From the NCBI RefSeq assembly GCF_001652265.1, contig NZ_LWBS01000327.1, positions 186,001 to 250,000 on the forward strand: a DNA stretch of 64,000 nucleotides, given 5' to 3'. This stretch comes from Rhizobium leguminosarum. GTDB lineage: Bacteria; Pseudomonadota; Alphaproteobacteria; Rhizobiales; Rhizobiaceae. Positions within the stretch are counted from its first letter, which is position 1. Each line of letters opens with the position of its first letter. Positions 1 to 64,000 of this stretch are shown piece after piece. The notes under the pieces are model-generated. The model searched no databases. It worked only from the letters and a program-made list of their open reading frames with translations, and was not told where the DNA came from. A program made the translations under genes and the position numbers.

Positions 1-534
1 CGAGGAACGCGCAGTAGCTATCGTCGATCGATCACAGCTTCGATTGACCTGGTCGAAAACGTATATCTATCGTACATAGCAATATATCCGTAAATTCGTG
101 ATATATCACAACCAAGTTCTCCGGCATTATTGATACAAACAGCTCACGATTCCCGACATCATGGGGTCAATACTTATTGCATCCGGGGAATGACAGAAAT
201 ATTTTCGACCCTCATGGCCGTATTTATTGTTATGCTGCCTACCGCTAAAAATCGCATAGTGAAATTAAGATGGCGTAAACGATACGGCAGCGCCGAGCGG
301 CGCTCATAAATCTGCACGATCTGGATTATGCCGAGTTCGTATAGCCGCGGTATCTCGCTCCCTGCATCTGCGCATGAAATGCGCAGATTTGAGCTGCATG
401 AACCAGATAAAAGCTTGAAGCGCGCCGCATGAACCGAGTTCGACGCGGCGAGCTTCAGCCGGCGTGAGACGTTGAATACGGTTCTTGGACTCTTGGGAGG
501 AGGCCTCCGTCCTGGATTTAAGCGACGGCCTCGT
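1..534. other. Intergenic region without a recognisable gene
   Basis: No frame in this stretch has convincing coding character. It is AT-richer than the genes that follow. The only structured element I see is the inverted repeat at 366-388. The last part lies just downstream of the minus-strand pectin operon, whose final stop is at 535-537, so it must hold that operon's 3' end, but I see no clear hairpin plus T-run terminator. Confidence 0.6.
366..388. repeat. Perfect inverted repeat, 10-bp arms
   Basis: ATCTGCGCAT (366-375) and ATGCGCAGAT (379-388) are exact inverted copies around a 3-base loop. It could be a small hairpin or terminator of an upstream gene outside the window, or a binding site. 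There is no T-run longer than three after it. Confidence 0.5.
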
Positions 535-1581
535 TCACTTCATGCCTGTTCCGGCGATGCCCGTGGTGATGTACTTCTGCAGGAACAGGAAGACGACGGT
601 GACAGGCAGCAGGCTGAGGAACGTCATTGCCAGGATATAGTGCCACTGCACCGAGAACTCTCCCTGGAACGCATTCAGACCGACCTGCAGGGTGAAATTC
701 TCGCGGCTGTTGAGGACGATGAGCGGCCAGAGGAAGTCGTTCCATCGCCAGAGCACGGAAAAGATCGCCAGCACCGCGAGAGCCGGCGCCGTCAGCGGCA
801 GGATGATGCGCCAGAAGATGCAGAATTCGCTCGCCGCATCAACGCGGGCCGCCTCTATCAGCTCGTCGGGTATGGTCAGCATATATTGCCGCAGCAGGAA
901 GACGGCGGTCGGAGAGGCGACCGTCGGCAGGATGACGCCCCACAGGTTATCGGCAAGCCCGACCCCGACAATGACGAGATAGGCCGGCACCATGACGACG
1001 GCGAGCGGGATCATCAGCGTTGAAATGATGATGACGAAGACCGTCGTATCACCGGGAAATTTGTATTTCGACAGGGCGAAAGCCGCCATGGCGTTGACGA
1101 TCAGCGTCAACAGCGTTGCGACGAAGGTGACGAACACTGAATTCTTGAGGAAGGTCAGGAAGTTGAAGCGCGTCAACGGATCGGTATAATTCTGCGTGGC
1201 GACCGTCAGCTTCTGCACCGGCGTCAGCCCCTTCACGTCGACGCTGACCGGTGGTCCCGGATTTGCGGGATCGACCATCTGGGCCTTGAGGCCGATGCGG
1301 CGGACCATGGCCATTTCACGCTGCTGGCCGTCGACGGTGACCTGCCAGAGGCTGAGCGGCTTGTCGAAGCCGGGCACGGTCTGTTCGACGGCGGCCCGGG
1401 GAAGCAGCGTCGGCGGAAATCGGGTGATCTCAGCCGCCGGCTTCAGCGAGGAGAGGCCCGCCCAGAGGACCGGAAGCAACACCACGAAGGTTCCACCGAT
1501 CAGCCAGACCCATGACAATATGTCGGTTATATCAATGCGTCCGGCCCGGCGTGTGCGCGTGAAAAAGCTGATCGGGTTCAT
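535..1581 (-). CDS. Sugar ABC transporter permease, MalG type
   Basis: Inner-membrane permease subunit of a CUT1 sugar importer, 348 aa. The protein has an N-terminal membrane segment, several more in the C-terminal half, and the cytoplasmic EAA loop (ELIEAARVDAAS...LPLTAPAL) that contacts the ATPase. Between the first membrane segment and the core lies an extra, probably periplasmic, stretch of about 80 residues (from PAAEITRFPP to YTDPLTRF), longer than in classical MalG. The start at MNPISFF was chosen because the open frame upstream has non-membrane, out-of-character sequence and overlaps the previous permease gene; this start leaves a 1-base gap from that gene's stop. Last gene of the pectin operon that starts at 8669. 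Confidence 0.9.
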   Translation of the reverse strand: MNPISFFTRTRRAGRIDITDILSWVWLIGGTFVVLLPVLWAGLSSLKPAAEITRFPPTLLPRAAVEQTVPGFDKPLSLWQVTVDGQQREMAMVRRIGLKAQMVDPANPGPPVSVDVKGLTPVQKLTVATQNYTDPLTRFNFLTFLKNSVFVTFVATLLTLIVNAMAAFALSKYKFPGDTTVFVIIISTLMIPLAVVMVPAYLVIVGVGLADNLWGVILPTVASPTAVFLLRQYMLTIPDELIEAARVDAASEFCIFWRIILPLTAPALAVLAIFSVLWRWNDFLWPLIVLNSRENFTLQVGLNAFQGEFSVQWHYILAMTFLSLLPVTVVFLFLQKYITTGIAGTGMK

Positions 1582-1582
1582 C

Positions 1583-2578
1583 TCAGGACTCCATTCGCTT
1601 GCCGATGCGCAGCTGTATGAGGGTGAGAACCAGAAGCACCAGCCCCATGAGAACCGATGCGGCGGAGGCCAGTCCGAAGAGGCGAAGATCGCTGCCGAAT
1701 GCCATCTGGTAGATATATTGGACGATGAAGCTGTTGGCCGTGCCGGGGCCCCCGCCATTGGTCAGCACCCAGGCCTCGTCAAAGATCTGGACGGACTTGA
1801 TCATCAAAAGAATGAACACGACCAGCAGGTTCGGAGCGAGCAACGGAAGCGTGATCCTGAACAGTGTTCGGCGCGGCGAGGCGGCATCGATGGAGGCAGC
1901 CTCGTAGAGCTCCTTCGGGATGGCCTGGAGGCCGGCGAGGAGGATCAGGGTATAAAAACCCATGTGAAACCAGACCGATACCGCGACGACGAAGAAGCGC
2001 GACCAGCCAACCTCGAGCAGGAAGATCTCAGGGGGAACGCCGATCATCTGGAAGAAGGCGTTCAGCAGCCCGTTGCGATCGAGGAACCATTTCCAGATGA
2101 GACCGATGACGACGGGAGACAGCAAGACGGGATAGAAGAACATCGCCCTGAAGAAGCCGCGCGCGACGATCGCCCGATTGAGGATCAGCGCCGTGATCAG
2201 CGCCACGAGCAATGTGGCGACGACATTGAAGGCCACGAACCAGAGCGTGTTCCACACGGCCGTCCAGAACAGCGATTCCTGGCAGGTTCCCGGCTGCAGA
2301 TAATTGCCGCAGGAAAGCAGCGTGCGGAAATTGTCCAGGCCCACGAAGGGGCGCTCCGACACGAGAAGATTGGTGCCACCGGTAAAGGCGTAACCGATCG
2401 CGATCGCGATCGGAAGGAACGTGAAGATAGCGAACAGAACGAGGTTCGGCGCCAGGAACAGCCATGGCATACTCTTGCGGCCGAAGATGCGCTCGATCAC
2501 ATTTATCGGCGCTTCGACCACTCTCATCGCCATTTCCCCCGTCTGGGACAGCAATGCACCTGCGTTGAGCGCCGCCAT
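1583..2578 (-). CDS. Sugar ABC transporter permease, MalF type
   Basis: Second inner-membrane permease of the same CUT1 importer, 331 aa. After an N-terminal cytoplasmic stretch (to about residue 38) come six predicted membrane helices, with the EAA loop ELYEAASIDAASPRRTLFRI about 100 residues from the C-terminus. It is two bases downstream of the ATPase gene and one base from the partner permease, so the three are surely cotranscribed. Together with the ATPase at 2581-3687 and the binding protein at 8860-10143 it forms a complete importer. The substrate is inferred from neighbouring GH28 and GH105 genes to be oligogalacturonides or rhamnogalacturonan fragments. Confidence 0.92.
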   Translation of the reverse strand: MAALNAGALLSQTGEMAMRVVEAPINVIERIFGRKSMPWLFLAPNLVLFAIFTFLPIAIAIGYAFTGGTNLLVSERPFVGLDNFRTLLSCGNYLQPGTCQESLFWTAVWNTLWFVAFNVVATLLVALITALILNRAIVARGFFRAMFFYPVLLSPVVIGLIWKWFLDRNGLLNAFFQMIGVPPEIFLLEVGWSRFFVVAVSVWFHMGFYTLILLAGLQAIPKELYEAASIDAASPRRTLFRITLPLLAPNLLVVFILLMIKSVQIFDEAWVLTNGGGPGTANSFIVQYIYQMAFGSDLRLFGLASAASVLMGLVLLVLTLIQLRIGKRMES

Positions 2579-2580
2579 GT

Positions 2581-3687
2581 TCAGCGCCTCCCCTGGCCGG
2601 GCCGCCGGGCAAAAGCCAGGCCGTTTTCGGGATCGAACAGATGAACCCGCCCCGGAGCGGCGTCGATCAGGATTGGGTCACCAGGCGCCGGCGCGAAATG
2701 GCCGGCCTCATGAATGATGATCTGCTCGTCCTGCCCGGCAAGGTTGCCGTAAACATAGGTCTCCGTGCCGAGGCCCTCGTGATACTGGACGATGAACGGC
2801 AGGCCTTGCTCGCCGGAACGTGAAAAATGCGCGGGCCGGATACCGGCGAGAACGGCCTGTCCGACCGCAATGCCGGCGAGATCGACATCGCTGACGATGC
2901 TGCCACCGTTGCCGACATCGATGGTGACGCCGCTTTCGCTGACGCCTGCTACCCTGCCCTTGATGATGTTCATACGCGGCGAGCCGAGGAAGCCGGCGAC
3001 GAAGAGATTGCGCGGGCTATCGAACAGGTCCAGCGGCGCGCCGACCTGCTCGACCCGCCCAGCGCGCAGCACGACGATCTTGTCGGCCATCGTCATCGCC
3101 TCGACCTGGTCATGCGTGACATAGATCATCGTCGTCTTGATCTCGCGGTGCAGCTTGGTGATCTCGGCGCGGGTCTGGACGCGCAGGGCGGCGTCGAGAT
3201 TGGACAACGGCTCGTCGAAGAGGAAAATGTCCGGTTCGCGCACGATGGCCCGGCCGATCGCCACGCGCTGGCGCTGGCCGCCCGAAAGCTGCTTCGGGCG
3301 CCGGTCCAGATAGGGTTCGATCGCCAGCATCCTGGCAGCTTCGGCAATCCGCGCCTCGATCTCGGCGCGCTTGAACTTCAAATTCTCCAGCCCGAATGCA
3401 AGATTCTTGCGAACACTCATATGCGGATAGAGGGCGTAGGACTGGAAGACCATCGCGATCTTGCGCTCGGCCGGCGAGAGCGCGCTGACGTCGCGGCTCC
3501 CGATCGCGATTGCGCCTGACGTCACCTCTTCGAGGCCGGCGATGACGCGCAGCAGGGTCGACTTGCCGCATCCCGACGGGCCGACGAAGACGACGAACTC
3601 GCCGTCCTTGATATCGAGTTCGACGTCATGCAGGACTTTGACCGAGCCATACGATTTGTTGACGTTGGAAAGTTTCAGTTCTGCCAT
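2581..3687 (-). CDS. Sugar ABC transporter ATP-binding protein, UgpC/MsmX type
   Basis: ATPase that energises the CUT1 importer, 368 aa. Visible motifs: Walker A GPSGCGKST (36-44), Q-loop near 82, signature LSGGQ (134-138), Walker B DIFLFDEP (153-160) and switch His192 in THDQ. The C-terminal 130 residues form the OB/TOBE-type regulatory domain usual in this family. The start overlaps the end of the GH28 gene by 13 bases. UgpC/MsmX-like ATPases are known to serve more than one permease pair, so this one or its paralogue at 31121 may also power the ATPase-less importer at 16577-19732 (inference). Confidence 0.95.
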   Translation of the reverse strand: MAELKLSNVNKSYGSVKVLHDVELDIKDGEFVVFVGPSGCGKSTLLRVIAGLEEVTSGAIAIGSRDVSALSPAERKIAMVFQSYALYPHMSVRKNLAFGLENLKFKRAEIEARIAEAARMLAIEPYLDRRPKQLSGGQRQRVAIGRAIVREPDIFLFDEPLSNLDAALRVQTRAEITKLHREIKTTMIYVTHDQVEAMTMADKIVVLRAGRVEQVGAPLDLFDSPRNLFVAGFLGSPRMNIIKGRVAGVSESGVTIDVGNGGSIVSDVDLAGIAVGQAVLAGIRPAHFSRSGEQGLPFIVQYHEGLGTETYVYGNLAGQDEQIIIHEAGHFAPAPGDPILIDAAPGRVHLFDPENGLAFARRPGQGRR

Positions 3688-5039
3688 GACCCACTCCCAT
3701 CAGGTGCCGCCGTTTCGAAGACGGCGTCGTTTGTGTTCCAGCCTTGCGGCAGCGGTGTCGGCCTTGTGATCCGCACCTCGTTCATCAAGATCCCGGTAAC
3801 CCCGGCCACGTAGACGGCCGGCATTCCTCCCGGATAATGCTCCAAACCGATTACCCGCCCGTCCGACCCGCGGGTCCAGGCATTGGCACGGCCACCGCCA
3901 TCGGCTTTCGGGGAAAGGTCCGCGTTTGTCGGACGCAGGTCGTAGGACCGCGCCGTGTCGAGCTGCCCAGGCTTCTGCTCTATGGCGATGCGCGTAAACC
4001 GTGCGTTCCTGATGCCGGCCGACGAGGTCGAGATGACTGTGATCGCCCCCTCCATCCGTCCGGTTATGTCCTCGACGATGAGATTTTCGATGGCGCCCGC
4101 CGTGCGTTCCGTGACACGGTCGACGACATTGACGGTCAGCGCCTCTCCCGAGCCCCAGAAACCATCGGGGGTCTCGCGGCACTCCACCGCAATTCTCGAA
4201 AACCTCACATTCGATATCCGACCGCCGTCGCGGGAAAATACGCCGAGCGCCCTGTTGGAGGATGAGACGATGCAATCCTCGAACACGACGTTGGTGACGT
4301 CACCATGCGTTTCCGTGCCGATCTTCAGCGCACAGCTGAGGCTCTGAACGGAGCATCGACGGACGAGGATGTTTTCGCAACGCCCGATGGCGACACGATC
4401 AGGACCGTTGCTCGTCTTCAGGCATATGCCATCGTCGGCCGTCGATATCCGGCAGTCCTCGATGACGGCGCCGCGGCAGGCATCCAGTACGATGCCATCG
4501 GTATTGGGAAGGCGGCGGTCGTTGTCGATGGTCACGTCCCTGACCGCGACATCGGTGCAGTTGACGAAATGCAGCGTCCACATCGGCGAGCGGCAAATAT
4601 GGACGGAGCTGATCTCGACCTCGTCGCAGCCTTCGAACACCACGACACGGGGACGAAATTCGGCTGGGATGAAGGTTCCCACCGTCTCGTCCTCTCCCAC
4701 AATGAAGCTGTCACAACCGGCTTCGATGCACCCCGCCCCCGTCAGGCTGATCCGCCGTGCATCCTTGGCGACGATCATGCCTCGGTCCGACTTTTCGGCG
4801 ATCACCGAAACACTCGTATGCGCATAGGCCTCGTAGTCCGGAACGGGACGCAGGATCGCGCCGGCGGCCAGATGAAGGTCGACGCCGGATTTGAGCTGGA
4901 GCCCGTGGCAGACATGGATACCCGCCATGAGCTCCACGCGTCCGCCGCCCGAAGCCGACAGGCCGTCGATGGCCGCTTGCAGGCGGACCGTATCGTCGCC
5001 CTCCGCCGGCTCGATCGCGACAAGGGACACGGGGCTCAT
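3675..5039 (-). CDS. Glycoside hydrolase family 28 (polygalacturonase-like)
   Basis: Right-handed beta-helix hydrolase of the pectinase family, 454 aa. The GH28 hallmarks are visible in order: NTDG (179-182), the catalytic Asp pair in ADDG (202-203) and the THGD segment around His245, followed by repeated beta-helix turns. There is no signal peptide, so it probably acts in the cytoplasm, as exo-acting GH28 enzymes trimming imported galacturonide or rhamnogalacturonide oligomers do. The start overlaps the GH105 stop by four bases (ATGA), which implies translational coupling. Substrate specificity (galacturonan versus rhamnogalacturonan) cannot be told from sequence alone. Confidence 0.9.
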   Translation of the reverse strand: MSPVSLVAIEPAEGDDTVRLQAAIDGLSASGGGRVELMAGIHVCHGLQLKSGVDLHLAAGAILRPVPDYEAYAHTSVSVIAEKSDRGMIVAKDARRISLTGAGCIEAGCDSFIVGEDETVGTFIPAEFRPRVVVFEGCDEVEISSVHICRSPMWTLHFVNCTDVAVRDVTIDNDRRLPNTDGIVLDACRGAVIEDCRISTADDGICLKTSNGPDRVAIGRCENILVRRCSVQSLSCALKIGTETHGDVTNVVFEDCIVSSSNRALGVFSRDGGRISNVRFSRIAVECRETPDGFWGSGEALTVNVVDRVTERTAGAIENLIVEDITGRMEGAITVISTSSAGIRNARFTRIAIEQKPGQLDTARSYDLRPTNADLSPKADGGGRANAWTRGSDGRVIGLEHYPGGMPAVYVAGVTGILMNEVRITRPTPLPQGWNTNDAVFETAAPDGSGSWQN

Positions 5040-6130
5040 TGGCGCTCGCCGTTCTCGAGAAAGACTTCCGTCAGGAGCAGCATGGTCAGCGCCTGGCCAT
5101 AAGGCGTCGGCACGTTGGGGATGCGCCTGTAGAAATCGAGGTCATGGCCCATCGGCGTGCCGTCCGATACGCCGTGGACGACACCTTCTTCGTCGATCTG
5201 CGCCAGCACCGCCGCAAGCGCGCGCTCCGCATAGGCCCTGTCGTCCTTGTCGAGAATGCCGGCATCGATGGCGCGCAATATGCCATAGGCGATGCCTGCC
5301 GTGGCCGAGGTTTCCAGCGGCGAGGACGGATCGTCCAGAAGCGTTGTGAACATGCCGTCCGGCCGCTGGTATGCTTTCAAGGAGCGCACCTGGCTAACGA
5401 GGACATTCGACAGAAAACGCCGGTCCTTCTCGCCGAGCGTCGGAACGAGATCGAAGAGTTCGGGGATGGCGACGGTGATCCAGGCATTGCCGCGCGCCCA
5501 GAAGGCATTGGCGAAATTGTGCCGCCCGTTGAAGGTCCAGCCGTGATACCAGAGCCCGCTGACCGGATCGGAGAGGTAGCGGGTGTGGATCACGAACTGA
5601 TAGACGGCCTCGTCGATCCATTCGCTGCGCTCGCAGAGCACGCCGGCCCGGGCGAGAAACAGGCAGGCCATGAACAGCGTATCGTCCCACAATTCACCGT
5701 CGTTGAGGCGCTCCTTGACGACGTGCTGAAAGCCGCCGTCCTCGGTCTTGGGCAGTTCCTTGACGAGCCATTCGGCCCAGTCCTCGACGAGAGCGCGAAA
5801 ATCGGGACGGTCGACATGCTGGACGAGGATCGCAAGCGGCAGCATCGGCGCGGTGCTGTTGATCTGTCGCGGCGGCAGGCCGCGTTCGATCTGGCCGGCA
5901 TACCAGGCGACGAGCTCCTGCAGCGCTTTCTGATCATTGGTGGAAATGGCGCGCCGCAGGAAGCCGTAAAGGCCGACGCCGACTTCCCAGTCCCATTCGT
6001 CGAACTGGATTCCGGAGGCGGAATTTCCCGTCACGAGACCTTCCTTGATGCCCCTAAGCCGGCTGAACGCCGTTGCCACGCGATCGATCGTCGTCAGGAG
6101 GGCGGCGTTATCGACAGATGGTGTGTTCAT
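5036..6130 (-). CDS. Unsaturated rhamnogalacturonyl hydrolase-like protein (GH105/GH88)
   Basis: Alpha/alpha-barrel hydrolase of 364 aa that removes the terminal 4,5-unsaturated uronic acid from oligosaccharides made by a lyase. The candidate general acid/base Asp lies in LWDDTLFMA (149-150), as in YteR-type enzymes. The strongly conserved FWARGNAW block is at 210-217. No signal peptide, so it acts in the cytoplasm. It sits 16 bases downstream of the 840-aa gene and overlaps the GH28 gene, placing it in the pectin operon. GH105 is favoured over GH88 because of the neighbouring GH28 and the YteR-like pattern. Confidence 0.88.
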   Translation of the reverse strand: MNTPSVDNAALLTTIDRVATAFSRLRGIKEGLVTGNSASGIQFDEWDWEVGVGLYGFLRRAISTNDQKALQELVAWYAGQIERGLPPRQINSTAPMLPLAILVQHVDRPDFRALVEDWAEWLVKELPKTEDGGFQHVVKERLNDGELWDDTLFMACLFLARAGVLCERSEWIDEAVYQFVIHTRYLSDPVSGLWYHGWTFNGRHNFANAFWARGNAWITVAIPELFDLVPTLGEKDRRFLSNVLVSQVRSLKAYQRPDGMFTTLLDDPSSPLETSATAGIAYGILRAIDAGILDKDDRAYAERALAAVLAQIDEEGVVHGVSDGTPMGHDLDFYRRIPNVPTPYGQALTMLLLTEVFLENGERQ

Positions 6131-6146
6131 GCTGGAGACCTATGTT

Positions 6147-8669
6147 TCAGGAGTAGAACGGCCCGTCAGTGCCGGCACCGGAGGCAGCACTGTCGTGGGT
6201 GAGGATCGGGTGCGGCTGATCATGCGTGAAGGGCCTCGCCTCGCCGCCGATCGAAAGACCGTCGGCATAGGACAGGCAGATCGCCGGGCCGCCCGGCGGT
6301 GTCAGGGAGAGACGCCGAAGCCCGGGATCGAAGGAAACCGTCGTCTGGCCCAGGCGTTCGATGAACGTCTTGAAGGCGTCACCATTGCCGCATCCGACGA
6401 TACCAGCCCAACCGCAAAGCGGCCCGTAGGAGCGCGCCTCGCGGCCGGCGGTCGGGCCGTCGGTGATCAGCTCCAGGCCGTTCGACGCCCAAAGGGCGGA
6501 AAATCCCCTGCCCGATCGCGCGATGAGCCACCTGTCTTCGACGATCAGATCGTCCAGGCCGTCGCGGCCGATATAGGCATGCGTCCATGCGTGCCGCGCG
6601 TCGCTTGTGTCCTCGATCAGCAGGGCAACGTCGCGATGCTGGGCAACGCGCGGCAGGATGCCGTTGCCGGCCCAATAGGACGGCCTTTGATTGCCCCACG
6701 GATCGTCCTCACCGGGATGATTGACCCACAACCTCGCCATCGGGTGGCCGGCCAGGCGGATGTCGAGGACATGCTGCTGGTGCCCCTTCTGGCCGGTCTT
6801 GTGATCGACGACCGTCGAAAGCTGCGCCGCCTCGTTCTTGAACAGCACGAGTCTTCCGCTCTCGAGCCCCTGGCTGTAACGCGCCTCGACGCTTCTTGCC
6901 CGGGTGAGCGCCGCAAGCTCGGCCAGATCGGCGGGCGGCTGGTAGCCGCCGGCGCAGAACATGGTCAAAGCCGCGACACCGTTGTTCAGCCAGCCGGTTC
7001 CAAAGGCGACCTGGGCGAAGGGCGCAAGCTCGGTCAGCGGGCCGGCGCGCAGTTCCTTGTCGTAAGCGCGGCCCTGCGATCCGGCCGGAACGCCTGCGAG
7101 CGTATGAAGGGCGATCATCCGGAAGATGAGATCGATCTGGGCGCGGGCGCGCGCTGACATCGCCGTCTCGGCCCAGCGCTCCAGCGCGAGCAGACCGATG
7201 AAGTCGATCGGGTAATAGGCCGCCGAGTTCCACTCCGCCAATCCATGGGCTTCGACGCTGTCGAACCAGCGGCCGAGCCGCTCAGCGGCGATTTCCGCCT
7301 GCTGCGGCCCCGTCCGGCCCGAAGCCGAAAACACCTCGTCGGGCAGAAGAAGTCCCGCCAGCAGCTGGCTCGTGTGAAAGCAGAGCACATGGTTCTCGCT
7401 CCAAAACCACATCGCGTCGTTGCCCGGCTCGTCGACCCAGTAACGGTAGGAGCGGACGGAATGCCGGATACGAGCGACCACGGCATCGGGCATCCGGTCG
7501 GCATAGGCGCCGAGCAGCCACAACAGCGGCACCATGATGAAGTCCGAGCAATCCTCCCGCGCATCGATGGAGGCGAGCGTCGCATCGATGATGCGGTCGA
7601 AGCTTTCCTGGTCGTGATGGCCGGTCTCCATCATGGCGATCAGGCGCCCGACGCGGTTGGCGCCGAAGCGGGCGCTGTATTCCAGCGCCTGCCGCTTGCG
7701 GGCGGCCAGCGACGTCTCTGATGGCACCGGCGAAATGCTGCTCATGAAGGCGGCATCGATGACGCGCGTAACCGAACCCGTGCCGCTGCCGATCGTCATA
7801 TGCACGCCGTGATAACCGTCCGCAATGCCGCAGACGTCGTCGGCCGTGAGGCTGCTCTGATGGGCCCTGAGCGTCAATCGAGAGTGCGCGAGAACGGGCA
7901 GCTCGTGACCATGGCCGATGACCTTGAGCTCCACCGGCAGATCGCGTTCGGGCGCCGTGCCGAATATGATCTCCAGCGGCTGATTGACGAAGACGTCGCG
8001 GGCCGGGCGCACGCCACGGGCAAGGGCTTCCAGCTCGCGGACCTCTTCCTGGTCCAGCGATACGGGCAGCAGCACGCAGAGCGGCTCCTCGTCCAGCATC
8101 TCAAGTTCGAAGAACCATGTCGTGTCGCGCTCGGCGAGGTCTTCGGTATGGACGAGAATCTGGTTGTCGCCGGCTTTAAGCGGCAGACTTATGTCGGTTG
8201 CGCTCTCGACGTTGCGCTTGAAGGGTTCGAAGCGCACTTCCTCCTGTCCGCTGACCCATATGCGAACGCCGCCGCAGGTCTTCAGCCTGAGATTGAGCGT
8301 TCGCGCGGTCTCCGTCCTGAATGTGCCCTTCAGCCATCGCCTGAGATGCGTCGGCACGTGCCAGAAGCCGGTGAACTCGACGCGGCGGTTCGAGCCGGGA
8401 AGATTGAGGCTTTCGGTCGGCCAGGCGGTGTCGGGCAGCAGCGGCCGCCCGACCATGGTCGACCAGAAGGCCTTGCGGCAGGGCAAGTCGCCAACATCGA
8501 CGAAACCGTTGATGAAACGATAGTTCACGCGGTCTTCGGCCGGCGCGGGCTCGCCGGGAAAATAGCTGGCGATGAGGCCGGAAACGGCCCATGCCGTGAT
8601 CGTCTGGCCCCCGGCCACGCTGTATGCTGGCGTCATCTCGTCCGGCTGCTTGATGCATTCCGTTTTCAC
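6147..8669 (-). CDS. Unrecognised 840-aa protein of the pectin operon
   Basis: I do not recognise this family. The protein has no signal peptide or membrane helix. It is rich in Trp and has an N-terminal part with beta-strand character, including a segment resembling a carbohydrate-binding jelly roll (TCGGVRIWVSGQEEVRFEPF). The middle looks helical and contains the motif WFWSENHVLCFHTSQ, and the C-terminal third is again beta-rich. This layout (beta, alpha-toroid, beta) is seen in several polysaccharide lyases and hydrolases, so a role in pectin-oligomer breakdown is plausible but inferred. Start: GTG at 8669 was chosen because a strong AGGAGGT lies five to six bases before it; an ATG 18 bases further upstream lacks this. 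First gene of the operon, directly behind the divergent promoter region. Confidence 0.8.
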   Translation of the reverse strand: MKTECIKQPDEMTPAYSVAGGQTITAWAVSGLIASYFPGEPAPAEDRVNYRFINGFVDVGDLPCRKAFWSTMVGRPLLPDTAWPTESLNLPGSNRRVEFTGFWHVPTHLRRWLKGTFRTETARTLNLRLKTCGGVRIWVSGQEEVRFEPFKRNVESATDISLPLKAGDNQILVHTEDLAERDTTWFFELEMLDEEPLCVLLPVSLDQEEVRELEALARGVRPARDVFVNQPLEIIFGTAPERDLPVELKVIGHGHELPVLAHSRLTLRAHQSSLTADDVCGIADGYHGVHMTIGSGTGSVTRVIDAAFMSSISPVPSETSLAARKRQALEYSARFGANRVGRLIAMMETGHHDQESFDRIIDATLASIDAREDCSDFIMVPLLWLLGAYADRMPDAVVARIRHSVRSYRYWVDEPGNDAMWFWSENHVLCFHTSQLLAGLLLPDEVFSASGRTGPQQAEIAAERLGRWFDSVEAHGLAEWNSAAYYPIDFIGLLALERWAETAMSARARAQIDLIFRMIALHTLAGVPAGSQGRAYDKELRAGPLTELAPFAQVAFGTGWLNNGVAALTMFCAGGYQPPADLAELAALTRARSVEARYSQGLESGRLVLFKNEAAQLSTVVDHKTGQKGHQQHVLDIRLAGHPMARLWVNHPGEDDPWGNQRPSYWAGNGILPRVAQHRDVALLIEDTSDARHAWTHAYIGRDGLDDLIVEDRWLIARSGRGFSALWASNGLELITDGPTAGREARSYGPLCGWAGIVGCGNGDAFKTFIERLGQTTVSFDPGLRRLSLTPPGGPAICLSYADGLSIGGEARPFTHDQPHPILTHDSAASGAGTDGPFYS

Positions 8670-8691
8670 AGACCACCTCCTCCGCAATTCT

Positions 8692-8707
8692 ATGAAAATA
8701 TTTTCAT
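8692..8707. promoter_or_regulatory. Palindromic operator, copy 1
   Basis: Perfect 16-base palindrome ATGAAAATATTTTCAT, 22 bases before the GTG start of the minus-strand pectin operon. A near copy lies at 8832-8847 in front of the divergent binding-protein gene. Paired sites flanking a divergent promoter region fit a single repressor for both transcripts. The ATGAAA...TTTCAT outline resembles KdgR-type boxes of enterobacterial pectinolysis genes, but no IclR-family regulator is in the window. Confidence 0.6.
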
Positions 8708-8772
8708 TAAGTCTTTGTGCGCGCTATTTTTGCGAACTGCTCAAAAACATCGCTATTGCCGCAGAAAATAGC

Positions 8773-8806
8773 TTGACGGAAGGAATGTCAAGTATATGAA
8801 ATTCAT
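8773..8806 (+). promoter_or_regulatory. Probable sigma-70 promoter with overlapping half-size palindrome
   Basis: TTGACG (8773-8778), a 16-base spacer and TATGAA (8795-8800) make a reasonable -35/-10 pair for the binding-protein gene. The -10 overlaps ATGAAATTCAT (8796-8806), a shortened version of the two 16-base palindromes. Bound repressor here would block RNA polymerase directly. Confidence 0.45.
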
Positions 8807-8831
8807 TTATCGATGGCCGACGCCGCCATTG

Positions 8832-8847
8832 ATGAAAATTTTTTCAT
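8832..8847. promoter_or_regulatory. Palindromic operator, copy 2
   Basis: ATGAAAATTTTTTCAT differs from a perfect palindrome at one position and from copy 1 (8692-8707) at one base. It lies in the leader of the binding-protein gene, immediately before its GGAGG ribosome binding site, so occupancy could block elongation or initiation. Confidence 0.55.
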
Positions 8848-8859
8848 GGGAGGATGACA

Positions 8860-10143
8860 ATGAAAACCTATCTCTCAGGAGCCCTCGCACTCGCGCTGGC
8901 TACCGTTTCTTTCGCATGGGCCGGCGCGGCCATGGCGGAAACCAAGACAATCACCTTTCTGTTCACCGACGACGACCAGGCTTACGTCGAGCGGATGGAA
9001 GCGCTCAGCAAAGAATTCGAGACGGCGCATCCCGACGTCAAGGTCAATTTCGTCTCGTCGGGCTATGATGCGGTCGCCAAGCAGCTGCCGGTACAGCTTG
9101 CCGTCGGCGAAGGCCCTGACATCGCCAAGATCACCGACTGGCAGCTTGCGCCTTATTACCTCGACATGCGTCCTTACATGAAGGACCCGGACGGTTTCGC
9201 CAAGCTGCACGGCGACAGCCTGAACACGCTTCGCTTCCCCGGCGTCAACGATCCGCAGTCGATCAACGGCTATATCGCCTCGCAAACCTTCAACCTGCCC
9301 TTCGTCAACAAGACGCTCTTCGAACAGGCCGGCGAACCGCTTCCGAAGCCCACCGCCACGTTGAAAGACATCGTCGAAGCCTCGGCGCGCGTCGCCAAGG
9401 CGACCGGCGCTCAGATCCCCTTCACGATGGACCGCTCGGGCCATCGCTTCTCCGGCGCGGCATTCTCCTACGGCTCGAACTACGTCAAGGACGGCAAGTT
9501 CTTCTTCCCCGACGATGCCGCCAAGCGTTATGTCACCGATCTCTACGGCTGGACGAAGGACGGCTCCTTCCCCAAGGAAATGTGGGGGGCGGCCGGCGGA
9601 ACCCAGTACAAGAATATGGGCGACGAGTTCGTCAACGGGAACGTCGTGACCTATCTCGCCGGCAACTGGATGGTCAATCCGTTCCAGAAGAAGATCGGCG
9701 ACGCCTTCGACTGGACGGCGATCAGCGCGCCGTGCGGCGATGCCGGCTGCTATGCGATGCCGGGCGGCACTGCGATCGTCGGCTTCAAGCGCACCAAGTC
9801 TCCGGAGGCCGTGGCCGCGTTCATCGAGTTCCTCGGCTCTGAAAAAGTCCAGCGTGAAATCGCTGAAAATTACGTCATCCTGACGGGCGCCGACATCAAG
9901 GACCCGCAATACAAGCTCGAGAGCAAGAATGCCAAGGAAGCCATGGCCGTCTTCCTCGGAAGCCGCAACAGCGTGCCGCAGGCAGCCCGGGACCTGGAAC
10001 GTCTCAAGGGATCCTCCGCCATCTATCAGCTCATCGTCCAGAGGATGAGCCAGCTGATCGTCGGCGAGCTTTCCCTCGACGAGACCTTCAAGGCAATGAA
10101 TGCCGACGTCGACAAGGTCAACGAGGCGCTCGCCGCCAAGTAA
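8860..10143 (+). CDS. Sugar ABC transporter solute-binding protein (pectin locus)
   Basis: Periplasmic family 1 solute-binding protein, 427 aa, which captures the oligosaccharide and delivers it to the permeases at 535-2578. Residues 1-27 are a clear signal peptide ending in AMA. The start at 8860 was preferred over the in-frame ATG at 8854 because GGAGG (8849-8853) abuts the earlier ATG with no spacing but is six bases from the later one. It is transcribed away from the rest of its transport system, across the operator-bearing region 8670-8859, and is followed by a strong terminator, so it is probably the most highly expressed component. Confidence 0.92.
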   Translation: MKTYLSGALALALATVSFAWAGAAMAETKTITFLFTDDDQAYVERMEALSKEFETAHPDVKVNFVSSGYDAVAKQLPVQLAVGEGPDIAKITDWQLAPYYLDMRPYMKDPDGFAKLHGDSLNTLRFPGVNDPQSINGYIASQTFNLPFVNKTLFEQAGEPLPKPTATLKDIVEASARVAKATGAQIPFTMDRSGHRFSGAAFSYGSNYVKDGKFFFPDDAAKRYVTDLYGWTKDGSFPKEMWGAAGGTQYKNMGDEFVNGNVVTYLAGNWMVNPFQKKIGDAFDWTAISAPCGDAGCYAMPGGTAIVGFKRTKSPEAVAAFIEFLGSEKVQREIAENYVILTGADIKDPQYKLESKNAKEAMAVFLGSRNSVPQAARDLERLKGSSAIYQLIVQRMSQLIVGELSLDETFKAMNADVDKVNEALAAK

Positions 10144-10181
10144 CCGGTCACGCGTTGTCCCGCATAATGCGCGCATGCAGC

Positions 10182-10218
10182 AGCCACGGCCTCGCAACAG
10201 GGCCGTGGCTTTTTCTTT
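10182..10218 (+). terminator. Intrinsic terminator after the binding-protein gene
   Basis: AGCCACGGCC (10182-10191) and GGCCGTGGCT (10201-10210) form a 10-bp GC-rich stem with a 9-base loop, followed at once by a T-rich run. Classic rho-independent terminator, 39 bases after the stop. Confidence 0.9.
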
Positions 10219-10286
10219 CCCCACGAACACTTCGACCAGTTTCGAATTGTCGATGGCCATAGCTACGCTACGTTTCCACTGCATCA

Positions 10287-10383
10287 TTCCTTAAACCGAG
10301 ATCGGTTTAAGGAACAAAATTATGCAGCAATTCAAAGTGTTACAGCATCCATTGCGCATCTGAAATGACGCGCGGCGCTGTAA
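10287..10383. repeat. Rhizobial-type intergenic palindromic element
   Basis: TTCCTTAAACCGA (10287-10299) and its exact inverse (10302-10314) form a 13-bp palindrome with a 2-base centre. A conserved-looking link and a second inverted repeat, TTACAGC (10340-10346) / GCTGTAA (10377-10383), follow. From memory this two-part arrangement recurs between genes in Rhizobium genomes; a genome search would settle it. It ends just upstream of the MFS gene and may contribute to its promoter or leader. Confidence 0.6.
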
Positions 10384-10398
10384 TGGAAAGGCAGCGTC

Positions 10399-11760
10399 AT
10401 GAATTCAATCGAACAAAGCACCCGGGCTTATTCGCAACTGAAGCCGGCCGCTCTCACCATTCTTTGCCTTGGCGTGATCGTAGCGCAGGTCGATACATCG
10501 GTCGTCAATCTGGCCGTTCAGCCGATAGGGCTCGATCTCAAGGCCTCCGTCACTGAACTGCAATGGGTCGTTGACGCCTACAATCTCGTCTACGCAGCCC
10601 TTCTCATCAGCGGCGGCTTGTTCGCCGATCTCTACGGCCGACGTCTGATATTCATCATCGGCTGCAGTGTCTTTGTCTTGGCGAGCCTTGGCTGCGCATT
10701 CGCCTCGACCATTGCGATCCTCATCGCGGCGAGAGCCTTGACCGGCTTCGGCTCCGCCCTCCTCCTGCCCGCTTCGCTTTCGCTGATCCGGGTCACCTAC
10801 CGGGATGAGAAGGTCCGTGCCCGGGCACTCGGAATCTGGGCCGGCTGCAATGGAGTGTCGCTGGCGATCGGTCCGAGCCTTGGCGGCTTCCTCATCCGTG
10901 ATTTCGGCTGGCGATCCGTCTTCTTCGTCGTCATCCCCATCGCGATGATCGCGGCGGCGGCGGCACGGTTTTTCGTTCCGGAAAGCGCGGATCGGCAAGG
11001 CCGGTCCTTCGACATGCAGGGTCAATTGCTAGGGATAGCATCCCTGACCCTGCTTACTCTCACCGCGATCGAATCATCGCATCTGCCGCCTTTATGGACG
11101 GCGCTGCTGGCAATCGCCGGCGCGCTGCTTCTGCTGCTCTTCATTATCGTCGAGAAGCGCCTGGAGCAGACGGCTCTGGTTCCCATCCCGATGTTTTCGG
11201 GCAGGCAATTCCGTGGCGCGATGTCCGGAACGGCGGCAATGACCTTTGGCATGTATGGCACGCTCTTTCTCTTTCCGCTCGCCTCCCTCGGCCTTCGGCG
11301 CCTGGCCTCGGTGGAGGTCGGATTATCGCTGCTGCCGATGGCCCTCAGCTTCATCGCAATCTCATCCTTCTCTGGCTCGATCTCGGAGCAGCTGGGGAAG
11401 AAACGCACCATATCGGCGGGACTGGCGCTGATGGGTTGGGGCAACCTCCTGCTCGGCTCATCCTTTCTGGCCAACTGGTTCATCGCCGAAGAGATCGGAC
11501 TGTTGCTGACCGGGGTCGGGATGGGCATAGCGACGGGGCCTCTGACGGCAGTCGCGGTTTCGACCGTGACCGCCGATCGCGCCGGCACGGCGAGCGCCCT
11601 GATCAATGTTGCCCGCATGGTCGGGGCGACGATAGGCGTCGCCTTACTCGGGGCGGTCTTCGCCTTTTTGGGGGAAGCAGAAACGGCCTTCATCGTCGCG
11701 ATGTCGGTCGGCGGCAGCGCACAAATGCTTGGGAGCTTCATAGCCTGGCGCTTGCTCTGA
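10399..11760 (+). CDS. MFS transporter, DHA2 (14-TM drug:H+ antiporter) type
   Basis: Inner-membrane secondary transporter of 453 aa. It begins with the DHA-type motif region (VIVAQVDTSVVNLAVQPIG...LQWVVDAYNL), followed by motif A GLFADLYGRR near residues 75-84 and motif C-like glycine-rich helices, with about 12-14 hydrophobic segments in all. DHA2 members export drugs, dyes or metabolites with proton antiport; the substrate here is unknown. The ATG is preceded by a GGAAAGG-type ribosome site. It stands alone between the palindromic element and the DUF3422 gene, with no adjacent regulator. Confidence 0.88.
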   Translation: MNSIEQSTRAYSQLKPAALTILCLGVIVAQVDTSVVNLAVQPIGLDLKASVTELQWVVDAYNLVYAALLISGGLFADLYGRRLIFIIGCSVFVLASLGCAFASTIAILIAARALTGFGSALLLPASLSLIRVTYRDEKVRARALGIWAGCNGVSLAIGPSLGGFLIRDFGWRSVFFVVIPIAMIAAAAARFFVPESADRQGRSFDMQGQLLGIASLTLLTLTAIESSHLPPLWTALLAIAGALLLLLFIIVEKRLEQTALVPIPMFSGRQFRGAMSGTAAMTFGMYGTLFLFPLASLGLRRLASVEVGLSLLPMALSFIAISSFSGSISEQLGKKRTISAGLALMGWGNLLLGSSFLANWFIAEEIGLLLTGVGMGIATGPLTAVAVSTVTADRAGTASALINVARMVGATIGVALLGAVFAFLGEAETAFIVAMSVGGSAQMLGSFIAWRLL

Positions 11761-11954
11761 ACGAACGGTCGGGTGCGACGGCATGTGGGGCCTCCACACC
11801 CGATGGCGAAGGCATGGTGACACGCGGTTCGGGAGAGGCTATAGGCGTTGTCGGCCGTCGCCGGCTCGCAGGCGCCATGGTCAATTCACACATGCCGGCA
11901 ACCCGGTTACATCAAGCGATCCAGCGACTGTCTACCGTATAGAGGTGCATTTCC

Positions 11955-13217
11955 ATGCCGATGGGCTCCGAGCATCCGCTGCGAAGGGAACTTCACAACG
12001 AGCTCCACGCGAGGCCGTCGCTTTACTTCGATGGCGACACGGATGTGTGGCACGTCGCTATCGTCGGAGAAAATGCCCCTCCCCAGATACCAAATTCCCT
12101 GCCGGGACTGGAGGATGTCTCCACGACCAGCGAAGGCAACCACGGCATCGGCCGCATCGGCGACGGCCGGCTGAAGTGGGAGGCGCATACCGAGTTCCTG
12201 ACCCTGACCTTCGTCGTTCCGGCATCGGCCGAACCCGGCAGCAACCCGCCGGAAGCCTTTCAGGCGTGCTGCCGCCAGATCGACGGGAAGGTCATCGCAG
12301 CCGTCCGGGTGCTGGTGCGCGATGAGAAGGACGGGCAGCGTCCGGAAAAACCGAAGCTCGATTATGTCGCCTCACAGGTCGGCGGCGGCGATGCGGAAGT
12401 GCATTCGAACTTCCGCCTGACCGACAGCGGCTTTGTGGAATTCCTGTTTTTCAACCGCAACCTCAATGCCTATCGCACCGGCCGCATGGTCAGGCGTTTC
12501 CTGGAGATCGAGACATACCGGATGATGGCGCTGCTTGCGTTGCCGATGGCGCGCGAGACGGTGTCGAAGCTTTCCGTCTTCGACCGGCGCCTCGACCTGC
12601 TGATCGCGCATATGCAGAGTGCGATCAAGGTCGACAAGGCACTGCTTTCCGAGGTCACCAAGCTCTCGTCGGATGTGCTCAACTTCTCAGCTCTCGCCCG
12701 CCACCGCTTCGGCGCGACGAAAGCCTATGCCGAGATCGTGGCGAGCAGAGTGTCGGAGCTTCGCGAGGAACGCGTCGAGCAGCGCCAGAGGGTCGGCACA
12801 TTTATCGATCGGCGCTTTCAACCGGCCGTCCGCTCGGTCGAAGCCGCCGAACGCCGCCTCGATGAACTGGCCGAACGCGTAAGCCTGGCCGGAGACCTCC
12901 TTAGAACCACCGTGCAGGTTCAGCTCGAAGATCAGAACGCATCGCTGCTGACGTCGATGGAAGAACGGGCGCGAATCCAGGTGCATATCCAGCAGGCGGT
13001 CGAAGGCTTCTCCGTCATCGCCATCACCTATTACACTGTCGGCCTCGCGAAGATCTGCCTGGAAAGCATTTCCGAACTGGGCGTCGACCCGCACATGGTG
13101 AAGCTCGCCGTTCTCGGCGCCATCCCGCTCGTGCTCTTCGCCGTCTGGACAGCGGTTCGTCACGTTCGCAAGAGCATTGCCAGCGCATCGCATGGTCCGG
13201 CATCCGGGAGCCATTGA
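11955..13217 (+). CDS. DUF3422 family membrane-anchored protein
   Basis: 420 aa. The N-terminus has the family hallmark HPLRRELHNELHARPS (residues 7-22). The middle is a long helical, Arg/Glu-rich region (about 200-330) likely to form coiled coils. Two hydrophobic segments near the C-terminus (around 345-365 and 382-400) probably anchor it in the inner membrane. Proteins of this family are common in alpha- and betaproteobacteria and have no established function. It stands alone, convergent with the chemoreceptor gene, with a terminator between. Confidence 0.88.
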   Translation: MPMGSEHPLRRELHNELHARPSLYFDGDTDVWHVAIVGENAPPQIPNSLPGLEDVSTTSEGNHGIGRIGDGRLKWEAHTEFLTLTFVVPASAEPGSNPPEAFQACCRQIDGKVIAAVRVLVRDEKDGQRPEKPKLDYVASQVGGGDAEVHSNFRLTDSGFVEFLFFNRNLNAYRTGRMVRRFLEIETYRMMALLALPMARETVSKLSVFDRRLDLLIAHMQSAIKVDKALLSEVTKLSSDVLNFSALARHRFGATKAYAEIVASRVSELREERVEQRQRVGTFIDRRFQPAVRSVEAAERRLDELAERVSLAGDLLRTTVQVQLEDQNASLLTSMEERARIQVHIQQAVEGFSVIAITYYTVGLAKICLESISELGVDPHMVKLAVLGAIPLVLFAVWTAVRHVRKSIASASHGPASGSH

Positions 13218-13237
13218 CACCACACCAGACACGCGCT

Positions 13238-13266
13238 CGCCGCCGCCCGTTCGGGCGGCGGCGTTT
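13238..13266. terminator. Intrinsic terminator between convergent genes
   Basis: CGCCGCCGCCC (13238-13248) and GGGCGGCGGCG (13253-13263) form an 11-bp perfect stem with a GTTC loop, followed by TTT. It ends the DUF3422 transcript and, lying 19 bases past the chemoreceptor stop on the other strand, could work in both directions. Confidence 0.85.
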
Positions 13267-13284
13267 GCTCATATCGACAGAACG

Positions 13285-15429
13285 TCAGGATGCCAACGCG
13301 TAGTGCCGATGCTCCGATGCCCGGCCGCTGCTTGTCCTGAAGCGCCGCAGCAACTCGGCAAGGCTTTCGGTTTCATGCGTCAGGCTCTGGGCCGCGGCCG
13401 TGGTCTCTTCGACCATCGCGGCGTTCTGCTGCGTTACCTTATCCATCTGGTCGCCGGCAGCCGAGACCTCGCGCAGGCTTGTCGCCTGTTCGCGGGCGGC
13501 AACGGCGATCTCGGCCACGGTCGCATTCATGGCGGTGACCTGCTCGACGATCTGTTCGAGTGAAAGGCCGGATTCACCCACCAGCTGGACGCCGGTCTTG
13601 ACCTGCGCCGAGGAGGTGGAGATCAGCTGCTTGATCTCCCTTGCCGCGTTGGCGGAGCGCTGGGCGAGCTCGCGGACTTCCTGGGCGACGACGGCAAAGC
13701 CCTTGCCTGCCTCGCCGGCGCGCGCCGCTTCCACGCCGGCATTCAGCGCCAGCAGGTTGGTCTGGAAGGCGATCTCGTCGATGACGCTGATGATGTTGCC
13801 GATCTTGGACGATGAGTTTTGAATTTCCGTCATCGCATCGATGGCACGGGCAACGATCTCGCCGCCCTTTTCGGCATTGGTGCGGGCGGTCGCCACGACT
13901 CCCTGGGCGCGGCTTGCGCCCTCAGCCGTTCCATTGACGCCGCGGGTCACCTCACCCAGCGCCGCGACGGTCTCCTCCAGCGAGGCTGCCTGCTGCTCGG
14001 TGCGGCGGGCGAGATCGTTGGAGGCGGTGGAGATTTCCGCAAGGCCGGACCGGATGGTGGTGACCGCGCGAATGACGGAGTCGACCGCCTCTTCGAGGCT
14101 CGCGACCGAATTGTTGAAATGATCCCGGATCCTGACATAGCGATGGTCGACTTCGCCGACGCGGACCGCGAGATCGCCCTTCGACAGCGCGTCCAGACCC
14201 ACTGAAATCTGGCGGAAGGCATGTTCCATCACCTGCGCGTCGCTGAGCCGTTCGGCCTCCTGGCGCAGCCGCTCTTCTTCGGCCGCCAGGCGGGCGCGTT
14301 CGGCATTGGCTTCCGCGATCAGCTTGGCGCGCCCCGTTTCCTGGAAAACCTTCAGCGAACGCGCCATGGCCCCCAGTTCGTGGCGGTGCTCGACGCCCGT
14401 TATCACAATTCTTTCCTCACCGCGGGCAAGCTGCTCCATGGACTGGGCCATGTTGCGCACCGCCGAGGAAATCAGTCGGCCGACGAAATAGGAAAGCACG
14501 AGGCCGATGACAATCAAGAGACCGCTGATGAGCAGCGTCGTGCTGGTCGCGGAGGCAACTGTTGCGTCGACCGAACCGTCGAGGTTCTTCTGCGCACCGG
14601 TAACGGTTGCCTGCAGATCCTTGAAGCCGCCTGAGATTTTCGGCGCGAGCACACCGAGCTGCGTCTGGCGGATGTTGCCCGAGGCCTGCAGCACCTCCTT
14701 CATGTCGCCGAGACGGGCGGTGTAATTCTGCATCAGTTGGCCGGCGCCCATCAGGCGCTTCTTTTGCAGCTCGTTCTTTGCGGCCTTGGCGGCGGCTTCG
14801 TTGAGCGTGAGCGCTTCGGCAAGTGCCGCCTGCGCCGTGTCGTAGGCCGCAAAATCGTTGGAATGCACGAAGCGTTCGGAGAAATAGAGGCTGCGGTTCA
14901 AGGCCTCCAAAGTCGCCGCCGTCATCTGCAGCAGGGCCACGTCGTTCTGGCGCCAGGCGCTGCGCACGACGTCGTTGAGCGCGATGCTGGTCCAGGGGCC
15001 GAATTCGGTGACCTTAGAGATCAAGGCGTCACGCCTGGCCTGAAGGGCAACGATCTCTTCGAAAGCCTTACCGTAGGCGGCAATGTCCTGGCGGATCGCC
15101 GCAAGGCCCGACTGCAGGTCCTTGTTGCCGGCAAAACGCGGATCGTCGGCGTCGAAGGCCTTCACGCCGGCGCTGAAGCGATCGACGACATCTTGCGTCG
15201 GGGTAGAGCGGAAGGCTTCCGCCGACATCTGAATCTCGTGCAGCTGGTCGCTGTAGTCCGAGATGGCGAGACTTTGGCCGGCCGTGGCGCGATAGGACGA
15301 GAAGATCGAGGCGAGCCCGTTCATGCCGGAGATCGCGCTGACCGTGAGCAGGCTCATCAACAGGATCAGCGGCACGAAGCCGGAGGTGATCTGCGCGCGA
15401 ATGCCGAATTTATTCCAGAAATGCAACAT
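13285..15429 (-). CDS. Methyl-accepting chemotaxis protein
   Basis: Transmembrane chemoreceptor of 714 aa. Order of parts: a short cytoplasmic start, TM1 (about 14-36), a long helical periplasmic sensor of about 270 residues, TM2 ([24 protein letters not shown], near 305-328), a HAMP domain, a HAMP-like linker, then the MCP signalling domain with its conserved tip ([21 protein letters not shown]). The sensor length matches helical bimodular (HBM-like) domains. ATG at 15429 is placed at good distance from AGAGGA; the ATG one codon earlier is an alternative. It is 16 bases downstream of a periplasmic sugar-binding protein gene, suggesting it senses the loaded binding protein. Confidence 0.93.
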
Positions 15430-15445
15430 CATAATCCTCTTATGC

Positions 15446-16375
15446 TCACTGGCTCTTCGGCAGATAGGTGGCAATGTTCTCAGGCGTGACGAGTTCGAAG
15501 GGAACGTTGTTTTCGCGCGGCACCTTCTCTTTGCGGATCAACTTCGTGGCGGCGTCGACAGCGGCAGCACCCTGTCCGGCGGCGCTCTGGAGAATGGTCA
15601 CGTCGAGATCGCCGGCCACCATCGCCGCGAGCGCGTCGTCGGTCGCGTCGACACCGGCGACGACGACGTCCTTCATCGGGATATTGTTCTTCTTCATGGC
15701 GCGGATCGCGCCGAGCGCCATCTCGTCATTATTGGCGATGACCGCATCGAACTTGACGCCGGCCGACAGCCATTCCTGCATCTGCTGGTCGGCATAATCG
15801 CTCGACCAATAGGCCGCCTGCCGCTCGACGATCTGAAGGCCCTTGCAATCCGGGGTGGCGATGACGTCTGATATATCCTGGGTGCGGGCACGGGCGGCGG
15901 CGTGGAATGGTTCGCCCATCAGCACGACGACGCGGCCTTTGCCTTTAAGGAGCGCGCAGACCTGCTTGGTCTCCAGGGTTCCGGATTCCTTCTCGTTGGA
16001 GGCGACCACCACCTGATTGTCGGGCAGGTCCAGCAGGTTGGAAGGAACGTTGTTGATGTACACCAGCGGAATGCCGGCATCTGCCGCCATCTTGGTCATT
16101 TGCGGCCCGAGGTCGCCATCGGAGACGGCAAGAATGATCGCGTCGACCTTGTCGGCAATGAGCTTCTGCACCTGCTGCTTCTGGAGCTCCTTGTCGCCAT
16201 TGGCATTCTCGGTGACGAGCTTGAGGCCTGATATCGTCTGCCCATGCGAGACGACGCCGTTCAGAAGCGCCGTCCTGAATTTGTCGAGACCGGACATCGA
16301 AACCCCGATCGTCTGGGCATGGGCAGCAGAGATCGATATCGCCAAGGCGATGGATGCAAGCGTGGCGGTTTTCAT
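15446..16375 (-). CDS. Periplasmic sugar-binding protein, ribose/RbsB type
   Basis: Type I periplasmic binding protein (Peripla_BP_4 family), 309 aa, with a signal peptide of about 20 residues ending in AHA. The sequence keeps the two-lobed fold pattern, e.g. [18 protein letters not shown] and [16 protein letters not shown] near the hinge. Such proteins normally feed CUT2 importers, but no permease or ATPase of that type is adjacent; the next gene is the chemoreceptor. A dedicated role as chemotaxis ligand carrier is inferred. The ligand is unknown, probably a monosaccharide. Confidence 0.9.
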
Positions 16376-16576
16376 GAATTCCCCTGCACAATTCGGATAT
16401 GAATGCGTTATTTCAAATTTTGGTTAAATTTTACTTTTTCTTCCGGAACCAAAGGTTAAGCGCGAGGATATGATCTTGCGGCGGCAGGAGCGCCTTCTTC
16501 GATGGCGATCGACCGGACTTGAAGGGCATCACACCAAACTTGATGCAATGCGCTCAAATCTTTGTTCTTATGAAGA

Positions 16577-17461
16577 TTAGCGTCCACCGAAGCCGGAGCT
16601 GACGGTGATACCCTTGTAGATCACCCTCTGCAGCACGATGGCCAGGACGACACCCGGAAGCATGGAGATCGTCGCACCGGCCATGATGTAGTTCCATGCG
16701 GTGCCCTGCTGTGTCTGGAACAGGGTGAGGCCGAGCGGCAGGGTGGCTTTTTCGACGCCGCTAGTGGCGATCAGCGGCCAGAGAAAGCTCTTCCACTGTG
16801 CAATGAAGGTGAACAGCGACAAGAGGCCGATGGCTGGCATGGCAAGCGGAACGATGACCGCGACCAGGATGCGCAGGCGTGAAGCCCCGTCCATCATCGC
16901 CGCCTCGTCGAGATCCTTGGGAATGCCGAGGATGAACTGCCGCAGCAGAAAGGTGCCGAAGGAGCTGAAGGCGACCGGCAGGATCATGCCGTGATAGGTG
17001 TTGATCCAGCCGAGCTTGCTGACGATGAGGAAGAGCGGGATGACAAGCATCACCTGCGGGATCATCAGCGTGCTGAGATAGGTAAGCAGCAGCCCCTCCC
17101 GGCCGGGAAACTTCAGCCGGGCGAAGGCGTAGGCGGAAAGGCAGGATACCGCAATCACGATCGCCGTCACACCGCAGGCGACCACGAAGGAATTCAACAG
17201 GAAGGTTCCGAACGGCAGGGAAACCAAGGCTTCGACGAATGTTCCCCAATGATACTCCTCGGGGAAGATGCGGACTGGCACGGCCATCACCTCGGCATTG
17301 GAGCGCACCGCGTTCGACACCATCCAAAAGAAGGGGAAGAGGAAAAGCAGCGCGATCAGCGAAAGCGCCGTGTAGCTGACGAAGGTGCCGACGCGCCGCA
17401 ATATGCGGTGACGATGCTGAGACACGGAATGCGGATGCCGTGAGGTCGGATCAATCGTCAT
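16577..17461 (-). CDS. Sugar ABC transporter permease, MalG type (fucosidase locus)
   Basis: CUT1 inner-membrane permease, 294 aa, with about six membrane helices and the EAA loop DLDEAAMMDGASRLRILVAV. It overlaps the upstream MalF-type permease gene by 11 bases, so translation is coupled. It belongs with the permease at 17451 and the binding protein at 18509. No ATPase gene follows: the next gene downstream is the unrelated RbsB-like protein, 200 bases away behind its own leader. Confidence 0.92.
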   Translation of the reverse strand: MTIDPTSRHPHSVSQHRHRILRRVGTFVSYTALSLIALLFLFPFFWMVSNAVRSNAEVMAVPVRIFPEEYHWGTFVEALVSLPFGTFLLNSFVVACGVTAIVIAVSCLSAYAFARLKFPGREGLLLTYLSTLMIPQVMLVIPLFLIVSKLGWINTYHGMILPVAFSSFGTFLLRQFILGIPKDLDEAAMMDGASRLRILVAVIVPLAMPAIGLLSLFTFIAQWKSFLWPLIATSGVEKATLPLGLTLFQTQQGTAWNYIMAGATISMLPGVVLAIVLQRVIYKGITVSSGFGGR

Positions 17462-18377
17462 AATGCACCCATTTGCGCTGCATGTGGAATTGCAGGATGG
17501 TGAGCGCCATGATCATGACGAACATCACCCAGGCGAGACCCGAGGCATAGCCCATCTGGAAGTTGGTGAAGCCCTTCTGGTAGATGGCAAAACCGAGCGT
17601 CGCCGTTGCCGATCCCGGGCCGCCGCGCGTCATCGCGAATATCTCGTCGAAGACCTGCAGCGAGGTAATCGCCGTCATCACGGTGCCAAAGAAGATGGTC
17701 GGCGAGATGAGCGGCAGGCGGATGCGCCAGAAGCGCTGCCAGGCATTGGCGCCGTCGATCGTCGCTGCCTCGAGATAGTGCTTCGGCACCAGGTCGAGAG
17801 CGGCGTTGAACATCACGACGTTGTAGCCGACATTCGCCCACAGCGTGACGAGCACGACCGCCTGCATGGCAAAGGTCGAGCTCAGCAGGAAATTCGGCAG
17901 GCCGAGGCCGAGCGCGCGGATGATGGTGTCGGCCAGCCCGTCCGGCGTGAAGATCAGCAGCCAGACCACCGACGCCGCGATGGTCGGCGTGAAGGTCGGC
18001 AGGAAGAAGATCACCCGGAAGATCGCCTTGCCGCGCTTCAGGCTCGATATCCAGACCGCCAGCGTCAGCGAGACGATGATATTCAGCGCCAGATACTCGA
18101 CGGCGAAGAACAGCGTGTTGCGGAGTACGGTGTAGAAGGCCGGATCAACAGTAAAGAGCCTGATATAATTCTGAAAGCCGACGAAGGATGGCGTCGAGAT
18201 CAGCTGCCAATTGGTAAAGCTGAGCGCCAGGGATGCCAGGATCGGCAGGGCCATGAAGACCATGAAGCCGAGAAAGCTCGGCAACAGGAACAGCATGGCT
18301 GTCTGGGTCTCCGGCTTCAGGAAGCGCCGTGGCTGAGCGGGCTGCAAGGGAACTTCGGCAACAGCGCTTTGCGACAT
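17451..18377 (-). CDS. Sugar ABC transporter permease, MalF type (fucosidase locus)
   Basis: CUT1 permease of 308 aa with six predicted helices after a short cytoplasmic N-terminus and an EAA loop (HYLEAATIDGANAWQRFWRI). The start at MSQSAVAE was chosen because GGAGGA lies at proper distance before it. A longer frame to 18446 would run through a palindromic repeat element (18420-18466) and has no good ribosome site. Cotranscribed with the binding protein upstream, but separated from it by that repeat and a GC-rich hairpin. Confidence 0.9.
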   Translation of the reverse strand: MSQSAVAEVPLQPAQPRRFLKPETQTAMLFLLPSFLGFMVFMALPILASLALSFTNWQLISTPSFVGFQNYIRLFTVDPAFYTVLRNTLFFAVEYLALNIIVSLTLAVWISSLKRGKAIFRVIFFLPTFTPTIAASVVWLLIFTPDGLADTIIRALGLGLPNFLLSSTFAMQAVVLVTLWANVGYNVVMFNAALDLVPKHYLEAATIDGANAWQRFWRIRLPLISPTIFFGTVMTAITSLQVFDEIFAMTRGGPGSATATLGFAIYQKGFTNFQMGYASGLAWVMFVMIMALTILQFHMQRKWVHYDD

Positions 18378-18419
18378 GTCTTCCTCCATGCGCGGCAGGT
18401 CCTGCCTCAGCGAGAGCTG

Positions 18420-18466
18420 GCGCATGACCCGAAAATCGGAATCCATTTTCCGAAAGCATCATGCGC
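18420..18466. repeat. REP-like palindromic element inside the importer operon
   Basis: GCGCATGA (18420-18427) and TCATGCGC (18459-18466) are inverted copies, and the interior (CCGAAAATCGG...TTTTCCG) can pair further. From memory this resembles a small palindromic repeat scattered in Rhizobium genomes. It lies between the binding-protein and permease genes of one operon. Confidence 0.6.
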
Positions 18467-18482
18467 AGATTTCAAAAGCGAC

Positions 18483-18504
18483 GGCGCGTCCTGTCGGACG
18501 CGCC
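18483..18504 (-). terminator. GC-rich hairpin downstream of the binding-protein gene
   Basis: GGCGCGTCC (18483-18491) and GGACGCGCC (18496-18504) form a perfect 9-bp stem with a 4-base loop, starting five bases past the binding-protein stop on the minus strand. A short, weak T-stretch follows. It probably acts as a partial terminator or 3' stabiliser rather than a full stop, because the permeases depend on read-through. Confidence 0.6.
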
Positions 18505-18508
18505 GGCT

Positions 18509-19732
18509 CTATTGCTGCGCAAGGCTCTGGATGGACTCCATCGTCTGTTTGGCATCGGCGCTGCCGGCGAAAGCCGGCGGGAAATACTGGTTGAAGAGGT
18601 TTTCCACCGCTGCCCAGTTGTTGGTGATCACGTAGGGCACGGAGTGCGCCAAGGAATAGTCGATGGCCTCGCCGCCATTGGTGATGTCCTTGGCCGCCAC
18701 CTTGTACCACGCCGATTGCGACGTCGTGCGCGCCGGCAAGGCACGGCCCTGTTCGGCGAGATAGGACAAGGCTTCCGGGCTGGTCAGCACCTGGATCGCC
18801 TTCCAGGCCGCGTCCTTGTTCTTGCTCGTCGTGGAAATGCCGAAACCGGAGCCTGCGGTGACGGCCGAAAGTTCGCCCTCATCGCGCGGCAGGGTGGTGA
18901 GGCCGATCTTGAACTTCGCCTGGTCCTTCATGCCGATGATCGACCAGGGGCCGTCGATATACATGGCGACATTGCCCGAATTGAACCGGCCCTGGACGAC
19001 ATCACCGGGATCCGCGCCACCCGAGGGGACCAGCGGCGCGATCTTATCCTTGGCAGCAAAGCCGATCATCCTGTCGGCAGCGGCAACTGCGCTCGCACTG
19101 GTCAAGTCGAGCGCACCGGCGTCGTTGACGTATTTATCGCCCCAGGCCGCGGCCAGGACCGAATAGTTGGTCGGGGTGATGCCGAAGCCGTACTTGCCGT
19201 CCTTCGTCAGCTTCTTGGCGGCATCGGTGAACTCGGCAAGCGTCCAGCCCGGCTTCGGCAGCGGAACGCCAGCGGCTTCGAGCGCGTCCTGGTTATAATA
19301 GATGACCCACGGACCAACGTCATAAGGCAGACCGTAGAGCTGCTCGTCGACGGACATGCCGCCGATGATCGAGGGGGTGAAGGCGCCGACGTCGAACTTA
19401 TCCGTCTCGATCCGGTCATTCAGAGGCTCGAGCAGCGAATAGAAGTTCGGCATGCGCAGCGACTGCATGGAAACGATGTCGGCTAGCTGTCCCGATGCCG
19501 CCAGCACCGGCAGCCTCGTCCAGTAATCGACCCAGCCCGTCGTCGTCAGCGTCACCTTGATATCGGGATACTTGGCAGTCACCATCTCTGCCAGGTGCTG
19601 CCAGCTCTTGGTGTCGGTTTCGGAGCCGGTCCACATCTGCCAGGTCAGGTTGACCTGCTCGGCCGATGCGGCTGTGGCAAAAAGACTGCTGCCGAAAGCG
19701 GCAAGCAAAAGCGTTTTCTTCAGAACCTTCAT
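18509..19732 (-). CDS. Sugar ABC transporter solute-binding protein (fucosidase locus)
   Basis: Periplasmic family 1 binding protein, 407 aa, signal peptide about 1-24 ending in ASA. The start at MKVLKKTLLL was chosen for its ribosome site GGAGGAGAAACC; a longer frame begins nine codons earlier but loses the signal peptide's position at the N-terminus. It follows the alpha-fucosidase gene by 51 bases and precedes the two permeases. The ligand is inferred to be a fucose-containing oligosaccharide or glycoside. Confidence 0.92.
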   Translation of the reverse strand: MKVLKKTLLLAAFGSSLFATAASAEQVNLTWQMWTGSETDTKSWQHLAEMVTAKYPDIKVTLTTTGWVDYWTRLPVLAASGQLADIVSMQSLRMPNFYSLLEPLNDRIETDKFDVGAFTPSIIGGMSVDEQLYGLPYDVGPWVIYYNQDALEAAGVPLPKPGWTLAEFTDAAKKLTKDGKYGFGITPTNYSVLAAAWGDKYVNDAGALDLTSASAVAAADRMIGFAAKDKIAPLVPSGGADPGDVVQGRFNSGNVAMYIDGPWSIIGMKDQAKFKIGLTTLPRDEGELSAVTAGSGFGISTTSKNKDAAWKAIQVLTSPEALSYLAEQGRALPARTTSQSAWYKVAAKDITNGGEAIDYSLAHSVPYVITNNWAAVENLFNQYFPPAFAGSADAKQTMESIQSLAQQ

Positions 19733-19783
19733 GGGTTTCTCCTCCCTCCATGAACGCAAAGGACACGCGAGTGCGATCGAGCT

Positions 19784-21106
19784 TCACGCCTTCAGGATGA
19801 TCTCGATCACCGGCACGGTAACGTCCGGGCGCCGGACCGGCAGTTCGAGCGTGATCATGCCTTCCGGCACCGTCACGCCGATATTGGAATCCACATCCCT
19901 GGTCTGGGCGAGCCAGCGGACCTCGCTGGCGTCGTGCAGGAACTGCGCATAGGCGATCCTGTCGGCGATGCCCTCGATGTGGATGTGGCGGTAAGGCCAG
20001 TTGTAAACATGCAGATACAGGCGGTTGTCGCGCTGGGTATAACGACAGCCAGCCGGCACCGGATAGCCGGATGGCCCCGCCCCATAGATGGAACGCCCGT
20101 TGACGGCCATCCAGTTCTGATAGACCTCGAGCGCACTGATGGCGCGCGCATCGAGCGTGCCCCGGCCGGTCGGGCCGACATTCATCAGGAGATTGCCGCC
20201 GAGCGCGACGGAATCGATGAGCAGCTGGATGATCTGTTCCGGGCTCTTCCAGGTATCCTCGTCGCGATGATAACCCCAGGAGCCGCTGAAGGTATGGCAC
20301 GCTTCCCAGAGTACCCCCTGGCTGGCGATGGCCGGAGCCACGCGCGGCGTATACTGCTCCGGCGTCGTTACGTCGGGCAGGTTGCCCGGCGGCAGATCGA
20401 GGCGGTTGTTGACGATGATGCCGGGCTGCAGCTCGCGCACCAGATCAACCAGGCGCTCGCTCTCCCAGTCGGCGCGCCCTTTGCCAGGCAGCCCGCGATA
20501 TTCCCGCCTTGGGTAGCTGAAATCGAACCAGATGATGTCGATGCGGCCGAAGCCGGTCAGAAGCTCGCGCACCTGTTCGCGCATATAGGCAGCGTAGTTG
20601 GCGATGTTACGGCCGGCATTCAGCGCCTTGGCGTCGGGATGGTTGCGTAGCGGATGGTGAACGTCGATCGGGAAATCGGGATGGTGCCAGTCAAGCAGCG
20701 AATAGTAGAAGCCGATCTTCAGCCCTTCGGCGCGGAAAGCTTCGACCAGCGGCGTGAGCAGATCTTTGCCACAGGGCGTGTTCGGCGCCTTGTAGTCCGT
20801 CACCTTGCTGTCCCAGAGGCAGAAGCCCTCATGATGCTTGGTCGTCACCACGACATATTTCATGCCGGCAAGACGTGCCCGCCGCGCCCACTCCTTGGGA
20901 TCATAGAGATCGGGATCGAAATTGTCGAAATAGCGCTGGTAGTGGTCGTCGGTCAGCTCTTCCCGGTTCTTCAACCACTCGTGCCGGGCTCCTAAGGCAT
21001 AGAGGCCCCAATGGATGAACATGCCCAGGCGATCCTGGCTGAACCAGGCGTGTTTCTCCGCCCCTCCCGATGCCGGATTTTCCGGCCGGCGTTCCGAATT
21101 CGTCAC
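19784..21106 (-). CDS. Alpha-L-fucosidase, glycoside hydrolase family 29
   Basis: Retaining exo-fucosidase of 440 aa that releases L-fucose from oligosaccharides. Typical GH29 blocks are visible: RLGMFIHWGLYALGARHEW (27-45), VVVTTKHHEGFCLWDSKVT near 84-102, and the presumed nucleophile Asp in IDIIWFDFSYP near 195-205. No signal peptide, so it hydrolyses material imported by the downstream ABC system. The start is GTG behind GGAGGAGAAACCT, the same leader type as the binding-protein gene. First gene of the operon controlled by the LacI-type regulator transcribed in the opposite direction. Confidence 0.93.
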   Translation of the reverse strand: MTNSERRPENPASGGAEKHAWFSQDRLGMFIHWGLYALGARHEWLKNREELTDDHYQRYFDNFDPDLYDPKEWARRARLAGMKYVVVTTKHHEGFCLWDSKVTDYKAPNTPCGKDLLTPLVEAFRAEGLKIGFYYSLLDWHHPDFPIDVHHPLRNHPDAKALNAGRNIANYAAYMREQVRELLTGFGRIDIIWFDFSYPRREYRGLPGKGRADWESERLVDLVRELQPGIIVNNRLDLPPGNLPDVTTPEQYTPRVAPAIASQGVLWEACHTFSGSWGYHRDEDTWKSPEQIIQLLIDSVALGGNLLMNVGPTGRGTLDARAISALEVYQNWMAVNGRSIYGAGPSGYPVPAGCRYTQRDNRLYLHVYNWPYRHIHIEGIADRIAYAQFLHDASEVRWLAQTRDVDSNIGVTVPEGMITLELPVRRPDVTVPVIEIILKA

Positions 21107-21142
21107 AGGTTTCTCCTCCCTGTTTCCGGCTCAACATCATAT

Positions 21143-21154
21143 CGAACCGGTTCG
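21143..21154. promoter_or_regulatory. LacI-family operator, copy 1
   Basis: CGAACCGGTTCG is a perfect 12-base palindrome with the central CG usual for LacI-family sites, 37 bases before the fucosidase start. A matching core occurs in front of the regulator gene at 21295-21304. Confidence 0.75.
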
Positions 21155-21294
21155 GTAAATGATCATCTCGCCTGATCCGATGTCTGTCAAGCCGAAATTC
21201 GCGATCACAAGTTCAGAACGGAAAACACTGAAAACGCGCGATTTTAAGCATAAATGTTGCGCCGACCAATAAAATCGGACATAACAAAACATTA

Positions 21295-21304
21295 GAACCG
21301 GTTC
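21295..21304. promoter_or_regulatory. LacI-family operator, copy 2
   Basis: GAACCGGTTC, a perfect 10-base palindrome shared with the site at 21143-21154, lies 8 bases upstream of the LacI regulator's ATG. Its position predicts autorepression. The two sites are about 150 bases apart, which would allow looping. Confidence 0.75.
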
Positions 21305-21311
21305 GATAGCC

Positions 21312-22319
21312 ATGACCACCATACGAGATGTTGCGCGCCTTGCGGGGGTTTCAATCTCGACCGTCTCGCTCGCGCTCAACAGCCCGAAGCGGGTCGGCGC
21401 CGAGACGCTCGACCGCATCCAGCAGGCGATAAAATCGACCAGTTATCGCATCGACCCGGTGGCCCAGACGCTGGCGCGCGGACGCAGCTCGCTGATCGGT
21501 TTCGTCTCGGCCAATCTCGGCAACATGTTCTTCGGCGACATCCGCCGCGAGATCGAGCACCAGGCGCTCGATCACGGATATTTTGTCCTGATCGCCGACT
21601 CCTCCGGCAGGGCCGATCTCGAACGGGCGCTGCTGGAGCGGCTGGAGGCGCAGAAGATTGCCGGCATTGCGCTGGCGGCAAACGGGCGCGGCGAGGAGTA
21701 CGCCACATTCCTGCGCGACTTCAAAACCCCGATCGTGATGTTCGACCAGAAGGTGGAGGGCGCCGAGCGCGATTTTGTCGGTTCCGACAACCCGCTGGCC
21801 ACCACCATCCTGACGGAACATCTGCTGCAGCTCGGCCACAGGCGGATCGGTTTCATCTCCGGGCCGAGCGGCCTGCACACTGCCGACGAGCGCCTGAAGG
21901 GTTTCATGAACACGATGGCCGGCGGCGGTGTGGACATCGATCCTTCGCTGGTGGTCGAAGGCGGCTACACCCGGACCGGCGGCCATGCGCAGGCGATGCG
22001 CCTCTTGACCCGCCGCGACCGGCCAACCGCCATCATCGGCGCCAACAACATGACGGGCCTCGCAGCGCTGCAGGTGATGCAGGAGATGGGCTTCCGCTGC
22101 CCCAACGACGTATCGCTGGCGATGGTCGACGATGTGCCCTGGAGCAATGTCATCACGCCTCGTATCACCATGGTGGTGCAGGATGCGCAGAAGCTCGGGG
22201 AATTGGCGGCACAGCGCCTCCTGGCAAGAATAGCAAGCCCGGAGGCTGCCGCAGCACCGCCGCAGGATTTTATCCTGACGCCGAAGTTCGTGCGCGGGGA
22301 GTCGACCAGGCGGTTGTGA
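21312..22319 (+). CDS. LacI-family transcriptional regulator (fucosidase locus)
   Basis: 335-aa repressor with an N-terminal LacI helix-turn-helix (TIRDVARLAGVSISTVSLALN, residues 3-23), hinge helix near 45-60 and a periplasmic-binding-protein-like effector domain. It is divergent from the fucosidase/ABC operon and flanked by two copies of GAACCGGTTC, so it very likely represses that operon and itself until a sugar (perhaps L-fucose or the imported oligosaccharide) binds. Confidence 0.93.
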   Translation: MTTIRDVARLAGVSISTVSLALNSPKRVGAETLDRIQQAIKSTSYRIDPVAQTLARGRSSLIGFVSANLGNMFFGDIRREIEHQALDHGYFVLIADSSGRADLERALLERLEAQKIAGIALAANGRGEEYATFLRDFKTPIVMFDQKVEGAERDFVGSDNPLATTILTEHLLQLGHRRIGFISGPSGLHTADERLKGFMNTMAGGGVDIDPSLVVEGGYTRTGGHAQAMRLLTRRDRPTAIIGANNMTGLAALQVMQEMGFRCPNDVSLAMVDDVPWSNVITPRITMVVQDAQKLGELAAQRLLARIASPEAAAAPPQDFILTPKFVRGESTRRL

Positions 22320-22337
22320 GTGCTTGCCTGAACTTCA

Positions 22338-22514
22338 TCACCGAGGCAACAAAACCGGCCTGTGGCCGTCGAGGCTATCGGCCCAAGCCTGGACCGACCG
22401 GTGATCGACGGCATTGCCCTCGTCCACATCGGCCAGAGCCTCGAGCGTCAAACGCCGAGGCTTCTCCCGCGTGAGCGGCAGCGGAATATTCGCGGAGGGC
22501 ACTTTGGTTTCCAT
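22338..22514 (-). CDS. Small antitoxin-like protein (possible)
   Basis: 58 aa starting at METKVPSANIPLPLTREKPR; a longer frame reaches 22568. The block ALADVDEGNAVDHRSVQAWADSL resembles the C-terminal part of ParD/CopG-like antitoxins, where a similar GRVIDHxxVxAWxxSL segment is common. A GGAG motif lies six bases before the chosen ATG. No toxin gene is next to it, so it may be an orphan or a remnant. Recognition is from pattern memory only. Confidence 0.45.
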   Translation of the reverse strand: METKVPSANIPLPLTREKPRRLTLEALADVDEGNAVDHRSVQAWADSLDGHRPVLLPR

Positions 22515-22724
22515 CGAAACTCCGTCGTCTATCGCCCAATCATAGCGAATAATCTCCGTTATATCCAATCACCGCAGCTCTGCCGGCAAAACAGGCAGAG
22601 ACAAGCGCCGCCCCTCCATTGAAAGATAGAGAAATTTGTCATACATGTGTGATGAATCGTGAATTTCGGGTACCGCGCGTTTGAACGCATGCGGATCAAA
22701 GCCGATGCGGGGGCAGGCGTGGCT

Positions 22725-23453
22725 ATGCAGGTGAAGGATCGCAGCAAAGGCTCAGGGTCGCTGGTATCACAGGTCGGCGAGAGCCTCCGGCAAGCCATAT
22801 TGAGCGGCCAATATTCCGCCGGCGACAAGCTTCCAAGTGAACACGAGCTGACCGAAACGCACAGCGTCAGCCGCACCGTCGTGCGCGAGGCGGTGGCAGC
22901 ACTTCGCTCCGACGGGCTTGTCGAGGTGCGCCAGGGAGCGGGGATTTTCGTGCTCGGTGCCGATCCCGCGCTCTCCGCGCGGAAAGTCGACAAGGCCCGC
23001 GTCGCCTCCGATCTTGAGGTCCTCGAGATCAGAACACCTGTCGAAATCGAGGCGGCGGGCCTAGCGGCCCTGCGCCGCTCGCCGGCACAGGAGGAAGCGA
23101 TTTTCGAATGTCACCGGAAAATCCTCCAATGCATCGAGAGCGATCAATCCATTCGCGATGCGGATCTCGAGCTCCATGCCGCGATCGCGGAGGCCACGAA
23201 CAATCCGCTGTTCAGGCAGTTCCTGGAATCGCAGGGCTCTGCGATCATCCCGCAGTCGAGGCTCGTCCCGGAATCGAGAACAGCCGAACAGACCGCCTAC
23301 CGAAAGCTGATCCACAGGGAGCACGAGGCAATCGTCGTCGCCATCTCGGACAGGGATGATCAAGCTGCCCGCAACGCCATGCGCGACCATCTGGTCGGCA
23401 GCCAGGCCAGGTACCGCAATCTGCTGAGAGATCTGCGAAGCTTTACGAGCTGA
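22725..23453 (+). CDS. GntR-family transcriptional regulator with FCD domain
   Basis: About 242 aa: N-terminal GntR winged helix (QVGESLRQAILSGQYSAGDKLPSEHELTETHSVSRTVVREAVAALRSDGLV) followed by an all-helical FCD effector domain with the conserved acidic/His pattern (DLELHAAIAEATNNPLF; later HEAIVVAISDRD). FCD regulators typically sense sugar acids or other organic acids. The start is uncertain: in-frame GTG 22659 and ATG 22689 lie upstream, but MQVKDRSKG matches usual family length. Targets are unknown; neighbouring uronate-type loci are candidates. Confidence 0.85.
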   Translation: MQVKDRSKGSGSLVSQVGESLRQAILSGQYSAGDKLPSEHELTETHSVSRTVVREAVAALRSDGLVEVRQGAGIFVLGADPALSARKVDKARVASDLEVLEIRTPVEIEAAGLAALRRSPAQEEAIFECHRKILQCIESDQSIRDADLELHAAIAEATNNPLFRQFLESQGSAIIPQSRLVPESRTAEQTAYRKLIHREHEAIVVAISDRDDQAARNAMRDHLVGSQARYRNLLRDLRSFTS

Positions 23454-23571
23454 CATCCGATCCGGAATTGCGTGGAAGTCGGACTGATTATGTGAGCACG
23501 GCCGGCAGGCGACGGATGTGGCCCGAGGCTCTTGGCGCAAGGTCACCCCCGAGCGTGGCTATTGGCGCGAA

Positions 23572-23589
23572 TTGTCCGTTATTTGTCCG
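23572..23589. promoter_or_regulatory. Direct repeat TTGTCCG, one helical turn apart
   Basis: TTGTCCG occurs at 23572-23578 and 23583-23589, an 11-base period that puts both copies on one face of the helix. It lies about 70 bases before the isochorismatase-type gene. AraC-family proteins often bind such direct repeats, and the downstream gene encodes one. Confidence 0.4.
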
Positions 23590-23658
23590 GCGTGCGCATT
23601 TTCCCCTGTCTTCAAATCGCCGAGTATGACTTCATGATCAACCTGCATGGAGCAAAAA

Positions 23659-24225
23659 ATGTCCGGCCATGATACTGTCCTTCTCGTTATAGACGCCCAG
23701 GAGTCTTTCAGACACCGCGATTACTGGGATGAAAACCTCGCTTCCGCCTATATCGATCGTCAGCAGGCTCTGATCGACGGCGCGGAAGCCGATGGAATAC
23801 CCATCATCCAGATCTTCCATGTCGATGAAAACGGGCCGTTTTCGGAAGCATCCGGGTTCGTCAGCACACTCGCCCCGCTCAGGATCGCTCCCAAGGCGAC
23901 GTTCAGGAAGAACCGCCATAGCGCCCTGGTCGGTTCCGGTCTCGACGTGTGGCTGACCGAGAACGGCGTCGGTCGTATCCTCGTCTCCGGCATTCGCACC
24001 GAACAGTGCTGCGAGACCACGACCCGCCACGCCTCGGATCTCGGCTATCAAGTCGACTATGTCGGCGAAGCGACCCTGACCTTTCCGATGACCGACGCCG
24101 CAGGACGCACCTGGAGCGCCAAGGAAATCCGGGACCGGACCGAACTGGTCCTGTCGGGCCGTTTCGCTCGCATCACAACCGTCGAACAGGCCCTGGCTGG
24201 GTGCGGAAAGTCGCTCGCCGCATGA
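23659..24225 (+). CDS. Isochorismatase-family cysteine hydrolase
   Basis: 188-aa alpha/beta hydrolase of the isochorismatase/nicotinamidase superfamily. The catalytic triad can be proposed: Asp in LLVIDAQESF (about residue 13), a Lys in the ATFRKNRHSAL segment, and the nucleophile Cys in RTEQCCETTTRHASDLGY. The substrate is unknown (amides such as nicotinamide-, ureido- or carbamoyl-type compounds in relatives). The start at MSGHDTV is six to seven bases from GGAG. Its stop overlaps the next gene's start (ATGA), so the hydrolase and the GlxA-type regulator are translationally coupled. Confidence 0.88.
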   Translation: MSGHDTVLLVIDAQESFRHRDYWDENLASAYIDRQQALIDGAEADGIPIIQIFHVDENGPFSEASGFVSTLAPLRIAPKATFRKNRHSALVGSGLDVWLTENGVGRILVSGIRTEQCCETTTRHASDLGYQVDYVGEATLTFPMTDAAGRTWSAKEIRDRTELVLSGRFARITTVEQALAGCGKSLAA

Positions 24226-25232
24226 CGGACGCCGCGCGGCCCTTCGATATTCCGGTCTTCGTCGTCGTGCCGCCGCGCGTGCTGCTGCTCGACGTCGCCG
24301 GCCCGATCGAAGTGCTGCGCAAGGCGAACCTCGAACAGCGCACAGTGCGCTTTACCGTCACCTATATCGGCCCCTCGGCGACGGTCGGCAGCTCGATCGG
24401 TCTTGCCGTTACGGGCGTTGCCGCATTGCCGGAGCGCCTGCCCGATACCGCACTTGTCATCATTGCCGGCAGCGCCGATGCCCCAATGAAAAACAGCCGC
24501 CCGGGGAACGAACAGGAGCGCGCCGACCAGGCTGCCATCGTCGCATGGCTGAGGCACGCCATTCGCCCGGGAGTTCGTCTGGTCTCGATCTGCTCGGGCG
24601 CATTGCTCGCTGCCGAGGCAGGGATGCTCGATGGCCGCGATTGCACCACCCATCATGGCTGCATAGAGGATCTGGCGAGGCTCGCTCCCACCGCGCGCGT
24701 CCGGGACAACCGGCTCTATGTCGAGGATGGAGATCGCCTCACCAGTGCCGGCATCACCGCCGGCATAGACCTCATGCTGCATATCGTTGCCGAGGCAGCA
24801 GGACACGCGTGTGCGCTTGCGGTGGCGCGATATCTTGTCGTCTATCTCAGGCGCGGCGGCTCGGATCCGCAGCTTTCGCCCTGGCTCGAAGGTCGCAACC
24901 ATATCCACCCGGTCATTCACCGCGCACAGGATGCCGTGGCTGCCAACCCCACTCAGGACTGGTCGGTAGCATCGCTCGCTCGCCTCAGCGGCGCCAGCCC
25001 GCGCAACCTTTCACGGCTGTTCAACGAGCAGACGGGCATGAGCGTGACGGATTTCGTCAACCGTATGCGCGTGGCTCTTGCCCGCGAGATGCTCGCCGGT
25101 TCACGGCTGGACATGGAGGCTGTCGCGATGCGCGCCGGCTTCGGCTCGGCGCGGCAGCTCCGCCGCGCCTGGAACCGTCTGAATGACGGCCCGCCGAGTG
25201 CGGCGCGGTCGAGGCTATCTACAGGCTCATAG
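24222..25232 (+). CDS. GlxA-type AraC-family regulator (DJ-1/PfpI domain fused to HTH)
   Basis: 336 aa. The N-terminal DJ-1/PfpI-like domain (about 8-190) includes the nucleophile-elbow-like SICSGALLAAEAGMLDGR and the following TTHHGCIEDLA. The C-terminal domain has two AraC helix-turn-helices (WSVASLARLSGASPRNLSRLF and MEAVAMRAGFGSARQLRRAW). The Cys in SICSG may sense a small molecule or be inert; relatives regulate amine or betaine catabolism. It probably controls the coupled hydrolase. Its 3' end overlaps the convergent gene at 25227 by six bases. Confidence 0.9.
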   Translation: MTDAARPFDIPVFVVVPPRVLLLDVAGPIEVLRKANLEQRTVRFTVTYIGPSATVGSSIGLAVTGVAALPERLPDTALVIIAGSADAPMKNSRPGNEQERADQAAIVAWLRHAIRPGVRLVSICSGALLAAEAGMLDGRDCTTHHGCIEDLARLAPTARVRDNRLYVEDGDRLTSAGITAGIDLMLHIVAEAAGHACALAVARYLVVYLRRGGSDPQLSPWLEGRNHIHPVIHRAQDAVAANPTQDWSVASLARLSGASPRNLSRLFNEQTGMSVTDFVNRMRVALAREMLAGSRLDMEAVAMRAGFGSARQLRRAWNRLNDGPPSAARSRLSTGS

Positions 25233-26054
25233 CGCAAGAGCAAGGGCGGACGGCTTGAGGCCGGCTTCCTGTACCTCGGTTCCCCAGATTTCGATCTGGG
25301 TCAGCGCCGGATAGGGCGAGGCGTCTTCGGCCTTGATCAGACCGTGCAGTTCCACCCACTCGACGATGCAGGGTTCTATGGCAAAGCCCTGCGCGGCACC
25401 CGATTTTGCCAGCGGAAAACAGGAGGTCTTGCCGTTCGAGAAGGTGACGCTGGCCTGCTCCCACCAGGAATCATGCGGAAAGTCGGCCCGGAGATAGAAA
25501 ACGATCTCGTCGATCCTGACCGGCCTGCCGAATTCCACCGTCAGTGCTGCTTGCGGATCGCGATTGATGCCCCAGCTCGTATAGGGCCAGAAGCCGTGAT
25601 CATCGTTGGCCTTTTCGCCGTCGATCGCGTTGCGCGCGGCGAAGACCGTTTCGCCGCGGGTCTCGACATTGGCGCGCGCATGCGGAAACAGAGCCCGATT
25701 GGCGTGATCGTCCCAGGGGTTGAGGGCGAGATTGCGCCGATGGACAATCTCGTCAGGGCGTATGCTTCGCGCTGAAAGCCGGTGGATATCGCCCCTGAAG
25801 GCATTCGGCGAATAGGGCTTGCGCTTATCGCCGAAGGGTACGGCGAGTGAATAGGCGCATTCCTTCATATAGACCAGGCCGGGTTGGATCGCGCCATCAA
25901 GGGAGAGGAAGACATGTCCGGGCTCGGAGACCTCCACGACCACGCGATCGCCTTCGCGATAGCTCTGGCGATAGACCAGGAACGTCTCGTCCCGGCCTAT
26001 GGAACTCGCCAGCACCGCCCCAACGGCATCCACGATCTTCAGCGTCAATTCCAT
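25227..26054 (-). CDS. Carbohydrate-binding-like protein of the heparinase locus
   Basis: 275 aa, no signal peptide. From about residue 105 (RRNLALNPWDDHAN) to the end it has the pattern of a discoidin (F5/8 type C)-like beta-sandwich: VFAARNAIDGEK near 135-146, WGINRDPQAALTVEFGRPVRIDEIVFYLRAD, and a final ALTQIEIWGTEV strand. The first 100 residues form another beta-rich domain. A GGAGGG ribosome site precedes the ATG. It follows the heparinase-like gene with a RIME-type repeat between. The role is inferred: binding or presenting uronate oligosaccharides in the cytoplasm, or an uncharacterised enzyme. Confidence 0.7.
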   Translation of the reverse strand: MELTLKIVDAVGAVLASSIGRDETFLVYRQSYREGDRVVVEVSEPGHVFLSLDGAIQPGLVYMKECAYSLAVPFGDKRKPYSPNAFRGDIHRLSARSIRPDEIVHRRNLALNPWDDHANRALFPHARANVETRGETVFAARNAIDGEKANDDHGFWPYTSWGINRDPQAALTVEFGRPVRIDEIVFYLRADFPHDSWWEQASVTFSNGKTSCFPLAKSGAAQGFAIEPCIVEWVELHGLIKAEDASPYPALTQIEIWGTEVQEAGLKPSALALAL

Positions 26055-26067
26055 GCTCGCCCTCCCC

Positions 26068-26183
26068 AGAGCATGATGCCGAAAAGCGTGAGCGATTTTC
26101 GGACGACGTCATGCTCTAACTCTTTAATTTTAGAACAGGATTCAGATTTTTAGGCCGACCCGGCCTGAAATCATCCTGTTCTA
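26068..26183. repeat. RIME-type mosaic repeat, copy 1
   Basis: Two adjacent palindromes: AGAGCATGA (26068-26076) with TCATGCTCT (26109-26117), and TAGAACAGGAT (26131-26141) with ATCCTGTTCTA (26173-26183). The same element occurs in reverse orientation at 39604-39716. The structure matches the Rhizobium-specific intergenic mosaic element RIME1. The last three bases are the stop codon (TAG on the minus strand) of the heparinase-like gene. Confidence 0.88.
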
Positions 26184-27977
26184 GACGATCCGCAATCTCA
26201 GCAGCCTGCCGGCAAACGGCAGGCGCAACCGGTAGATTTTCTCGGGCCAGGCCGATCTCAGCCGGGCGTCCTCCACGACGATCTCGTCGATTTCGATCTC
26301 GCCGGCGCCCTCGACGAAAATGCTGCCGAGATCGGCGAGATCGATCCTGTCCGGGCCGACGGTCGGCGCCAGGCATGTCATCAGCGACAGGACCGCCGGC
26401 TTGCCGCCGTCATAGGTGTCGACGATCTCGACATGGCGGCCGCGCAGCAGGGAAACGACGCGCCGATAGCTGTGCAACTGCGCTTCGGGGGGATAGGCGT
26501 CTGAAATATCGAGCGCTATGCGCGCGCTCCCTTCGTCAAACCCGACCTCGACATCGCGCGCGCCAAAAGCTTCGCCGGCCGACTGCATGACGCCTGCAAA
26601 TGTCGGCAGGTTGTGGAACGCCGACTGCATCGTCCATATCTCGTAGCGCCGCGCCGAAAAGGTTTTTGCGGTATAGGTCTCGACGCCGACATCGATCAGG
26701 AACGGACGTCCGTTCTTGTAGAGCGTCACGCTCCCGACATCGTTGTGATTGTGGCCCTCGCCATTGTTGCCGCCCTTGACGGCAAGCGAAAACTGCTCGT
26801 CGCGGGCGATGAACAGGCCGATGCCGGGATAGAAGATATCGCGCTGGGATGCAGGATGCGGCGGGGCGGCAGCGGGAAGCGTCGGGCCGGCCAGCAGTTC
26901 CTGCACGCGATACCAGAGGTTCCATTCCCCGGGCATATGCGAATTGTTGGAAGCGGCTCTGTCGGCTGCGGCGAACTCAGCCAGCATCTCAGAGCCGACC
27001 GCCTGTCCGAACAGGTATTCCCGCGCGGTGCAGGGTTCGACCACCGCGGAGGAATCTGCGAAATTGAAATAGTAGCGGCCGGCCACATGCATATGGGCAA
27101 TATATTCGGCCATGTTGCGGATCTTCGGCTGCTGCCAGACCCTGGCGAACAGGCCGGGCGCCACGGCGTCCAGGATGGTCAACGCACCATGCAGGCAGAG
27201 CGCGGCGTGGCGGTAATAGAGCACGCCCTCCTCGCAGGCGCCGTCCTCGGCATAGTCCTTCAGGAAGGCGTCGAGGCTGCCGAGCGCCTTTTTGACGACG
27301 GCGTGACGCGTGGGCTGATCCGTGTTCAGGGAGAAGACCGTCAACAGGACGTTCTGGCTTATCCATGCCGTCCAGTTGTTCATCCGCTCTTCGCCGCGTC
27401 CCATCCACCAGAAATGCCGGCCGAGATAGGGCGAAAGGATGCGGGTTTCGATCTCGCGCTCGACGCGTGCCGTAATCTCGGGGCTGATGGCGTCGAGCTC
27501 GTCGCGAAACAATGCGACGATGGTGGCAAGCAGGGCGGCTGTTTCGGCGGCGAAGAGATCGACGACAGGCTGCGAATTGTCGGGAAGCGGCAAGCGCGCG
27601 CCGCTTCGTTCATAGGCGTTATGCGCCGGCAGCTGCCACCCGCTCTCCTCCGCGATCAGGAAGATGCCGTCGACGATATTCGGCAGGAACCGCGCCCCGC
27701 TTTCGACGAGCTCGCCGAGCACCAGATTGTTGAGCATCCGGCGGCGCGTGAAATATAGGTCCTCGAAACGCGCGCGGTTGCCGGTTTCGGTGAACTCCCG
27801 GTAGTCCGACGCCGTAATCAGCGGCCAGGCGCGCGCAAGCGTCTCTTCCGCCTCGCCAACGACCACATCCCGTACCGCCTGCGACACGGAGTTCCATCTG
27901 GGGCGATCAGAGCCCACCGCCCCGGGCGTAAAATCGCCCAGCACATCCGGCAGCTCCTCTGAAATCTCGCTGAACAT
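26181..27977 (-). CDS. Heparinase II/III-like polysaccharide lyase
   Basis: 598 aa, two-domain lyase-like protein. The N-terminal helical toroid holds a conserved-looking NNWTAW (200-205) and YYRHA (254-258), where lyases of this superfamily place their catalytic Asn, Tyr and His. The C-terminal beta domain carries the HNHND cluster (409-413) in GNNGEGHNHNDVGSVTLYKNGR, a metal/substrate site typical of the family. No signal peptide, so the substrate is probably an imported oligosaccharide. Beta-elimination would give the unsaturated uronates that the GH88 enzyme at 29933 hydrolyses. Divergent from the ABC operon. Its TAG stop is supplied by the end of a RIME element. Confidence 0.88.
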   Translation of the reverse strand: MFSEISEELPDVLGDFTPGAVGSDRPRWNSVSQAVRDVVVGEAEETLARAWPLITASDYREFTETGNRARFEDLYFTRRRMLNNLVLGELVESGARFLPNIVDGIFLIAEESGWQLPAHNAYERSGARLPLPDNSQPVVDLFAAETAALLATIVALFRDELDAISPEITARVEREIETRILSPYLGRHFWWMGRGEERMNNWTAWISQNVLLTVFSLNTDQPTRHAVVKKALGSLDAFLKDYAEDGACEEGVLYYRHAALCLHGALTILDAVAPGLFARVWQQPKIRNMAEYIAHMHVAGRYYFNFADSSAVVEPCTAREYLFGQAVGSEMLAEFAAADRAASNNSHMPGEWNLWYRVQELLAGPTLPAAAPPHPASQRDIFYPGIGLFIARDEQFSLAVKGGNNGEGHNHNDVGSVTLYKNGRPFLIDVGVETYTAKTFSARRYEIWTMQSAFHNLPTFAGVMQSAGEAFGARDVEVGFDEGSARIALDISDAYPPEAQLHSYRRVVSLLRGRHVEIVDTYDGGKPAVLSLMTCLAPTVGPDRIDLADLGSIFVEGAGEIEIDEIVVEDARLRSAWPEKIYRLRLPFAGRLLRLRIV

Positions 27978-28085
27978 GTCCCTCCCCGCCTTGGAAAAGC
28001 ATCGATGAGCGCTTGGTCTTCATGCTCACCTATCATATGTATTTTGCGCTTTCCATGAAATTCGTATGACCTATTCAGAACTTGT

Positions 28086-28113
28086 TTGACCAATACCCGA
28101 TATGTGCTATGTG
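28086..28113 (+). promoter_or_regulatory. Possible promoter of the uronate ABC operon
   Basis: TTGACC (28086-28091), 16 bases, then TATGTG (28108-28113) is a plausible sigma-70 pair, 25 bases before the GTG start of the first permease. The 161-base divergent region between the lyase and permease genes must also hold the lyase promoter; I see no perfect operator palindrome in it. Confidence 0.35.
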
Positions 28114-28138
28114 GTTGCAGGAGGAAGAGGAGGCATCG

Positions 28139-29095
28139 GTGTCCATATCGAATTCGGTCATCGCGACGGATGGCGCTCCGGCAATCCCAAGCCGAAAAGT
28201 CGCGGTCCTGTCCAAGCGGCAGCGCAAGATACGTAGCGCGCTCGTCGCCTATTCTTTCATTGCGCCGAATTTCATCGGCTTTGCCGTCTTCACGCTCGGC
28301 CCGATCCTGTTTGCCTTCGTGCTCGCCTTCATGCATTGGGACGGCTCGAATGCGATCACATTCGCCGGGCTGGATAATTTCTGGCGGCTCTTCGAGGACA
28401 AGGCCTTTATCGCGGCGTTCTGGAACACGGTGATCTACACGGTCGCCTCCGTGCCGGCGACGCTCATCTGCGCGCTCGGCCTCGCCGTTCTCCTCAATCA
28501 GAAGATCGCAGGGCGCGACTTCTTCCGCACGGCGATGTTCTTCCCCTATGTCGCCTCGCTGGTGGCCGTCGCAGTCGTCTGGAACATGATCTTCAATCCC
28601 GAGATGGGACCGGTGAACATGATCCTTTACACGCTCGGCCTCGACCCGAAGAACATGCCGGGATGGGCGGCCGATCGCCACTGGGCGATGGTGACAGTGA
28701 TCCTCTTCGGCATCTGGAAGAACATGGGCTATTACATGGTCATCTATCTGGCCGGCCTGCAGGGCATCAATTCAGAACTCTATGAGGCCGCCGATCTCGA
28801 TGGCGCCAATGCCTGGCAGAAATTCATTCATGTCACCGTGCCACAGCTCGGGCCGACGACCTTCTTCGTCACCGTCATGCTGACGATCCAGTCCTTCAAG
28901 GTCTTCGACCAGATCTACATGATCACTCAGGGCGGGCCTGGCACCTCGACGCTCGTCCTCGTCTACCATATTTACAACGAGGCCTTCATTTCCTGGGATC
29001 TCGGCTATTCCAGCATGGTTGCGCTCGTGCTGTTCTTCCTCGTGCTTGCGGTCACCGTCTTCCAGTTCCGGCGCCAGAGGGAGGACGAGGCATGA
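28139..29095 (+). CDS. Sugar ABC transporter permease, MalF type (uronate locus)
   Basis: CUT1 permease, 318 aa, with six predicted helices and EAA loop ELYEAADLDGANAWQKFIHV. GTG at 28139 was taken as start because AGAGGAGG (28126-28133) is five bases before it; frames starting at 28082 would put this ribosome site inside the gene. First gene of the long plus-strand operon reaching at least to 34291. Its stop overlaps the next permease start (ATGA). Confidence 0.92.
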   Translation: MSISNSVIATDGAPAIPSRKVAVLSKRQRKIRSALVAYSFIAPNFIGFAVFTLGPILFAFVLAFMHWDGSNAITFAGLDNFWRLFEDKAFIAAFWNTVIYTVASVPATLICALGLAVLLNQKIAGRDFFRTAMFFPYVASLVAVAVVWNMIFNPEMGPVNMILYTLGLDPKNMPGWAADRHWAMVTVILFGIWKNMGYYMVIYLAGLQGINSELYEAADLDGANAWQKFIHVTVPQLGPTTFFVTVMLTIQSFKVFDQIYMITQGGPGTSTLVLVYHIYNEAFISWDLGYSSMVALVLFFLVLAVTVFQFRRQREDEA

Positions 29096-29928
29096 GGATC
29101 GCAGGACGCAAGGTGACCGTCAGATCGGTCGCGATCTACGCCATCGTCATCGCCGTCACGCTCGTCATGCTGATGCCCTTCGCCTGGATGCTCTCGGCAT
29201 CCCTGAAGCTCAGCCGCGACGTCTTCGCTTTCCCGATCGAGTGGATACCCGCCGAGCCGCAATGGCAGAACTACGTCGATATCTGGACGAAGATCCCGCT
29301 TGCGCTGTTCATCTACAACACGTCGAAGCTGACGATCATCGTCACGTTGCTGCAGCTTTTGACCTCCAGCTTTGCGGCCTACGCCTTCGCCAAGCTGAAT
29401 TTCCCCTACAAGAATACCCTGTTCCTCGGTTACATCGCCACCATCGCCATGCCCTGGCAGGTCTATATGGTGCCGCAATTCCTGCTGATGCGCGAATTCG
29501 GCCTCAACAACACTCATCTGGCGCTGATCTGCCTGCAGGCCTTCACCGCCTTCGGCGTCTTCCTGATGCGGCAGTTCTACATGTCGATCCCGACCGAGCT
29601 CTGCGAGGCGGCCCGCATCGACGGCATGAACGAGTACCAGATCTGGGCGCGCATCATGCTGCCGCTGTCGAAGCCCGCGCTCTCGACGCTGACGATCTTC
29701 ACCTTCGTCACCACCTGGAATGATTTTCTCGGGCCGATGATCTATCTGACCAAGACCGAGCTGAAGACCGTCCAGATCGGCCTGCGCATGTTCATCTCGC
29801 AATATTCGGCCGAATACGGGCTGATCATGGCGGCCTCCGTCGTCGCCCTCATTCCGGTTCTCGTCGTCTTCCTCTCTCTCCAGCGTTTCTTCGTCGAAGG
29901 CATCGCCTCGACGGGACTGAAGGGTTAA
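29092..29928 (+). CDS. Sugar ABC transporter permease, MalG type (uronate locus)
   Basis: CUT1 permease, 278 aa, six predicted helices, EAA loop ELCEAARIDGMNEYQIWARI. Starts inside the stop of the previous permease gene and is followed four bases later by the GH88 gene. Forms the membrane channel with its partner, driven by the ATPase at 31121 and fed by the binding protein at 33017. Confidence 0.93.
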   Translation: MRIAGRKVTVRSVAIYAIVIAVTLVMLMPFAWMLSASLKLSRDVFAFPIEWIPAEPQWQNYVDIWTKIPLALFIYNTSKLTIIVTLLQLLTSSFAAYAFAKLNFPYKNTLFLGYIATIAMPWQVYMVPQFLLMREFGLNNTHLALICLQAFTAFGVFLMRQFYMSIPTELCEAARIDGMNEYQIWARIMLPLSKPALSTLTIFTFVTTWNDFLGPMIYLTKTELKTVQIGLRMFISQYSAEYGLIMAASVVALIPVLVVFLSLQRFFVEGIASTGLKG

Positions 29929-29932
29929 ATCC

Positions 29933-31105
29933 ATGAATGCCGTCTCGTCCGTCGCCCCGCAGCCGATCGCCGACCAGGAGGTCAAAGCCGCGCTCGATCT
30001 TGCTGTCGAGCAGATCAGGCGCAACCTCCCCCAGTTCACCCATGCCTCGCAGAACCATTCGAGCGTCGGAAATTTCTATCCCGCGGTGGCGAACGACCAA
30101 TGGACCGCGGGTTTCTGGCCCGGCGAGCTGTGGCTCGCTTTCGAGCACAGCGGCGAGGCGGTTTTCCGCGATGCCGCTCAGATCCAGGTCCAGTCGTTCC
30201 TGCATCGGATCGTGAACCGCATCGAGACCGATCATCACGACATGGGCTTTCTCTATTCGCCCTCCTGCATCGCCGCCTGGAAGCTCGTTGGAGATGAGGA
30301 TGGCCGCAGGGCCGCCATCCTGGCCGCCGACCAGTTGATCGAGCGTTTCCAGCCCGTCGGCCAGTTCATCCAGGCCTGGGGCCGCAAGGGGGTGGCGGAA
30401 GAATATCGCTACATCATCGACTGCCTGCTGAACCTACCGCTTCTCTACTGGGCAAGCCGCGAGACCGGCGATCCGAAATACCGCGAGATCGCGCTCATTC
30501 ACGCCCGCACCACGCTTGCCAATTCGGTTCGGCCGGATGATTCCACCTATCATACCTTCTATATGGACCCGGTCACCGGAGCGCCGGTGCGCGGCGCCAC
30601 CAAACAGGGTTACAAAGACGATAGCGCCTGGGCGCGCGGACAGGCCTGGGCAATCGCTGGAATGGCCTTGTCCTATCGCTATGAACGGCTCGAGGAATAT
30701 CGCCAAACCTTCGACCGGCTGCTCGCCTTCTATCTCAACCGGCTGCCGGCCGACATGGTGCCTTATTGGGACCTCGTCTTTTCGGACGGCGACGGCGAGC
30801 CGCGCGACAGTTCGTCGGCATCGATCACCGCCTGCGGCCTTCTGGAAATGGCCGATCTCGTCGAGCCGGAACCAGCAGCACATTATCGCACGCTGGCGCG
30901 GCGCATGATGAAGAGCCTTGCGGATCATTATGCGGTCAAGGATCCCACGATCTCCAACGGCCTGGTGCTGCACGCCACCTATTCGAAGAAATCGCCGTTC
31001 AACACCTGCCGCGGCGAGGGTGTCGATGAATGCGTCTCCTGGGGAGATTATTATTTCATGGAAGCTTTGACGCGCATTTCGCGCAGCTGGTCTTCCTATT
31101 GGTGA
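29933..31105 (+). CDS. Unsaturated glucuronyl hydrolase-like protein, GH88
   Basis: 390-aa alpha/alpha-barrel enzyme that hydrolyses the terminal unsaturated uronic acid of lyase-made oligosaccharides through hydration of the double bond. Two candidate catalytic acids match Bacillus UGL Asp88 and Asp149: Asp103 in HHDMGFLYSPS and Asp163 in YIIDCLLNLPLL. The GH88 signature DDSAWARGQAWAI is at 229-241. No signal peptide: cytoplasmic. Lying inside the ABC operon and opposite a heparinase-like lyase, it completes an import, cleave and saturate pathway for glycosaminoglycan-, ulvan- or xanthan-like uronates; the exact polymer is unknown. Confidence 0.9.
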   Translation: MNAVSSVAPQPIADQEVKAALDLAVEQIRRNLPQFTHASQNHSSVGNFYPAVANDQWTAGFWPGELWLAFEHSGEAVFRDAAQIQVQSFLHRIVNRIETDHHDMGFLYSPSCIAAWKLVGDEDGRRAAILAADQLIERFQPVGQFIQAWGRKGVAEEYRYIIDCLLNLPLLYWASRETGDPKYREIALIHARTTLANSVRPDDSTYHTFYMDPVTGAPVRGATKQGYKDDSAWARGQAWAIAGMALSYRYERLEEYRQTFDRLLAFYLNRLPADMVPYWDLVFSDGDGEPRDSSSASITACGLLEMADLVEPEPAAHYRTLARRMMKSLADHYAVKDPTISNGLVLHATYSKKSPFNTCRGEGVDECVSWGDYYFMEALTRISRSWSSYW

Positions 31106-31120
31106 ATTCAGGAGAATCCG

Positions 31121-32230
31121 ATGGCCAGCATTTCGCTTAAAGAGCTGAACAAGAGCTACGGTGCGCTCACCGTCGTCCACGACATCGACCTCGAGATCGC
31201 AGACAAGGAATTCATCATTCTGGTCGGCCCGTCGGGCTGCGGCAAATCGACGACGCTGCGGATGATCGCCGGCCTCGAGGAAATATCGGGAGGAGAGCTC
31301 AAGATTGGCGGCGACGTCATGAACGACGTCCCTTCGAAGGATCGGGATATCGCCATGGTCTTCCAGAATTATGCGCTCTATCCGCATATGACCGTCTACA
31401 AGAACATGGCTTTCGGGTTGCAGCTCAGGAAGGTGTCGCGCGACTTCATCGATGCCCAGGTGCAGGATGCCGCCAGGATCCTCGACATCTCTCATCTCCT
31501 GAACCGCAAGCCGAAGGCGCTTTCGGGCGGGCAGCGCCAGCGCGTCGCGCTTGGCCGCGCCATGGTGCGCAATCCGGCGGTCTTCCTACTCGACGAGCCG
31601 CTTTCCAATCTCGACGCCAAGCTGCGCGGCACGATGCGTTCGGAAATCACCAAGCTGCACAAGCGCCTCAACGCCACCTTCATCTACGTCACCCATGACC
31701 AAGTCGAGGCCATGACCATGGCGGACCGGATCGTCGTCATGAAGGACGGGCACATCCAGCAGGTCGATACGCCGCAGAACCTCTATGACCGCCCCGTCAA
31801 CATGTTCGTCGCCGGCTTCATCGGCGCACCGCAGATGAACATGCTGCCCTCAACCATTCTGCGCCGGAGCGATGGTTACGTCGCCGTCTTCGACGGCCGG
31901 GAACTGCCGCTGCCTGCCCATTTCGATAAGAGCAGGATCGCCCCCTACGAGGGCCGCGAACTAGTGCTCGGCATCCGTCCCGAGAATTTCCACGAGCTGC
32001 CGCCGGCTGACATCGCACCGGAGAACCTGGCGCCCCTCAAGGCGATCGTCGAACTTGCCGAACCCATGGGCTCGGAAGTGCACCTGAACATGATGGCAGG
32101 CGGTCGCAATCTTATCGCCCGCGTCTCGCCACGCTTCCGGCCCGATATAGGCGAAGAGGCGGCGCTGGTTGCCGATATGACCAATGCGCAGCTGTTCGAC
32201 AAGGAAACGGAACGCTCGATTCTATACTGA
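31121..32230 (+). CDS. Sugar ABC transporter ATP-binding protein, UgpC/MsmX type (uronate locus)
   Basis: 369-aa ATPase with Walker A GPSGCGKST (36-44), signature LSGGQ in KALSGGQRQRVALGRAM, Walker B VFLLDEPLSNLD and switch His in THDQVEAMTM, plus C-terminal TOBE-type domain. Placed 15 bases after GH88 and before DUF624. Close paralogue of the ATPase at 2581-3687; either may serve the permeases at 16577-18377. Confidence 0.95.
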   Translation: MASISLKELNKSYGALTVVHDIDLEIADKEFIILVGPSGCGKSTTLRMIAGLEEISGGELKIGGDVMNDVPSKDRDIAMVFQNYALYPHMTVYKNMAFGLQLRKVSRDFIDAQVQDAARILDISHLLNRKPKALSGGQRQRVALGRAMVRNPAVFLLDEPLSNLDAKLRGTMRSEITKLHKRLNATFIYVTHDQVEAMTMADRIVVMKDGHIQQVDTPQNLYDRPVNMFVAGFIGAPQMNMLPSTILRRSDGYVAVFDGRELPLPAHFDKSRIAPYEGRELVLGIRPENFHELPPADIAPENLAPLKAIVELAEPMGSEVHLNMMAGGRNLIARVSPRFRPDIGEEAALVADMTNAQLFDKETERSILY

Positions 32231-32250
32231 GGCGCCTGCGGGAGACGGCT

Positions 32251-32976
32251 ATGCAGTGGTTGCGGGACATGTGGACGAGGGAGGGGCCGGGCATCCCGAA
32301 GGATGCGCCGAAGAGGACCGGCCTTGCTCTGTTCGTCGAGATCCTCGTCCGCGAATGGTGGGAGATGGTCAAGCTGAACATCCTCTTCATCCTGTCCGCC
32401 CTCTTCGTCGTGACGCTGCCGGCAGCGCTCGCCGCCATGGCCCGGGTCTCGGTGGCCCTCGTGGAAGACCGCAACTCCTATCTGCTACGGGACTTCACGG
32501 AAGCCTTTCTGCGCTACTTCTGGCGCGCCACGGCCTGGGGCCTGGCGCTGGCGGGTGCTCTCGCAGTCTGCCTCTATGCGATCGCAACCTATGGCGCCGG
32601 CGCGCGGGACAATCTGTTGCTGAGCGCTCCGCTGACGATTGCGCTCGTCGCCACCGCCTTCGTCGCGGTCCTCGCCTGCCATCTGTTCGTTCTGATGGTG
32701 ATGCGCGATCTGCCGGCTCTTAGGCTGCTGCGCCTGGCCGCGCTCGCCTCCGTCATCCGTCCGCTCCCGGCGCTCGCCGCGCTCGCCTTTACCGCCAGCC
32801 TCTGGCTGGCGCACGTCCTCTTCTATCCGGTTTCGGTGTTCATGCCGGCAACCTTCAATTTTTCACTCGGAATGTTCGCCGTCGCATTCGGCGTCCATCG
32901 GGCGGCGGTGACGGTTCTAGACCTGCTAAACGCACCACAGCCGCACCGCGAACCGCATAGACGAGACGCTTCATAA
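32251..32976 (+). CDS. DUF624 (YesL-like) membrane protein
   Basis: 241 aa with about five hydrophobic helices (near 45-65, 90-115, 125-150, 175-195, 200-220). The N-terminal GPGIPKDAPKRTGLALFVEILVREWWEMVKLN and the spacing match the DUF624/YesL family, which recurs in Bacillus and rhizobial operons with CUT1 importers for plant polysaccharide fragments. No molecular function is established; an accessory role for the importer is inferred from conserved context. Note the many Arg residues in loops, expected for an inner-membrane protein. Confidence 0.82.
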   Translation: MQWLRDMWTREGPGIPKDAPKRTGLALFVEILVREWWEMVKLNILFILSALFVVTLPAALAAMARVSVALVEDRNSYLLRDFTEAFLRYFWRATAWGLALAGALAVCLYAIATYGAGARDNLLLSAPLTIALVATAFVAVLACHLFVLMVMRDLPALRLLRLAALASVIRPLPALAALAFTASLWLAHVLFYPVSVFMPATFNFSLGMFAVAFGVHRAAVTVLDLLNAPQPHREPHRRDAS

Positions 32977-33016
32977 AATAACTGATCCAGAGATGATCCA
33001 GGGAAGGAGAACGGGA

Positions 33017-34291
33017 ATGTATTTGGATAAATTCGGGGGGACGGTGAAACTTGCCGTGGCGGGTTTCACCTTGGCGGCGATGACGGCCGGGGCAGCGCTT
33101 GCCCAGGACGCCGTGACGCTCAAATGGGCTTTGTGGGACTGGGACAAGACCGCCTATTACAAGCCTCTGATCGAGGCCTATCAGGCCAAACACCCCAACG
33201 TGAAGTTCGAGCCGATGGACCTCGGCTCGCAGGACTACCAGCAGATGATCTCGACGCAGCTGACCGGCGGCTCCAAGGACATCGACATCGTCACCGTCAA
33301 GGATGTGCCGGGCTACACCAATCTGGTGCGCGCCGGTAACATCGCCGATCTCAGCGGCTTCGTGAAGGATCAGAAGATCGACCCGGCTCCCTTTGGCGGC
33401 CTGATCGAGGAACTGACCATCGATGGCAAAATCTACTCCCTGCCGTTCCGCTCCGACTTCTGGGTTGTCTATTACAACAAGGATATATTCGACAAAGCAG
33501 GTGTCCCCTACCCCACCAATGACATGACCTGGGCGCAGTTCGACGAGACCGCCGAGAAGCTTTCGGGCGGCATGGGCACCAACAAGACCTATGGCGCGCT
33601 TCTGCACACCTGGCGGTCGACCGTTCAGCTGCCCGGCATCCTCGACGGAAAACACACGCTGGTCGACGGCGACTATGGCTTCCTGAAGCCCTGGTACGAG
33701 AGGGCGCTGGCCCTGCAGAAGGATGGCGCGATTCCCTCCTATGCCTTCCTGAAGACGTCGAACACACATTATTCGGCACTCTTCTTCAACGGCACGATCG
33801 GCATGCTGCCGATGGGAACCTGGTTCGTCGGCACCCAGATCACCAAGGTGAAATCGGGTGAATCGAAGAGCAAGAACTGGGGCATCGTCAAGTTCCCGCA
33901 TCCCGACGGTGTGGCAACCGGCACGACCGCTGCGCAGATTTCCGGCCTGGCGGTCAACGCCAATTCCGACCACAAGGATGCCGCGCTCGATTTCATCAAG
34001 TTCGTCACCGGTCCTGAGGGCGCAGCAGTTATCGCGTCGACGGGCACCTTCCCTGCGCTCAAGACGGATGATGTCAGCGCCAAGATCGCGGCAACACCCG
34101 GATTTCCTGAGGATGCGGCCAGCAAGGAGGCGCTGAAGCCGTCGAAAACCTACCTGGAGATGGCGGTCAACCCGAACGCCGCCAAGATCGAGGTCGTGCT
34201 CAACCGGGTGCATGACGCGATCATGACCGACAGCACCTCCGTCGATGACGGGCTGAAGGAAATGACCGAAGGCGTGAAGGCCATCAAGTAG
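33017..34291 (+). CDS. Sugar ABC transporter solute-binding protein (uronate locus)
   Basis: Periplasmic family 1 binding protein, 424 aa. The ATG at MYLDKFG is preceded by AAGGAGAACGGG; an upstream in-frame start at 32993 has no ribosome site. Signal peptide to about residue 30 (ending ALA). The C-terminal half has the usual hinge and the GTTAAQISGLAVNANSDHKDAALDFIKF block. Followed by a strong hairpin before the DUF2264 gene, fitting higher expression of the binding protein than of the genes after it. Confidence 0.93.
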   Translation: MYLDKFGGTVKLAVAGFTLAAMTAGAALAQDAVTLKWALWDWDKTAYYKPLIEAYQAKHPNVKFEPMDLGSQDYQQMISTQLTGGSKDIDIVTVKDVPGYTNLVRAGNIADLSGFVKDQKIDPAPFGGLIEELTIDGKIYSLPFRSDFWVVYYNKDIFDKAGVPYPTNDMTWAQFDETAEKLSGGMGTNKTYGALLHTWRSTVQLPGILDGKHTLVDGDYGFLKPWYERALALQKDGAIPSYAFLKTSNTHYSALFFNGTIGMLPMGTWFVGTQITKVKSGESKSKNWGIVKFPHPDGVATGTTAAQISGLAVNANSDHKDAALDFIKFVTGPEGAAVIASTGTFPALKTDDVSAKIAATPGFPEDAASKEALKPSKTYLEMAVNPNAAKIEVVLNRVHDAIMTDSTSVDDGLKEMTEGVKAIK

Positions 34292-34309
34292 GCGTCCAGA
34301 AATGTCGAC

Positions 34310-34345
34310 GGCCGCGGGCAATATCTGCCCGCGGCCGATCCTGCT
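34310..34345 (+). terminator. Terminator-like hairpin after the binding-protein gene
   Basis: GGCCGCGGGCA (34310-34320) and TGCCCGCGGCC (34326-34336) make a perfect 11-bp stem with a 5-base loop. A TTTT run follows after eight bases. It may end most transcripts, or act as a stabilising hairpin if the DUF2264 gene is reached by read-through. Confidence 0.75.
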
Positions 34346-34368
34346 TTTCATGAATTTCGAGCTTGACA

Positions 34369-36219
34369 ATGATTTATGATCCCGCCCGGACCAATCCGCT
34401 TTTCGGCAATCCCCTGAAGACACGCGACGACATCGCCAAGGCCGTCATCGATCTCTTCGAGCCGCTGCTGCCGTATTTTTCCGAAGGCGGCGCCCGTGTG
34501 CGCCTCGGTGCGGCCGGTGCGATCTTCGATCGGGCGGCGGCGGATCTGGAGGGGTTTGCGCGGCCGCTCTGGGGGATCGTTCCGCTCGCTGCCGGCGGCG
34601 GCGTGTTTCCGCATTGGGATCTCTCTCGCCGCGGGCTGGCAAACGGGACCAATCCGGCTCATCCCGAATATTGGGGCGATCTTGCCGACCGCAATCAGCG
34701 GCTGGTCGAACTCGCCGCGGTCGGCTTCGCCCTGGCGCTCGTGCCCGAGCACATCTGGGAACCGCTCGACGACAGCGAAAAGAAGACGGTCGCTGCCTAT
34801 CTTCTCAGAGCACGCGAGCTGGAATTCATCGACAATAACTGGAAATTCTTCCGTGTGCTCATCGATCTCGGGCTGGAACGCGTGAGCGTGGCGTTCGATC
34901 ACCGGAAAACCCTCGCCTATCTCGACGAAGCGGAGGCTTTCGACCTCGGGGAAGGCTGGTATCGCGACGGGCCGGTCCGGCGGGTCGATCATTACATTCC
35001 CTTCGCCATGCATTTCTACGGCCTGATCTATGCGGTGCTGGCCAAGGGCGACGAGGCGCGCAAGGATCGTTTCCGCGATCGCGCCGAGATCTTCGCCAGC
35101 GATATCCGCCACTGGTTCGGCCCCGATGGGGCAGCCCTTGCCTTCGGCCGCAGCCAGACCTACCGCTTTGCGGCGGGAGGTTTCTGGGGCGCGCTTGCCT
35201 TTGCCGGTGTCGAAGCCCTGCCCTGGGCTGAGATCAAGGGCTATTACATGCGCCATATCCGCTGGTGGTCGGCGATGCCGATTGCCGATCGCGACGGCAT
35301 TCTTTCCGTCGGCTACGGCTATCCGAACCTCTTCATGAGCGAGAGTTACAACTCTCCCGGCTCGCCCTACTGGGCGCTGAAATTCTTCCTGCCGCTCGCT
35401 CTTCCGGGGGATCATCCGTTCTGGGCCGCCGAGGAGGCGCCGCAGCCGGAATTCCCGGAGCCGGTTGCGCTGAAGCCGGCAGGAATGGTCGCCATGCACA
35501 CGCCGGGAAACGTGGTCGTGCTCTCCTCAGGGCAGCAACACGACAAGATGCTCGGCGCAAACGAGAAATATTCGAAATTCGTCTACTCCACCCGCTACGC
35601 CTTCAACGTTGAAGCCGACGACCGGAATTTCTCCGCCGCAAGCTTCGACGGCATGCTCGGCCTCTCCGACGACGGCGTCCATTTCCGCATGCGGGAAACG
35701 CTCGAAGAGGCGTTGATCGCTGGCGACCTGCTCTATTCGCGCTGGCGCCCCTGGAGCGATGTCACGATCGAAACCTGGCTGCTTCCTGAAAATCCGTGGC
35801 ACATCCGCATGCACCGCATCACTACGCCGCGCGCCCTCAGCACCATCGAGGGCGGCTTTGCGATCGAACGCGCGGATTTCAATGCCGATCGCTCCGATGC
35901 AAGGGATGGCCGGGCTGTCTGGTACGGGCAGACCGACGTCAGTGCCATCGTGGATCTATCGCCCAATCCGAGGGCCGGCCATGCGATGAGCCCGATCCCA
36001 AACACCAATCTCATCCACGCCAAGACCCTGCTGCCGCAACTGCGCGGTGAAATCGGCCCAGGCACCATCGTGCTGACGACCGCCGCAATGGCCCTGCCCA
36101 CTCGCGAGAATTGGGCAAAAGCGCTCGATAACCCGCCCGCCAACCCCCGCCTCGACGAGGTGGAGCGGCTCTTTCGCGAGAAAGGCGCGCGGGTGCCGGC
36201 ATTCGCTCTCGGGACGTAG
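34369..36219 (+). CDS. DUF2264 family protein (putative polysaccharide-degrading enzyme)
   Basis: 616 aa, no signal peptide. The first 370 residues have the helical, Trp/Tyr-rich pattern of DUF2264 (NPLKTRDDIAKAV; LEFIDNNWKFFRVLIDLGLERV; GWYRDGPVRRVDHYIPFAMHFYGL), predicted in the family to be an alpha/alpha toroid. The remainder is beta-rich. DUF2264 genes often accompany pectin or uronate operons, and some relatives are reported or proposed glycoside hydrolases or lyases; the reaction here is unknown. ATG 34369 is used; a TTG two codons earlier is possible. Separated from the ABC operon by a hairpin, so it may be less expressed. Confidence 0.82.
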   Translation: MIYDPARTNPLFGNPLKTRDDIAKAVIDLFEPLLPYFSEGGARVRLGAAGAIFDRAAADLEGFARPLWGIVPLAAGGGVFPHWDLSRRGLANGTNPAHPEYWGDLADRNQRLVELAAVGFALALVPEHIWEPLDDSEKKTVAAYLLRARELEFIDNNWKFFRVLIDLGLERVSVAFDHRKTLAYLDEAEAFDLGEGWYRDGPVRRVDHYIPFAMHFYGLIYAVLAKGDEARKDRFRDRAEIFASDIRHWFGPDGAALAFGRSQTYRFAAGGFWGALAFAGVEALPWAEIKGYYMRHIRWWSAMPIADRDGILSVGYGYPNLFMSESYNSPGSPYWALKFFLPLALPGDHPFWAAEEAPQPEFPEPVALKPAGMVAMHTPGNVVVLSSGQQHDKMLGANEKYSKFVYSTRYAFNVEADDRNFSAASFDGMLGLSDDGVHFRMRETLEEALIAGDLLYSRWRPWSDVTIETWLLPENPWHIRMHRITTPRALSTIEGGFAIERADFNADRSDARDGRAVWYGQTDVSAIVDLSPNPRAGHAMSPIPNTNLIHAKTLLPQLRGEIGPGTIVLTTAAMALPTRENWAKALDNPPANPRLDEVERLFREKGARVPAFALGT

Positions 36220-36265
36220 CCTGGAGCCCTGGCTTTCGGGTTTCGACCGCGAGCCGGACGGTTGA

Positions 36266-36772
36266 TTATCGTGCGGTCAGCTCAGAACGGTATGCTTCAG
36301 CAATGCGCTGCGCCAACTGTGCCATTTGATCGTCAGGTATCTGCAGAACCCCGTACTCCGCCATCAACGCGTGGTATTGCTGCTCGTCAAGAGGCACACC
36401 TGAGGGCAAAGGAACGACATGAAAATGCAGGTGGCTATTGGCTTGCTGGCTGCCGAGCGAGAGCACATAAATTCGCTCGGCGTCGAACACGCTTTTGAGG
36501 GCGCGAGACAAAATATGCACCTTCTCCTGTAGTCGAAGATATTCATCGGTCGACATGTCTCCTGCCAGATCCTCGAGGTGCTCCCTCGGACAGACCAGGC
36601 AATAGCCGGGCAGAGTGGGATACTTGCTCAGGAAGATGATCGTCTCGTCGTCTTCAAAAACGCGATGGTGAAAGAAGTCGGGGGCATTCCTGACCAAGCC
36701 GCAGATAAAGCATGGCCTTGTTCCGATGTCGTGCACATAGGCCTCGAGATCAAATGGTTGGCGTTCGTTCAT
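36266..36772 (-). CDS. HIT-family nucleotide hydrolase/transferase
   Basis: 168 aa. The histidine triad HLHFHVV lies near 117-123 (NSHLHFHVVPLPSG) and a CFIC metal-type pair near 21-24. HIT proteins cleave nucleotide phosphoramidates or dinucleoside polyphosphates; the substrate is unknown. The start at MNERQPF has GGAGGTTC six bases upstream, better than the longer frame's Arg-rich start. It stands alone, convergent with the DUF2264 gene. Confidence 0.9.
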   Translation of the reverse strand: MNERQPFDLEAYVHDIGTRPCFICGLVRNAPDFFHHRVFEDDETIIFLSKYPTLPGYCLVCPREHLEDLAGDMSTDEYLRLQEKVHILSRALKSVFDAERIYVLSLGSQQANSHLHFHVVPLPSGVPLDEQQYHALMAEYGVLQIPDDQMAQLAQRIAEAYRSELTAR

Positions 36773-37021
36773 CCTGAACCTCCGTCGTCTCACGCGCGGC
36801 GGTCGCGGATGCCGGACCTATTGCAAAAGCCATTGCCGGAAAAATAACACGCGCCAAAACCGACTGCCAACCATAATATTTTCGGATTACTCCAAATAAC
36901 TATATTTATATCTTCGGTAAAAATAGCAAAACATCCCCTCATCGTAATATTGTTGAACTAACGTTGAGCAAAGCGTAGTGATGTACTGGCCTTTCATTTT
37001 TCAAGGCCAGAGGAGGATGCA
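36773..37021. other. AT-rich promoter region with leader hairpin
   Basis: The 249 bases between the divergent HIT gene and the 87-aa gene are far more AT-rich than their surroundings (36850-36960) and should hold both promoters. CTGGCCTT (36986-36993) and AAGGCCAG (37003-37010) form an 8-bp hairpin that ends exactly where the AGGAGG ribosome site (37011-37016) begins. Confidence 0.55.
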
Positions 37022-37285
37022 ATGCCTACCATAATGGTCCATCACAATGTCAAGGACACGAAACACTGGCTCGCTTCACCGATGCGTAAACAGATATTCG
37101 AACCGATTGGCGTCACGAACATTCGAACGTTTACAGACCCTCAGACGTCCAACCGCGTCGGCCTGGTCATGGACGTTGCTGATATGGATAAGTTGATGGC
37201 CCTCATGCAGACCAAGGCAGCGGCCGATGCGATGGCGCATGACGGCGTCATGCCCGAGAGCCTGGTGTTCCTCGTGCAATCGTAA
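37022..37285 (+). CDS. Small protein, possible dimeric alpha/beta-barrel fold
   Basis: 87 aa, unrecognised by name. It begins MPTIMVHHNVKDTKHWLAS and has an alternating strand-helix pattern (VGLVMDVADMDKLMALMQTKAAADAM) compatible with a ferredoxin-like, ABM/cyclase-type fold. A similar-sized gene with the same kind of pattern follows 45 bases later, so the two may be diverged duplicates. Strong AGGAGG, preceded by a hairpin. Confidence 0.75.
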   Translation: MPTIMVHHNVKDTKHWLASPMRKQIFEPIGVTNIRTFTDPQTSNRVGLVMDVADMDKLMALMQTKAAADAMAHDGVMPESLVFLVQS

Positions 37286-37330
37286 CAGGCGTCTCCAACC
37301 AAACCTGGAAATACAACGCGGGAGGATGAT

Positions 37331-37600
37331 ATGACGACATTATTTGTAAGGCACGAGGTCTCCGATTATGCCGCCTGGCGCAAGATATATGATGGCTTTT
37401 CGCCGGTGCAGAAGGCTAATGGGGTGACTGCGGAAGCCGTTTATCGAGCCATCGACAATCCGAACGATATTACCGTTACCCACGAGTTTGCTACGCTTGA
37501 AGCGGCCCAGGCATTCAGCAAGCTGGACGAGCTGAAGACGGCGATGCGCACGGGAGGCGTGCTCGGCGCGCCGACGGTGTGGTTTACCAACAAAGCATGA
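37331..37600 (+). CDS. Small ABM-like (dimeric alpha/beta-barrel) protein
   Basis: 89 aa: TTLFVRHEVSDYAAWRKIYDGFSPVQKANGV, then VYRAIDNPNDITVTHEFATLEAAQAFSKLDELKTAM and VWFTNKA. This strand-helix-strand-strand-helix pattern is typical of antibiotic-biosynthesis-monooxygenase-like or cyclase-like small proteins, often of unknown role. GGGAGGATGAT precedes the ATG. Likely cotranscribed with the 87-aa gene. Confidence 0.78.
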   Translation: MTTLFVRHEVSDYAAWRKIYDGFSPVQKANGVTAEAVYRAIDNPNDITVTHEFATLEAAQAFSKLDELKTAMRTGGVLGAPTVWFTNKA

Positions 37601-37612
37601 AATAGGCGAAAC

Positions 37613-37638
37613 GGCCTCCGCCGCTGCAAGCGGAGGCC
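37613..37638 (+). terminator. Hairpin after the two small genes
   Basis: GGCCTCCGC (37613-37621) and GCGGAGGCC (37630-37638) form a perfect 9-bp stem with an 8-base loop, 13 bases after the stop. No T-run follows, so it may be a factor-assisted terminator or a 3' stabiliser. Confidence 0.6.
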
Positions 37639-37735
37639 ATGTTGCGGTCTCGCTCGGCACGTGACATGAAAGCCAGTAGTGCCCCCTTGCGCCGATTGCC
37701 GGCCTTGGTGGCCGTTGCCGCCGCACGGCGCAAAA

Positions 37736-38164
37736 TTATGACCCGCTCTTTATGTCGCGCAGCAGATCCAGGCCGCGTTGGTATTTTTCCGTTTTCTTGC
37801 CGGCCTGTTCGGCCTGCCGGAGATTGTCTTCGAGATCGGCCTGTTTGACGGGCAAGGCCAGCGGGTTTGATGCCGCACGTCTGACGAAGTCGTCATCCGG
37901 CTCGTCCGGCCGCCGCGTCAGAGCATTTACCGCGGAGATGATCGCCGGCGGAAAGCCTTCTTCCCTCAGCCTGTCGAGCGTCCAGCCGCTGCCTTTCTCG
38001 ACGACGTCATGAAGGTAGGCAACCGTTCGTGGATCATCGCCGGAAACCAGAAGGGCTACCCGCTGGCAGTGCTCGAAGAACGGCTGGCCGGTCTTGTCTG
38101 ACTGACCTTCATGGGCCGTAAGAGCGATCTGGATGGCATGGTCGAGATGCTGCATGGCGATCAC
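37736..38164 (-). CDS. HD-domain phosphohydrolase, RelA/SpoT-hydrolase-like
   Basis: 142 aa covering just an HD domain: HCQRVALLV (first His region), AYLHDVVEKG (HD pair) and KQADLEDNLRQA, which corresponds to the KxADxxxN segment of SpoT-type ppGpp hydrolases and MESH1-like small alarmone hydrolases. Metal-dependent phosphohydrolase activity is likely; ppGpp or another nucleotide as substrate is inference. GTG at 38164 overlaps the upstream DUF2934 stop by four bases. Confidence 0.82.
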   Translation of the reverse strand: MIAMQHLDHAIQIALTAHEGQSDKTGQPFFEHCQRVALLVSGDDPRTVAYLHDVVEKGSGWTLDRLREEGFPPAIISAVNALTRRPDEPDDDFVRRAASNPLALPVKQADLEDNLRQAEQAGKKTEKYQRGLDLLRDIKSGS

Positions 38165-38487
38165 GGCCCTTCGGTCTTCCTGATCTTCCGCGTGGAAGGC
38201 TTTTCGCCCGCCGCCATCTCGATGTCAGGCACCGGAGCCTTGGCGGCCTGGCCAGCCTTCGCCGGTGGGCGATCGAGATCACCGCTCTCGCCGGCGCCTT
38301 GAAGCAGCGCCGCGTCATCCCTGTCGTCTTCATCGAGCAGGTCCTGCAGCGTCTCATGCTCATCCTCGCCGGCCAGTTCGTCACAGGCTTGTAGCCAATG
38401 GCGTTTGTCGGCGCCATCCGGGCGGCCCTCCGCCTCCCAGATTTCGTAGGCACGGCGACGGATCTGCTCGTGCTTGTCTATAGCCAT
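38161..38487 (-). CDS. DUF2934-containing small protein
   Basis: 108 aa. The DUF2934 block IRRRAYEIWEAEGRPDGADKRHWLQA (9-34) is clear. The rest is acidic (LLDEDDRDDAALL) and probably disordered. GGAGGCGATC precedes the ATG; an upstream frame to 38505 lacks one. Coupled to the HD gene by a 4-base overlap. DUF2934 proteins are abundant in rhizobia and of unknown function. Confidence 0.85.
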   Translation of the reverse strand: MAIDKHEQIRRRAYEIWEAEGRPDGADKRHWLQACDELAGEDEHETLQDLLDEDDRDDAALLQGAGESGDLDRPPAKAGQAAKAPVPDIEMAAGEKPSTRKIRKTEGP

Positions 38488-38541
38488 GATCGCCTCCAAG
38501 CGCATTGGGATGAGCCGTCCGAAGAGCGGCCCGGCCGCCTT

Positions 38542-38898
38542 TCAGGGCGTGTTGATGGTTGGAAGAAAATCCTCCACCTGTTTGCGTTGATCCTTTGGAA
38601 GCGTCTCCACCCGTTCCTTCCAGAACCGTTCGGCCTCCGGCGCATCCTCATCCCATTGGCGAACATCGGTGATATTATCGTCGATCATCGATCGGCGGTG
38701 GCCGCCGAGGCTAAGATATTCCTTTGCAAGCTTCAGGCTTGGGGTTGCGGTGCCGCTATCGCGCTGTGATGCCGACCTCGCGTTGCGCCGGGCATTTGCC
38801 AATGCTCTTTGGCGAGCGATCTCGGCCCGTTCGGTATCGGCGGACCGCGCGTCGTCCGTGCCGCTCTCTGGCGGCATGCTGGATTTAAAAGTCGTCAT
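38542..38898 (-). CDS. Hypothetical protein, charged
   Basis: 118 aa, not recognised. The first half is low-complexity and Arg/Ala-rich (ERAEIARQRALANARRNARSASQRD), probably helical or disordered; the second half has WDEDAPEAERFWKERVETLPKDQRKQVEDFL. AAGGTG lies six bases before the ATG. Upstream of the DUF2934/HD pair with a 54-base gap, perhaps in one transcript. Confidence 0.7.
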   Translation of the reverse strand: MTTFKSSMPPESGTDDARSADTERAEIARQRALANARRNARSASQRDSGTATPSLKLAKEYLSLGGHRRSMIDDNITDVRQWDEDAPEAERFWKERVETLPKDQRKQVEDFLPTINTP

Positions 38899-39006
38899 GG
38901 ATCACCTTTCGATGTTGTGATCCAATAACCTTCGCAAGCAGTGAGAGTTCCGCGTGGGTGGCGATTGATTTGAGCGGGCTTCGAGGCGGGGCCACGCATC
39001 CGGCCA

Positions 39007-39297
39007 TCAATGCACGGCCATGCTCACCATCCGATAAGGGTGCACGGCTTCGAATTGCGAGATCATCGCCGTTGCCTGCTGCAATACCAGCTCGGCATTT
39101 TCCGGATCGTCACGGGCGAGCTCATCGGCGTTGACGCGGATCGCTTCAGCCATGTTGTTGGAGAGTGCCGCAAAATGCGTATTGCCTTCGACAAAGGCCT
39201 CACGCGCCGTGTCCTCCAGCGTACGAGCGATATCGACGAAGATTTCCTCGCGTTCCTCGATGCTGAGGTCTTTGATTAAATTGGTCTTCTCTTCCAT
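39007..39297 (-). CDS. Hypothetical helical protein
   Basis: 96 aa, not recognised. Almost entirely helical and acidic (LIKDLSIEEREEIFVDIARTLEDTAREAF; ENAELVLQQATAMISQF). The ATG at MEEKTNL has GGAG about nine bases before it; a GTG three codons earlier is possible. Divergent from the groESL operon. Confidence 0.7.
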   Translation of the reverse strand: MEEKTNLIKDLSIEEREEIFVDIARTLEDTAREAFVEGNTHFAALSNNMAEAIRVNADELARDDPENAELVLQQATAMISQFEAVHPYRMVSMAVH

Positions 39298-39470
39298 GTC
39301 ACTCACTCCAAAAGACGTGGGACTGTGATCGAGCTCATCAAGCCTCGATCACCACAGAACTGGGAATGCCGAAATCCGGATTCAAGCCTCAATGCAGCTC
39401 GAACTCGCTTCGACACCGCGCCATCGCCATTGATCGAACGCAGGAGCCGATTGTCTGTTCCCTGCCGGCG

Positions 39471-39497
39471 TTAGCACTCACCGGCAGGGAGTGCCAA
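39471..39497 (+). promoter_or_regulatory. CIRCE operator (HrcA-binding inverted repeat)
   Basis: TTAGCACTC (39471-39479), nine bases, then GAGTGCCAA (39489-39497). The consensus is TTAGCACTC-N9-GAGTGCTAA, so only one base differs. HrcA binding to CIRCE represses groESL in many bacteria, including alphaproteobacteria. The distance to the groES ATG (260 bases) is unusually long and includes a RIME element. Confidence 0.93.
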
Positions 39498-39603
39498 TTT
39501 TTCTTCCATCCCCTCTTGAATTGCAAAACCGTCGAACCAAATCATTCTCGCAAGGCTCGCGCGCGAGCCTATGCACCTGCCCGGATTGGTCATCCGGTCC
39601 GGC

Positions 39604-39716
39604 TAGAACAGGATGATTTTGGCCGGGCCGGCCAAAATCTGAATCCTGTTTCTAATTTAAATAGTTAGAGCATGATGTCGCCCGAAAACCGATCACACTT
39701 TTCGGCATCATGCTCT
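39604..39716. repeat. RIME-type mosaic repeat, copy 2 (inverted relative to copy 1)
   Basis: The reverse complement of this stretch aligns with 26068-26183 over its full length with scattered differences. Its palindromes are TAGAACAGGAT (39604-39614) with ATCCTGTTTCTA (39643-39654), and AGAGCATGA (39667-39675) with TCATGCTCT (39708-39716). It lies in the untranslated leader of groES. Confidence 0.88.
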
Positions 39717-39756
39717 CGGGGAATAACGTCATCACTGTTTGTCGATGGAGGAAGAT

Positions 39757-40071
39757 ATGTCGTTCCGACCGCTTCATGACCGGATCCTTGTCCGCCGAGT
39801 TGAATCCGAAGAAAAGAGCAAGGGCGGCATCATCATTCCCGATACCGCCAAGGAAAAGCCGCAGGAAGGCGAGGTCATCTCCGTCGGCCCCGGCGCACGC
39901 AACGAGGCCGGCCAGATCCAGACGCTCGACGTCAAGCCCGGCGACCGCATCCTGTTCGGCAAGTGGTCCGGCACCGAGATCAAGATCAATGGCGAAGACC
40001 TGCTGATCATGAAGGAAAGCGACGTGATGGGCATCATCGAAACCCAGGGCGAAAAAAAGCAGGCCGCTTAA
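39757..40071 (+). CDS. groES: Co-chaperonin GroES
   Basis: 104-aa ring subunit that caps GroEL during protein folding in the cytoplasm. Recognisable throughout: [42 protein letters not shown], the mobile loop ([11 protein letters not shown]) and the C-terminal [14 protein letters not shown]. The start at MSFRPLHDR is set by GGAGGAAGAT just before it; an ATG 18 bases earlier lies within the ribosome-site region. Rhizobia usually carry several groESL copies; this one has a CIRCE and so belongs to the HrcA-controlled type. Confidence 0.97.
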
Positions 40072-40153
40072 GGTCCCTGCTGACATCCGTCTACGCTGGA
40101 GCGCATCAGCTTTTCATGGAAACGCAGAACCGCTCCTAACTTTTATTTCTGAC

Positions 40154-40197
40154 GCAATTCCGAACGGAAACCCGCGTCGCACTTTTCCTGGAATTGC
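40154..40197. repeat. Short palindromic repeat between groES and groEL
   Basis: GCAATTCC (40154-40161) and GGAATTGC (40190-40197) are exact inverted copies. The interior GGAAA...TTTTCC can extend the pairing. From memory this element type recurs between rhizobial genes. It may affect relative groES/groEL expression or mRNA stability. Confidence 0.6.
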
Positions 40198-40212
40198 TCT
40201 GGCTGCCTATGA

Positions 40213-41853
<1,641 letters not shown>

Positions 41854-41863
41854 GTCGGCTACC

Positions 41864-41892
41864 GGTCCGCCGGCTTCGCCGGTGGGCCTTTT
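41864..41892 (+). terminator. Intrinsic terminator after groEL
   Basis: GGTCCGCCGGC (41864-41874) pairs with GCCGGTGGGCC (41878-41888), two G-U pairs included, with a TTC loop, followed by TTTT (41889-41892). It overlaps the leader of the next small gene, which would need read-through or its own promoter. Confidence 0.75.
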
Positions 41893-41906
41893 CGGAGGGA
41901 ATAGAG

Positions 41907-42143
41907 ATGGTTCAAACGATCAAAAACCGATCGCAGGTACCGCTGGACTCCCGCGATCTTGAAACCTGCCAGCGCGTCTTCGACAGGCTCAGCGCCGATT
42001 ACGGGATAGCAAAGGACGGCGACGAAGCCGAACGAATGGCGAGCATCATCATCGAGCTTTACCGACAGGGCGTACGTGACCCCAATCACCTGCAGTCGAT
42101 GGTCGAGGCGGCCCGCGGCCTATTCGAAACGAGCGAGCGGTAG
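41907..42143 (+). CDS. Small hypothetical protein downstream of groEL
   Basis: 78 aa, not recognised. The stretch LETCQRVFDRLSADYGIAKDGDEAERMASIIIELYRQGVRDPNHLQSMVEAA looks like a compact helical domain. GGAGGGAATAG precedes the ATG. It lies 53 bases after groEL, beyond a terminator. Length and charge are in line with real small genes. Confidence 0.75.
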   Translation: MVQTIKNRSQVPLDSRDLETCQRVFDRLSADYGIAKDGDEAERMASIIIELYRQGVRDPNHLQSMVEAARGLFETSER

Positions 42144-42198
42144 GGAATGCCGTGCCTGCGCGTCATAAGCACCGCGCGGACCACACATAGCGATGGTG

Positions 42199-42465
42199 TC
42201 AGCGCGGGTGCCGTCCGCGGAGAACGGTCATCTGCTCCTGCTGCACTTCATTTTCATCGTTCAAAACGGCTTGCCAAAGCCTGTTGCCGAGGCGAAGCGA
42301 CACCCGCTTCGTCCCCTCATGTTCAGCCCTGCCGATTTCCACGGAGCTGACGACGGAGCCATGGCGCATGTGGCGGCGAAGATCGGCCAGCGACAAGCCG
42401 AACCGTTTCGCGAGTTCCGTTGATTCCAGGATAAAATCGCCATTTGAATCGCACTCGATCAGCAC
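42199..42465 (-). CDS. DUF6522-like small protein
   Basis: 88 aa. Pattern IECDSNGDFILESTELAKRFGLSLADLRRHMRHGSVVSSVEIGRAEHEGTKRVSLRLGNRLWQAVLN matches small rhizobial proteins classed as DUF6522, from memory. The middle (ELAKRFGLSLADLRRHM) is helix-turn-helix-like. GTG start about nine bases after GGAG. Function unknown. Confidence 0.7.
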   Translation of the reverse strand: MLIECDSNGDFILESTELAKRFGLSLADLRRHMRHGSVVSSVEIGRAEHEGTKRVSLRLGNRLWQAVLNDENEVQQEQMTVLRGRHPR

Positions 42466-42500
42466 CGACTTTTTCTCCAGCTACGCTCCACGTCCACCCC

Positions 42501-43631
42501 TCAGGCCACCGCCGCAATAGCATTGTCCTCCTTTGGCAGCAGCCGCGCCACTGCGCTCAGGAGATCCGTCTGCGATATCAGGCCAATTATGCGGTAATCG
42601 TCATCGACAATGATGACGGCATGCGTGCGCCCGTCCGTCAGAACGGGCAATAGCGACAGAGCAGGATCCAACGGTCTGGCCACCGCCGGCCTCGAGATCG
42701 CATGGGCGATGGTCTCGGTGCTCATCGACAACTCCCGCAAACCGACAGCGCCGACGAGACGGCCCTCTGGGTCCTTCACCGGCAGTGTACGAATATTATG
42801 CTTGAGCAGAAGGTGCCGAGCGGCATCCGGTTCTGAAGCCTCCCCAATGGCGATCACGTCGCGCGACATGATATCGGCACAGCTGATCTTGCCGTTTGAG
42901 CGGATGGCCGCTTGCAACTCCACCTGTTGCAGCAGCCGGCCGAGGTCTGCCCGGTCGATATCGAAGGTTTCGTCGAGCGCTTCGAGGGCCGCATCGACAT
43001 CTTCCTCGCGGAAACCAACCCGCATCGCAGACGGCAGATCGATCGTCTGGTGGGTGTTCTCCGCCGGTTTTGGAACGACGTGCGGATAATTCCGCTTGGA
43101 CAGCCTGTGGAAAAGCAGGCCAAGACCGACGAGAATGCAGGAGTTCAAAGCGACGGGCACGAAGGGAAAGAGGAATCCCCAGCCGGCAACGACAGGGCCG
43201 CCGAGCACGGCGGTCAGGGCGGCGGCTCCTCCTGGTGGATGAAGGCAGCGCGTGAAGGACATCGCGCCGATGGCAAGCGAAACGCCGACACCGGTCGCGA
43301 TGATCGGATCGCGAATGAAATAGGCGGCAATGATTCCCATCAGTGCGGAAATCGTGTTGCCGCCGATGATCGACCACGGCTGCGCAAGCGGGCTTGCCGG
43401 CACGGCGAAAAGAAGCACCGCGGAAGCCCCCATCGGCGCGACGATCAAGGGAAGATGCGGTCCCTGCCCGAACAGATAGCCGCTGATAACGCCGGTAAGA
43501 CCAATGCCCAGCAAAGCGCCGAAGCATGCGATCAATCGCTCTCGTAAGGTCGCACCAGCCAGAATCGGTGAAAACAACCGGAAGCGGCGGAAGCGGCTCG
43601 GTCCCTCTTTCGGGGAAACGGGATACTGCAT
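42501..43631 (-). CDS. HPP-family membrane protein with two CBS domains
   Basis: 376 aa. Four to five membrane helices in the first 190 residues include the family signature CLHPPGGAAALTAVLGG. The C-terminal half has two CBS motifs (CADIMSRDVIAIGEASEPDAARHLLLKHNIRTLPV and LDPALSLLPVLTDGRTHAVIIVDDDYRIIGLISQTDLL), which bind adenosyl nucleotides. HPP proteins have been linked to nitrite transport in plant and cyanobacterial relatives; here the substrate is unknown. The start at MQYPVSPKEG was chosen because the open frame above it is antisense to the LysR gene's coding region and lacks membrane character. Confidence 0.88.
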   Translation of the reverse strand: MQYPVSPKEGPSRFRRFRLFSPILAGATLRERLIACFGALLGIGLTGVISGYLFGQGPHLPLIVAPMGASAVLLFAVPASPLAQPWSIIGGNTISALMGIIAAYFIRDPIIATGVGVSLAIGAMSFTRCLHPPGGAAALTAVLGGPVVAGWGFLFPFVPVALNSCILVGLGLLFHRLSKRNYPHVVPKPAENTHQTIDLPSAMRVGFREEDVDAALEALDETFDIDRADLGRLLQQVELQAAIRSNGKISCADIMSRDVIAIGEASEPDAARHLLLKHNIRTLPVKDPEGRLVGAVGLRELSMSTETIAHAISRPAVARPLDPALSLLPVLTDGRTHAVIIVDDDYRIIGLISQTDLLSAVARLLPKEDNAIAAVA

Positions 43632-43686
43632 GACAAGACCAATTTGAACGTGGATTATCTGGATAGCGAAAGGGGAGAGGTGCGGG

Positions 43687-44592
43687 CTAGTGTGTTGCCA
43701 GCCGGAGATCTCTGCCTTTGGTCGCACTGAGGACTTCGTGGAAGGCGTTGAACGCGCTGGGTCGATCATTCCTGCGGTAGACGAGCAGCGTCTCGATGGG
43801 TCCCAGCTGGTAGGTCTGGACAGGCGTCGGCCAGTGCATGAGATCAAGGACGGATCGCGGCATGACACCGGCCGTATTCCCGGTCGCAACGCTCGCCAGG
43901 ATCGCGTGGTAGGAACCGAGCTCGCTCGTCGGCAGCGCGCTCGATTTGCGCGCCCAGTTTTCGGCGATCCTGCGATAGGTGCAGCCGGGTTCCAAAGCTG
44001 CGAGTGATCCGACACGCAGGTCGGCGGCGGATTTGATGGAGGGATGCCCGGATGGCAACACGATCAGCAGCTCTTCGACGAAGATCGGCTCCATTTCGAG
44101 CGCCTTGAGTTCGGCATCGAAGCTCGAGTCTTGCTCGCGCATCGTCTTGGGTGGACGGGCAATCAGCGCACAATCCAGTGCATCAGAGAGAACGTCGCGG
44201 GTCAGATCGCGGGACGCCCCCATCGTCAGATGAAGCGACACATCAGGCCACATCTGGTTGAACTGCGTCAGCGCCGCCGGCAGCCTGCTTGCTGCCGTGC
44301 TCTCCATGGTGCCGACCCGCAATGTCCCCGATGGGGCGATAGGCCGCACGGCCTGGCGCGCTTCGAGCGCAAGCATCATAAGCCGGTTGGCATAGGCGAG
44401 AAACGTCTCGCCCTCGCGTGTCAGCGTCATCTTCTTGCCGTCACGGCTGAAGAGGGAAACACCGAGGTCCTCCTCCAATTGCTGGACGCGCGTCGTCACA
44501 TTCGACGGCGCCCGCCCTACGGCCTTAGCCGCCTTCGTAACGCTGCGATCGCTGGCAACGGCGAGAAATATCTCGATCGATGAAAGGTCCAA
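43687..44592 (-). CDS. LysR-family transcriptional regulator
   Basis: 301 aa: N-terminal winged helix (SSIEIFLAVASDRSVTKAAKAVGRAPSNVTTRVQQLEEDLGVSLFSR, 4-50) and a periplasmic-binding-like effector domain (LRVGTMESTAASRLPAALTQFNQMWPDVSLHL onward). It lies 55 bases upstream of the HPP/CBS gene on the same strand and may regulate it, or be cotranscribed. Effector unknown. Confidence 0.93.
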   Translation of the reverse strand: MDLSSIEIFLAVASDRSVTKAAKAVGRAPSNVTTRVQQLEEDLGVSLFSRDGKKMTLTREGETFLAYANRLMMLALEARQAVRPIAPSGTLRVGTMESTAASRLPAALTQFNQMWPDVSLHLTMGASRDLTRDVLSDALDCALIARPPKTMREQDSSFDAELKALEMEPIFVEELLIVLPSGHPSIKSAADLRVGSLAALEPGCTYRRIAENWARKSSALPTSELGSYHAILASVATGNTAGVMPRSVLDLMHWPTPVQTYQLGPIETLLVYRRNDRPSAFNAFHEVLSATKGRDLRLATH

Positions 44593-45318
44593 TGAAAGGA
44601 TCTCGTTTGCGGAATTAAGACGATAGATAATTCTCTATATAAAAATCATCGCCCCAGCTCAAGCCGGTTTCGGCATCGGACGAAAAACATGAGCCCAAGC
44701 AGAGGAGCGATTGCCGAAAAAAAGATCGCGACGCCGAGGAAATAGCCATGCAGGCGGTGACATTGCCTCCGTCGGACGACGTATTGAGGGTTTGAGGCTG
44801 GCATGAGGTTTGCGTGCGCAGAGCTATCTGCAGATCGATCGGCGACGAACATATGTTGCAACTTGTCTTGACCTGTCTTCTTCTGAGCGTCGCTTCAGGC
44901 TTGAGCATGCGCCGTTTTCTTCTGCCGTATTTGCCAGGCGGCGATCTCGCGGAGAAATCTGCTCCTGTGACCATCGTCGCAAAGCGCCGTCTTTCTGGCG
45001 GCAATCGCTTTTACCGTCTCCGATCAGAATCTCTGGGCAAAATCCGTCATCCTGATGATCGGCCTTTCGCTGGCGGCCATGTTCGACGATGCGAGACCCA
45101 GGCTGACGATTGCCCTCTCCGCCGTCAGTTTGGCGGCCTATCTCGGGTTGCGTTCAATTGCCTGAGCCATTCGGCTTCTACCCCCGGAAGGCTTTTGGCA
45201 ACACCGTTCGTTCCGGCCAGAATTCGAACGCCGACAGGCCCCGGCCGGCATACCCGTCTGTCCCGGCGTTTAAACCACGGCGAATGCCGGGTTGTGTCGA
45301 GCGCCCATCCGGTCTGCG
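44593..45318. other. Stretch without an intact gene
   Basis: About 725 bases between the LysR start and the GNAT gene. All longer open frames here have compositions unlike the surrounding genes. Two short hydrophobic pieces can be read: one on the minus strand near 44660-44740 (YFLGVAIFFSAIAPLLGLMFF) and one on the plus strand at 44971-45165. The stretch looks like decayed membrane-protein genes plus the LysR promoter. Confidence 0.5.
44971..45165 (+). pseudogene. Possible remnant of a small membrane protein gene
   Basis: An open frame with good hydrophobic character (FLAAIAFTVSDQNLWAKSV, then SLAAMFDDARPRLTIALSAV, ending LGLRSIA-stop) runs from just after a stop at 44968-44970 to 45165. It has no ATG or GTG before an internal ATG at 45055, so an intact gene would need an unusual start or a frameshift repair upstream. 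Family not recognised. Confidence 0.35.
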
Positions 45319-46221
45319 TCAACCGAGTGCCTGGCTGACGAGCGCATAGGTCCTCGGCTCGTGCGCCGCCTGATGTCCCGGAACCGGGAGCCAAGGGCCG
45401 CCGAGCGACATGGTCGTCACGATGTCGTAGACAGGAAGACCGCAGCGGGAAAGGAAATCGGAAAACGCCCCGCCTTGCTCGCGGGTGTCGAGGCGCAGGA
45501 ACGCCCCCGCATGCTCGGCTGCATGCGGGCGGACGACGGCAATCGCGTCCCCATCGCTGCGCGCCACAACAGGGCCGATGACATGGCCACGCCCGAACCG
45601 CCGGCAAAGCGAGAAAGCCTCGATCCGGCCGGCGCGGGTCAACACGATGCCTTTGGAATTTGCCACCAGTCGGGCCAGGAGCAGCTTGCGATCGGTGCCG
45701 AAGGCCACGCAGTCCAATTCGGCGATCGCTTCCAGATCGCCGGCCTCCACTGCCCGTATTGCGGCACCGGACGGTAGCTCCACACCCGGCGGCGATATCG
45801 CTTCGCCCTGGCATTGAAAGACGAGCGCCTCGCGAACAAAGTTCAGGGAACGATAGAGACGTCGCGCTGCGCGCGTCGCATTCAGCCCGAGGTTCCGCCC
45901 GGCGACCTGCTCCAGCGCGTGGCCCATGAGCCATTGCCCGGCGCCATTGGTTTGAAGACGCGGCGAGGTGATGACCATACCGATCGTCGCAAATTGGGCA
46001 TCGTAGGGAAACCACATCGCAGAGCCCAGGATGCGGTCGATTTCATCGATCGCCACGATGCCCTGGCCGAATTCCCGCAAGAACTGCCAGTCTTCGCCAC
46101 GATGCGGCCAGGCGACGGTCATCGACAGCGCATGCAACTTGTCGAGGGCAACGCTGTCGATCCCGGCAATGTGCGTCTCGAAACTATCGACGAACCTGGA
46201 CTCGGATGTCAGTTCACTCAC
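45319..46221 (-). CDS. GNAT-family N-acetyltransferase
   Basis: 300 aa. The N-terminal GNAT domain shows the acetyl-CoA loop LQTNGAGQWL near residues 85-94 (Q/R-x-x-G-x-G/A pattern). A second domain from about 150 (AIRAVEAGDLEAIAELDCVAFGTDRKLLL) has the character of the C-terminal GNAT-like domain found in two-domain members. The acyl acceptor is unknown. GTG at 46221 follows an AGGGGG motif; the open frame extends about 47 codons further upstream but with poor character. Confidence 0.8.
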   Translation of the reverse strand: MSELTSESRFVDSFETHIAGIDSVALDKLHALSMTVAWPHRGEDWQFLREFGQGIVAIDEIDRILGSAMWFPYDAQFATIGMVITSPRLQTNGAGQWLMGHALEQVAGRNLGLNATRAARRLYRSLNFVREALVFQCQGEAISPPGVELPSGAAIRAVEAGDLEAIAELDCVAFGTDRKLLLARLVANSKGIVLTRAGRIEAFSLCRRFGRGHVIGPVVARSDGDAIAVVRPHAAEHAGAFLRLDTREQGGAFSDFLSRCGLPVYDIVTTMSLGGPWLPVPGHQAAHEPRTYALVSQALG

Positions 46222-46500
46222 TCCCACCCCCTGCCGCTTTTTTCTGGCCACGCCTGCGTCCGGAAACTTCTCTGCCCAGACTAGAACAGATAGCTCGATA
46301 CAATTCACTGGTGAGGCTGGCGCAAACACAACAATCGACCAAATCCGCTGCGCTTTCGGCAAGTAACGCCTGCGCCTCCCTCTACAGTCATTGATAGATC
46401 CATCCGCCGGAGTCGGCGTTTACAGTGAGAGCCCAGAAATGTCGCCTCCCCTCAGCCCAGTTGCAAGCACCTCGAAGATCCCCGCACTGTGAGGAATCCC

Positions 46501-47622
46501 ATGCAGGTAATTGAAATTCTCGAAAGGCTCGTTGGTTTCCCCTCCGTCGTCGGCACGCCGAACGGCGAGATCGTGGCGTGGATCCGGCACTACCTGCAAA
46601 GCCACGGCGCTGTCGTCACGGAGCTTCCCGGCCCGGAGGGCGATCGGTCGAACCTCTTTGCCACGATCGGCCCGATGGAGGCGCCGGGCTATATCCTCTC
46701 GGGCCATATGGACGTGGTCCCCGCCATGGAAGGTGGCTGGACCAGCGACCCTTTCCGCCTGCGGCCCGAAGCGGATCGCCTTTACGGTCGCGGCGCCTCC
46801 GATATGAAGGGCTTCCTCGCCGCGGCTCTTGCGGCCGTTCCGGCGCTGGCGGAAACACCGCTTCGCCAGCCCGTCCACCTTGCCTTTTCCTATGACGAGG
46901 AGGCCGGCTGCCGCGGCGTGCCGCACATGATCGCCCGCCTGCCCGAGCTCTGTGCAACTCCGCTTGGCGCTATCATCGGCGAACCGAGCGGCATGCGGGC
47001 GATCCGCGCCCACAAGGGCAAGGCCGCTGCCCGGCTGACGGTCAGGGGGCGGTCCGGCCACTCCTCGCGCCCGGACCAGGGACTGAACGCAATCCATGCC
47101 ATCACCGACGTCCTGACTTGCGCTCGCGCCGAAGCCGAACGGCTCACGCGCGGCCCGTATGAGCCTGTCTTCGAACCGCCCTACTCCTCGCTTCAGGTCG
47201 GTACGCTGAAGGGCGGCCAGGCGGTCAACATCATTCCCGACAGTTGCGAGGCCGAGTTCGAGGCGCGGGCCATCTCAGGCGTCAATCCAGTCACGCTGCT
47301 GGCGCCGCTCCGCGCGGCGGCCGAGGGGCTATCGCAGCTCGGCTTTCAGGTGGAATGGCGCGAACTCAGCGCCTATCCGGCGCTTTCGCTTGCCGCCGAT
47401 GCGCCGCTTGCGGCGCTGCTTGGCGAACTGACCGGCGCCGAGCCGCTCGCTGCCGTCAGCTACGGCACGGAGGCCGGCCTTTTCCAGCGCGCCGGCATCG
47501 ATGCGATCATCTGCGGACCCGGCGACATCGGCCGCGCCCACAAGCCGGACGAATTCATCCTCACCGGCGAACTCCTCGCCTGCCAGGCGATGGTCGAGGC
47601 GCTTGGCCGCCGCTGCGCCTGA
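46501..47622 (+). CDS. M20-family deacylase, ArgE (acetylornithine deacetylase)-like
   Basis: 373-aa zinc metallohydrolase that removes an acyl group from an amino-acid-like substrate. Metal ligands by motif: His in SGHMDVVPA, Asp in RGASDMKGF, the Glu pair in [10 protein letters not shown], the Glu in GEPSG and the final His in GRAHKPDEF. The dimerisation domain lies between about 170 and 280. GAGGAAT precedes the ATG; an upstream GTG overlaps this site. First gene of a six-gene catabolic operon, so catabolic rather than arginine-biosynthetic use is inferred. Confidence 0.88.
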
Positions 47623-47648
47623 TGACATCGGATCAAGGAGCCGACGCA

Positions 47649-48572
47649 ATGACCTTTCTCTTCAATTCCGATCCGAAGCGCGGCGCCATCTTCGCCGAAG
47701 CCTTCGCGCGCGAACTGCCGGGCATTGCCTTCTCCATGGATCCCCAGTCAGTCGAACCGGACGCCGTACGCTACCTGATCACCTGGACCGTGCCGGAGGA
47801 TCTCGCGCGCTATCGCAATCTCGAAATCCTGTTTTCGATCGGTGCCGGCATCGACCAGTTCCGTATCGATGCGGTGCCGGCATCGGTCAAGGTCGTGCGC
47901 ATGGTCGAGGACGGCATCATCAGGATGATGCAGGAATATGTGACGCTGGCCGTCCTTGCGCTCCATCGCGACCTGCCGACCTATCTCGACCAGCAGCGGC
48001 GCCGGACCTGGCAGACCATCGCTCCTAGGCAAGCCTCGGACCGCCGCATCGGCGTGCTCGGGCTCGGCATGCTTGGAACCGCAGGGCTCGAACGTTTGCA
48101 GCCCTTCGGCTTTCCGCTTTCGGGCTGGAGCCGCAGCCCGCGCGAGGTCGACGGCATCCGATGCCTGAGCGGCCGGGACGGTCTCGATACTCTGCTTGCA
48201 ACCACCGATATTCTCGTCTGCCTCCTGCCGCTGACAGATGAGACGCGCGGCTTCCTGAATGCCAAGCTCTTCGCCGGACTGCCGGCCGGCGCAGCACTCG
48301 TCCATGTCGGCCGCGGCGCTCAGCTCGACCATCAGGCGCTCGTCGACGCGCTCGACGCCGGACATCTCTCCGGCGCCGTCGTCGACGTCACCGAGCCGGA
48401 ACCGCTGCCTGCGGACCACGCCTTCTGGAACCATCCGAAGATCCTGCTGACGCCGCACATTGCGAGCGTTACCCAAGCTGAAACCGCCGCGGCAGCCGTG
48501 ATCGGCAACATCAAGCGGCACCAGGCGGGCCTCGATCCGATCGGCCTGATCGATCGCAGCCGCGGCTATTGA
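47649..48572 (+). CDS. D-2-hydroxyacid dehydrogenase, GhrA (glyoxylate/hydroxypyruvate reductase)-like
   Basis: 307 aa NAD(P)H-dependent reductase. Rossmann motif GVLGLGMLG near 134-142. The catalytic Arg in [10 protein letters not shown], Glu in DVTEPEPLP and His in LTPHIAS are in the family order. An AGGAG motif sits eight bases before the ATG; a longer open frame running back over the M20 gene is not real. Substrate probably glyoxylate, hydroxypyruvate or another small 2-oxoacid; exact identity unknown. Confidence 0.9.
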
Positions 48573-48596
48573 GTTCTCAACCTAGGAAGCAAAATC

Positions 48597-48950
48597 ATGT
48601 CCCTCCTCAAGACGATCGACACCAACCCGACCTTCTCACCTCGCGAGTCCGGGCCACTCCCAGAACGGCTGATCTCGGGCAATCCGGCCTTCAAGACCTG
48701 GGCGCAGGATGTCGCCCGCGGCGAGACGGTTCATAGCGGCGTGTGGGAAGCGACGCCCGGCGAGACGCGCTCGATCAAGGGCGAGACGTTCGAGTTCTGC
48801 CATATCCTTTCCGGCCTGATCGAACTCACGCCGGAAGGTGGCGAACCGGTGGACTACAAGGCCGGTGACAGCTTCGTGATGAAGCCGGGCTTCGTTGGCG
48901 TCTGGAAGACGATCGAGACGGTACGCAAGATCTACGTCACCGTGACGTGA
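48597..48950 (+). CDS. Cupin-domain protein (DUF861 type)
   Basis: 117-aa small beta-barrel. Cupin features: GVWEATPGETRSIKGETFEFCHILSGLIEL and YKAGDSFVMKPGFVGVWKT. The usual metal-binding Glu and His are kept at the EFCHILSG step. Members near oxidoreductases may be isomerases, (S)-ureidoglycine-type enzymes or sensors; no reaction can be assigned. Twenty-four bases after the reductase gene. Confidence 0.87.
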   Translation: MSLLKTIDTNPTFSPRESGPLPERLISGNPAFKTWAQDVARGETVHSGVWEATPGETRSIKGETFEFCHILSGLIELTPEGGEPVDYKAGDSFVMKPGFVGVWKTIETVRKIYVTVT

Positions 48951-49072
48951 CGCCGTAGATTTGACTGCGGCGGCGGCGAAAACGCAATTTTTCGCCGCTG
49001 CGGCACAGTCGGTCGATGTATGCTGCTCGCCTTCACCAGTTAGGCTTGCCTCAGCCCATCCGAGGACATGCG

Positions 49073-50536
49073 ATGACACTCAGCTTCGATCCGAACACGA
49101 TATCCCTGCCCGTCGGACATTTCATCGGCGGCCGGCTGGTTCCGGCCGAAGCCGTCATCGACATGCATCGCCCATCCGACGGCAAGGCCTATGCCGGCTG
49201 CCCGCTGGCCGACGAGGCCCTTGTCGATCACGCCGTCGAAACCGCCAGGGAAGCGTTGAAGACGAGCAATTGGGGCGGCATGCGGCCGCGCGAGCGCACC
49301 GTGGCGCTGCAGCGCTGGGCGGACCTGATCGAAGCCGAGGCGGAAGCCCTCGCCAAGCTCGAAGCGCTCTCCTCGACACGGCCCGTCGGCCATCTCGTCA
49401 CCGGCGACATCGCCGTCACCGCCGAGCAAATCCGCTTCTTTGCCGAATTCGCCGACAAGGAGGGCGGCGACCTCGTCCCGACAGACGATGCGAACTTCGG
49501 CATGATCATGACGGAACCCTATGGCGTCGTCGGCGCCATCACGCCCTGGAATTTTCCCTTGTCCATGGCCGGCTGGAAGCTCGGCCCGGCGCTGGCGGCA
49601 GGCAATGCGGTGGTGTTGAAGCCATCGGAAATGACACCGTTTTCCACACTCTATCTCGCCGAACTTTCGGTGCGAGCCGGCCTGCCGGCCGGTCTCGTCA
49701 ACATCGTGCTCGGCGACGGCCCGACCACCGGAAATGCGATCACCGGACATGCCGGCATCTCCAAGGTCAGCTTCACCGGCTCGACTGCGGCCGGCTCGGC
49801 AATCATGACCAATATCGCCCGCACCGGCGTCAAGCCGATGACGTTGGAACTCGGCGGCAAAAGCCCGCAACTGGTCTTCGCCGATGCCGATCTCGAGCTT
49901 GCGGCGGGCGCAATCGCCGGCAGCATTCTCTCAAACGCCGGCCAGGCCTGCGTTTGCGGATCCCGCCTGATCGTCGAGGCGAAGGTGGCAGACGCGCTCG
50001 CAGCCGCACTCGTCGAGAGGCTGGCGGCGATCCGCCCCGGCCCCACCTGGGATGAGGCGACCGATTATTCGCCCGTCATCTCCGAACGCCAGATCGCCCG
50101 CATGGACGGTATCATCCGCGCCGCCATCGACGGCGGCGCCGAGTGCCTCACCGGTGGCCGCCGCCTCGACCGCGAAGGCTATTTCTACGCACCGACCCTG
50201 ATTTCCGGCGTGACGGCAACGTCGCCGGCGGTTCTGGAAGAAATCTTCGGACCGGTGCTGACCATTCAGACCTTCGAGGACGAGGAGGAAGCGCTGAGGC
50301 TCGCCGACCATCCGGCCTATGGGCTCGCCGCCGGCCTCTTTACCCGCGACCTCTCGCGTGCCATCCGCGTGACCCGCCGCCTTCAGGCCGGCACCGTCTG
50401 GGTCAACCGCTACGGCCGCTCACGCGACCACATCCTGCCGACCGGCGGCTACAAGCAGTCCGGCATCGGCAAGGATCTCGGCCGCGAAGCCTATCTCGCC
50501 AACCGCAAGAGCAAGAGTGTGCTCATCAGCCTGTGA
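49073..50536 (+). CDS. NAD(P)-dependent aldehyde dehydrogenase
   Basis: 487 aa. Clear ALDH motifs: PWNFPL (near 164), LELGGKSPQLVFADADLELA with the general-base Glu, the nucleophile Cys in NAGQACVCGSRL, and EEIFGPVLTIQTF. GAGGACATGCG lies before the chosen ATG; the frame could start 19 codons earlier without a ribosome site. Oxidises an aldehyde intermediate of the operon's pathway; substrate unknown. The 122-base gap before it, the largest in the operon, may hold a secondary promoter. Confidence 0.92.
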   Translation: MTLSFDPNTISLPVGHFIGGRLVPAEAVIDMHRPSDGKAYAGCPLADEALVDHAVETAREALKTSNWGGMRPRERTVALQRWADLIEAEAEALAKLEALSSTRPVGHLVTGDIAVTAEQIRFFAEFADKEGGDLVPTDDANFGMIMTEPYGVVGAITPWNFPLSMAGWKLGPALAAGNAVVLKPSEMTPFSTLYLAELSVRAGLPAGLVNIVLGDGPTTGNAITGHAGISKVSFTGSTAAGSAIMTNIARTGVKPMTLELGGKSPQLVFADADLELAAGAIAGSILSNAGQACVCGSRLIVEAKVADALAAALVERLAAIRPGPTWDEATDYSPVISERQIARMDGIIRAAIDGGAECLTGGRRLDREGYFYAPTLISGVTATSPAVLEEIFGPVLTIQTFEDEEEALRLADHPAYGLAAGLFTRDLSRAIRVTRRLQAGTVWVNRYGRSRDHILPTGGYKQSGIGKDLGREAYLANRKSKSVLISL

Positions 50537-50545
50537 GGACCTGCG

Positions 50546-51589
50546 ATGAAAACCTACAAGATCGCCCTTCTGCCCGGAGACGGCATCGGCCGCGACGTGA
50601 CGGCAGCTGCCTGGGCCGTGCTCGAAAAGGCAGCTAGCCTGAACGGATTTTCTCTTGATGCAACCAGCTATCCCTGGTCCTGCGACTATTATCTGGAGAA
50701 CGGCAGCATGATGCCCGCAAATGGCATCGAAACGCTCAGGTCTTTCGATGCCATCCTGCTCGGTGCCGTCGGCTGGCCTCGCAAAGTGCCGGATTCCGTA
50801 TCGCTGCACGGACTTCTGCTGCCGATCCGCAAGGCTTTCGTGCAATATGCCAATATCCGCCCGCACCGGCTGCTGCCGGGTGTGCAGGGACCGTTGCGGT
50901 CTGACGGCTTCGACATCCTCTGCATCCGTGAAAACACCGAGGGCGAATATTCCGGTGCCGGTGGCCGCGTCCACCAGGGGACCGATAATGAGGTAGCTGT
51001 GGAGACCTCGATTTTCACCCGCAAGGGGGTCGAGCGCATCCTGCGCTTCGGCTTTGAGCAAGCGCGTGCGCGCAGCGGCAAGCTTGCCTCGGTGACGAAG
51101 TCCAACGCGCAGAAATATTCGATGGTCTTCTGGGACGAGATCACCCAGAGGCTTTCTGAGGAACATCTCGATGTCGAGGTGACCAGCTACCATATCGATG
51201 CCATGGCCGCCCGCATGGTCATGGCGCCTGATAGTCTCGACGTCGTGGTCGCTTCCAACCTGTTCGGCGATATCCTGACCGACCTCGGCGCCGCCATCCA
51301 GGGCGGGCTCGGCTTTGCCGCCTCCGCCAATATCAATCCCGATCGCTCGGCGCCATCGATGTTCGAACCGGTCCACGGCTCCGCGCCCGATATCGCTCAT
51401 CTTGGCATCGCCAATCCGATCGCCGCGATCTGGTCGGGCGCGATGATGCTGGAGCATTTGGGAGAAACGGCTGCCGCCTCAAGGGTGATGGCATCAATCG
51501 AGGCGACGACGGCACGCGGCATCGGCGCAATTCCCGGCAAGGACAAGACCGACGCGATCACGGCATCGGTGCTTTCGGCACTTGGCTGA
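50546..51589 (+). CDS. Isocitrate/isopropylmalate dehydrogenase family, tartrate dehydrogenase-like
   Basis: 347-aa beta-decarboxylating dehydrogenase fold. LLPGDGIGRDV at the N-terminus, IRENTEGEYSG (substrate phosphate or carboxylate loop), catalytic Lys in VTKSNAQKYS, metal-binding Asp residues in DSLDVVVASNLFGDILTDLGAAI and NAD site FEPVHGSAPDIA. Closest overall to tartrate dehydrogenase/decarboxylase-type proteins, which act on D-malate and tartrate, rather than LeuB (no leucine genes nearby). Nine bases after the ALDH gene. Confidence 0.88.
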   Translation: MKTYKIALLPGDGIGRDVTAAAWAVLEKAASLNGFSLDATSYPWSCDYYLENGSMMPANGIETLRSFDAILLGAVGWPRKVPDSVSLHGLLLPIRKAFVQYANIRPHRLLPGVQGPLRSDGFDILCIRENTEGEYSGAGGRVHQGTDNEVAVETSIFTRKGVERILRFGFEQARARSGKLASVTKSNAQKYSMVFWDEITQRLSEEHLDVEVTSYHIDAMAARMVMAPDSLDVVVASNLFGDILTDLGAAIQGGLGFAASANINPDRSAPSMFEPVHGSAPDIAHLGIANPIAAIWSGAMMLEHLGETAAASRVMASIEATTARGIGAIPGKDKTDAITASVLSALG

Positions 51590-51604
51590 TCAATGGAGAA
51601 CAGA

Positions 51605-53062
51605 ATGAACGGATTGAAGGACAGCGGCCTGTTTCGCCAGCACGGGCTGATCGACGGAGAATGGCGCGGGGCTGCAGCTGGGCGCACGATCGAGGTGATC
51701 GACCCGGCGACCCAGCATGTGCTGGGCACGGTGCCCGACATGGACGGAGCCGATACGAGGGCGGCGATCGTCGCGGCGGAAAAGGCCTTTGGTCCATGGC
51801 GCGCAAAGACCAATGCCGAGCGCGGCGCATTGCTGGAAGCCTGGCACGATCTGATGCTCGACAATATCGAGGATCTGGCACTGATCCTCACCCGTGAGCA
51901 GGGCAAGCCGCTGACGGAAGCGCGTGGTGAAATCCGCTACGGCGCCTCATTCATCAAATGGTTTTCCGAGGAGGCGCGCCGCATCGGCGGAACGACCATT
52001 CCCTCGCCGACGGCGGATCGGCGGATCGTTGTTCTGAAGGAGCCGGTCGGCGTGTCGGCGATCATCACGCCGTGGAATTTTCCGAATGCGATGATCACCC
52101 GCAAGGTCGGGCCGGCGCTCGCCGCAGGCTGCACCGTCGTCGTCAAACCATCGGACCTGACCCCCTTTTCGGCGCTGGCGCTCGGCCTATTGGCGGAGCG
52201 CGCCGGCATCCCCAAAGGCGTGATCAATATCGTCACCGGCATGCCGGCCGGCATCGGCGACGAACTGATGGCGAACCAGACCGTCCGCAAGATCTCTTTC
52301 ACCGGCTCCACCCGCGTCGGCTCGCTGCTGATGCGCGGCGCGGCCGACAGTGTCAAGCGGCTCAGCCTCGAACTCGGCGGCAACGCGCCCTTCATCGTCT
52401 TCGATGATGCCGATCTCGATCTTGCCGTGGAAGGCGCGATCGCCTCGAAATTCCGCAATGGAGGGCAGACCTGCGTCTGCGCCAACAGACTTCTCGTCCA
52501 GTCCGGCGTCTACGATGCCTTTGCCGCCAAACTTTCCGCGCGCGTATCGGCCATGAAGGTCGGGGCAGGCACGGATGCCGGCACGGATATCGGGCCGATG
52601 ATCAACAGGGCGGCAATCGAGAAGATCAAGCGTCACATAGACGATGCGGTGGAAAAGGGAGCGCGGATCCTCGCCACCGCAGGTTCCGTGCCTGAAGGCG
52701 ATCAATATGCGGTGCCGATGGTGCTCGGCGGTGCGACGACCGAGATGCAGCTTGCCAGCGAAGAGACCTTCGGACCCGTTGCCCCGCTTTTCCGTTTCGA
52801 CAACGAAGAAGAGGCGATCCGCATCGCCAATGCCACGCCCTTCGGACTTGCGGCCTATTTCTACACCGAGAGCCTGAAGCGCTCCTGGCGTGTCGCCGAA
52901 GCGCTCGAATTTGGGATGCTCGGCCTGAACACAGGGGCGATCTCGACCGAGGTCGCTCCCTTCGGCGGCGTCAAACAATCCGGTCTTGGCCGGGAGGGCG
53001 CGCAATGCGGCATCGAGGAATATCTCGAAATGAAGAGCTTCCACATCGGCGGACTCGCCTGA
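51605..53062 (+). CDS. Succinate-semialdehyde dehydrogenase-like aldehyde dehydrogenase (GabD type)
   Basis: 485 aa. GabD-like features: TREQGKPLTEARGEIRYGASFIKWFSEEARR, PWNFPNAMITRKVGPALAAG, LELGGNAPFIVFDDADLDLA (catalytic Glu) and nucleophile Cys in GGQTCVCANR. The Cys has the second Cys two residues on, as in redox-regulated SSADH. ATG 51605 is six bases from GGAG; an ATG 12 bases earlier overlaps that site. Succinate or glutarate semialdehyde is the likely substrate, unproven. Last gene of the operon before a hairpin. Confidence 0.9.
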   Translation: MNGLKDSGLFRQHGLIDGEWRGAAAGRTIEVIDPATQHVLGTVPDMDGADTRAAIVAAEKAFGPWRAKTNAERGALLEAWHDLMLDNIEDLALILTREQGKPLTEARGEIRYGASFIKWFSEEARRIGGTTIPSPTADRRIVVLKEPVGVSAIITPWNFPNAMITRKVGPALAAGCTVVVKPSDLTPFSALALGLLAERAGIPKGVINIVTGMPAGIGDELMANQTVRKISFTGSTRVGSLLMRGAADSVKRLSLELGGNAPFIVFDDADLDLAVEGAIASKFRNGGQTCVCANRLLVQSGVYDAFAAKLSARVSAMKVGAGTDAGTDIGPMINRAAIEKIKRHIDDAVEKGARILATAGSVPEGDQYAVPMVLGGATTEMQLASEETFGPVAPLFRFDNEEEAIRIANATPFGLAAYFYTESLKRSWRVAEALEFGMLGLNTGAISTEVAPFGGVKQSGLGREGAQCGIEEYLEMKSFHIGGLA

Positions 53063-53079
53063 CCACAGGAGAACAAAAG

Positions 53080-53104
53080 AGCGCCGGGAAATCATCCCGG
53101 CGCT
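53080..53104 (+). terminator. Hairpin at the end of the catabolic operon
   Basis: AGCGCCGGG (53080-53088) and CCCGGCGCT (53096-53104) form a perfect 9-bp stem with a 7-base loop, 18 bases past the stop. No T-run follows, but position and stability suit a terminator. Confidence 0.65.
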
Positions 53105-53459
53105 GGATGATCGGAGCGACTGTCGGTGCTCCTGCTGGAGCAACTCCGACACGTCGTTTTAAGTACTCCGCAGCCTTTGGCGGATGCCTGCAAAATTACG
53201 GTGCCCAAACAACATTTCTTTGACGCTGCTTTGACGGCAGGATGCTACGGCCGGTTTGCGAAGTTACGCAGAGGGATTTCAACCGGTTATGCTTCAGTTC
53301 GATCATCGCCATAGCATAGATTTACATTTCGCAATCCCGGTTTCCCTTCCCGGTTGCTTGCCTGACGCCGCAGTTGTGGCAGACTGGTCCCCGGATGGTA
53401 GGTTTTCCGGCCGCCAAACGAGCGTATCGGAGGCAACGGGGGCGGGGCCGGTGGATCGC
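53105..53459. other. Upstream region of the SARP-like regulator
   Basis: About 355 bases that hold the promoter of the 53-61 kb locus. The regulator's frame stays open back to 53256 but the encoded sequence has no domain character and no ribosome site at its earliest ATG. I see no clear palindrome or strong -35/-10 pair. Confidence 0.5.
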
Positions 53460-55244
53460 ATGAACAAGGAGCACGATCCGTTTCGGATGTTCCTGCTCGG
53501 GCCTTTTGCCCTTGTGGACGCTGGGGGGCGGTCGGTTACTCCGAAATCCAAAAAGGCACAGGCTCTTCTGGCGATGCTTGCATTGTCCGCCCGGGGCTCG
53601 CGCTCGAGAATCTGGCTTAGAGACAAGCTGTGGAGCGATCGCTCCGACGATCAGGCGGCAGCCAGTCTACGCCAGGCGCTTTTGGACATTCATAAGAGTC
53701 TGGGGCCGGCACGAGATCTCCTGATTGCGGATAAGAATACCGTTTGGCTGGATACGGAACGACTCGTGCTCGATACCGACCTGGTGGCTCGGACGGAGCG
53801 GTCTCCGGATCAAGTCACCGACGAATTGCTCGAAGGTATCGACATCCGCGACCCCGAATTCGAGGACTGGTTGGCGCTGGAACGGCAAAACTGGTATCGC
53901 CGCCTCGATGAAGGACAAGTCCACGATGTCTTCGAGCCGCGACAGCAGCCGAGCCGCGATATCGCCAAACATTCCGCCCTGCTGCCTTTAACAGGCGCCC
54001 CGGATACGCCGAGAACAGGCAAACCCGTGGACATCGCCAGCAGCGACCCATATCGACAGCGGGTCGGCGGTGGCTGGCAATGGATGATGGCTCTTCTGTC
54101 CCCCATCGTGGTGGGTGCCGGCGAGGGCGGACAAATTGCTGCGACACGGTTCCAGAATCTCATTGCAAAAGCCATCATCGATGGGCTGGGCTTTGGCGTC
54201 ACCGACCTCTCCTTCACCTTGCCGAATATTGAGGAGAGCGAACAGCAGATCAGCCTTCCGCTATGCCTACAGCTTCGCCTGACGTTTGATGGTGACATGG
54301 TGCTGATCGAACTGGTGATGAAGCACCTGATCAACAACCGTATTCATTGGCTGGGCAGTCAGGCAATCAACCGCACGCAGTTCGAGAGGGGCGAGTTCGG
54401 CATCGCCGCTGCGCTGATCAGCCAGGCCGTCGATCAGCTGGCCTATTTCCAGGAGATCCAGGCAACCGACAGCCGATTGTCGCAGGACGGCCTCCTGATC
54501 GACGCCGTCAATGCGATTTTTCGGCTGTCGCGCGACGACCTCGATAACGCGGAGCGGCGCCTGGAAGAACAGATCCAGTATCAGCCGCGGTCATCGACTT
54601 TTGCCTGGCTGTCATTCATTCGGACTTTCCAGGTCGGCCAACGGTTCAACGCGCTGGACGCGCACCTGATCGAGGAAGCCCAGGCCTATGCACGCAAGGC
54701 GCTCGAACTCGATCCGCAGAATTCCGTGTCGCTCGCGCTCGTCGGCCACGTCCATTCGTTCCTGTTCGGCGAATACGACTATGCGGCCAACCTGTTCGAA
54801 AAATCGATCCGCCTGAATCCGGCCCTGCCGCTCAGTTGGGACCTCTACGCGATGCTGCACTGCTATGCAGGCCAGCCCGACAAGGCGGTGGCCATGGCGC
54901 GTTGGGTACAAGAGCTCGGCGTCTACAGCCCGCATAAATATTACTTCGATACGACCAAATGCATTGCGGCAGCGCTTGCGGGCGATCATGCCGCAGCCAT
55001 AGCTGCAGGCGAAGAAGCCCTGCGCGCCCGGCCGAACTTCAACAGTCTGCTGCGCTATCTTACCTCCAGTCACGCCCATTCCAACAATCTCGGCGGCGCG
55101 CGGCATTACCTGCAGCGTCTTGAGGCGGTCGAGGGCGGCTTCTCCATCAACGCCTTCCGCGGCAGCGGCTATCCGCTGCTCGACACAGGCGGCGGCCAGA
55201 TCTTGATCGACGGCCTGCTCAAGGCCGGCGCCAAGCTGCGCTGA
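53460..55244 (+). CDS. SARP-like winged-helix / TPR transcriptional regulator
   Basis: 594 aa from the ATG at MNKEHDPF (GTG three codons earlier is an alternative). Residues about 8-100 have the SARP/OmpR-type winged-helix pattern: FRMFLLGPFALVDAGGRSVTP, KKAQALLAMLALS and RIWLRDKLWSDRSDDQAAASLRQALLDIHKSLG. A middle region without assignment follows (about 190-340). The last 230 residues are TPR-like (AQAYARKALELDPQNSVSLALVGHVHSFLFGEYDYAANLFEKSIRLNPALPLSWDLYAMLHCYAGQPDKAVAMAR). No membrane segment, ATPase or cyclase domain is seen. Forty-one bases before the PAP2-fold gene, it is the obvious candidate activator of the locus. Confidence 0.82.
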   Translation: MNKEHDPFRMFLLGPFALVDAGGRSVTPKSKKAQALLAMLALSARGSRSRIWLRDKLWSDRSDDQAAASLRQALLDIHKSLGPARDLLIADKNTVWLDTERLVLDTDLVARTERSPDQVTDELLEGIDIRDPEFEDWLALERQNWYRRLDEGQVHDVFEPRQQPSRDIAKHSALLPLTGAPDTPRTGKPVDIASSDPYRQRVGGGWQWMMALLSPIVVGAGEGGQIAATRFQNLIAKAIIDGLGFGVTDLSFTLPNIEESEQQISLPLCLQLRLTFDGDMVLIELVMKHLINNRIHWLGSQAINRTQFERGEFGIAAALISQAVDQLAYFQEIQATDSRLSQDGLLIDAVNAIFRLSRDDLDNAERRLEEQIQYQPRSSTFAWLSFIRTFQVGQRFNALDAHLIEEAQAYARKALELDPQNSVSLALVGHVHSFLFGEYDYAANLFEKSIRLNPALPLSWDLYAMLHCYAGQPDKAVAMARWVQELGVYSPHKYYFDTTKCIAAALAGDHAAAIAAGEEALRARPNFNSLLRYLTSSHAHSNNLGGARHYLQRLEAVEGGFSINAFRGSGYPLLDTGGGQILIDGLLKAGAKLR

Positions 55245-55285
55245 ACTCCGGACAAATCTTCACATCATCGCGCAAGGAGGCTGCA

Positions 55286-56314
55286 ATGGAAGCGGACACT
55301 ACCGAGGAATCGCAATCGAAAATTGTTTTATTTCTAAACAGTTATAAATTCAGGATAGAGCCGGATTCGGTCCGTCCATGCGAACCCAGGGACGATGCCG
55401 GTGCTGATCCTCTCGCCGGTGCATCACCGGCTGCACCCGATGCGGCCTCCGAAGCTGTGCTTTTCTTCGGCACGGATGACGATGGATCGCCCCTGCCCGG
55501 GCCCATGATGGCGACGACGGCCGTAGCCTCGGTCCTCAACAAGAGCGTTGCAAACAAGTCGGTGCTCAACAAGGCGTCGCTGAACAAAAACAAGAACAAA
55601 AATAAGAATAAGAACAAGAACAAGTCGACGATGGACGGCGGCAGCCTCGGCGTGTCGCAGCTTATCCCCTCCTTCGAGCTGCGCAGGCTGCACCAGCAGC
55701 CGTCACGCAACGCATATACCGCGGCGCGGCGCTTCACCTGGGAAAAGCTGGATATACTTCCGCCCCCCGGCCCGGATTATACCCGCCTCGAAACGACGGT
55801 ACTGCTCTCCATGCAACGCCGCGACCGCGAACGTGTGCGCCGCCTGCCCGACATTCAAATCGAGTCGACGATCTCCGTGGGGGAATTCACCCGCGCATTG
55901 CATATCGAGGACCTCGGCGGTTTCGAGCAGACGGAAGGTCTTTTCCAGGCAATCCTGACGGCCTGCGAATATGTCGGGCTGATTTACAAAAGCCAGTTCA
56001 ACCGGCTGCGGCCAAATCAGTTCGAGCCCATGCTGCGGCCATTGCTGGCCGTGCCGGTCCACGAGTCCTATCCCAGCAACCACTCGTTCCAGTGCTTTTC
56101 GATCGCCTTCGCGTTCTCGACGATCCTGCCGGAACACCCGGCCACCGACGAGCTTGCCCGTATCGCCCAGAACGTCGCCGAAAACCGCGAATGGGCCGGC
56201 CTGCACTATCCGAGCGACACGCAGGCGGGGCGAGATCTCGCCCGACGCTTCGCTCCCTATCTCCACGACGCGTTCGGTCCTCTGTTCCAGGCCGTACACG
56301 ACGAATGGGTCTGA
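55286..56314 (+). CDS. PAP2/vanadium-haloperoxidase-fold protein with Asn-Lys repeat N-terminus
   Basis: 342 aa. The C-terminal two thirds carry the full PAP2 catalytic set: K235-x6-R242-P243 (KSQFNRLRP), P263-S264-N265-H266, and R301-x5-H307-x3-D311 (REWAGLHYPSD). This fold serves acid phosphatases and vanadium haloperoxidases; which activity applies is unknown. The first 115 residues are different: probably disordered, with four pentads (SVLNK, SVANK, SVLNK, ASLNK at 82-101) running into (Asn-Lys)7 at 100-113. No signal peptide or membrane helix, unlike most PAP2 enzymes. AAGGAGG precedes the ATG. Thirty-three bases before the subtilase gene. Confidence 0.85.
   Translation: MEADTTEESQSKIVLFLNSYKFRIEPDSVRPCEPRDDAGADPLAGASPAAPDAASEAVLFFGTDDDGSPLPGPMMATTAVASVLNKSVANKSVLNKASLNKNKNKNKNKNKNKSTMDGGSLGVSQLIPSFELRRLHQQPSRNAYTAARRFTWEKLDILPPPGPDYTRLETTVLLSMQRRDRERVRRLPDIQIESTISVGEFTRALHIEDLGGFEQTEGLFQAILTACEYVGLIYKSQFNRLRPNQFEPMLRPLLAVPVHESYPSNHSFQCFSIAFAFSTILPEHPATDELARIAQNVAENREWAGLHYPSDTQAGRDLARRFAPYLHDAFGPLFQAVHDEWV
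55583..55624 (+). repeat. Hexanucleotide repeat encoding (Asn-Lys)7
   Basis: Seven consecutive 6-base units of the form AAY-AAR (AACAAA, AACAAG, AATAAG variants). It is strikingly AT-rich inside a GC-rich gene. Because the unit is six bases, gain or loss of copies keeps the reading frame and would only change tract length. Confidence 0.9.
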
Positions 56315-56347
56315 ATTCGCCAGCTGCTGCTCAACAGGATCATAACC

Positions 56348-58042
56348 ATGACGGATCAAACACAAATGCCTGAGCCCGCACCGATCAACTACTATTATCT
56401 CTGGCACCTGACTGCCCTTGGCGTGGTCGACGCAGAATACGGAGCGGTTCCGCCGGCACCTCCAGCGCTCGATGTGAGCGCCGCACGCGCGCTCCCCGAT
56501 CCCCTCATCACCGGCACGGTCTGGGATGCTATCACTTCCGCCGGCCCGTTGCGACCCGCACGGGTCGCGTTGATCGATGTCGGCGTATCTCCGGATCATC
56601 CCAATCTGGCAACCCGGATTGACCGGGAGGCGTCAATCGATTTGACGACCCATCGTTACGGTGCGCGCGTGCTCGAAATTCTTGATACGACCACGTCCTT
56701 CGACCGCGAGGAAAGGCATGCCTTCTTTGCCGGGCTCGACATCGCTCCGCTCGGCAATATCGCCCTTTCGAATGACGACCGGGACTATCTCAGTGATCTG
56801 GTTGCCGACTACGCCGCGTCGGAAGGGGTACTCCGGCGGCTCTACAATCCGGAATCGCTTTTTGCATCGCATGGTACCTGCTGTGCAGGGCTGATCGTCG
56901 GCGAACCCGCCGTTGTTGCGGAAGAAGGCTCGCCAAGCCTTCCGCCGGAAGGAGCCTTCTATGGGAATGGCGACGAGCTGCGCACGAGCGGCAATCGCAA
57001 TGTCATCCCCTATTTCGGCGTTGATCCTTTCTCGAGGCTCATCTCGATCAGAACGTCCTTCGAAGACGATGTCAGGCAGTTCATTGCGGCCTTTCTTTAT
57101 GCCTATCATCAGAAAGCAGACGTGATCGTCTTGCCGCGCGGTCTGCCCGACCCGAAACGCAGCATCGTTGATCCGAAGAACGAGCTGAAGGCCGACCTGG
57201 AATTATGGAAAAACCAGGATGCCGCCAATCTGTTCACGCGCATTGCCGTTGCTGATCAGGGTGGGCCTGAACTGGAGCCGAAGGCTGCGCAGAAAGGTTC
57301 CAATCCGGATCGCCCGTGGCATGTCCTCAAACAACTCGTCCTCGCCATCAGCCGGCACATCCCGATCGTCTGCGCCGCAGGAAACAGTGGCGAGAGCCAG
57401 CTGATCTATCCGGCAAGCCTTGCCGCCGACGACAACGGCATCATTGCAGTTGGGGCCGTTACCGTCGAAGGTTTCCGTTCGGGCTACAGCAATTACGGCG
57501 AAGGATTGACGGTAGTCTCCCCCTCTGACGACGGGGAGGTCTTCAACAGGCATCAGTTGCGCCTCGACCGGCTTACTCCATTTGCCGCGCAGCATGACTA
57601 CAGCGCCTTTCGAACGCGGGAATACTACTATTCGCACTTCTCGCTGCTGACGACGGACCTCTCGGGGATTTTCGGCTATAATCAGGGCGCCGATCCGTGG
57701 TCGGCAATCGTGCCCTTCGGAACCAATCCGGGCATCGGGGGCGGATACTACACCGCCTTCGGGGGCACATCAGGCGCGTCGGCGCAGGTGGGCGGGCTAT
57801 GCGCCCTGATACAGCGGGCCTACAAAAGCCGCCACAATCCCGGTGACCGCCTCTCGGGGCCTCAAGTGAAATCAATTCTGAAGACCGCATCCCGCCTGGA
57901 CGCCATTGTCGCGCCCGGAACGAGGAAATTGACGGCGGATTGCATGAACGCCGAGAGCGAGGACGCCGTCGAGATGGCCTATTTCTTTGGAGCGGGCCTG
58001 CCAAATGCGCGTGCGGCGGTACAGGCAGCTCTGGCCATCTGA
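56348..58042 (+). CDS. Cytosolic subtilisin-like serine protease (peptidase S8)
   Basis: 564 aa with the complete subtilase site: Asp77 in VALIDVGVSPDHPNL, His175 in SHGTCCAGLI, oxyanion Asn346 in CAAGNSGES and nucleophile Ser475 in GGTSGASAQ. The residue after GTSxA is Ser-Ala-Gln rather than the common Ser-Met/Ala-Pro. There is no signal peptide and no evident pro-domain; the N-terminus (MTDQTQMPEPAPINYYYLWHLT) seems to be a short accessory stretch. Two insertions (about 100-170 and 185-290) enlarge the domain. Cytosolic subtilases of this kind act as maturation proteases in several peptide natural-product pathways. Followed by a terminator. Confidence 0.9.
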   Translation: MTDQTQMPEPAPINYYYLWHLTALGVVDAEYGAVPPAPPALDVSAARALPDPLITGTVWDAITSAGPLRPARVALIDVGVSPDHPNLATRIDREASIDLTTHRYGARVLEILDTTTSFDREERHAFFAGLDIAPLGNIALSNDDRDYLSDLVADYAASEGVLRRLYNPESLFASHGTCCAGLIVGEPAVVAEEGSPSLPPEGAFYGNGDELRTSGNRNVIPYFGVDPFSRLISIRTSFEDDVRQFIAAFLYAYHQKADVIVLPRGLPDPKRSIVDPKNELKADLELWKNQDAANLFTRIAVADQGGPELEPKAAQKGSNPDRPWHVLKQLVLAISRHIPIVCAAGNSGESQLIYPASLAADDNGIIAVGAVTVEGFRSGYSNYGEGLTVVSPSDDGEVFNRHQLRLDRLTPFAAQHDYSAFRTREYYYSHFSLLTTDLSGIFGYNQGADPWSAIVPFGTNPGIGGGYYTAFGGTSGASAQVGGLCALIQRAYKSRHNPGDRLSGPQVKSILKTASRLDAIVAPGTRKLTADCMNAESEDAVEMAYFFGAGLPNARAAVQAALAI

Positions 58043-58068
58043 GCCCCGGGGATGCTTTTCCCAGATTC

Positions 58069-58096
58069 CAAGCCTCCTCCATCGAGGGGGCTTTTT
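58069..58096 (+). terminator. Intrinsic terminator after the subtilase gene
   Basis: AGCCTCCTC pairs with GAGGGGGCT (one G-U pair) around a short CATC loop, followed by TTTTTCTTTG. It separates the first half of the locus (regulator, PAP2-fold, protease) from the second half (HQAGH protein, ThiF-like, small protein), which must have its own promoter or rely on read-through. Confidence 0.8.
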
Positions 58097-58283
58097 CTTT
58101 GTTTACGCCCTTTTTACGGATTTTTGACGCGGTACTGGCGGGCGAATGACGCCCTTGGGCAATAGTGCCTCTCAACGGACGGCACCTACCGTTCCGATGC
58201 CAGACGAAGCCGGCCCGAACCGGGGCATCTTCGCCCGACATGCAACCTTGTTTCACCAGAAGACAAACCCACGGAGGCTGTCG

Positions 58284-59729
58284 ATGTCCGCGTCTCGCAC
58301 TCAACAATTGGCAGATGAGGCACGCCACCTGCTCAGGGGCAATCCCCTGATGGCAAGCACCGTCTCCCTGCAGCGCGTCGCAACTCGCAACCTTTTAAAG
58401 CGACGCTTCCAATATGGGTGCACGCTCGCAGCGGGTTCGAAGCTTACCAATTGTTCGGCCGGGGTAGAGGCGCTGTCACGACATTTCCCCGGCCTTGCAG
58501 ATGGCGGATACACTCGCCTGCTGGAACTTCCCCCAGCGGCTGCCGAACCGGTCAGTGCCGACCCATATCGTTCGTCCGTGCTTGCAGCCTGGATGGGTGG
58601 GCTCGCGTGGAGCCTTGAATGGCAGGCGGGAGGCCCCGATGCGCAGATCGTCAGCGGCTATCTGCAGTCGGATCTGATCGCATCGGATCTTGAACTCGAA
58701 CGTCAACCGGCGCGCCGGCTCTCTTGCGGCATCGGCCTCGCCCTCATTGAAAGTCCGGCACGGAGCCGTGTCATGCAAGCCCTCCTCAGCCAATGCATGC
58801 CGAGCTATCGCGGTTCCGACTATCCCATCACTGACGGCGCGGAATTGGATCGCATCGCCGACCATCTGGAGAGCGCCTTCGCGCTAATCGCGAAATTGGA
58901 CGTGTACGGCTATCAGCGCCTGATCGCCGGCCTGCACACGCTTCACGTTGGCGTGCGGCGCGAACCGCCGTGTTCGTTATCGAGTTCGAACGAATTGCCG
59001 GGCAGCGCGATCATCGTCCTTTCCAGAGAAAGATTGCGCGACGGCGATCATGCCGCGACCGCGGCCCAACTGCTTCACCAAGCGGGGCATGTCCTGCTGG
59101 GGTTTTATACGACCTCGGCGGCGGCATCCCTGCCTGGCGAGTTCCAATATGTTTCCCCATACAAGGAGGATCTACAGACGCTCGAGAGCATCCTGCATGT
59201 GACGTACACCATTCCCTGGGAGTGCGCCTTCCGCATGGCATGCCTATCCACCGAGACGGATCCTGAGCGCCGCACCTGGAAGATGGCATTCATAATTGCC
59301 TATGCCGCGCGGCAAGTTCCGCTCATCGATATCGCCCGGAAAGGAATCGAACGTCTCGGCGGCGATGTTCTCCTCGATCTCCCAGACATCGCCGCCATTC
59401 CTTCCTGGAGTAGCCGGATTCTGTTCCTCGTGGGCCAGTTGCTTGCCGAAGAGCCTATTGCGCACCGCCAGGCCCACCTTGCCGAGCGCCAGCGAGTTCT
59501 CGATCGCCAAGCCTGGGATATTGGACAGATGCTGCTACGCGGCAAGGAGCCGATCGATCCTCGGATGGGCCGGCGAGAGATCGATGACACCGGCGACAAT
59601 GTCAGCCTCTGGTATGACGGCAAATTCCACGTGATCGCGAAGGCGGCCGACCATGCGATGGGCAAGGATTACGCTTGCTACGCCGAGACGATCTGCGGAA
59701 CTGCGCCCAGCGAGATGGAGGCGATGTGA
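58284..59729 (+). CDS. HExxH-type peptide-modification-like protein with HQAGH motif
   Basis: 481 aa. From residue 255 the pattern AATAAQLLHQAGHVLLGFYT, then FQYVSPYKEDLQTLESILHVTYTI, parallels the RiPP-associated HExxH family (now linked to 2-oxoglutarate-dependent peptide beta-hydroxylation): HExxH, a following LG, a Y-x-x-(P/S)-(W/Y)-x-x-D-x-R/Q-x-L segment and a downstream LxHxxY. Here the motif reads His265-Gln-Ala-Gly-His269, so the Glu is Gln, while the later His305 is kept. The N-terminal 250 residues are not recognised. GGAGG lies six bases before the ATG. The stop overlaps the ThiF-like start by one base. Family assignment is from motif memory. Confidence 0.65.
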   Translation: MSASRTQQLADEARHLLRGNPLMASTVSLQRVATRNLLKRRFQYGCTLAAGSKLTNCSAGVEALSRHFPGLADGGYTRLLELPPAAAEPVSADPYRSSVLAAWMGGLAWSLEWQAGGPDAQIVSGYLQSDLIASDLELERQPARRLSCGIGLALIESPARSRVMQALLSQCMPSYRGSDYPITDGAELDRIADHLESAFALIAKLDVYGYQRLIAGLHTLHVGVRREPPCSLSSSNELPGSAIIVLSRERLRDGDHAATAAQLLHQAGHVLLGFYTTSAAASLPGEFQYVSPYKEDLQTLESILHVTYTIPWECAFRMACLSTETDPERRTWKMAFIIAYAARQVPLIDIARKGIERLGGDVLLDLPDIAAIPSWSSRILFLVGQLLAEEPIAHRQAHLAERQRVLDRQAWDIGQMLLRGKEPIDPRMGRREIDDTGDNVSLWYDGKFHVIAKAADHAMGKDYACYAETICGTAPSEMEAM

Positions 59730-60685
59730 TGGTCAATGATCGGTCCAAACGATTGTCAGCGACCGCCACCGCGTCCGTCGACTTCCCGAACCTCGTCACC
59801 CACAGCCTCGGGCGGGGCGGCCGGGGGGCTCTGTTCACCGGCAATAGTGCCGATTCTGTCGAGGAACAGAGCCCTCATGTTACCAGGTCTGCATTCGTCG
59901 TCTCGTTGAAGGCTTCCGATATGCCGGCGGAGGACGAATATGACTCCGCCGCAATCGATCACCACGACGCCATCCTGGCGCCTCTTTGCCATCGGCAACG
60001 CGACATCGAACGGTTTGGCGACATCGACTTCGTCATCATCGGATGCGGCTGCTTGGGCTCACAGATCGCCATCCAGCTCGCGGCCCTCGGCGCGCGCCAT
60101 TTTCTTCTCGTGGATGCGGATCGTATCGATGAGAACGACTTGAACCATCTCCCATGGGCAAACGAGGCTGATCTCGGCTGGCTGAAGACGGACAGGCTGG
60201 CGACCCATCTGGCCGCGGGTTTCTCGGCCACTGTCTTCGCGCTGCCGGAATTTGCGGAAGGCGCCTCGGCGCTACGGTTAATCGCAAACTACGCCAATAA
60301 CCCGTTCTTCATCCTCGCCGGCGGCGATTCTCGTCCAGCCCAAGATCTCCTGTCGGCCTGCCGAGCCTTGGAAGCCGGCCTGCCGCCTCATCTGCATGTG
60401 GGCCGCTCTGCAAACTATTGCATGGCAGGTCCTTTGGCCTTGCTGCATGAGGACGCATGTTCCGTCTGCCATTGCGCCATCCAAGTCGCAACCGACGACG
60501 GCTTACGCGCGCCGCCGGCCACCGTCGACAGCCAATTGGTAGCCAGCCTTGCCGTGTCGCAGATCGCCCAAAAATGCCTTTCGAGGCACTCGGTCGCCCG
60601 GGGACGCCAATGGACATTGGACCTCAAGGCGATCAGCCCGAGCTGCGCTCTCTCCAAACACCCCGAATGTAAGGTATGCCCATGA
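59729..60685 (+). CDS. ThiF/E1-like adenylyltransferase
   Basis: 318 aa. Residues about 75-318 are an E1-like domain: dinucleotide motif GCGCLGS (105-111), LLVDADRIDENDLNHLPW with Asp129/Asp131, Lys153 (LKTDRLA), and a zinc-type Cys set C244-x2-C247 and C314-x2-C317. The usual Arg after the DxDxxxxxNL region is His140. The N-terminal 75 residues are unassigned. Such enzymes adenylate a C-terminal carboxylate of a small protein or peptide (ThiS, MoaD, microcin C precursor). No ThiS/MoaD-like protein, E2 or JAB protease is nearby, so a dedicated peptide substrate is inferred. Coupled to genes on both sides by start-stop overlap. Confidence 0.85.
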   Translation: MVNDRSKRLSATATASVDFPNLVTHSLGRGGRGALFTGNSADSVEEQSPHVTRSAFVVSLKASDMPAEDEYDSAAIDHHDAILAPLCHRQRDIERFGDIDFVIIGCGCLGSQIAIQLAALGARHFLLVDADRIDENDLNHLPWANEADLGWLKTDRLATHLAAGFSATVFALPEFAEGASALRLIANYANNPFFILAGGDSRPAQDLLSACRALEAGLPPHLHVGRSANYCMAGPLALLHEDACSVCHCAIQVATDDGLRAPPATVDSQLVASLAVSQIAQKCLSRHSVARGRQWTLDLKAISPSCALSKHPECKVCP

Positions 60686-60936
60686 TCGCGCTATTTTCCT
60701 CGGGATATTGTTGCTCCGTTGGCGCAACTGCCGGAACGAACGATGAGCTGACAATAACCGAAGCTCTTTGTGATCCACTGATCGCCATGGTGATGCGCGC
60801 GGATGGCGTGACTTCCGAAGAGTTCAAGCGACTCCTTGAGGCGGCAGCCCATGAGCTAAAAACCAAATTGGCTAACTCCATCAACGGAGGATCGAAGGAG
60901 CAGGCAACGAGGACGCCCGCTTCTTCCCACCGATAG
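60682..60936 (+). CDS. 84-aa small protein overlapping the ThiF-like gene; candidate substrate peptide
   Basis: 84 aa from the ATG at 60682 that overlaps the ThiF-like stop (ATGA); AAGG lies seven bases upstream. An ATG two codons earlier is possible. Sequence order: a short N-terminal part with adjacent Cys (SGYCCSVGATAGTNDEL), a helix-forming segment (DPLIAMVMRADGVTSEEFKRLLEAAAHELKTKL), and a polar, Ser/Thr-rich tail ending TPASSHR. Small proteins with a DPLIxxVMxADxV helix are, from memory, scattered in proteobacteria without known function. Position and coupling make it the best candidate for the peptide that the locus modifies or cuts; this is inference. Confidence 0.7.
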   Translation: MIALFSSGYCCSVGATAGTNDELTITEALCDPLIAMVMRADGVTSEEFKRLLEAAAHELKTKLANSINGGSKEQATRTPASSHR

Positions 60937-61060
60937 GAGGATACGCGACATCTTTGTCGAGATGACGCGGAAGATGGTTGACGAGTATGTGTGGCCAATC
61001 CCGGTCCGAAACCATGGCCCGGCATTGGCAGCACTGGCCGTCCCGCGGAATTCAGGCGCA

Positions 61061-61366
61061 ATGAGATTCGATATGTTGAGAAAGTTCCCAACGATAATTC
61101 TGGTTTTTGCGGACGGGAAAGATCGCAAGGTGATCCGTACCGCTCACGAGGCTGCCCAACTGTTGCTGAAGGAGTGGCCCACCGACGATGGTGAGGAATT
61201 CCTCACGGCGGTGAGAATCTGTCTGGAGGTCCTTACCGGAGAGAGCGAGCCCGAGAAATTGCATGAGGCAATCGTCCGCGCCGCATATGAGGCGGGTATT
61301 GCAGCGATCACGACTGATAACCGCCTTGGGATTCTCAGGATCTATCCGGTCAGCGAGGCCAGATAG
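61061..61366 (+). CDS. DUF982 family small protein
   Basis: 101 aa. Matches the rhizobial DUF982 pattern: FADGKDRKVIRTAHEAAQLLLKEWPTDDGEEFLTAVRICLEVLTGESEPEKLHEAIVRAAYEAGI. The frame stays open back to 60962 with a GTG/ATG choice; MRFDMLRKF was taken as start because the conserved domain begins there. DUF982 genes occur in many copies in Rhizobium, with no known function. It may be unrelated to the preceding modification-like locus. Confidence 0.75.
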   Translation: MRFDMLRKFPTIILVFADGKDRKVIRTAHEAAQLLLKEWPTDDGEEFLTAVRICLEVLTGESEPEKLHEAIVRAAYEAGIAAITTDNRLGILRIYPVSEAR

Positions 61367-61432
61367 TTGACGGCCGCGCAGGTGCTCATCGCAATCCTAG
61401 AACAGTGGCTGCAATACGACTGATCCGACCCG

Positions 61433-62707
61433 CTACTGGAAGCGATCGAGCGTCTTGTAATAGAGCCCAACGAGCGGCAGAAACCAAGGCTTTCCGAAAT
61501 GGCCGGGGACGGCGGGCCAGTCGAGCCCCTTGATCGGGTTACGATCGGCCTTGCCGAGGATGGCGTCGGCCATGATCATGCCGAGATGGGTGGAGAGCTG
61601 GGCGCCGTGGCCGGAATAACCCATGGCATACCAGACACCATCGACATAGCCGGCGCGCGGATAGCGGTCCTTGGTCATATCGACGAGCCCGCCCCAGCAA
61701 TAGTCGATTTCGACGCCGGCAAGCTGCGGAAAGATTTCAGCCAGGCTGGCGCACAGAATGTCGCCGCTCCTTGCGTCCGAGCGATGATCCGATGTGGCGG
61801 AAAACCGGGCGCGGCCGCCGAAGATCAGCCGCTTGTCGGGCGACAGCCGGAAATAATTGCCGATGTTCATCGACGTGACACAGGTGCGGTTGCCCGGCAT
61901 CGTAGCCGCGATTTCGGCATCGGTCAGCGGGCGGGTGGCGATGAGGAAGCTGCCGACGGAAATGATCCGGCGGCGGAAATAGCTGAAGAGCGACGGCGTA
62001 TAGGCGCCGGTCGCGACCAGGACGTGGTCCGCGGTGACGGTGCCGCGTGCGGTCTCAAGGCTGTGGCGGCTATTGCCCTGCCGGTGCGCGGTTACCGCCG
62101 CCTTTTCGAAGATGACGGCGCCGTGGCGGGCGGCCGCGGCGGCGAGCCCGGCGACATAACGGCCCATATGCATCATCGCGCTCTTCTTCGAGAGCATGGC
62201 GCCATGGAAGGGCGAGCCGATCTCGCTTTTCAGCTCATTCGCCGAAAGAAGTGCTGTGTCCGGATCGACTTCTCTGTGGACAGCCTCGAAATTGCGGGCA
62301 ATGGCATCGAAATGCTGCGGCTTGGAGGCAAGCTTCAGCTTGCCGGCGCGGCGGAAATTGCAGTCGATTCCCTCTTCGGCAATGATCGCCTCGATCGTGT
62401 CGATGGAATCGTCGAACGCCTTATAGAGGGCGACGGCCCGCTCCACGCCCAGTGCGGACTTGGCGGAGAGGAAACTGTGGGCGAGCCCATTGTTAAGGTG
62501 GCCGCCATTGCGTCCGGATGCCCCCCAGCCAACCCGTTCGCCTTCCAGCACCACGACCTTGACGCCGGCCTTTGCGAGCTGGCGCGCTGCGGCAAGCCCG
62601 GTGAAGCCGGCGCCGATGACGGCGACGTCGTAATGTCCTTCGACGGGGCCTTGGGCGCCGCCGGCAAAGGGCTGGGCTGTGTCGTGCCAGTAGGATTCGA
62701 ACTGCAT
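61433..62707 (-). CDS. FAD-dependent amine oxidoreductase (DAO family, PuuB-like)
   Basis: 424 aa. N-terminal FAD motif VAVIGAGFTGLAAARQLAKAG (28-48), followed by GERVGWGASGRNGGHLNNG, typical of gamma-glutamylputrescine oxidase-like DAO proteins. The C-terminal FAD contact GYSGHGAQLSTHLG is present. It oxidises a secondary or primary amine, perhaps a putrescine derivative or amino acid; substrate unknown. The start at MQFESYW was chosen because upstream sequence in frame overlaps the dehalogenase gene. Thirteen bases after that gene, so cotranscribed. Confidence 0.9.
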   Translation of the reverse strand: MQFESYWHDTAQPFAGGAQGPVEGHYDVAVIGAGFTGLAAARQLAKAGVKVVVLEGERVGWGASGRNGGHLNNGLAHSFLSAKSALGVERAVALYKAFDDSIDTIEAIIAEEGIDCNFRRAGKLKLASKPQHFDAIARNFEAVHREVDPDTALLSANELKSEIGSPFHGAMLSKKSAMMHMGRYVAGLAAAAARHGAVIFEKAAVTAHRQGNSRHSLETARGTVTADHVLVATGAYTPSLFSYFRRRIISVGSFLIATRPLTDAEIAATMPGNRTCVTSMNIGNYFRLSPDKRLIFGGRARFSATSDHRSDARSGDILCASLAEIFPQLAGVEIDYCWGGLVDMTKDRYPRAGYVDGVWYAMGYSGHGAQLSTHLGMIMADAILGKADRNPIKGLDWPAVPGHFGKPWFLPLVGLYYKTLDRFQ

Positions 62708-62720
62708 CCGCGTGTCTCCG

Positions 62721-63389
62721 TCAGAGCCCGACGACGCCAGGCAGGCCCGAGATGTCAGGAATTTCGACATAACCGTAATAGGGGTTGGCAGGCTCATGGC
62801 CGCGATTGACCCAAACCTTGTTCTTGATGCCGAGATCATGGGCCGACATCAGGTCATAGCGGAAAGAGGACGAGCAATGCAGCACGTCCTCCGGCCCGCA
62901 GCCCAGCATGTCGAACATGTATTCGAAAGCCTGGAAACGTGGCTTGTAGGCATTGGCCTGCTCTGCGGTGTAGACCGCATGGAAGGGCGCGCCGAGTTTT
63001 TCGACGTTCGACATGATCTGCGAATTCATGGCGTTGGAGAGGATCACCAAAGGGATTTCCTTGGCGACTTTGGCGAGACCGGCCGGGACATCCGAATGCG
63101 GCCCCCAGGTCGGAACCCGCTCATAGATCATCCGGGCGGCTTCATCGCGAAATGTCACGCCGTTTCGCTTGCATGTCCGCTCGAGCGAATTGTGCACGAC
63201 CTCGGCATAGGGTTTCCAGTCGCCCAGGATCTCGTCGAGCCGATAGGCGGCGAAATTCTTGATGAACTCCGCCATGCGCCGCTCGTCGAGCTCTTCGCCG
63301 TAGAGATCGCGCGCCGCTTCAGCCATCTGAAAGTTGGTCAGCGTGCCGTAGCAGTCGAAGGTGATGTATTTCGGACGGAAGGTCGTCAT
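62721..63389 (-). CDS. Haloacid dehalogenase type II (HAD superfamily)
   Basis: 222 aa. HAD motif I ITFDCYGTL (nucleophile Asp), motif II LVILSNAMN, motif III Lys in YKPRFQAFEYM, and motif IV VLHCSSSFRYDLMSAHDLGIKNKVWVNR, as in L-2-haloacid dehalogenases. Many members act on phosphates or other substrates instead. AAGGA precedes the ATG by eight bases. Lies between the aldolase and amine oxidase genes on the same strand. Confidence 0.88.
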   Translation of the reverse strand: MTTFRPKYITFDCYGTLTNFQMAEAARDLYGEELDERRMAEFIKNFAAYRLDEILGDWKPYAEVVHNSLERTCKRNGVTFRDEAARMIYERVPTWGPHSDVPAGLAKVAKEIPLVILSNAMNSQIMSNVEKLGAPFHAVYTAEQANAYKPRFQAFEYMFDMLGCGPEDVLHCSSSFRYDLMSAHDLGIKNKVWVNRGHEPANPYYGYVEIPDISGLPGVVGL

Positions 63390-63559
63390 CTGCGTATCCT
63401 TGAACGATTGGAACCGGGACTTTTCACAATCATAGGCACCGCTTCGCCCGCAACTCGCCTGAATTGGCGGCATCGGAAGCAGAATCTATCGTATCGAAAG
63501 CGGGGTTTGGCAGAAGGTTGTGCGCTTGCCCGCCGTCAACGGCCGGCGGAGTGATGCCT

Positions 63560-64000
63560 TCAATCGCCGTCGTGATCGTGATGCGACGGAAGGTCGAGGC
63601 CGAAGGTTTTGACGAGATCGGCCACCTGCGCCGGGCTGAGGAAACGGGGATTGAGGTTGCGCAACAGCAGATAGAGCTTCGCCGTTTCCTCCAGTTCCTC
63701 GGTCGCAAAGACCGCCGCCTCCAGGCTGTCGCCGGCAACAACAGGTCCGTGATTGGCCAGCAGCACCGACGAATACTTGCCCGCCAGTCCGCGGATCGCG
63801 TCGGCCACCGCCGGATCGCCGGGACGATAATAGGGCACCAGCGCGGTTTCGCCGGCGCGCATCAGATAATATGGCGTCATCGGCGGCAGGGCGGCGCGCG
63901 GATCGATCTCCGGCAGCATGGTCAACGCCACTGCGTGAGTGGAGTGAAGATGAACGATCGCGCGGGCGCTGCCGCGCGTATCGTAAAGGGCAGTGTGCAG
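63560..64000 (-). CDS. Class II aldolase/adducin-family protein, N-terminus cut by the window edge
   Basis: The last 147 codons of the gene. The visible part includes the zinc-site segment AIVHLHSTHAVALTML (the HxH of class II aldolases), VLLANHGPVVAGDSLEAAVFATEELEETAKLYLLL with its third His, and a His-rich C-terminus (SHHDHDGD). Relatives include fuculose-phosphate aldolase and 3-oxo-tetronate 4-phosphate decarboxylase (OtnC). First gene seen of the three-gene minus-strand group; the 170-base gap before the dehalogenase may hold a promoter. Confidence 0.85.
   Translation of the reverse strand: MHTALYDTRGSARAIVHLHSTHAVALTMLPEIDPRAALPPMTPYYLMRAGETALVPYYRPGDPAVADAIRGLAGKYSSVLLANHGPVVAGDSLEAAVFATEELEETAKLYLLLRNLNPRFLSPAQVADLVKTFGLDLPSHHDHDGD

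Follow-up and report, generated by a model that had tools for sequence, protein, structure and literature searches.

A possible control module around a repeat-tailed phosphatase, next to an apparent remnant of a RiPP cluster, in Rhizobium leguminosarum

Do six adjacent genes of Rhizobium leguminosarum form a single pathway that makes a modified peptide? The question arises from positions 53460-60936 of a 64,000-nucleotide stretch of contig NZ_LWBS01000327.1 (hereafter the window). A first-pass annotation had described there six consecutive plus-strand genes, several of them overlapping, and had read them as a locus for the modification and processing of a peptide. An ORF check and family profile searches confirmed the six ORFs, A to F, all on the plus strand (Table 1), with overlaps of one base between D and E and of 10 bases between E and F. 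The family assignments (TPR, PAP2, subtilase and ThiF) were recovered as profile matches and the HQAGH motif is indeed present in D. The small protein F has 86 residues and not 84. Gene D more likely starts at 58284 than at the alternative 58146, since 58284 corresponds to the start used by its relative in Rhizobium sp. BK602 (locus L033) and to the annotation of R. johnstonii 3841.

Table 1. Positions of the genes and features discussed in the text, numbered along the window
Feature	Coordinates	Strand	Basis or remark
Gene A, regulator, TPR repeats at the C-terminus, SARP-like N-terminus	53460..55244	+	TPR family matches
Gene B, PAP2 / class A acid-phosphatase-fold enzyme, putatively cytosolic	55286..56314	+	PF01569, 32 bits
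Conserved repeat region of B, VLNKSVANKSVLNKASLNKNKNKNKNKNKNKST	55532..55630	+	Kept in Rhizobium and Neorhizobium; preceding spacer variable
Exact (Asn-Lys)x7 tract in B	55583..55624	+	5-8 units across the 20 Rhizobium/Neorhizobium loci
Gene C, S8 subtilase, putatively cytosolic	56348..58042	+	PF00082, 65 bits
Terminator-like stem-loop after C, 10 pairs, tail TTTCTTTGTT	58070..58093	+	Between C and D
Scar, left half	58087..58179	+	Matches L033 7616-7709 (74%), just upstream of radical SAM gene
Scar, right half	58265..58297	+	Matches L033 9983-10014 (88%), just upstream of D
Gene D, aKG-HExxH peptide-hydroxylase relative	58284..59729	+	TIGR04267, 62.4 bits (cut-off 40)
HQAGH motif of D	59076..59090	+	
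Gene E, ThiF-like (MccB/PaaA-related) remnant	59729..60685	+	PF00899, 58 bits; comparison with L033
Probable AdoMet decarboxylase start remnant, fused to ThiF	59729..59808	+	Nucleotide match
Gene F, probable chimera of a second methyltransferase start and a small-protein family (DPLIAMVMRADGV)	60676..60936	+	Alignment
DUF982 gene after F	60962..61366	+	Profile match; in 16 of 20 Rhizobium/Neorhizobium loci, absent from L033 and L036-L038

The six genes are two units, A-B-C and D-E-F, rather than a single peptide-making pathway. The order A-B-C-D-E is common to 20 Rhizobium and Neorhizobium loci, 19 of them distinct (L035 is the same record as L021). All 20 were found through D, so the presence of D in each follows from the selection. 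A-B-C stands without D-E in Phyllobacterium, in Palleronia and in loci L095 and L097. Annotation shows the same layout in Phaeobacter, Paracoccus sp. AK26 and Pontibrevibacter plasmids, with the regulator on the opposite strand in Paracoccus and Pontibrevibacter. This occurrence in other genera speaks against the grouping of all six genes made in the first-pass annotation. Selection also differs between the units. Median omega values over 16 loci (leaving out the duplicate L035, L037 and L038 with broken D or E, L033 and L036) are 0.147 for A, 0.121 for B and 0.090 for C, that is, 0.09-0.15 across a conserved A-B-C; selection is weaker on D (0.282) and E (0.504). Between C and D lies a terminator-like stem-loop. 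Such sites are not more frequent across the region than in shuffled sequences (9 versus 6.7 ± 2.8), and this stem and its T-run recur by eye in aligned relatives.

A single RiPP modification and maturation locus comprising all six genes would agree with the gene order shared by these D-selected loci and with the membership of D in a RiPP enzyme family. It is made very improbable by the existence of A-B-C alone elsewhere, the weaker constraint on D and E, the stem separating C from D and the loss of precursor and leader-binding parts from D-E-F; we rejected it on distribution, constraint and the deletion scars described below. Judged from sequence comparison, A-B-C is a widespread module of putative regulator, phosphatase and protease, separate from D-E-F. 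Literature searches found no published description of such a module with a repeat-tailed phosphatase, which is apparently undescribed so far. For the locus as a whole, the explanation we prefer, while holding it with somewhat less than even confidence, is a repeat-tailed A-B-C control module adjoined by a probably non-functional D-E-F remnant of a RiPP cluster.

Orthologues of gene A in the 20 loci are 69-98% identical. When 22 regulators linked to PAP2 genes were scanned, TPR_2 was matched in 18, Guanylate_cyc in six, Trans_reg_C in four and BTAD in three. Gene C carries the motifs LIDVG, SHGT, AAGNSG and GTSGAS, and a signal peptide is not evident. Downstream of linked PAP2 genes, 26 of the 35 ORFs scanned (L096, L135 and L184 omitted) match protease families of two unrelated kinds, 21 Peptidase_S8 and five Peptidase_A4. 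The next ORF in linked locus L134 has no family match, so that no protease was recognised there.

Gene B contains all the PAP2 active-site motifs, KX6RP, PSNH and RX5HX3D. Its 39 regulator-linked relatives keep KX6RP (39/39), PSxH (36/39) and RX5HX3D/N (39/39). In sequence and in structure, the closest matches are acid phosphatases, namely 7f17 of Pseudomonas aeruginosa, PhoN and PhoC. B is assigned to the PAP2 / class A acid phosphatase superfamily, with a predicted phosphatase activity. It shares fold and active-site motifs with the class A non-specific acid phosphatases but differs from them in its repeat tail and in being accompanied by a regulator and a protease. Class A enzymes are exported, whereas the N-terminus of B shows by eye no export signal typical of them. 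Under a crude hydropathy rule, a hydrophobic N-terminal stretch was found in only one of 39 regulator-linked PAP2 proteins (the window copy is not in this list) versus 16 of 23 unlinked ones. The vanadium haloperoxidases belong to the same superfamily, but they are a weaker structural match (4usz, TM by target 0.35) and their chains are far longer (410-640 residues); the phosphatases match B better.

The exact Asn-Lys tract of B had gone unmentioned in the first-pass annotation. The repeat region falls inside a low-confidence stretch of the structure model (residues 37-124), and the tail is probably disordered. A search of the same genome with four NK codon pairs gave four overlapping matches, all inside the tract of B; reversing the pattern as a control likewise yielded four, probably within the same tract. 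An exact tandem peptide repeat is present in 40 of 41 PAP2 genes adjoining a TPR regulator versus one of 26 in places where no regulator was detected (Fisher 4e-16, with rows that are not phylogenetically independent). The profile used for regulators, derived from repeat-linked loci, may overlook divergent ones in these 26 places. Nine of the places were viewed with flanks of about 1.5 kb only, L153 and L157 are close to the ends of their contigs, and L161 has a broken frame. Of 59 places found in one search, 30 were examined; from 105 plasmid records, the analysis covered 10 regions, all picked from outside the leguminosarum type (L083, L084 and L158-L165). The 40 repeat-carrying, regulator-linked genes display 26 different units; were the tag ancestral, the unit would have changed 25 times or more. 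In a background scan, none of 554 other ORFs of at least 200 residues had an exact tract. The rule applied recognised 17 of the 32 PAP2 frames selected in the same scan, some of them not of the linked type.

Could the repeat be a mere artefact of DNA, expanded by slipped strands and without function in the protein? Variation between 5 and 8 units among the Rhizobium and Neorhizobium loci is what slippage would give, and in L136 (EGGG x3) the DNA units are identical. Over 40 tracts, however, the codons are mixed like a random deal: 24 of 285 adjacent pairs have identical DNA units versus 20.7 ± 3.8 after shuffling. These 40 tracts are not the 40 linked loci, as they include L033, L036 and L186 and omit L093, L094 and the window. 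The mixed codons indicate that the repeat is under selection as protein, and for the tracts as a set they rule out slippage as the origin of the present repeats. With the scarcity of such tracts in neighbouring ORFs and the tie of the repeat to a regulator neighbour, they leave the artefact hardly credible. The same test gives no support to active avoidance of DNA repeats. A feature kept in kind but not in sequence, here 26 units with exact repetition and overall mixed synonymous codons, is rare.

Our best guess for the working of A-B-C is regulated proteolysis of a repeat-tagged phosphatase. The tail of B would be a handle for holding, positioning or turnover of the enzyme. The co-encoded protease C would cleave the tail or the enzyme itself, whose activity would thereby be freed or destroyed. 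The TPR part of the regulator may sense the state of phosphatase or tail and relay it, through transcription in regulators of SARP or winged-helix type and through a cyclic nucleotide in those of cyclase type. Counting against this guess, TPR identity does not fall consistently with a change of unit (pairs given below), repeats of the own unit occur in none of 36 linked regulators and none of 36 linked proteases, and a neighbouring protease was not recognised at every linked locus. More generally, and with a confidence that stays clearly below even, we propose a widespread and undescribed proteobacterial control system. In it, a cytosolic phosphatase would be tagged with an exact tandem peptide of 2-4 residues per unit, whose units are required to match one another whatever they spell, and TPR regulators and proteases from unrelated families would read and cut the tag.

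The same tail could instead build an ordered scaffold or condensate, in which exact repeats self-assemble and cluster the phosphatase while protease and regulator take care of turnover. Exact periodicity survives changes of the unit among relatives, which suggests a need for identical units within a tract; the units are rich in G, N, A, S and T, and the tail of B is modelled without order as a monomer. Candidate assembly chemistries are poly-glycine-II or beta-type packing for GGX units and FG-like cohesion for GGF, GSF or NSF. No obvious common chemistry covers NK, NR, DAR, MT and AGR, however, and many tracts, of only 8-18 residues, are short for assembly. We give the scaffold a minor but appreciable probability.

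The co-occurrence of a TPR regulator, a peptide repeat and a protease also recalls the RRNPP systems, whose regulators bind processed signalling peptides (PMC4873490, PMC7430634). By analogy, the protease would free identical short peptides from the tail, which would bind the TPR part of the regulator inside the cell. A-B-C differs from RRNPP systems in that the peptide lies within an enzyme that retains its catalytic motifs and in that the three genes encode no transporter. Nor is a consistent co-divergence seen: across 12 pairs, a difference of unit is not regularly accompanied by a lower TPR identity. Pairs with different units include TGV/AGV (TPR 82% versus PAP2 69%) and NSF/GGF (57 versus 65), and pairs with the same unit include GGA/GGA (81% versus 64%) and NR/NR (32 versus 55). 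Such an internal signal appears improbable.

A role in cellular conflict, in which A is a sensor, B a restrained effector phosphatase and C either activates B or acts as its antidote, would fit the patchy distribution (8 of 397 genomes of the order at E 1e-15), the unrelated protease families adjoining one enzyme fold and a SIR2-family gene located, in Paracoccus sp. AK26, two genes downstream of the protease. Against this, PADLOC models match none of A, B, C, D and F, and E matches only E1-E2 models, through the common ThiF fold. Apart from SIR2, inspection by eye of the annotated surroundings of linked loci showed no defence gene. We consider this role quite improbable. The repeat feature would allow the benefit of repetition itself to a cell to be probed directly, with R. 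johnstonii 3841 and Phaeobacter inhibens as tractable hosts. In R. johnstonii 3841 the three genes of the module are RL_RS36050, RL_RS36045 and RL_RS36040.

What, then, are D, E and F? Rhizobium sp. BK602 carries an entire RiPP cluster related to them. Clusters of this kind were found in one of 148 genomes of the genus (E 1e-60), and plasmids gave no close match (five records, all below 60% identity). Between the two scar halves, the window lacks 2.27 kb of the BK602 cluster, made up of a radical SAM gene and two precursor-like genes; no counterpart of these precursors, p1 and p2, was found in the C-D spacer of the window. D-E-F looks like what deletions have spared of a RiPP cluster: the precursor, the radical SAM enzyme and the leader-binding region are gone, and the remainder probably does not work as a pathway. 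Another fusion, in Neorhizobium L036, is counted with the evidence for a remnant.

D scores above the profile cut-off of the aKG-HExxH peptide hydroxylases, among which PMC12636437 names ChlH, BpmH and PflC/PosC. It departs from HExxH in reading HQAGH, which keeps both histidines and loses the glutamate, and has no precursor remaining beside it in the window. Among 20 relatives, HxxxH is kept in eight, and eight read HEAGN or HEAAN. D is present in 68 plasmid records, often annotated as "peptide modification protein".

The match of E to the BK602 ThiF protein begins near codon 60, and the N-terminal part of E has probably been replaced by one of other origin. The nucleotide match to the BK602 locus runs from the end of D into an AdoMet decarboxylase gene. 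It is this continuity that points to a decarboxylase origin of the E start, and not protein similarity, which is weak (score 35 against 40 for the best shuffle). E also reads DLNH (60137) where its BK602 relative reads NLNR; the arginine of this motif, which has a role in ATP binding, is lost. The BK602 relative has MccB entries as its best PDB sequence matches (50 bits). In MccB and PaaA, a peptide-recognition domain precedes the adenylation domain (PMC12250964); E of the window lacks this N-terminal part. The peptide-modification reading of the first-pass annotation thus survives in part: the hydroxylase family of D and the MccB-nearest relative of E indicate that a RiPP pathway was probably once here, but six genes working as one locus find no support. 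D and E may keep some residual function, given that their frames are mostly open and their omega is below 1. In the leguminosarum-type loci studied, the tempting RiPP locus appears as a decayed relic; Rhizobium sp. BK602 has a fuller cluster.

F was considered as a RiPP precursor, since its relatives of 69 residues mostly end in CSYC or CSFC, which at first looked core-like. Alignment instead suggests a chimera (score 41 versus a best of 38 among 500 shuffles). F probably combines a methyltransferase start with a small-protein family that is found in unrelated surroundings and is not consistently linked to modification enzymes; a precursor role is improbable, and we rejected it. No RiPP enzyme was recognised by eye beside family members in the six contexts listed of 14 (L072, L074, L076-L080 and L082 left out). 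Of 346 Rhizobiaceae genomes, 70 contain the family, and in locus L081 its member has a QueE-like radical SAM gene nearby.

All six open reading frames (A to F) claimed by the first-pass annotation were found at their positions. Pfam and NCBIfam profile searches identified TPR repeats in the regulator A, a PAP2 domain in B, Peptidase_S8 in C, an aKG-HExxH peptide beta-hydroxylase in D and a ThiF domain in E, and gave no convincing match for the small protein F. PADLOC models matched none of A, B, C, D or F; with E, the matches were limited to E1-E2 models sharing its own fold. Catalytic motifs are present in B and C. B had been described as a PAP2/haloperoxidase-fold protein. The PAP2 assignment holds. 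Because B most resembles class A acid phosphatases in fold, with vanadium peroxidases next, we term it acid-phosphatase-like rather than haloperoxidase. In the model of B, the PAP2 domain is well predicted (pLDDT mostly above 90) and follows a low-confidence stretch. Ahead of this tail, residues 7-31 are modeled with moderate confidence as a helix and a hairpin that could be a docking element; visual inspection showed a similar motif in relatives carrying NK or NR. In R. johnstonii 3841, the PAP2 gene is annotated to start 73 codons into the conserved frame, which leaves this N-terminal part out of the annotation.

The order A-B-C-D-E is conserved in the 20 Rhizobium and Neorhizobium loci compared (19 distinct, every one found through D). 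The six genes had been read as one peptide-modification, RiPP-like locus. This reading is not retained, since profile tests showed A-B-C unaccompanied by D-E in Phyllobacterium zundukense, in Palleronia and in two further genomes from the window's order (L095 and L097), and since omega differs. In 16 leguminosarum-type loci, median omega is 0.147 for A, 0.121 for B and 0.090 for C, versus 0.282 for D and 0.504 for E; A-B-C, a module of conserved architecture, is therefore far more conserved than D-E. The C-D spacer holds a terminator-like stem of 10 pairs, the region's count of such sites being not above that of shuffled sequences.

B carries an exact (NK)x7 tract, located in the low-confidence stretch ahead of the PAP2 domain. 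A genome search for four NK codon pairs gave four overlapping matches, all within this tract; the backwards control likewise gave four. By a simple repeat rule, 50/70 protein homologues of B contain an exact tandem peptide repeat, mostly NK or NR, plus GR, AK and TK, and in one case just an Ala run. PAP2 relatives were then considered order-wide (8/397 genomes), class-wide (26/385), phylum-wide (54/349) and in plasmids (10 regions of 105 records). All 8 order-wide places, all 30 class-wide places and 30/59 phylum-wide places (those made loci) were examined, and neighbourhoods were scored with regulator and PAP2 profiles. Each genome place was counted once, with the leguminosarum type represented by the window alone, and a repeat had to be exact with at least 3 units.

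Repeat and regulator are tied. When a TPR-regulator gene adjoins the PAP2 gene ("linked"), 40/41 PAP2 genes have an exact repeat. Regulator and PAP2 gene share a strand in 35 of these 41 places, all 35 with a repeat; in the other six they lie on opposite strands, and of these L140, L159, L160, L165 and L184 have a repeat and L148 does not. Where no regulator was detected ("unlinked"), the repeat is found in 1/26, namely QTQ x7 in L186, where the flank in view was just 1.5 kb. By Fisher's test the association stands at 4e-16, a figure to be taken as a guide only, the rows being related. Among other ORFs of at least 200 residues in the examined stretches, 0/554 had such a tract of at least 9 residues, by a rule that recovered 17/32 PAP2 frames picked from the same stretches.

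The 40 linked tracts comprise 26 different units (NK, NR, MT, SL, AGN, TGN, TSN, DAR, DGM, EGGG, SGV, NSF, NAE, GGA, GGF, GSF, TAQ, SGH, GGH, GNGQ, SGGA, SGA, TGV, TAM, AGV and AGR). The weakest are EGGG x3, with identical DNA units, SL x4, which is C-terminal, TAQ x4 and SGH x4. The unit changes between relatives and exactness persists: the PAP2 proteins with TGV and AGV tracts are 69% identical over the rest of their sequence, and those with NSF and GGF tracts 65%. Codons within tracts are mixed: of 285 pairs of neighbouring units, 24 are identical in DNA, versus 20.7 +- 3.8 after random shuffling of codons among identical residues. So, as a set, the tracts are maintained by selection at the protein level and not by recent DNA slippage. 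In L140, the first ATG or GTG of the PAP2 ORF comes only after the tract; translation thus probably begins at a TTG, and the repeat would escape ORF callers.

Positions of the features (window coordinates unless a locus or contig is given)
Feature	Position	Remark
Helix and hairpin of B	55304-55378	residues 7-31
Exact (NK)x7 tract in B	55583-55624	within conserved block 55532-55630
F family part	60739-60861	consensus DPLIAMVMRADGVxxxxFKRLL
Second copy of F family	G000:C109:66608-66817	
Intact-looking RiPP cluster	L033:7764-15624	Rhizobium sp. BK602
PAP2 gene	L035:6218-7030	R. johnstonii 3841
D and E, in pieces or partial	L037:9001-11230; L038:8877-9918	Neorhizobium
Module and following genes	L084:14503-18260	Palleronia sp. 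THAF1
(NAE)x7 tract	L140, between 7701 and 8046	

Linked PAP2 enzymes retain the catalytic motifs, and a hydrophobic N-terminal stretch is found in 1/39 of them versus 16/23 unlinked ones. The ORF downstream of PAP2 matches Peptidase_S8 in 21/35 scanned and Peptidase_A4 in 5/35; several of the remaining ones run off the locus end. The next ORF of L134 has no family match; in L136, an ORF close by instead shows weak similarity, below cut-off, to papain-like families (C70/C39). Of the 22 regulators scanned, 18 match TPR_2; in the N-terminal part, 6 of the 22 match a cyclase domain, 4 match Trans_reg_C and 3 match BTAD. After the module, Palleronia sp. THAF1 has a gene for an animal-type haem peroxidase (PF03098, 65 bits) and one annotated as a C1 peptidase, the latter with no Pfam match.

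The tail may serve as a handle on the phosphatase that the co-encoded protease would cut, the TPR regulator reading the state. If regulator and repeat behaved as receptor and ligand, the TPR part should change along with the unit. The 12 pairs compared show no consistent trend. A strict code is thereby disfavoured, and assembly or positioning through exact repeats of any kind stands as a strong rival. Searches of the open-licence literature turned up no description of the A-B-C module, judged from titles and abstract starts.

The history of D-E-F is suggested by comparison with L033, an intact-looking RiPP cluster. Between C and D, L033 has a radical SAM/SPASM gene, found in 1/148 genomes of the genus, and two paralogous 107-residue precursor-like peptides, both with the tail FDGNCGCAL[YF]GPGGVLTR. 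The aKG-HExxH enzyme D, of a family well known in RiPP work (PMC12636437), lies within the cluster. Between D and E are an AdoMet decarboxylase (PF02675, 62 bits), a methyltransferase whose best NCBIfam match is of the daptide type (104 bits, under its cut-off of 175) and two peptides of 59-61 residues, each ending in DLVAN. A second methyltransferase, listed as a double methyltransferase, follows E. The window's C-D spacer corresponds to two stretches of L033, one preceding the radical SAM gene and the next preceding D, and the intervening 2.27 kb is absent. In the D-E region, the match passes from D into the first part of the decarboxylase gene and picks up again within ThiF. E in turn leads into the beginning of the second methyltransferase, with which the start of F aligns (score 41; highest of 500 shuffles, 38); beyond it, F belongs to a small-protein family. 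D has the motif HQAGH; of its 20 fetched relatives, HxxxH is kept in 8, 8 have HEAGN or HEAAN and 4 have no pattern match. E has DLNH at the position of NLNR in L033. MccB and PaaA carry a peptide-recognition domain in their N-terminal part (PMC12250964), whereas E lacks that part. From these comparisons, we conclude that D-E-F is probably an eroded remnant; open frames and omega below 1 leave room for some residual role. In Neorhizobium L036, read by eye against L033, the start of the first methyltransferase is fused to ThiF, unlike in the window, so deletions occurred more than once. Because gene fragments remain in the window and in L036, L033, a single genome, is probably closer to the ancestral state. 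D and E matched just in pieces or partly in Neorhizobium L037 and L038, more signs of decay.

The nearest solved structure to the L033 ThiF protein is MccB (50 bits). MccB has a C-terminal Asn as its target, and an aminopropyl group derived from SAM is attached by MccD and MccE (PMC12250964). Since its Asn-ended peptides adjoin an MccB-like ThiF and an AdoMet decarboxylase, L033 is by analogy an attractive candidate for a microcin C-like branch.

The small-protein family of F is found in 70/346 Rhizobiaceae genomes, in contexts unrelated to one another in the 6 listed of 14 fetched loci. A TetR-like gene, recognized by eye, adjoins the family member in 4 of these 6. Free-standing members of 69 residues mostly end in CSYC or CSFC.
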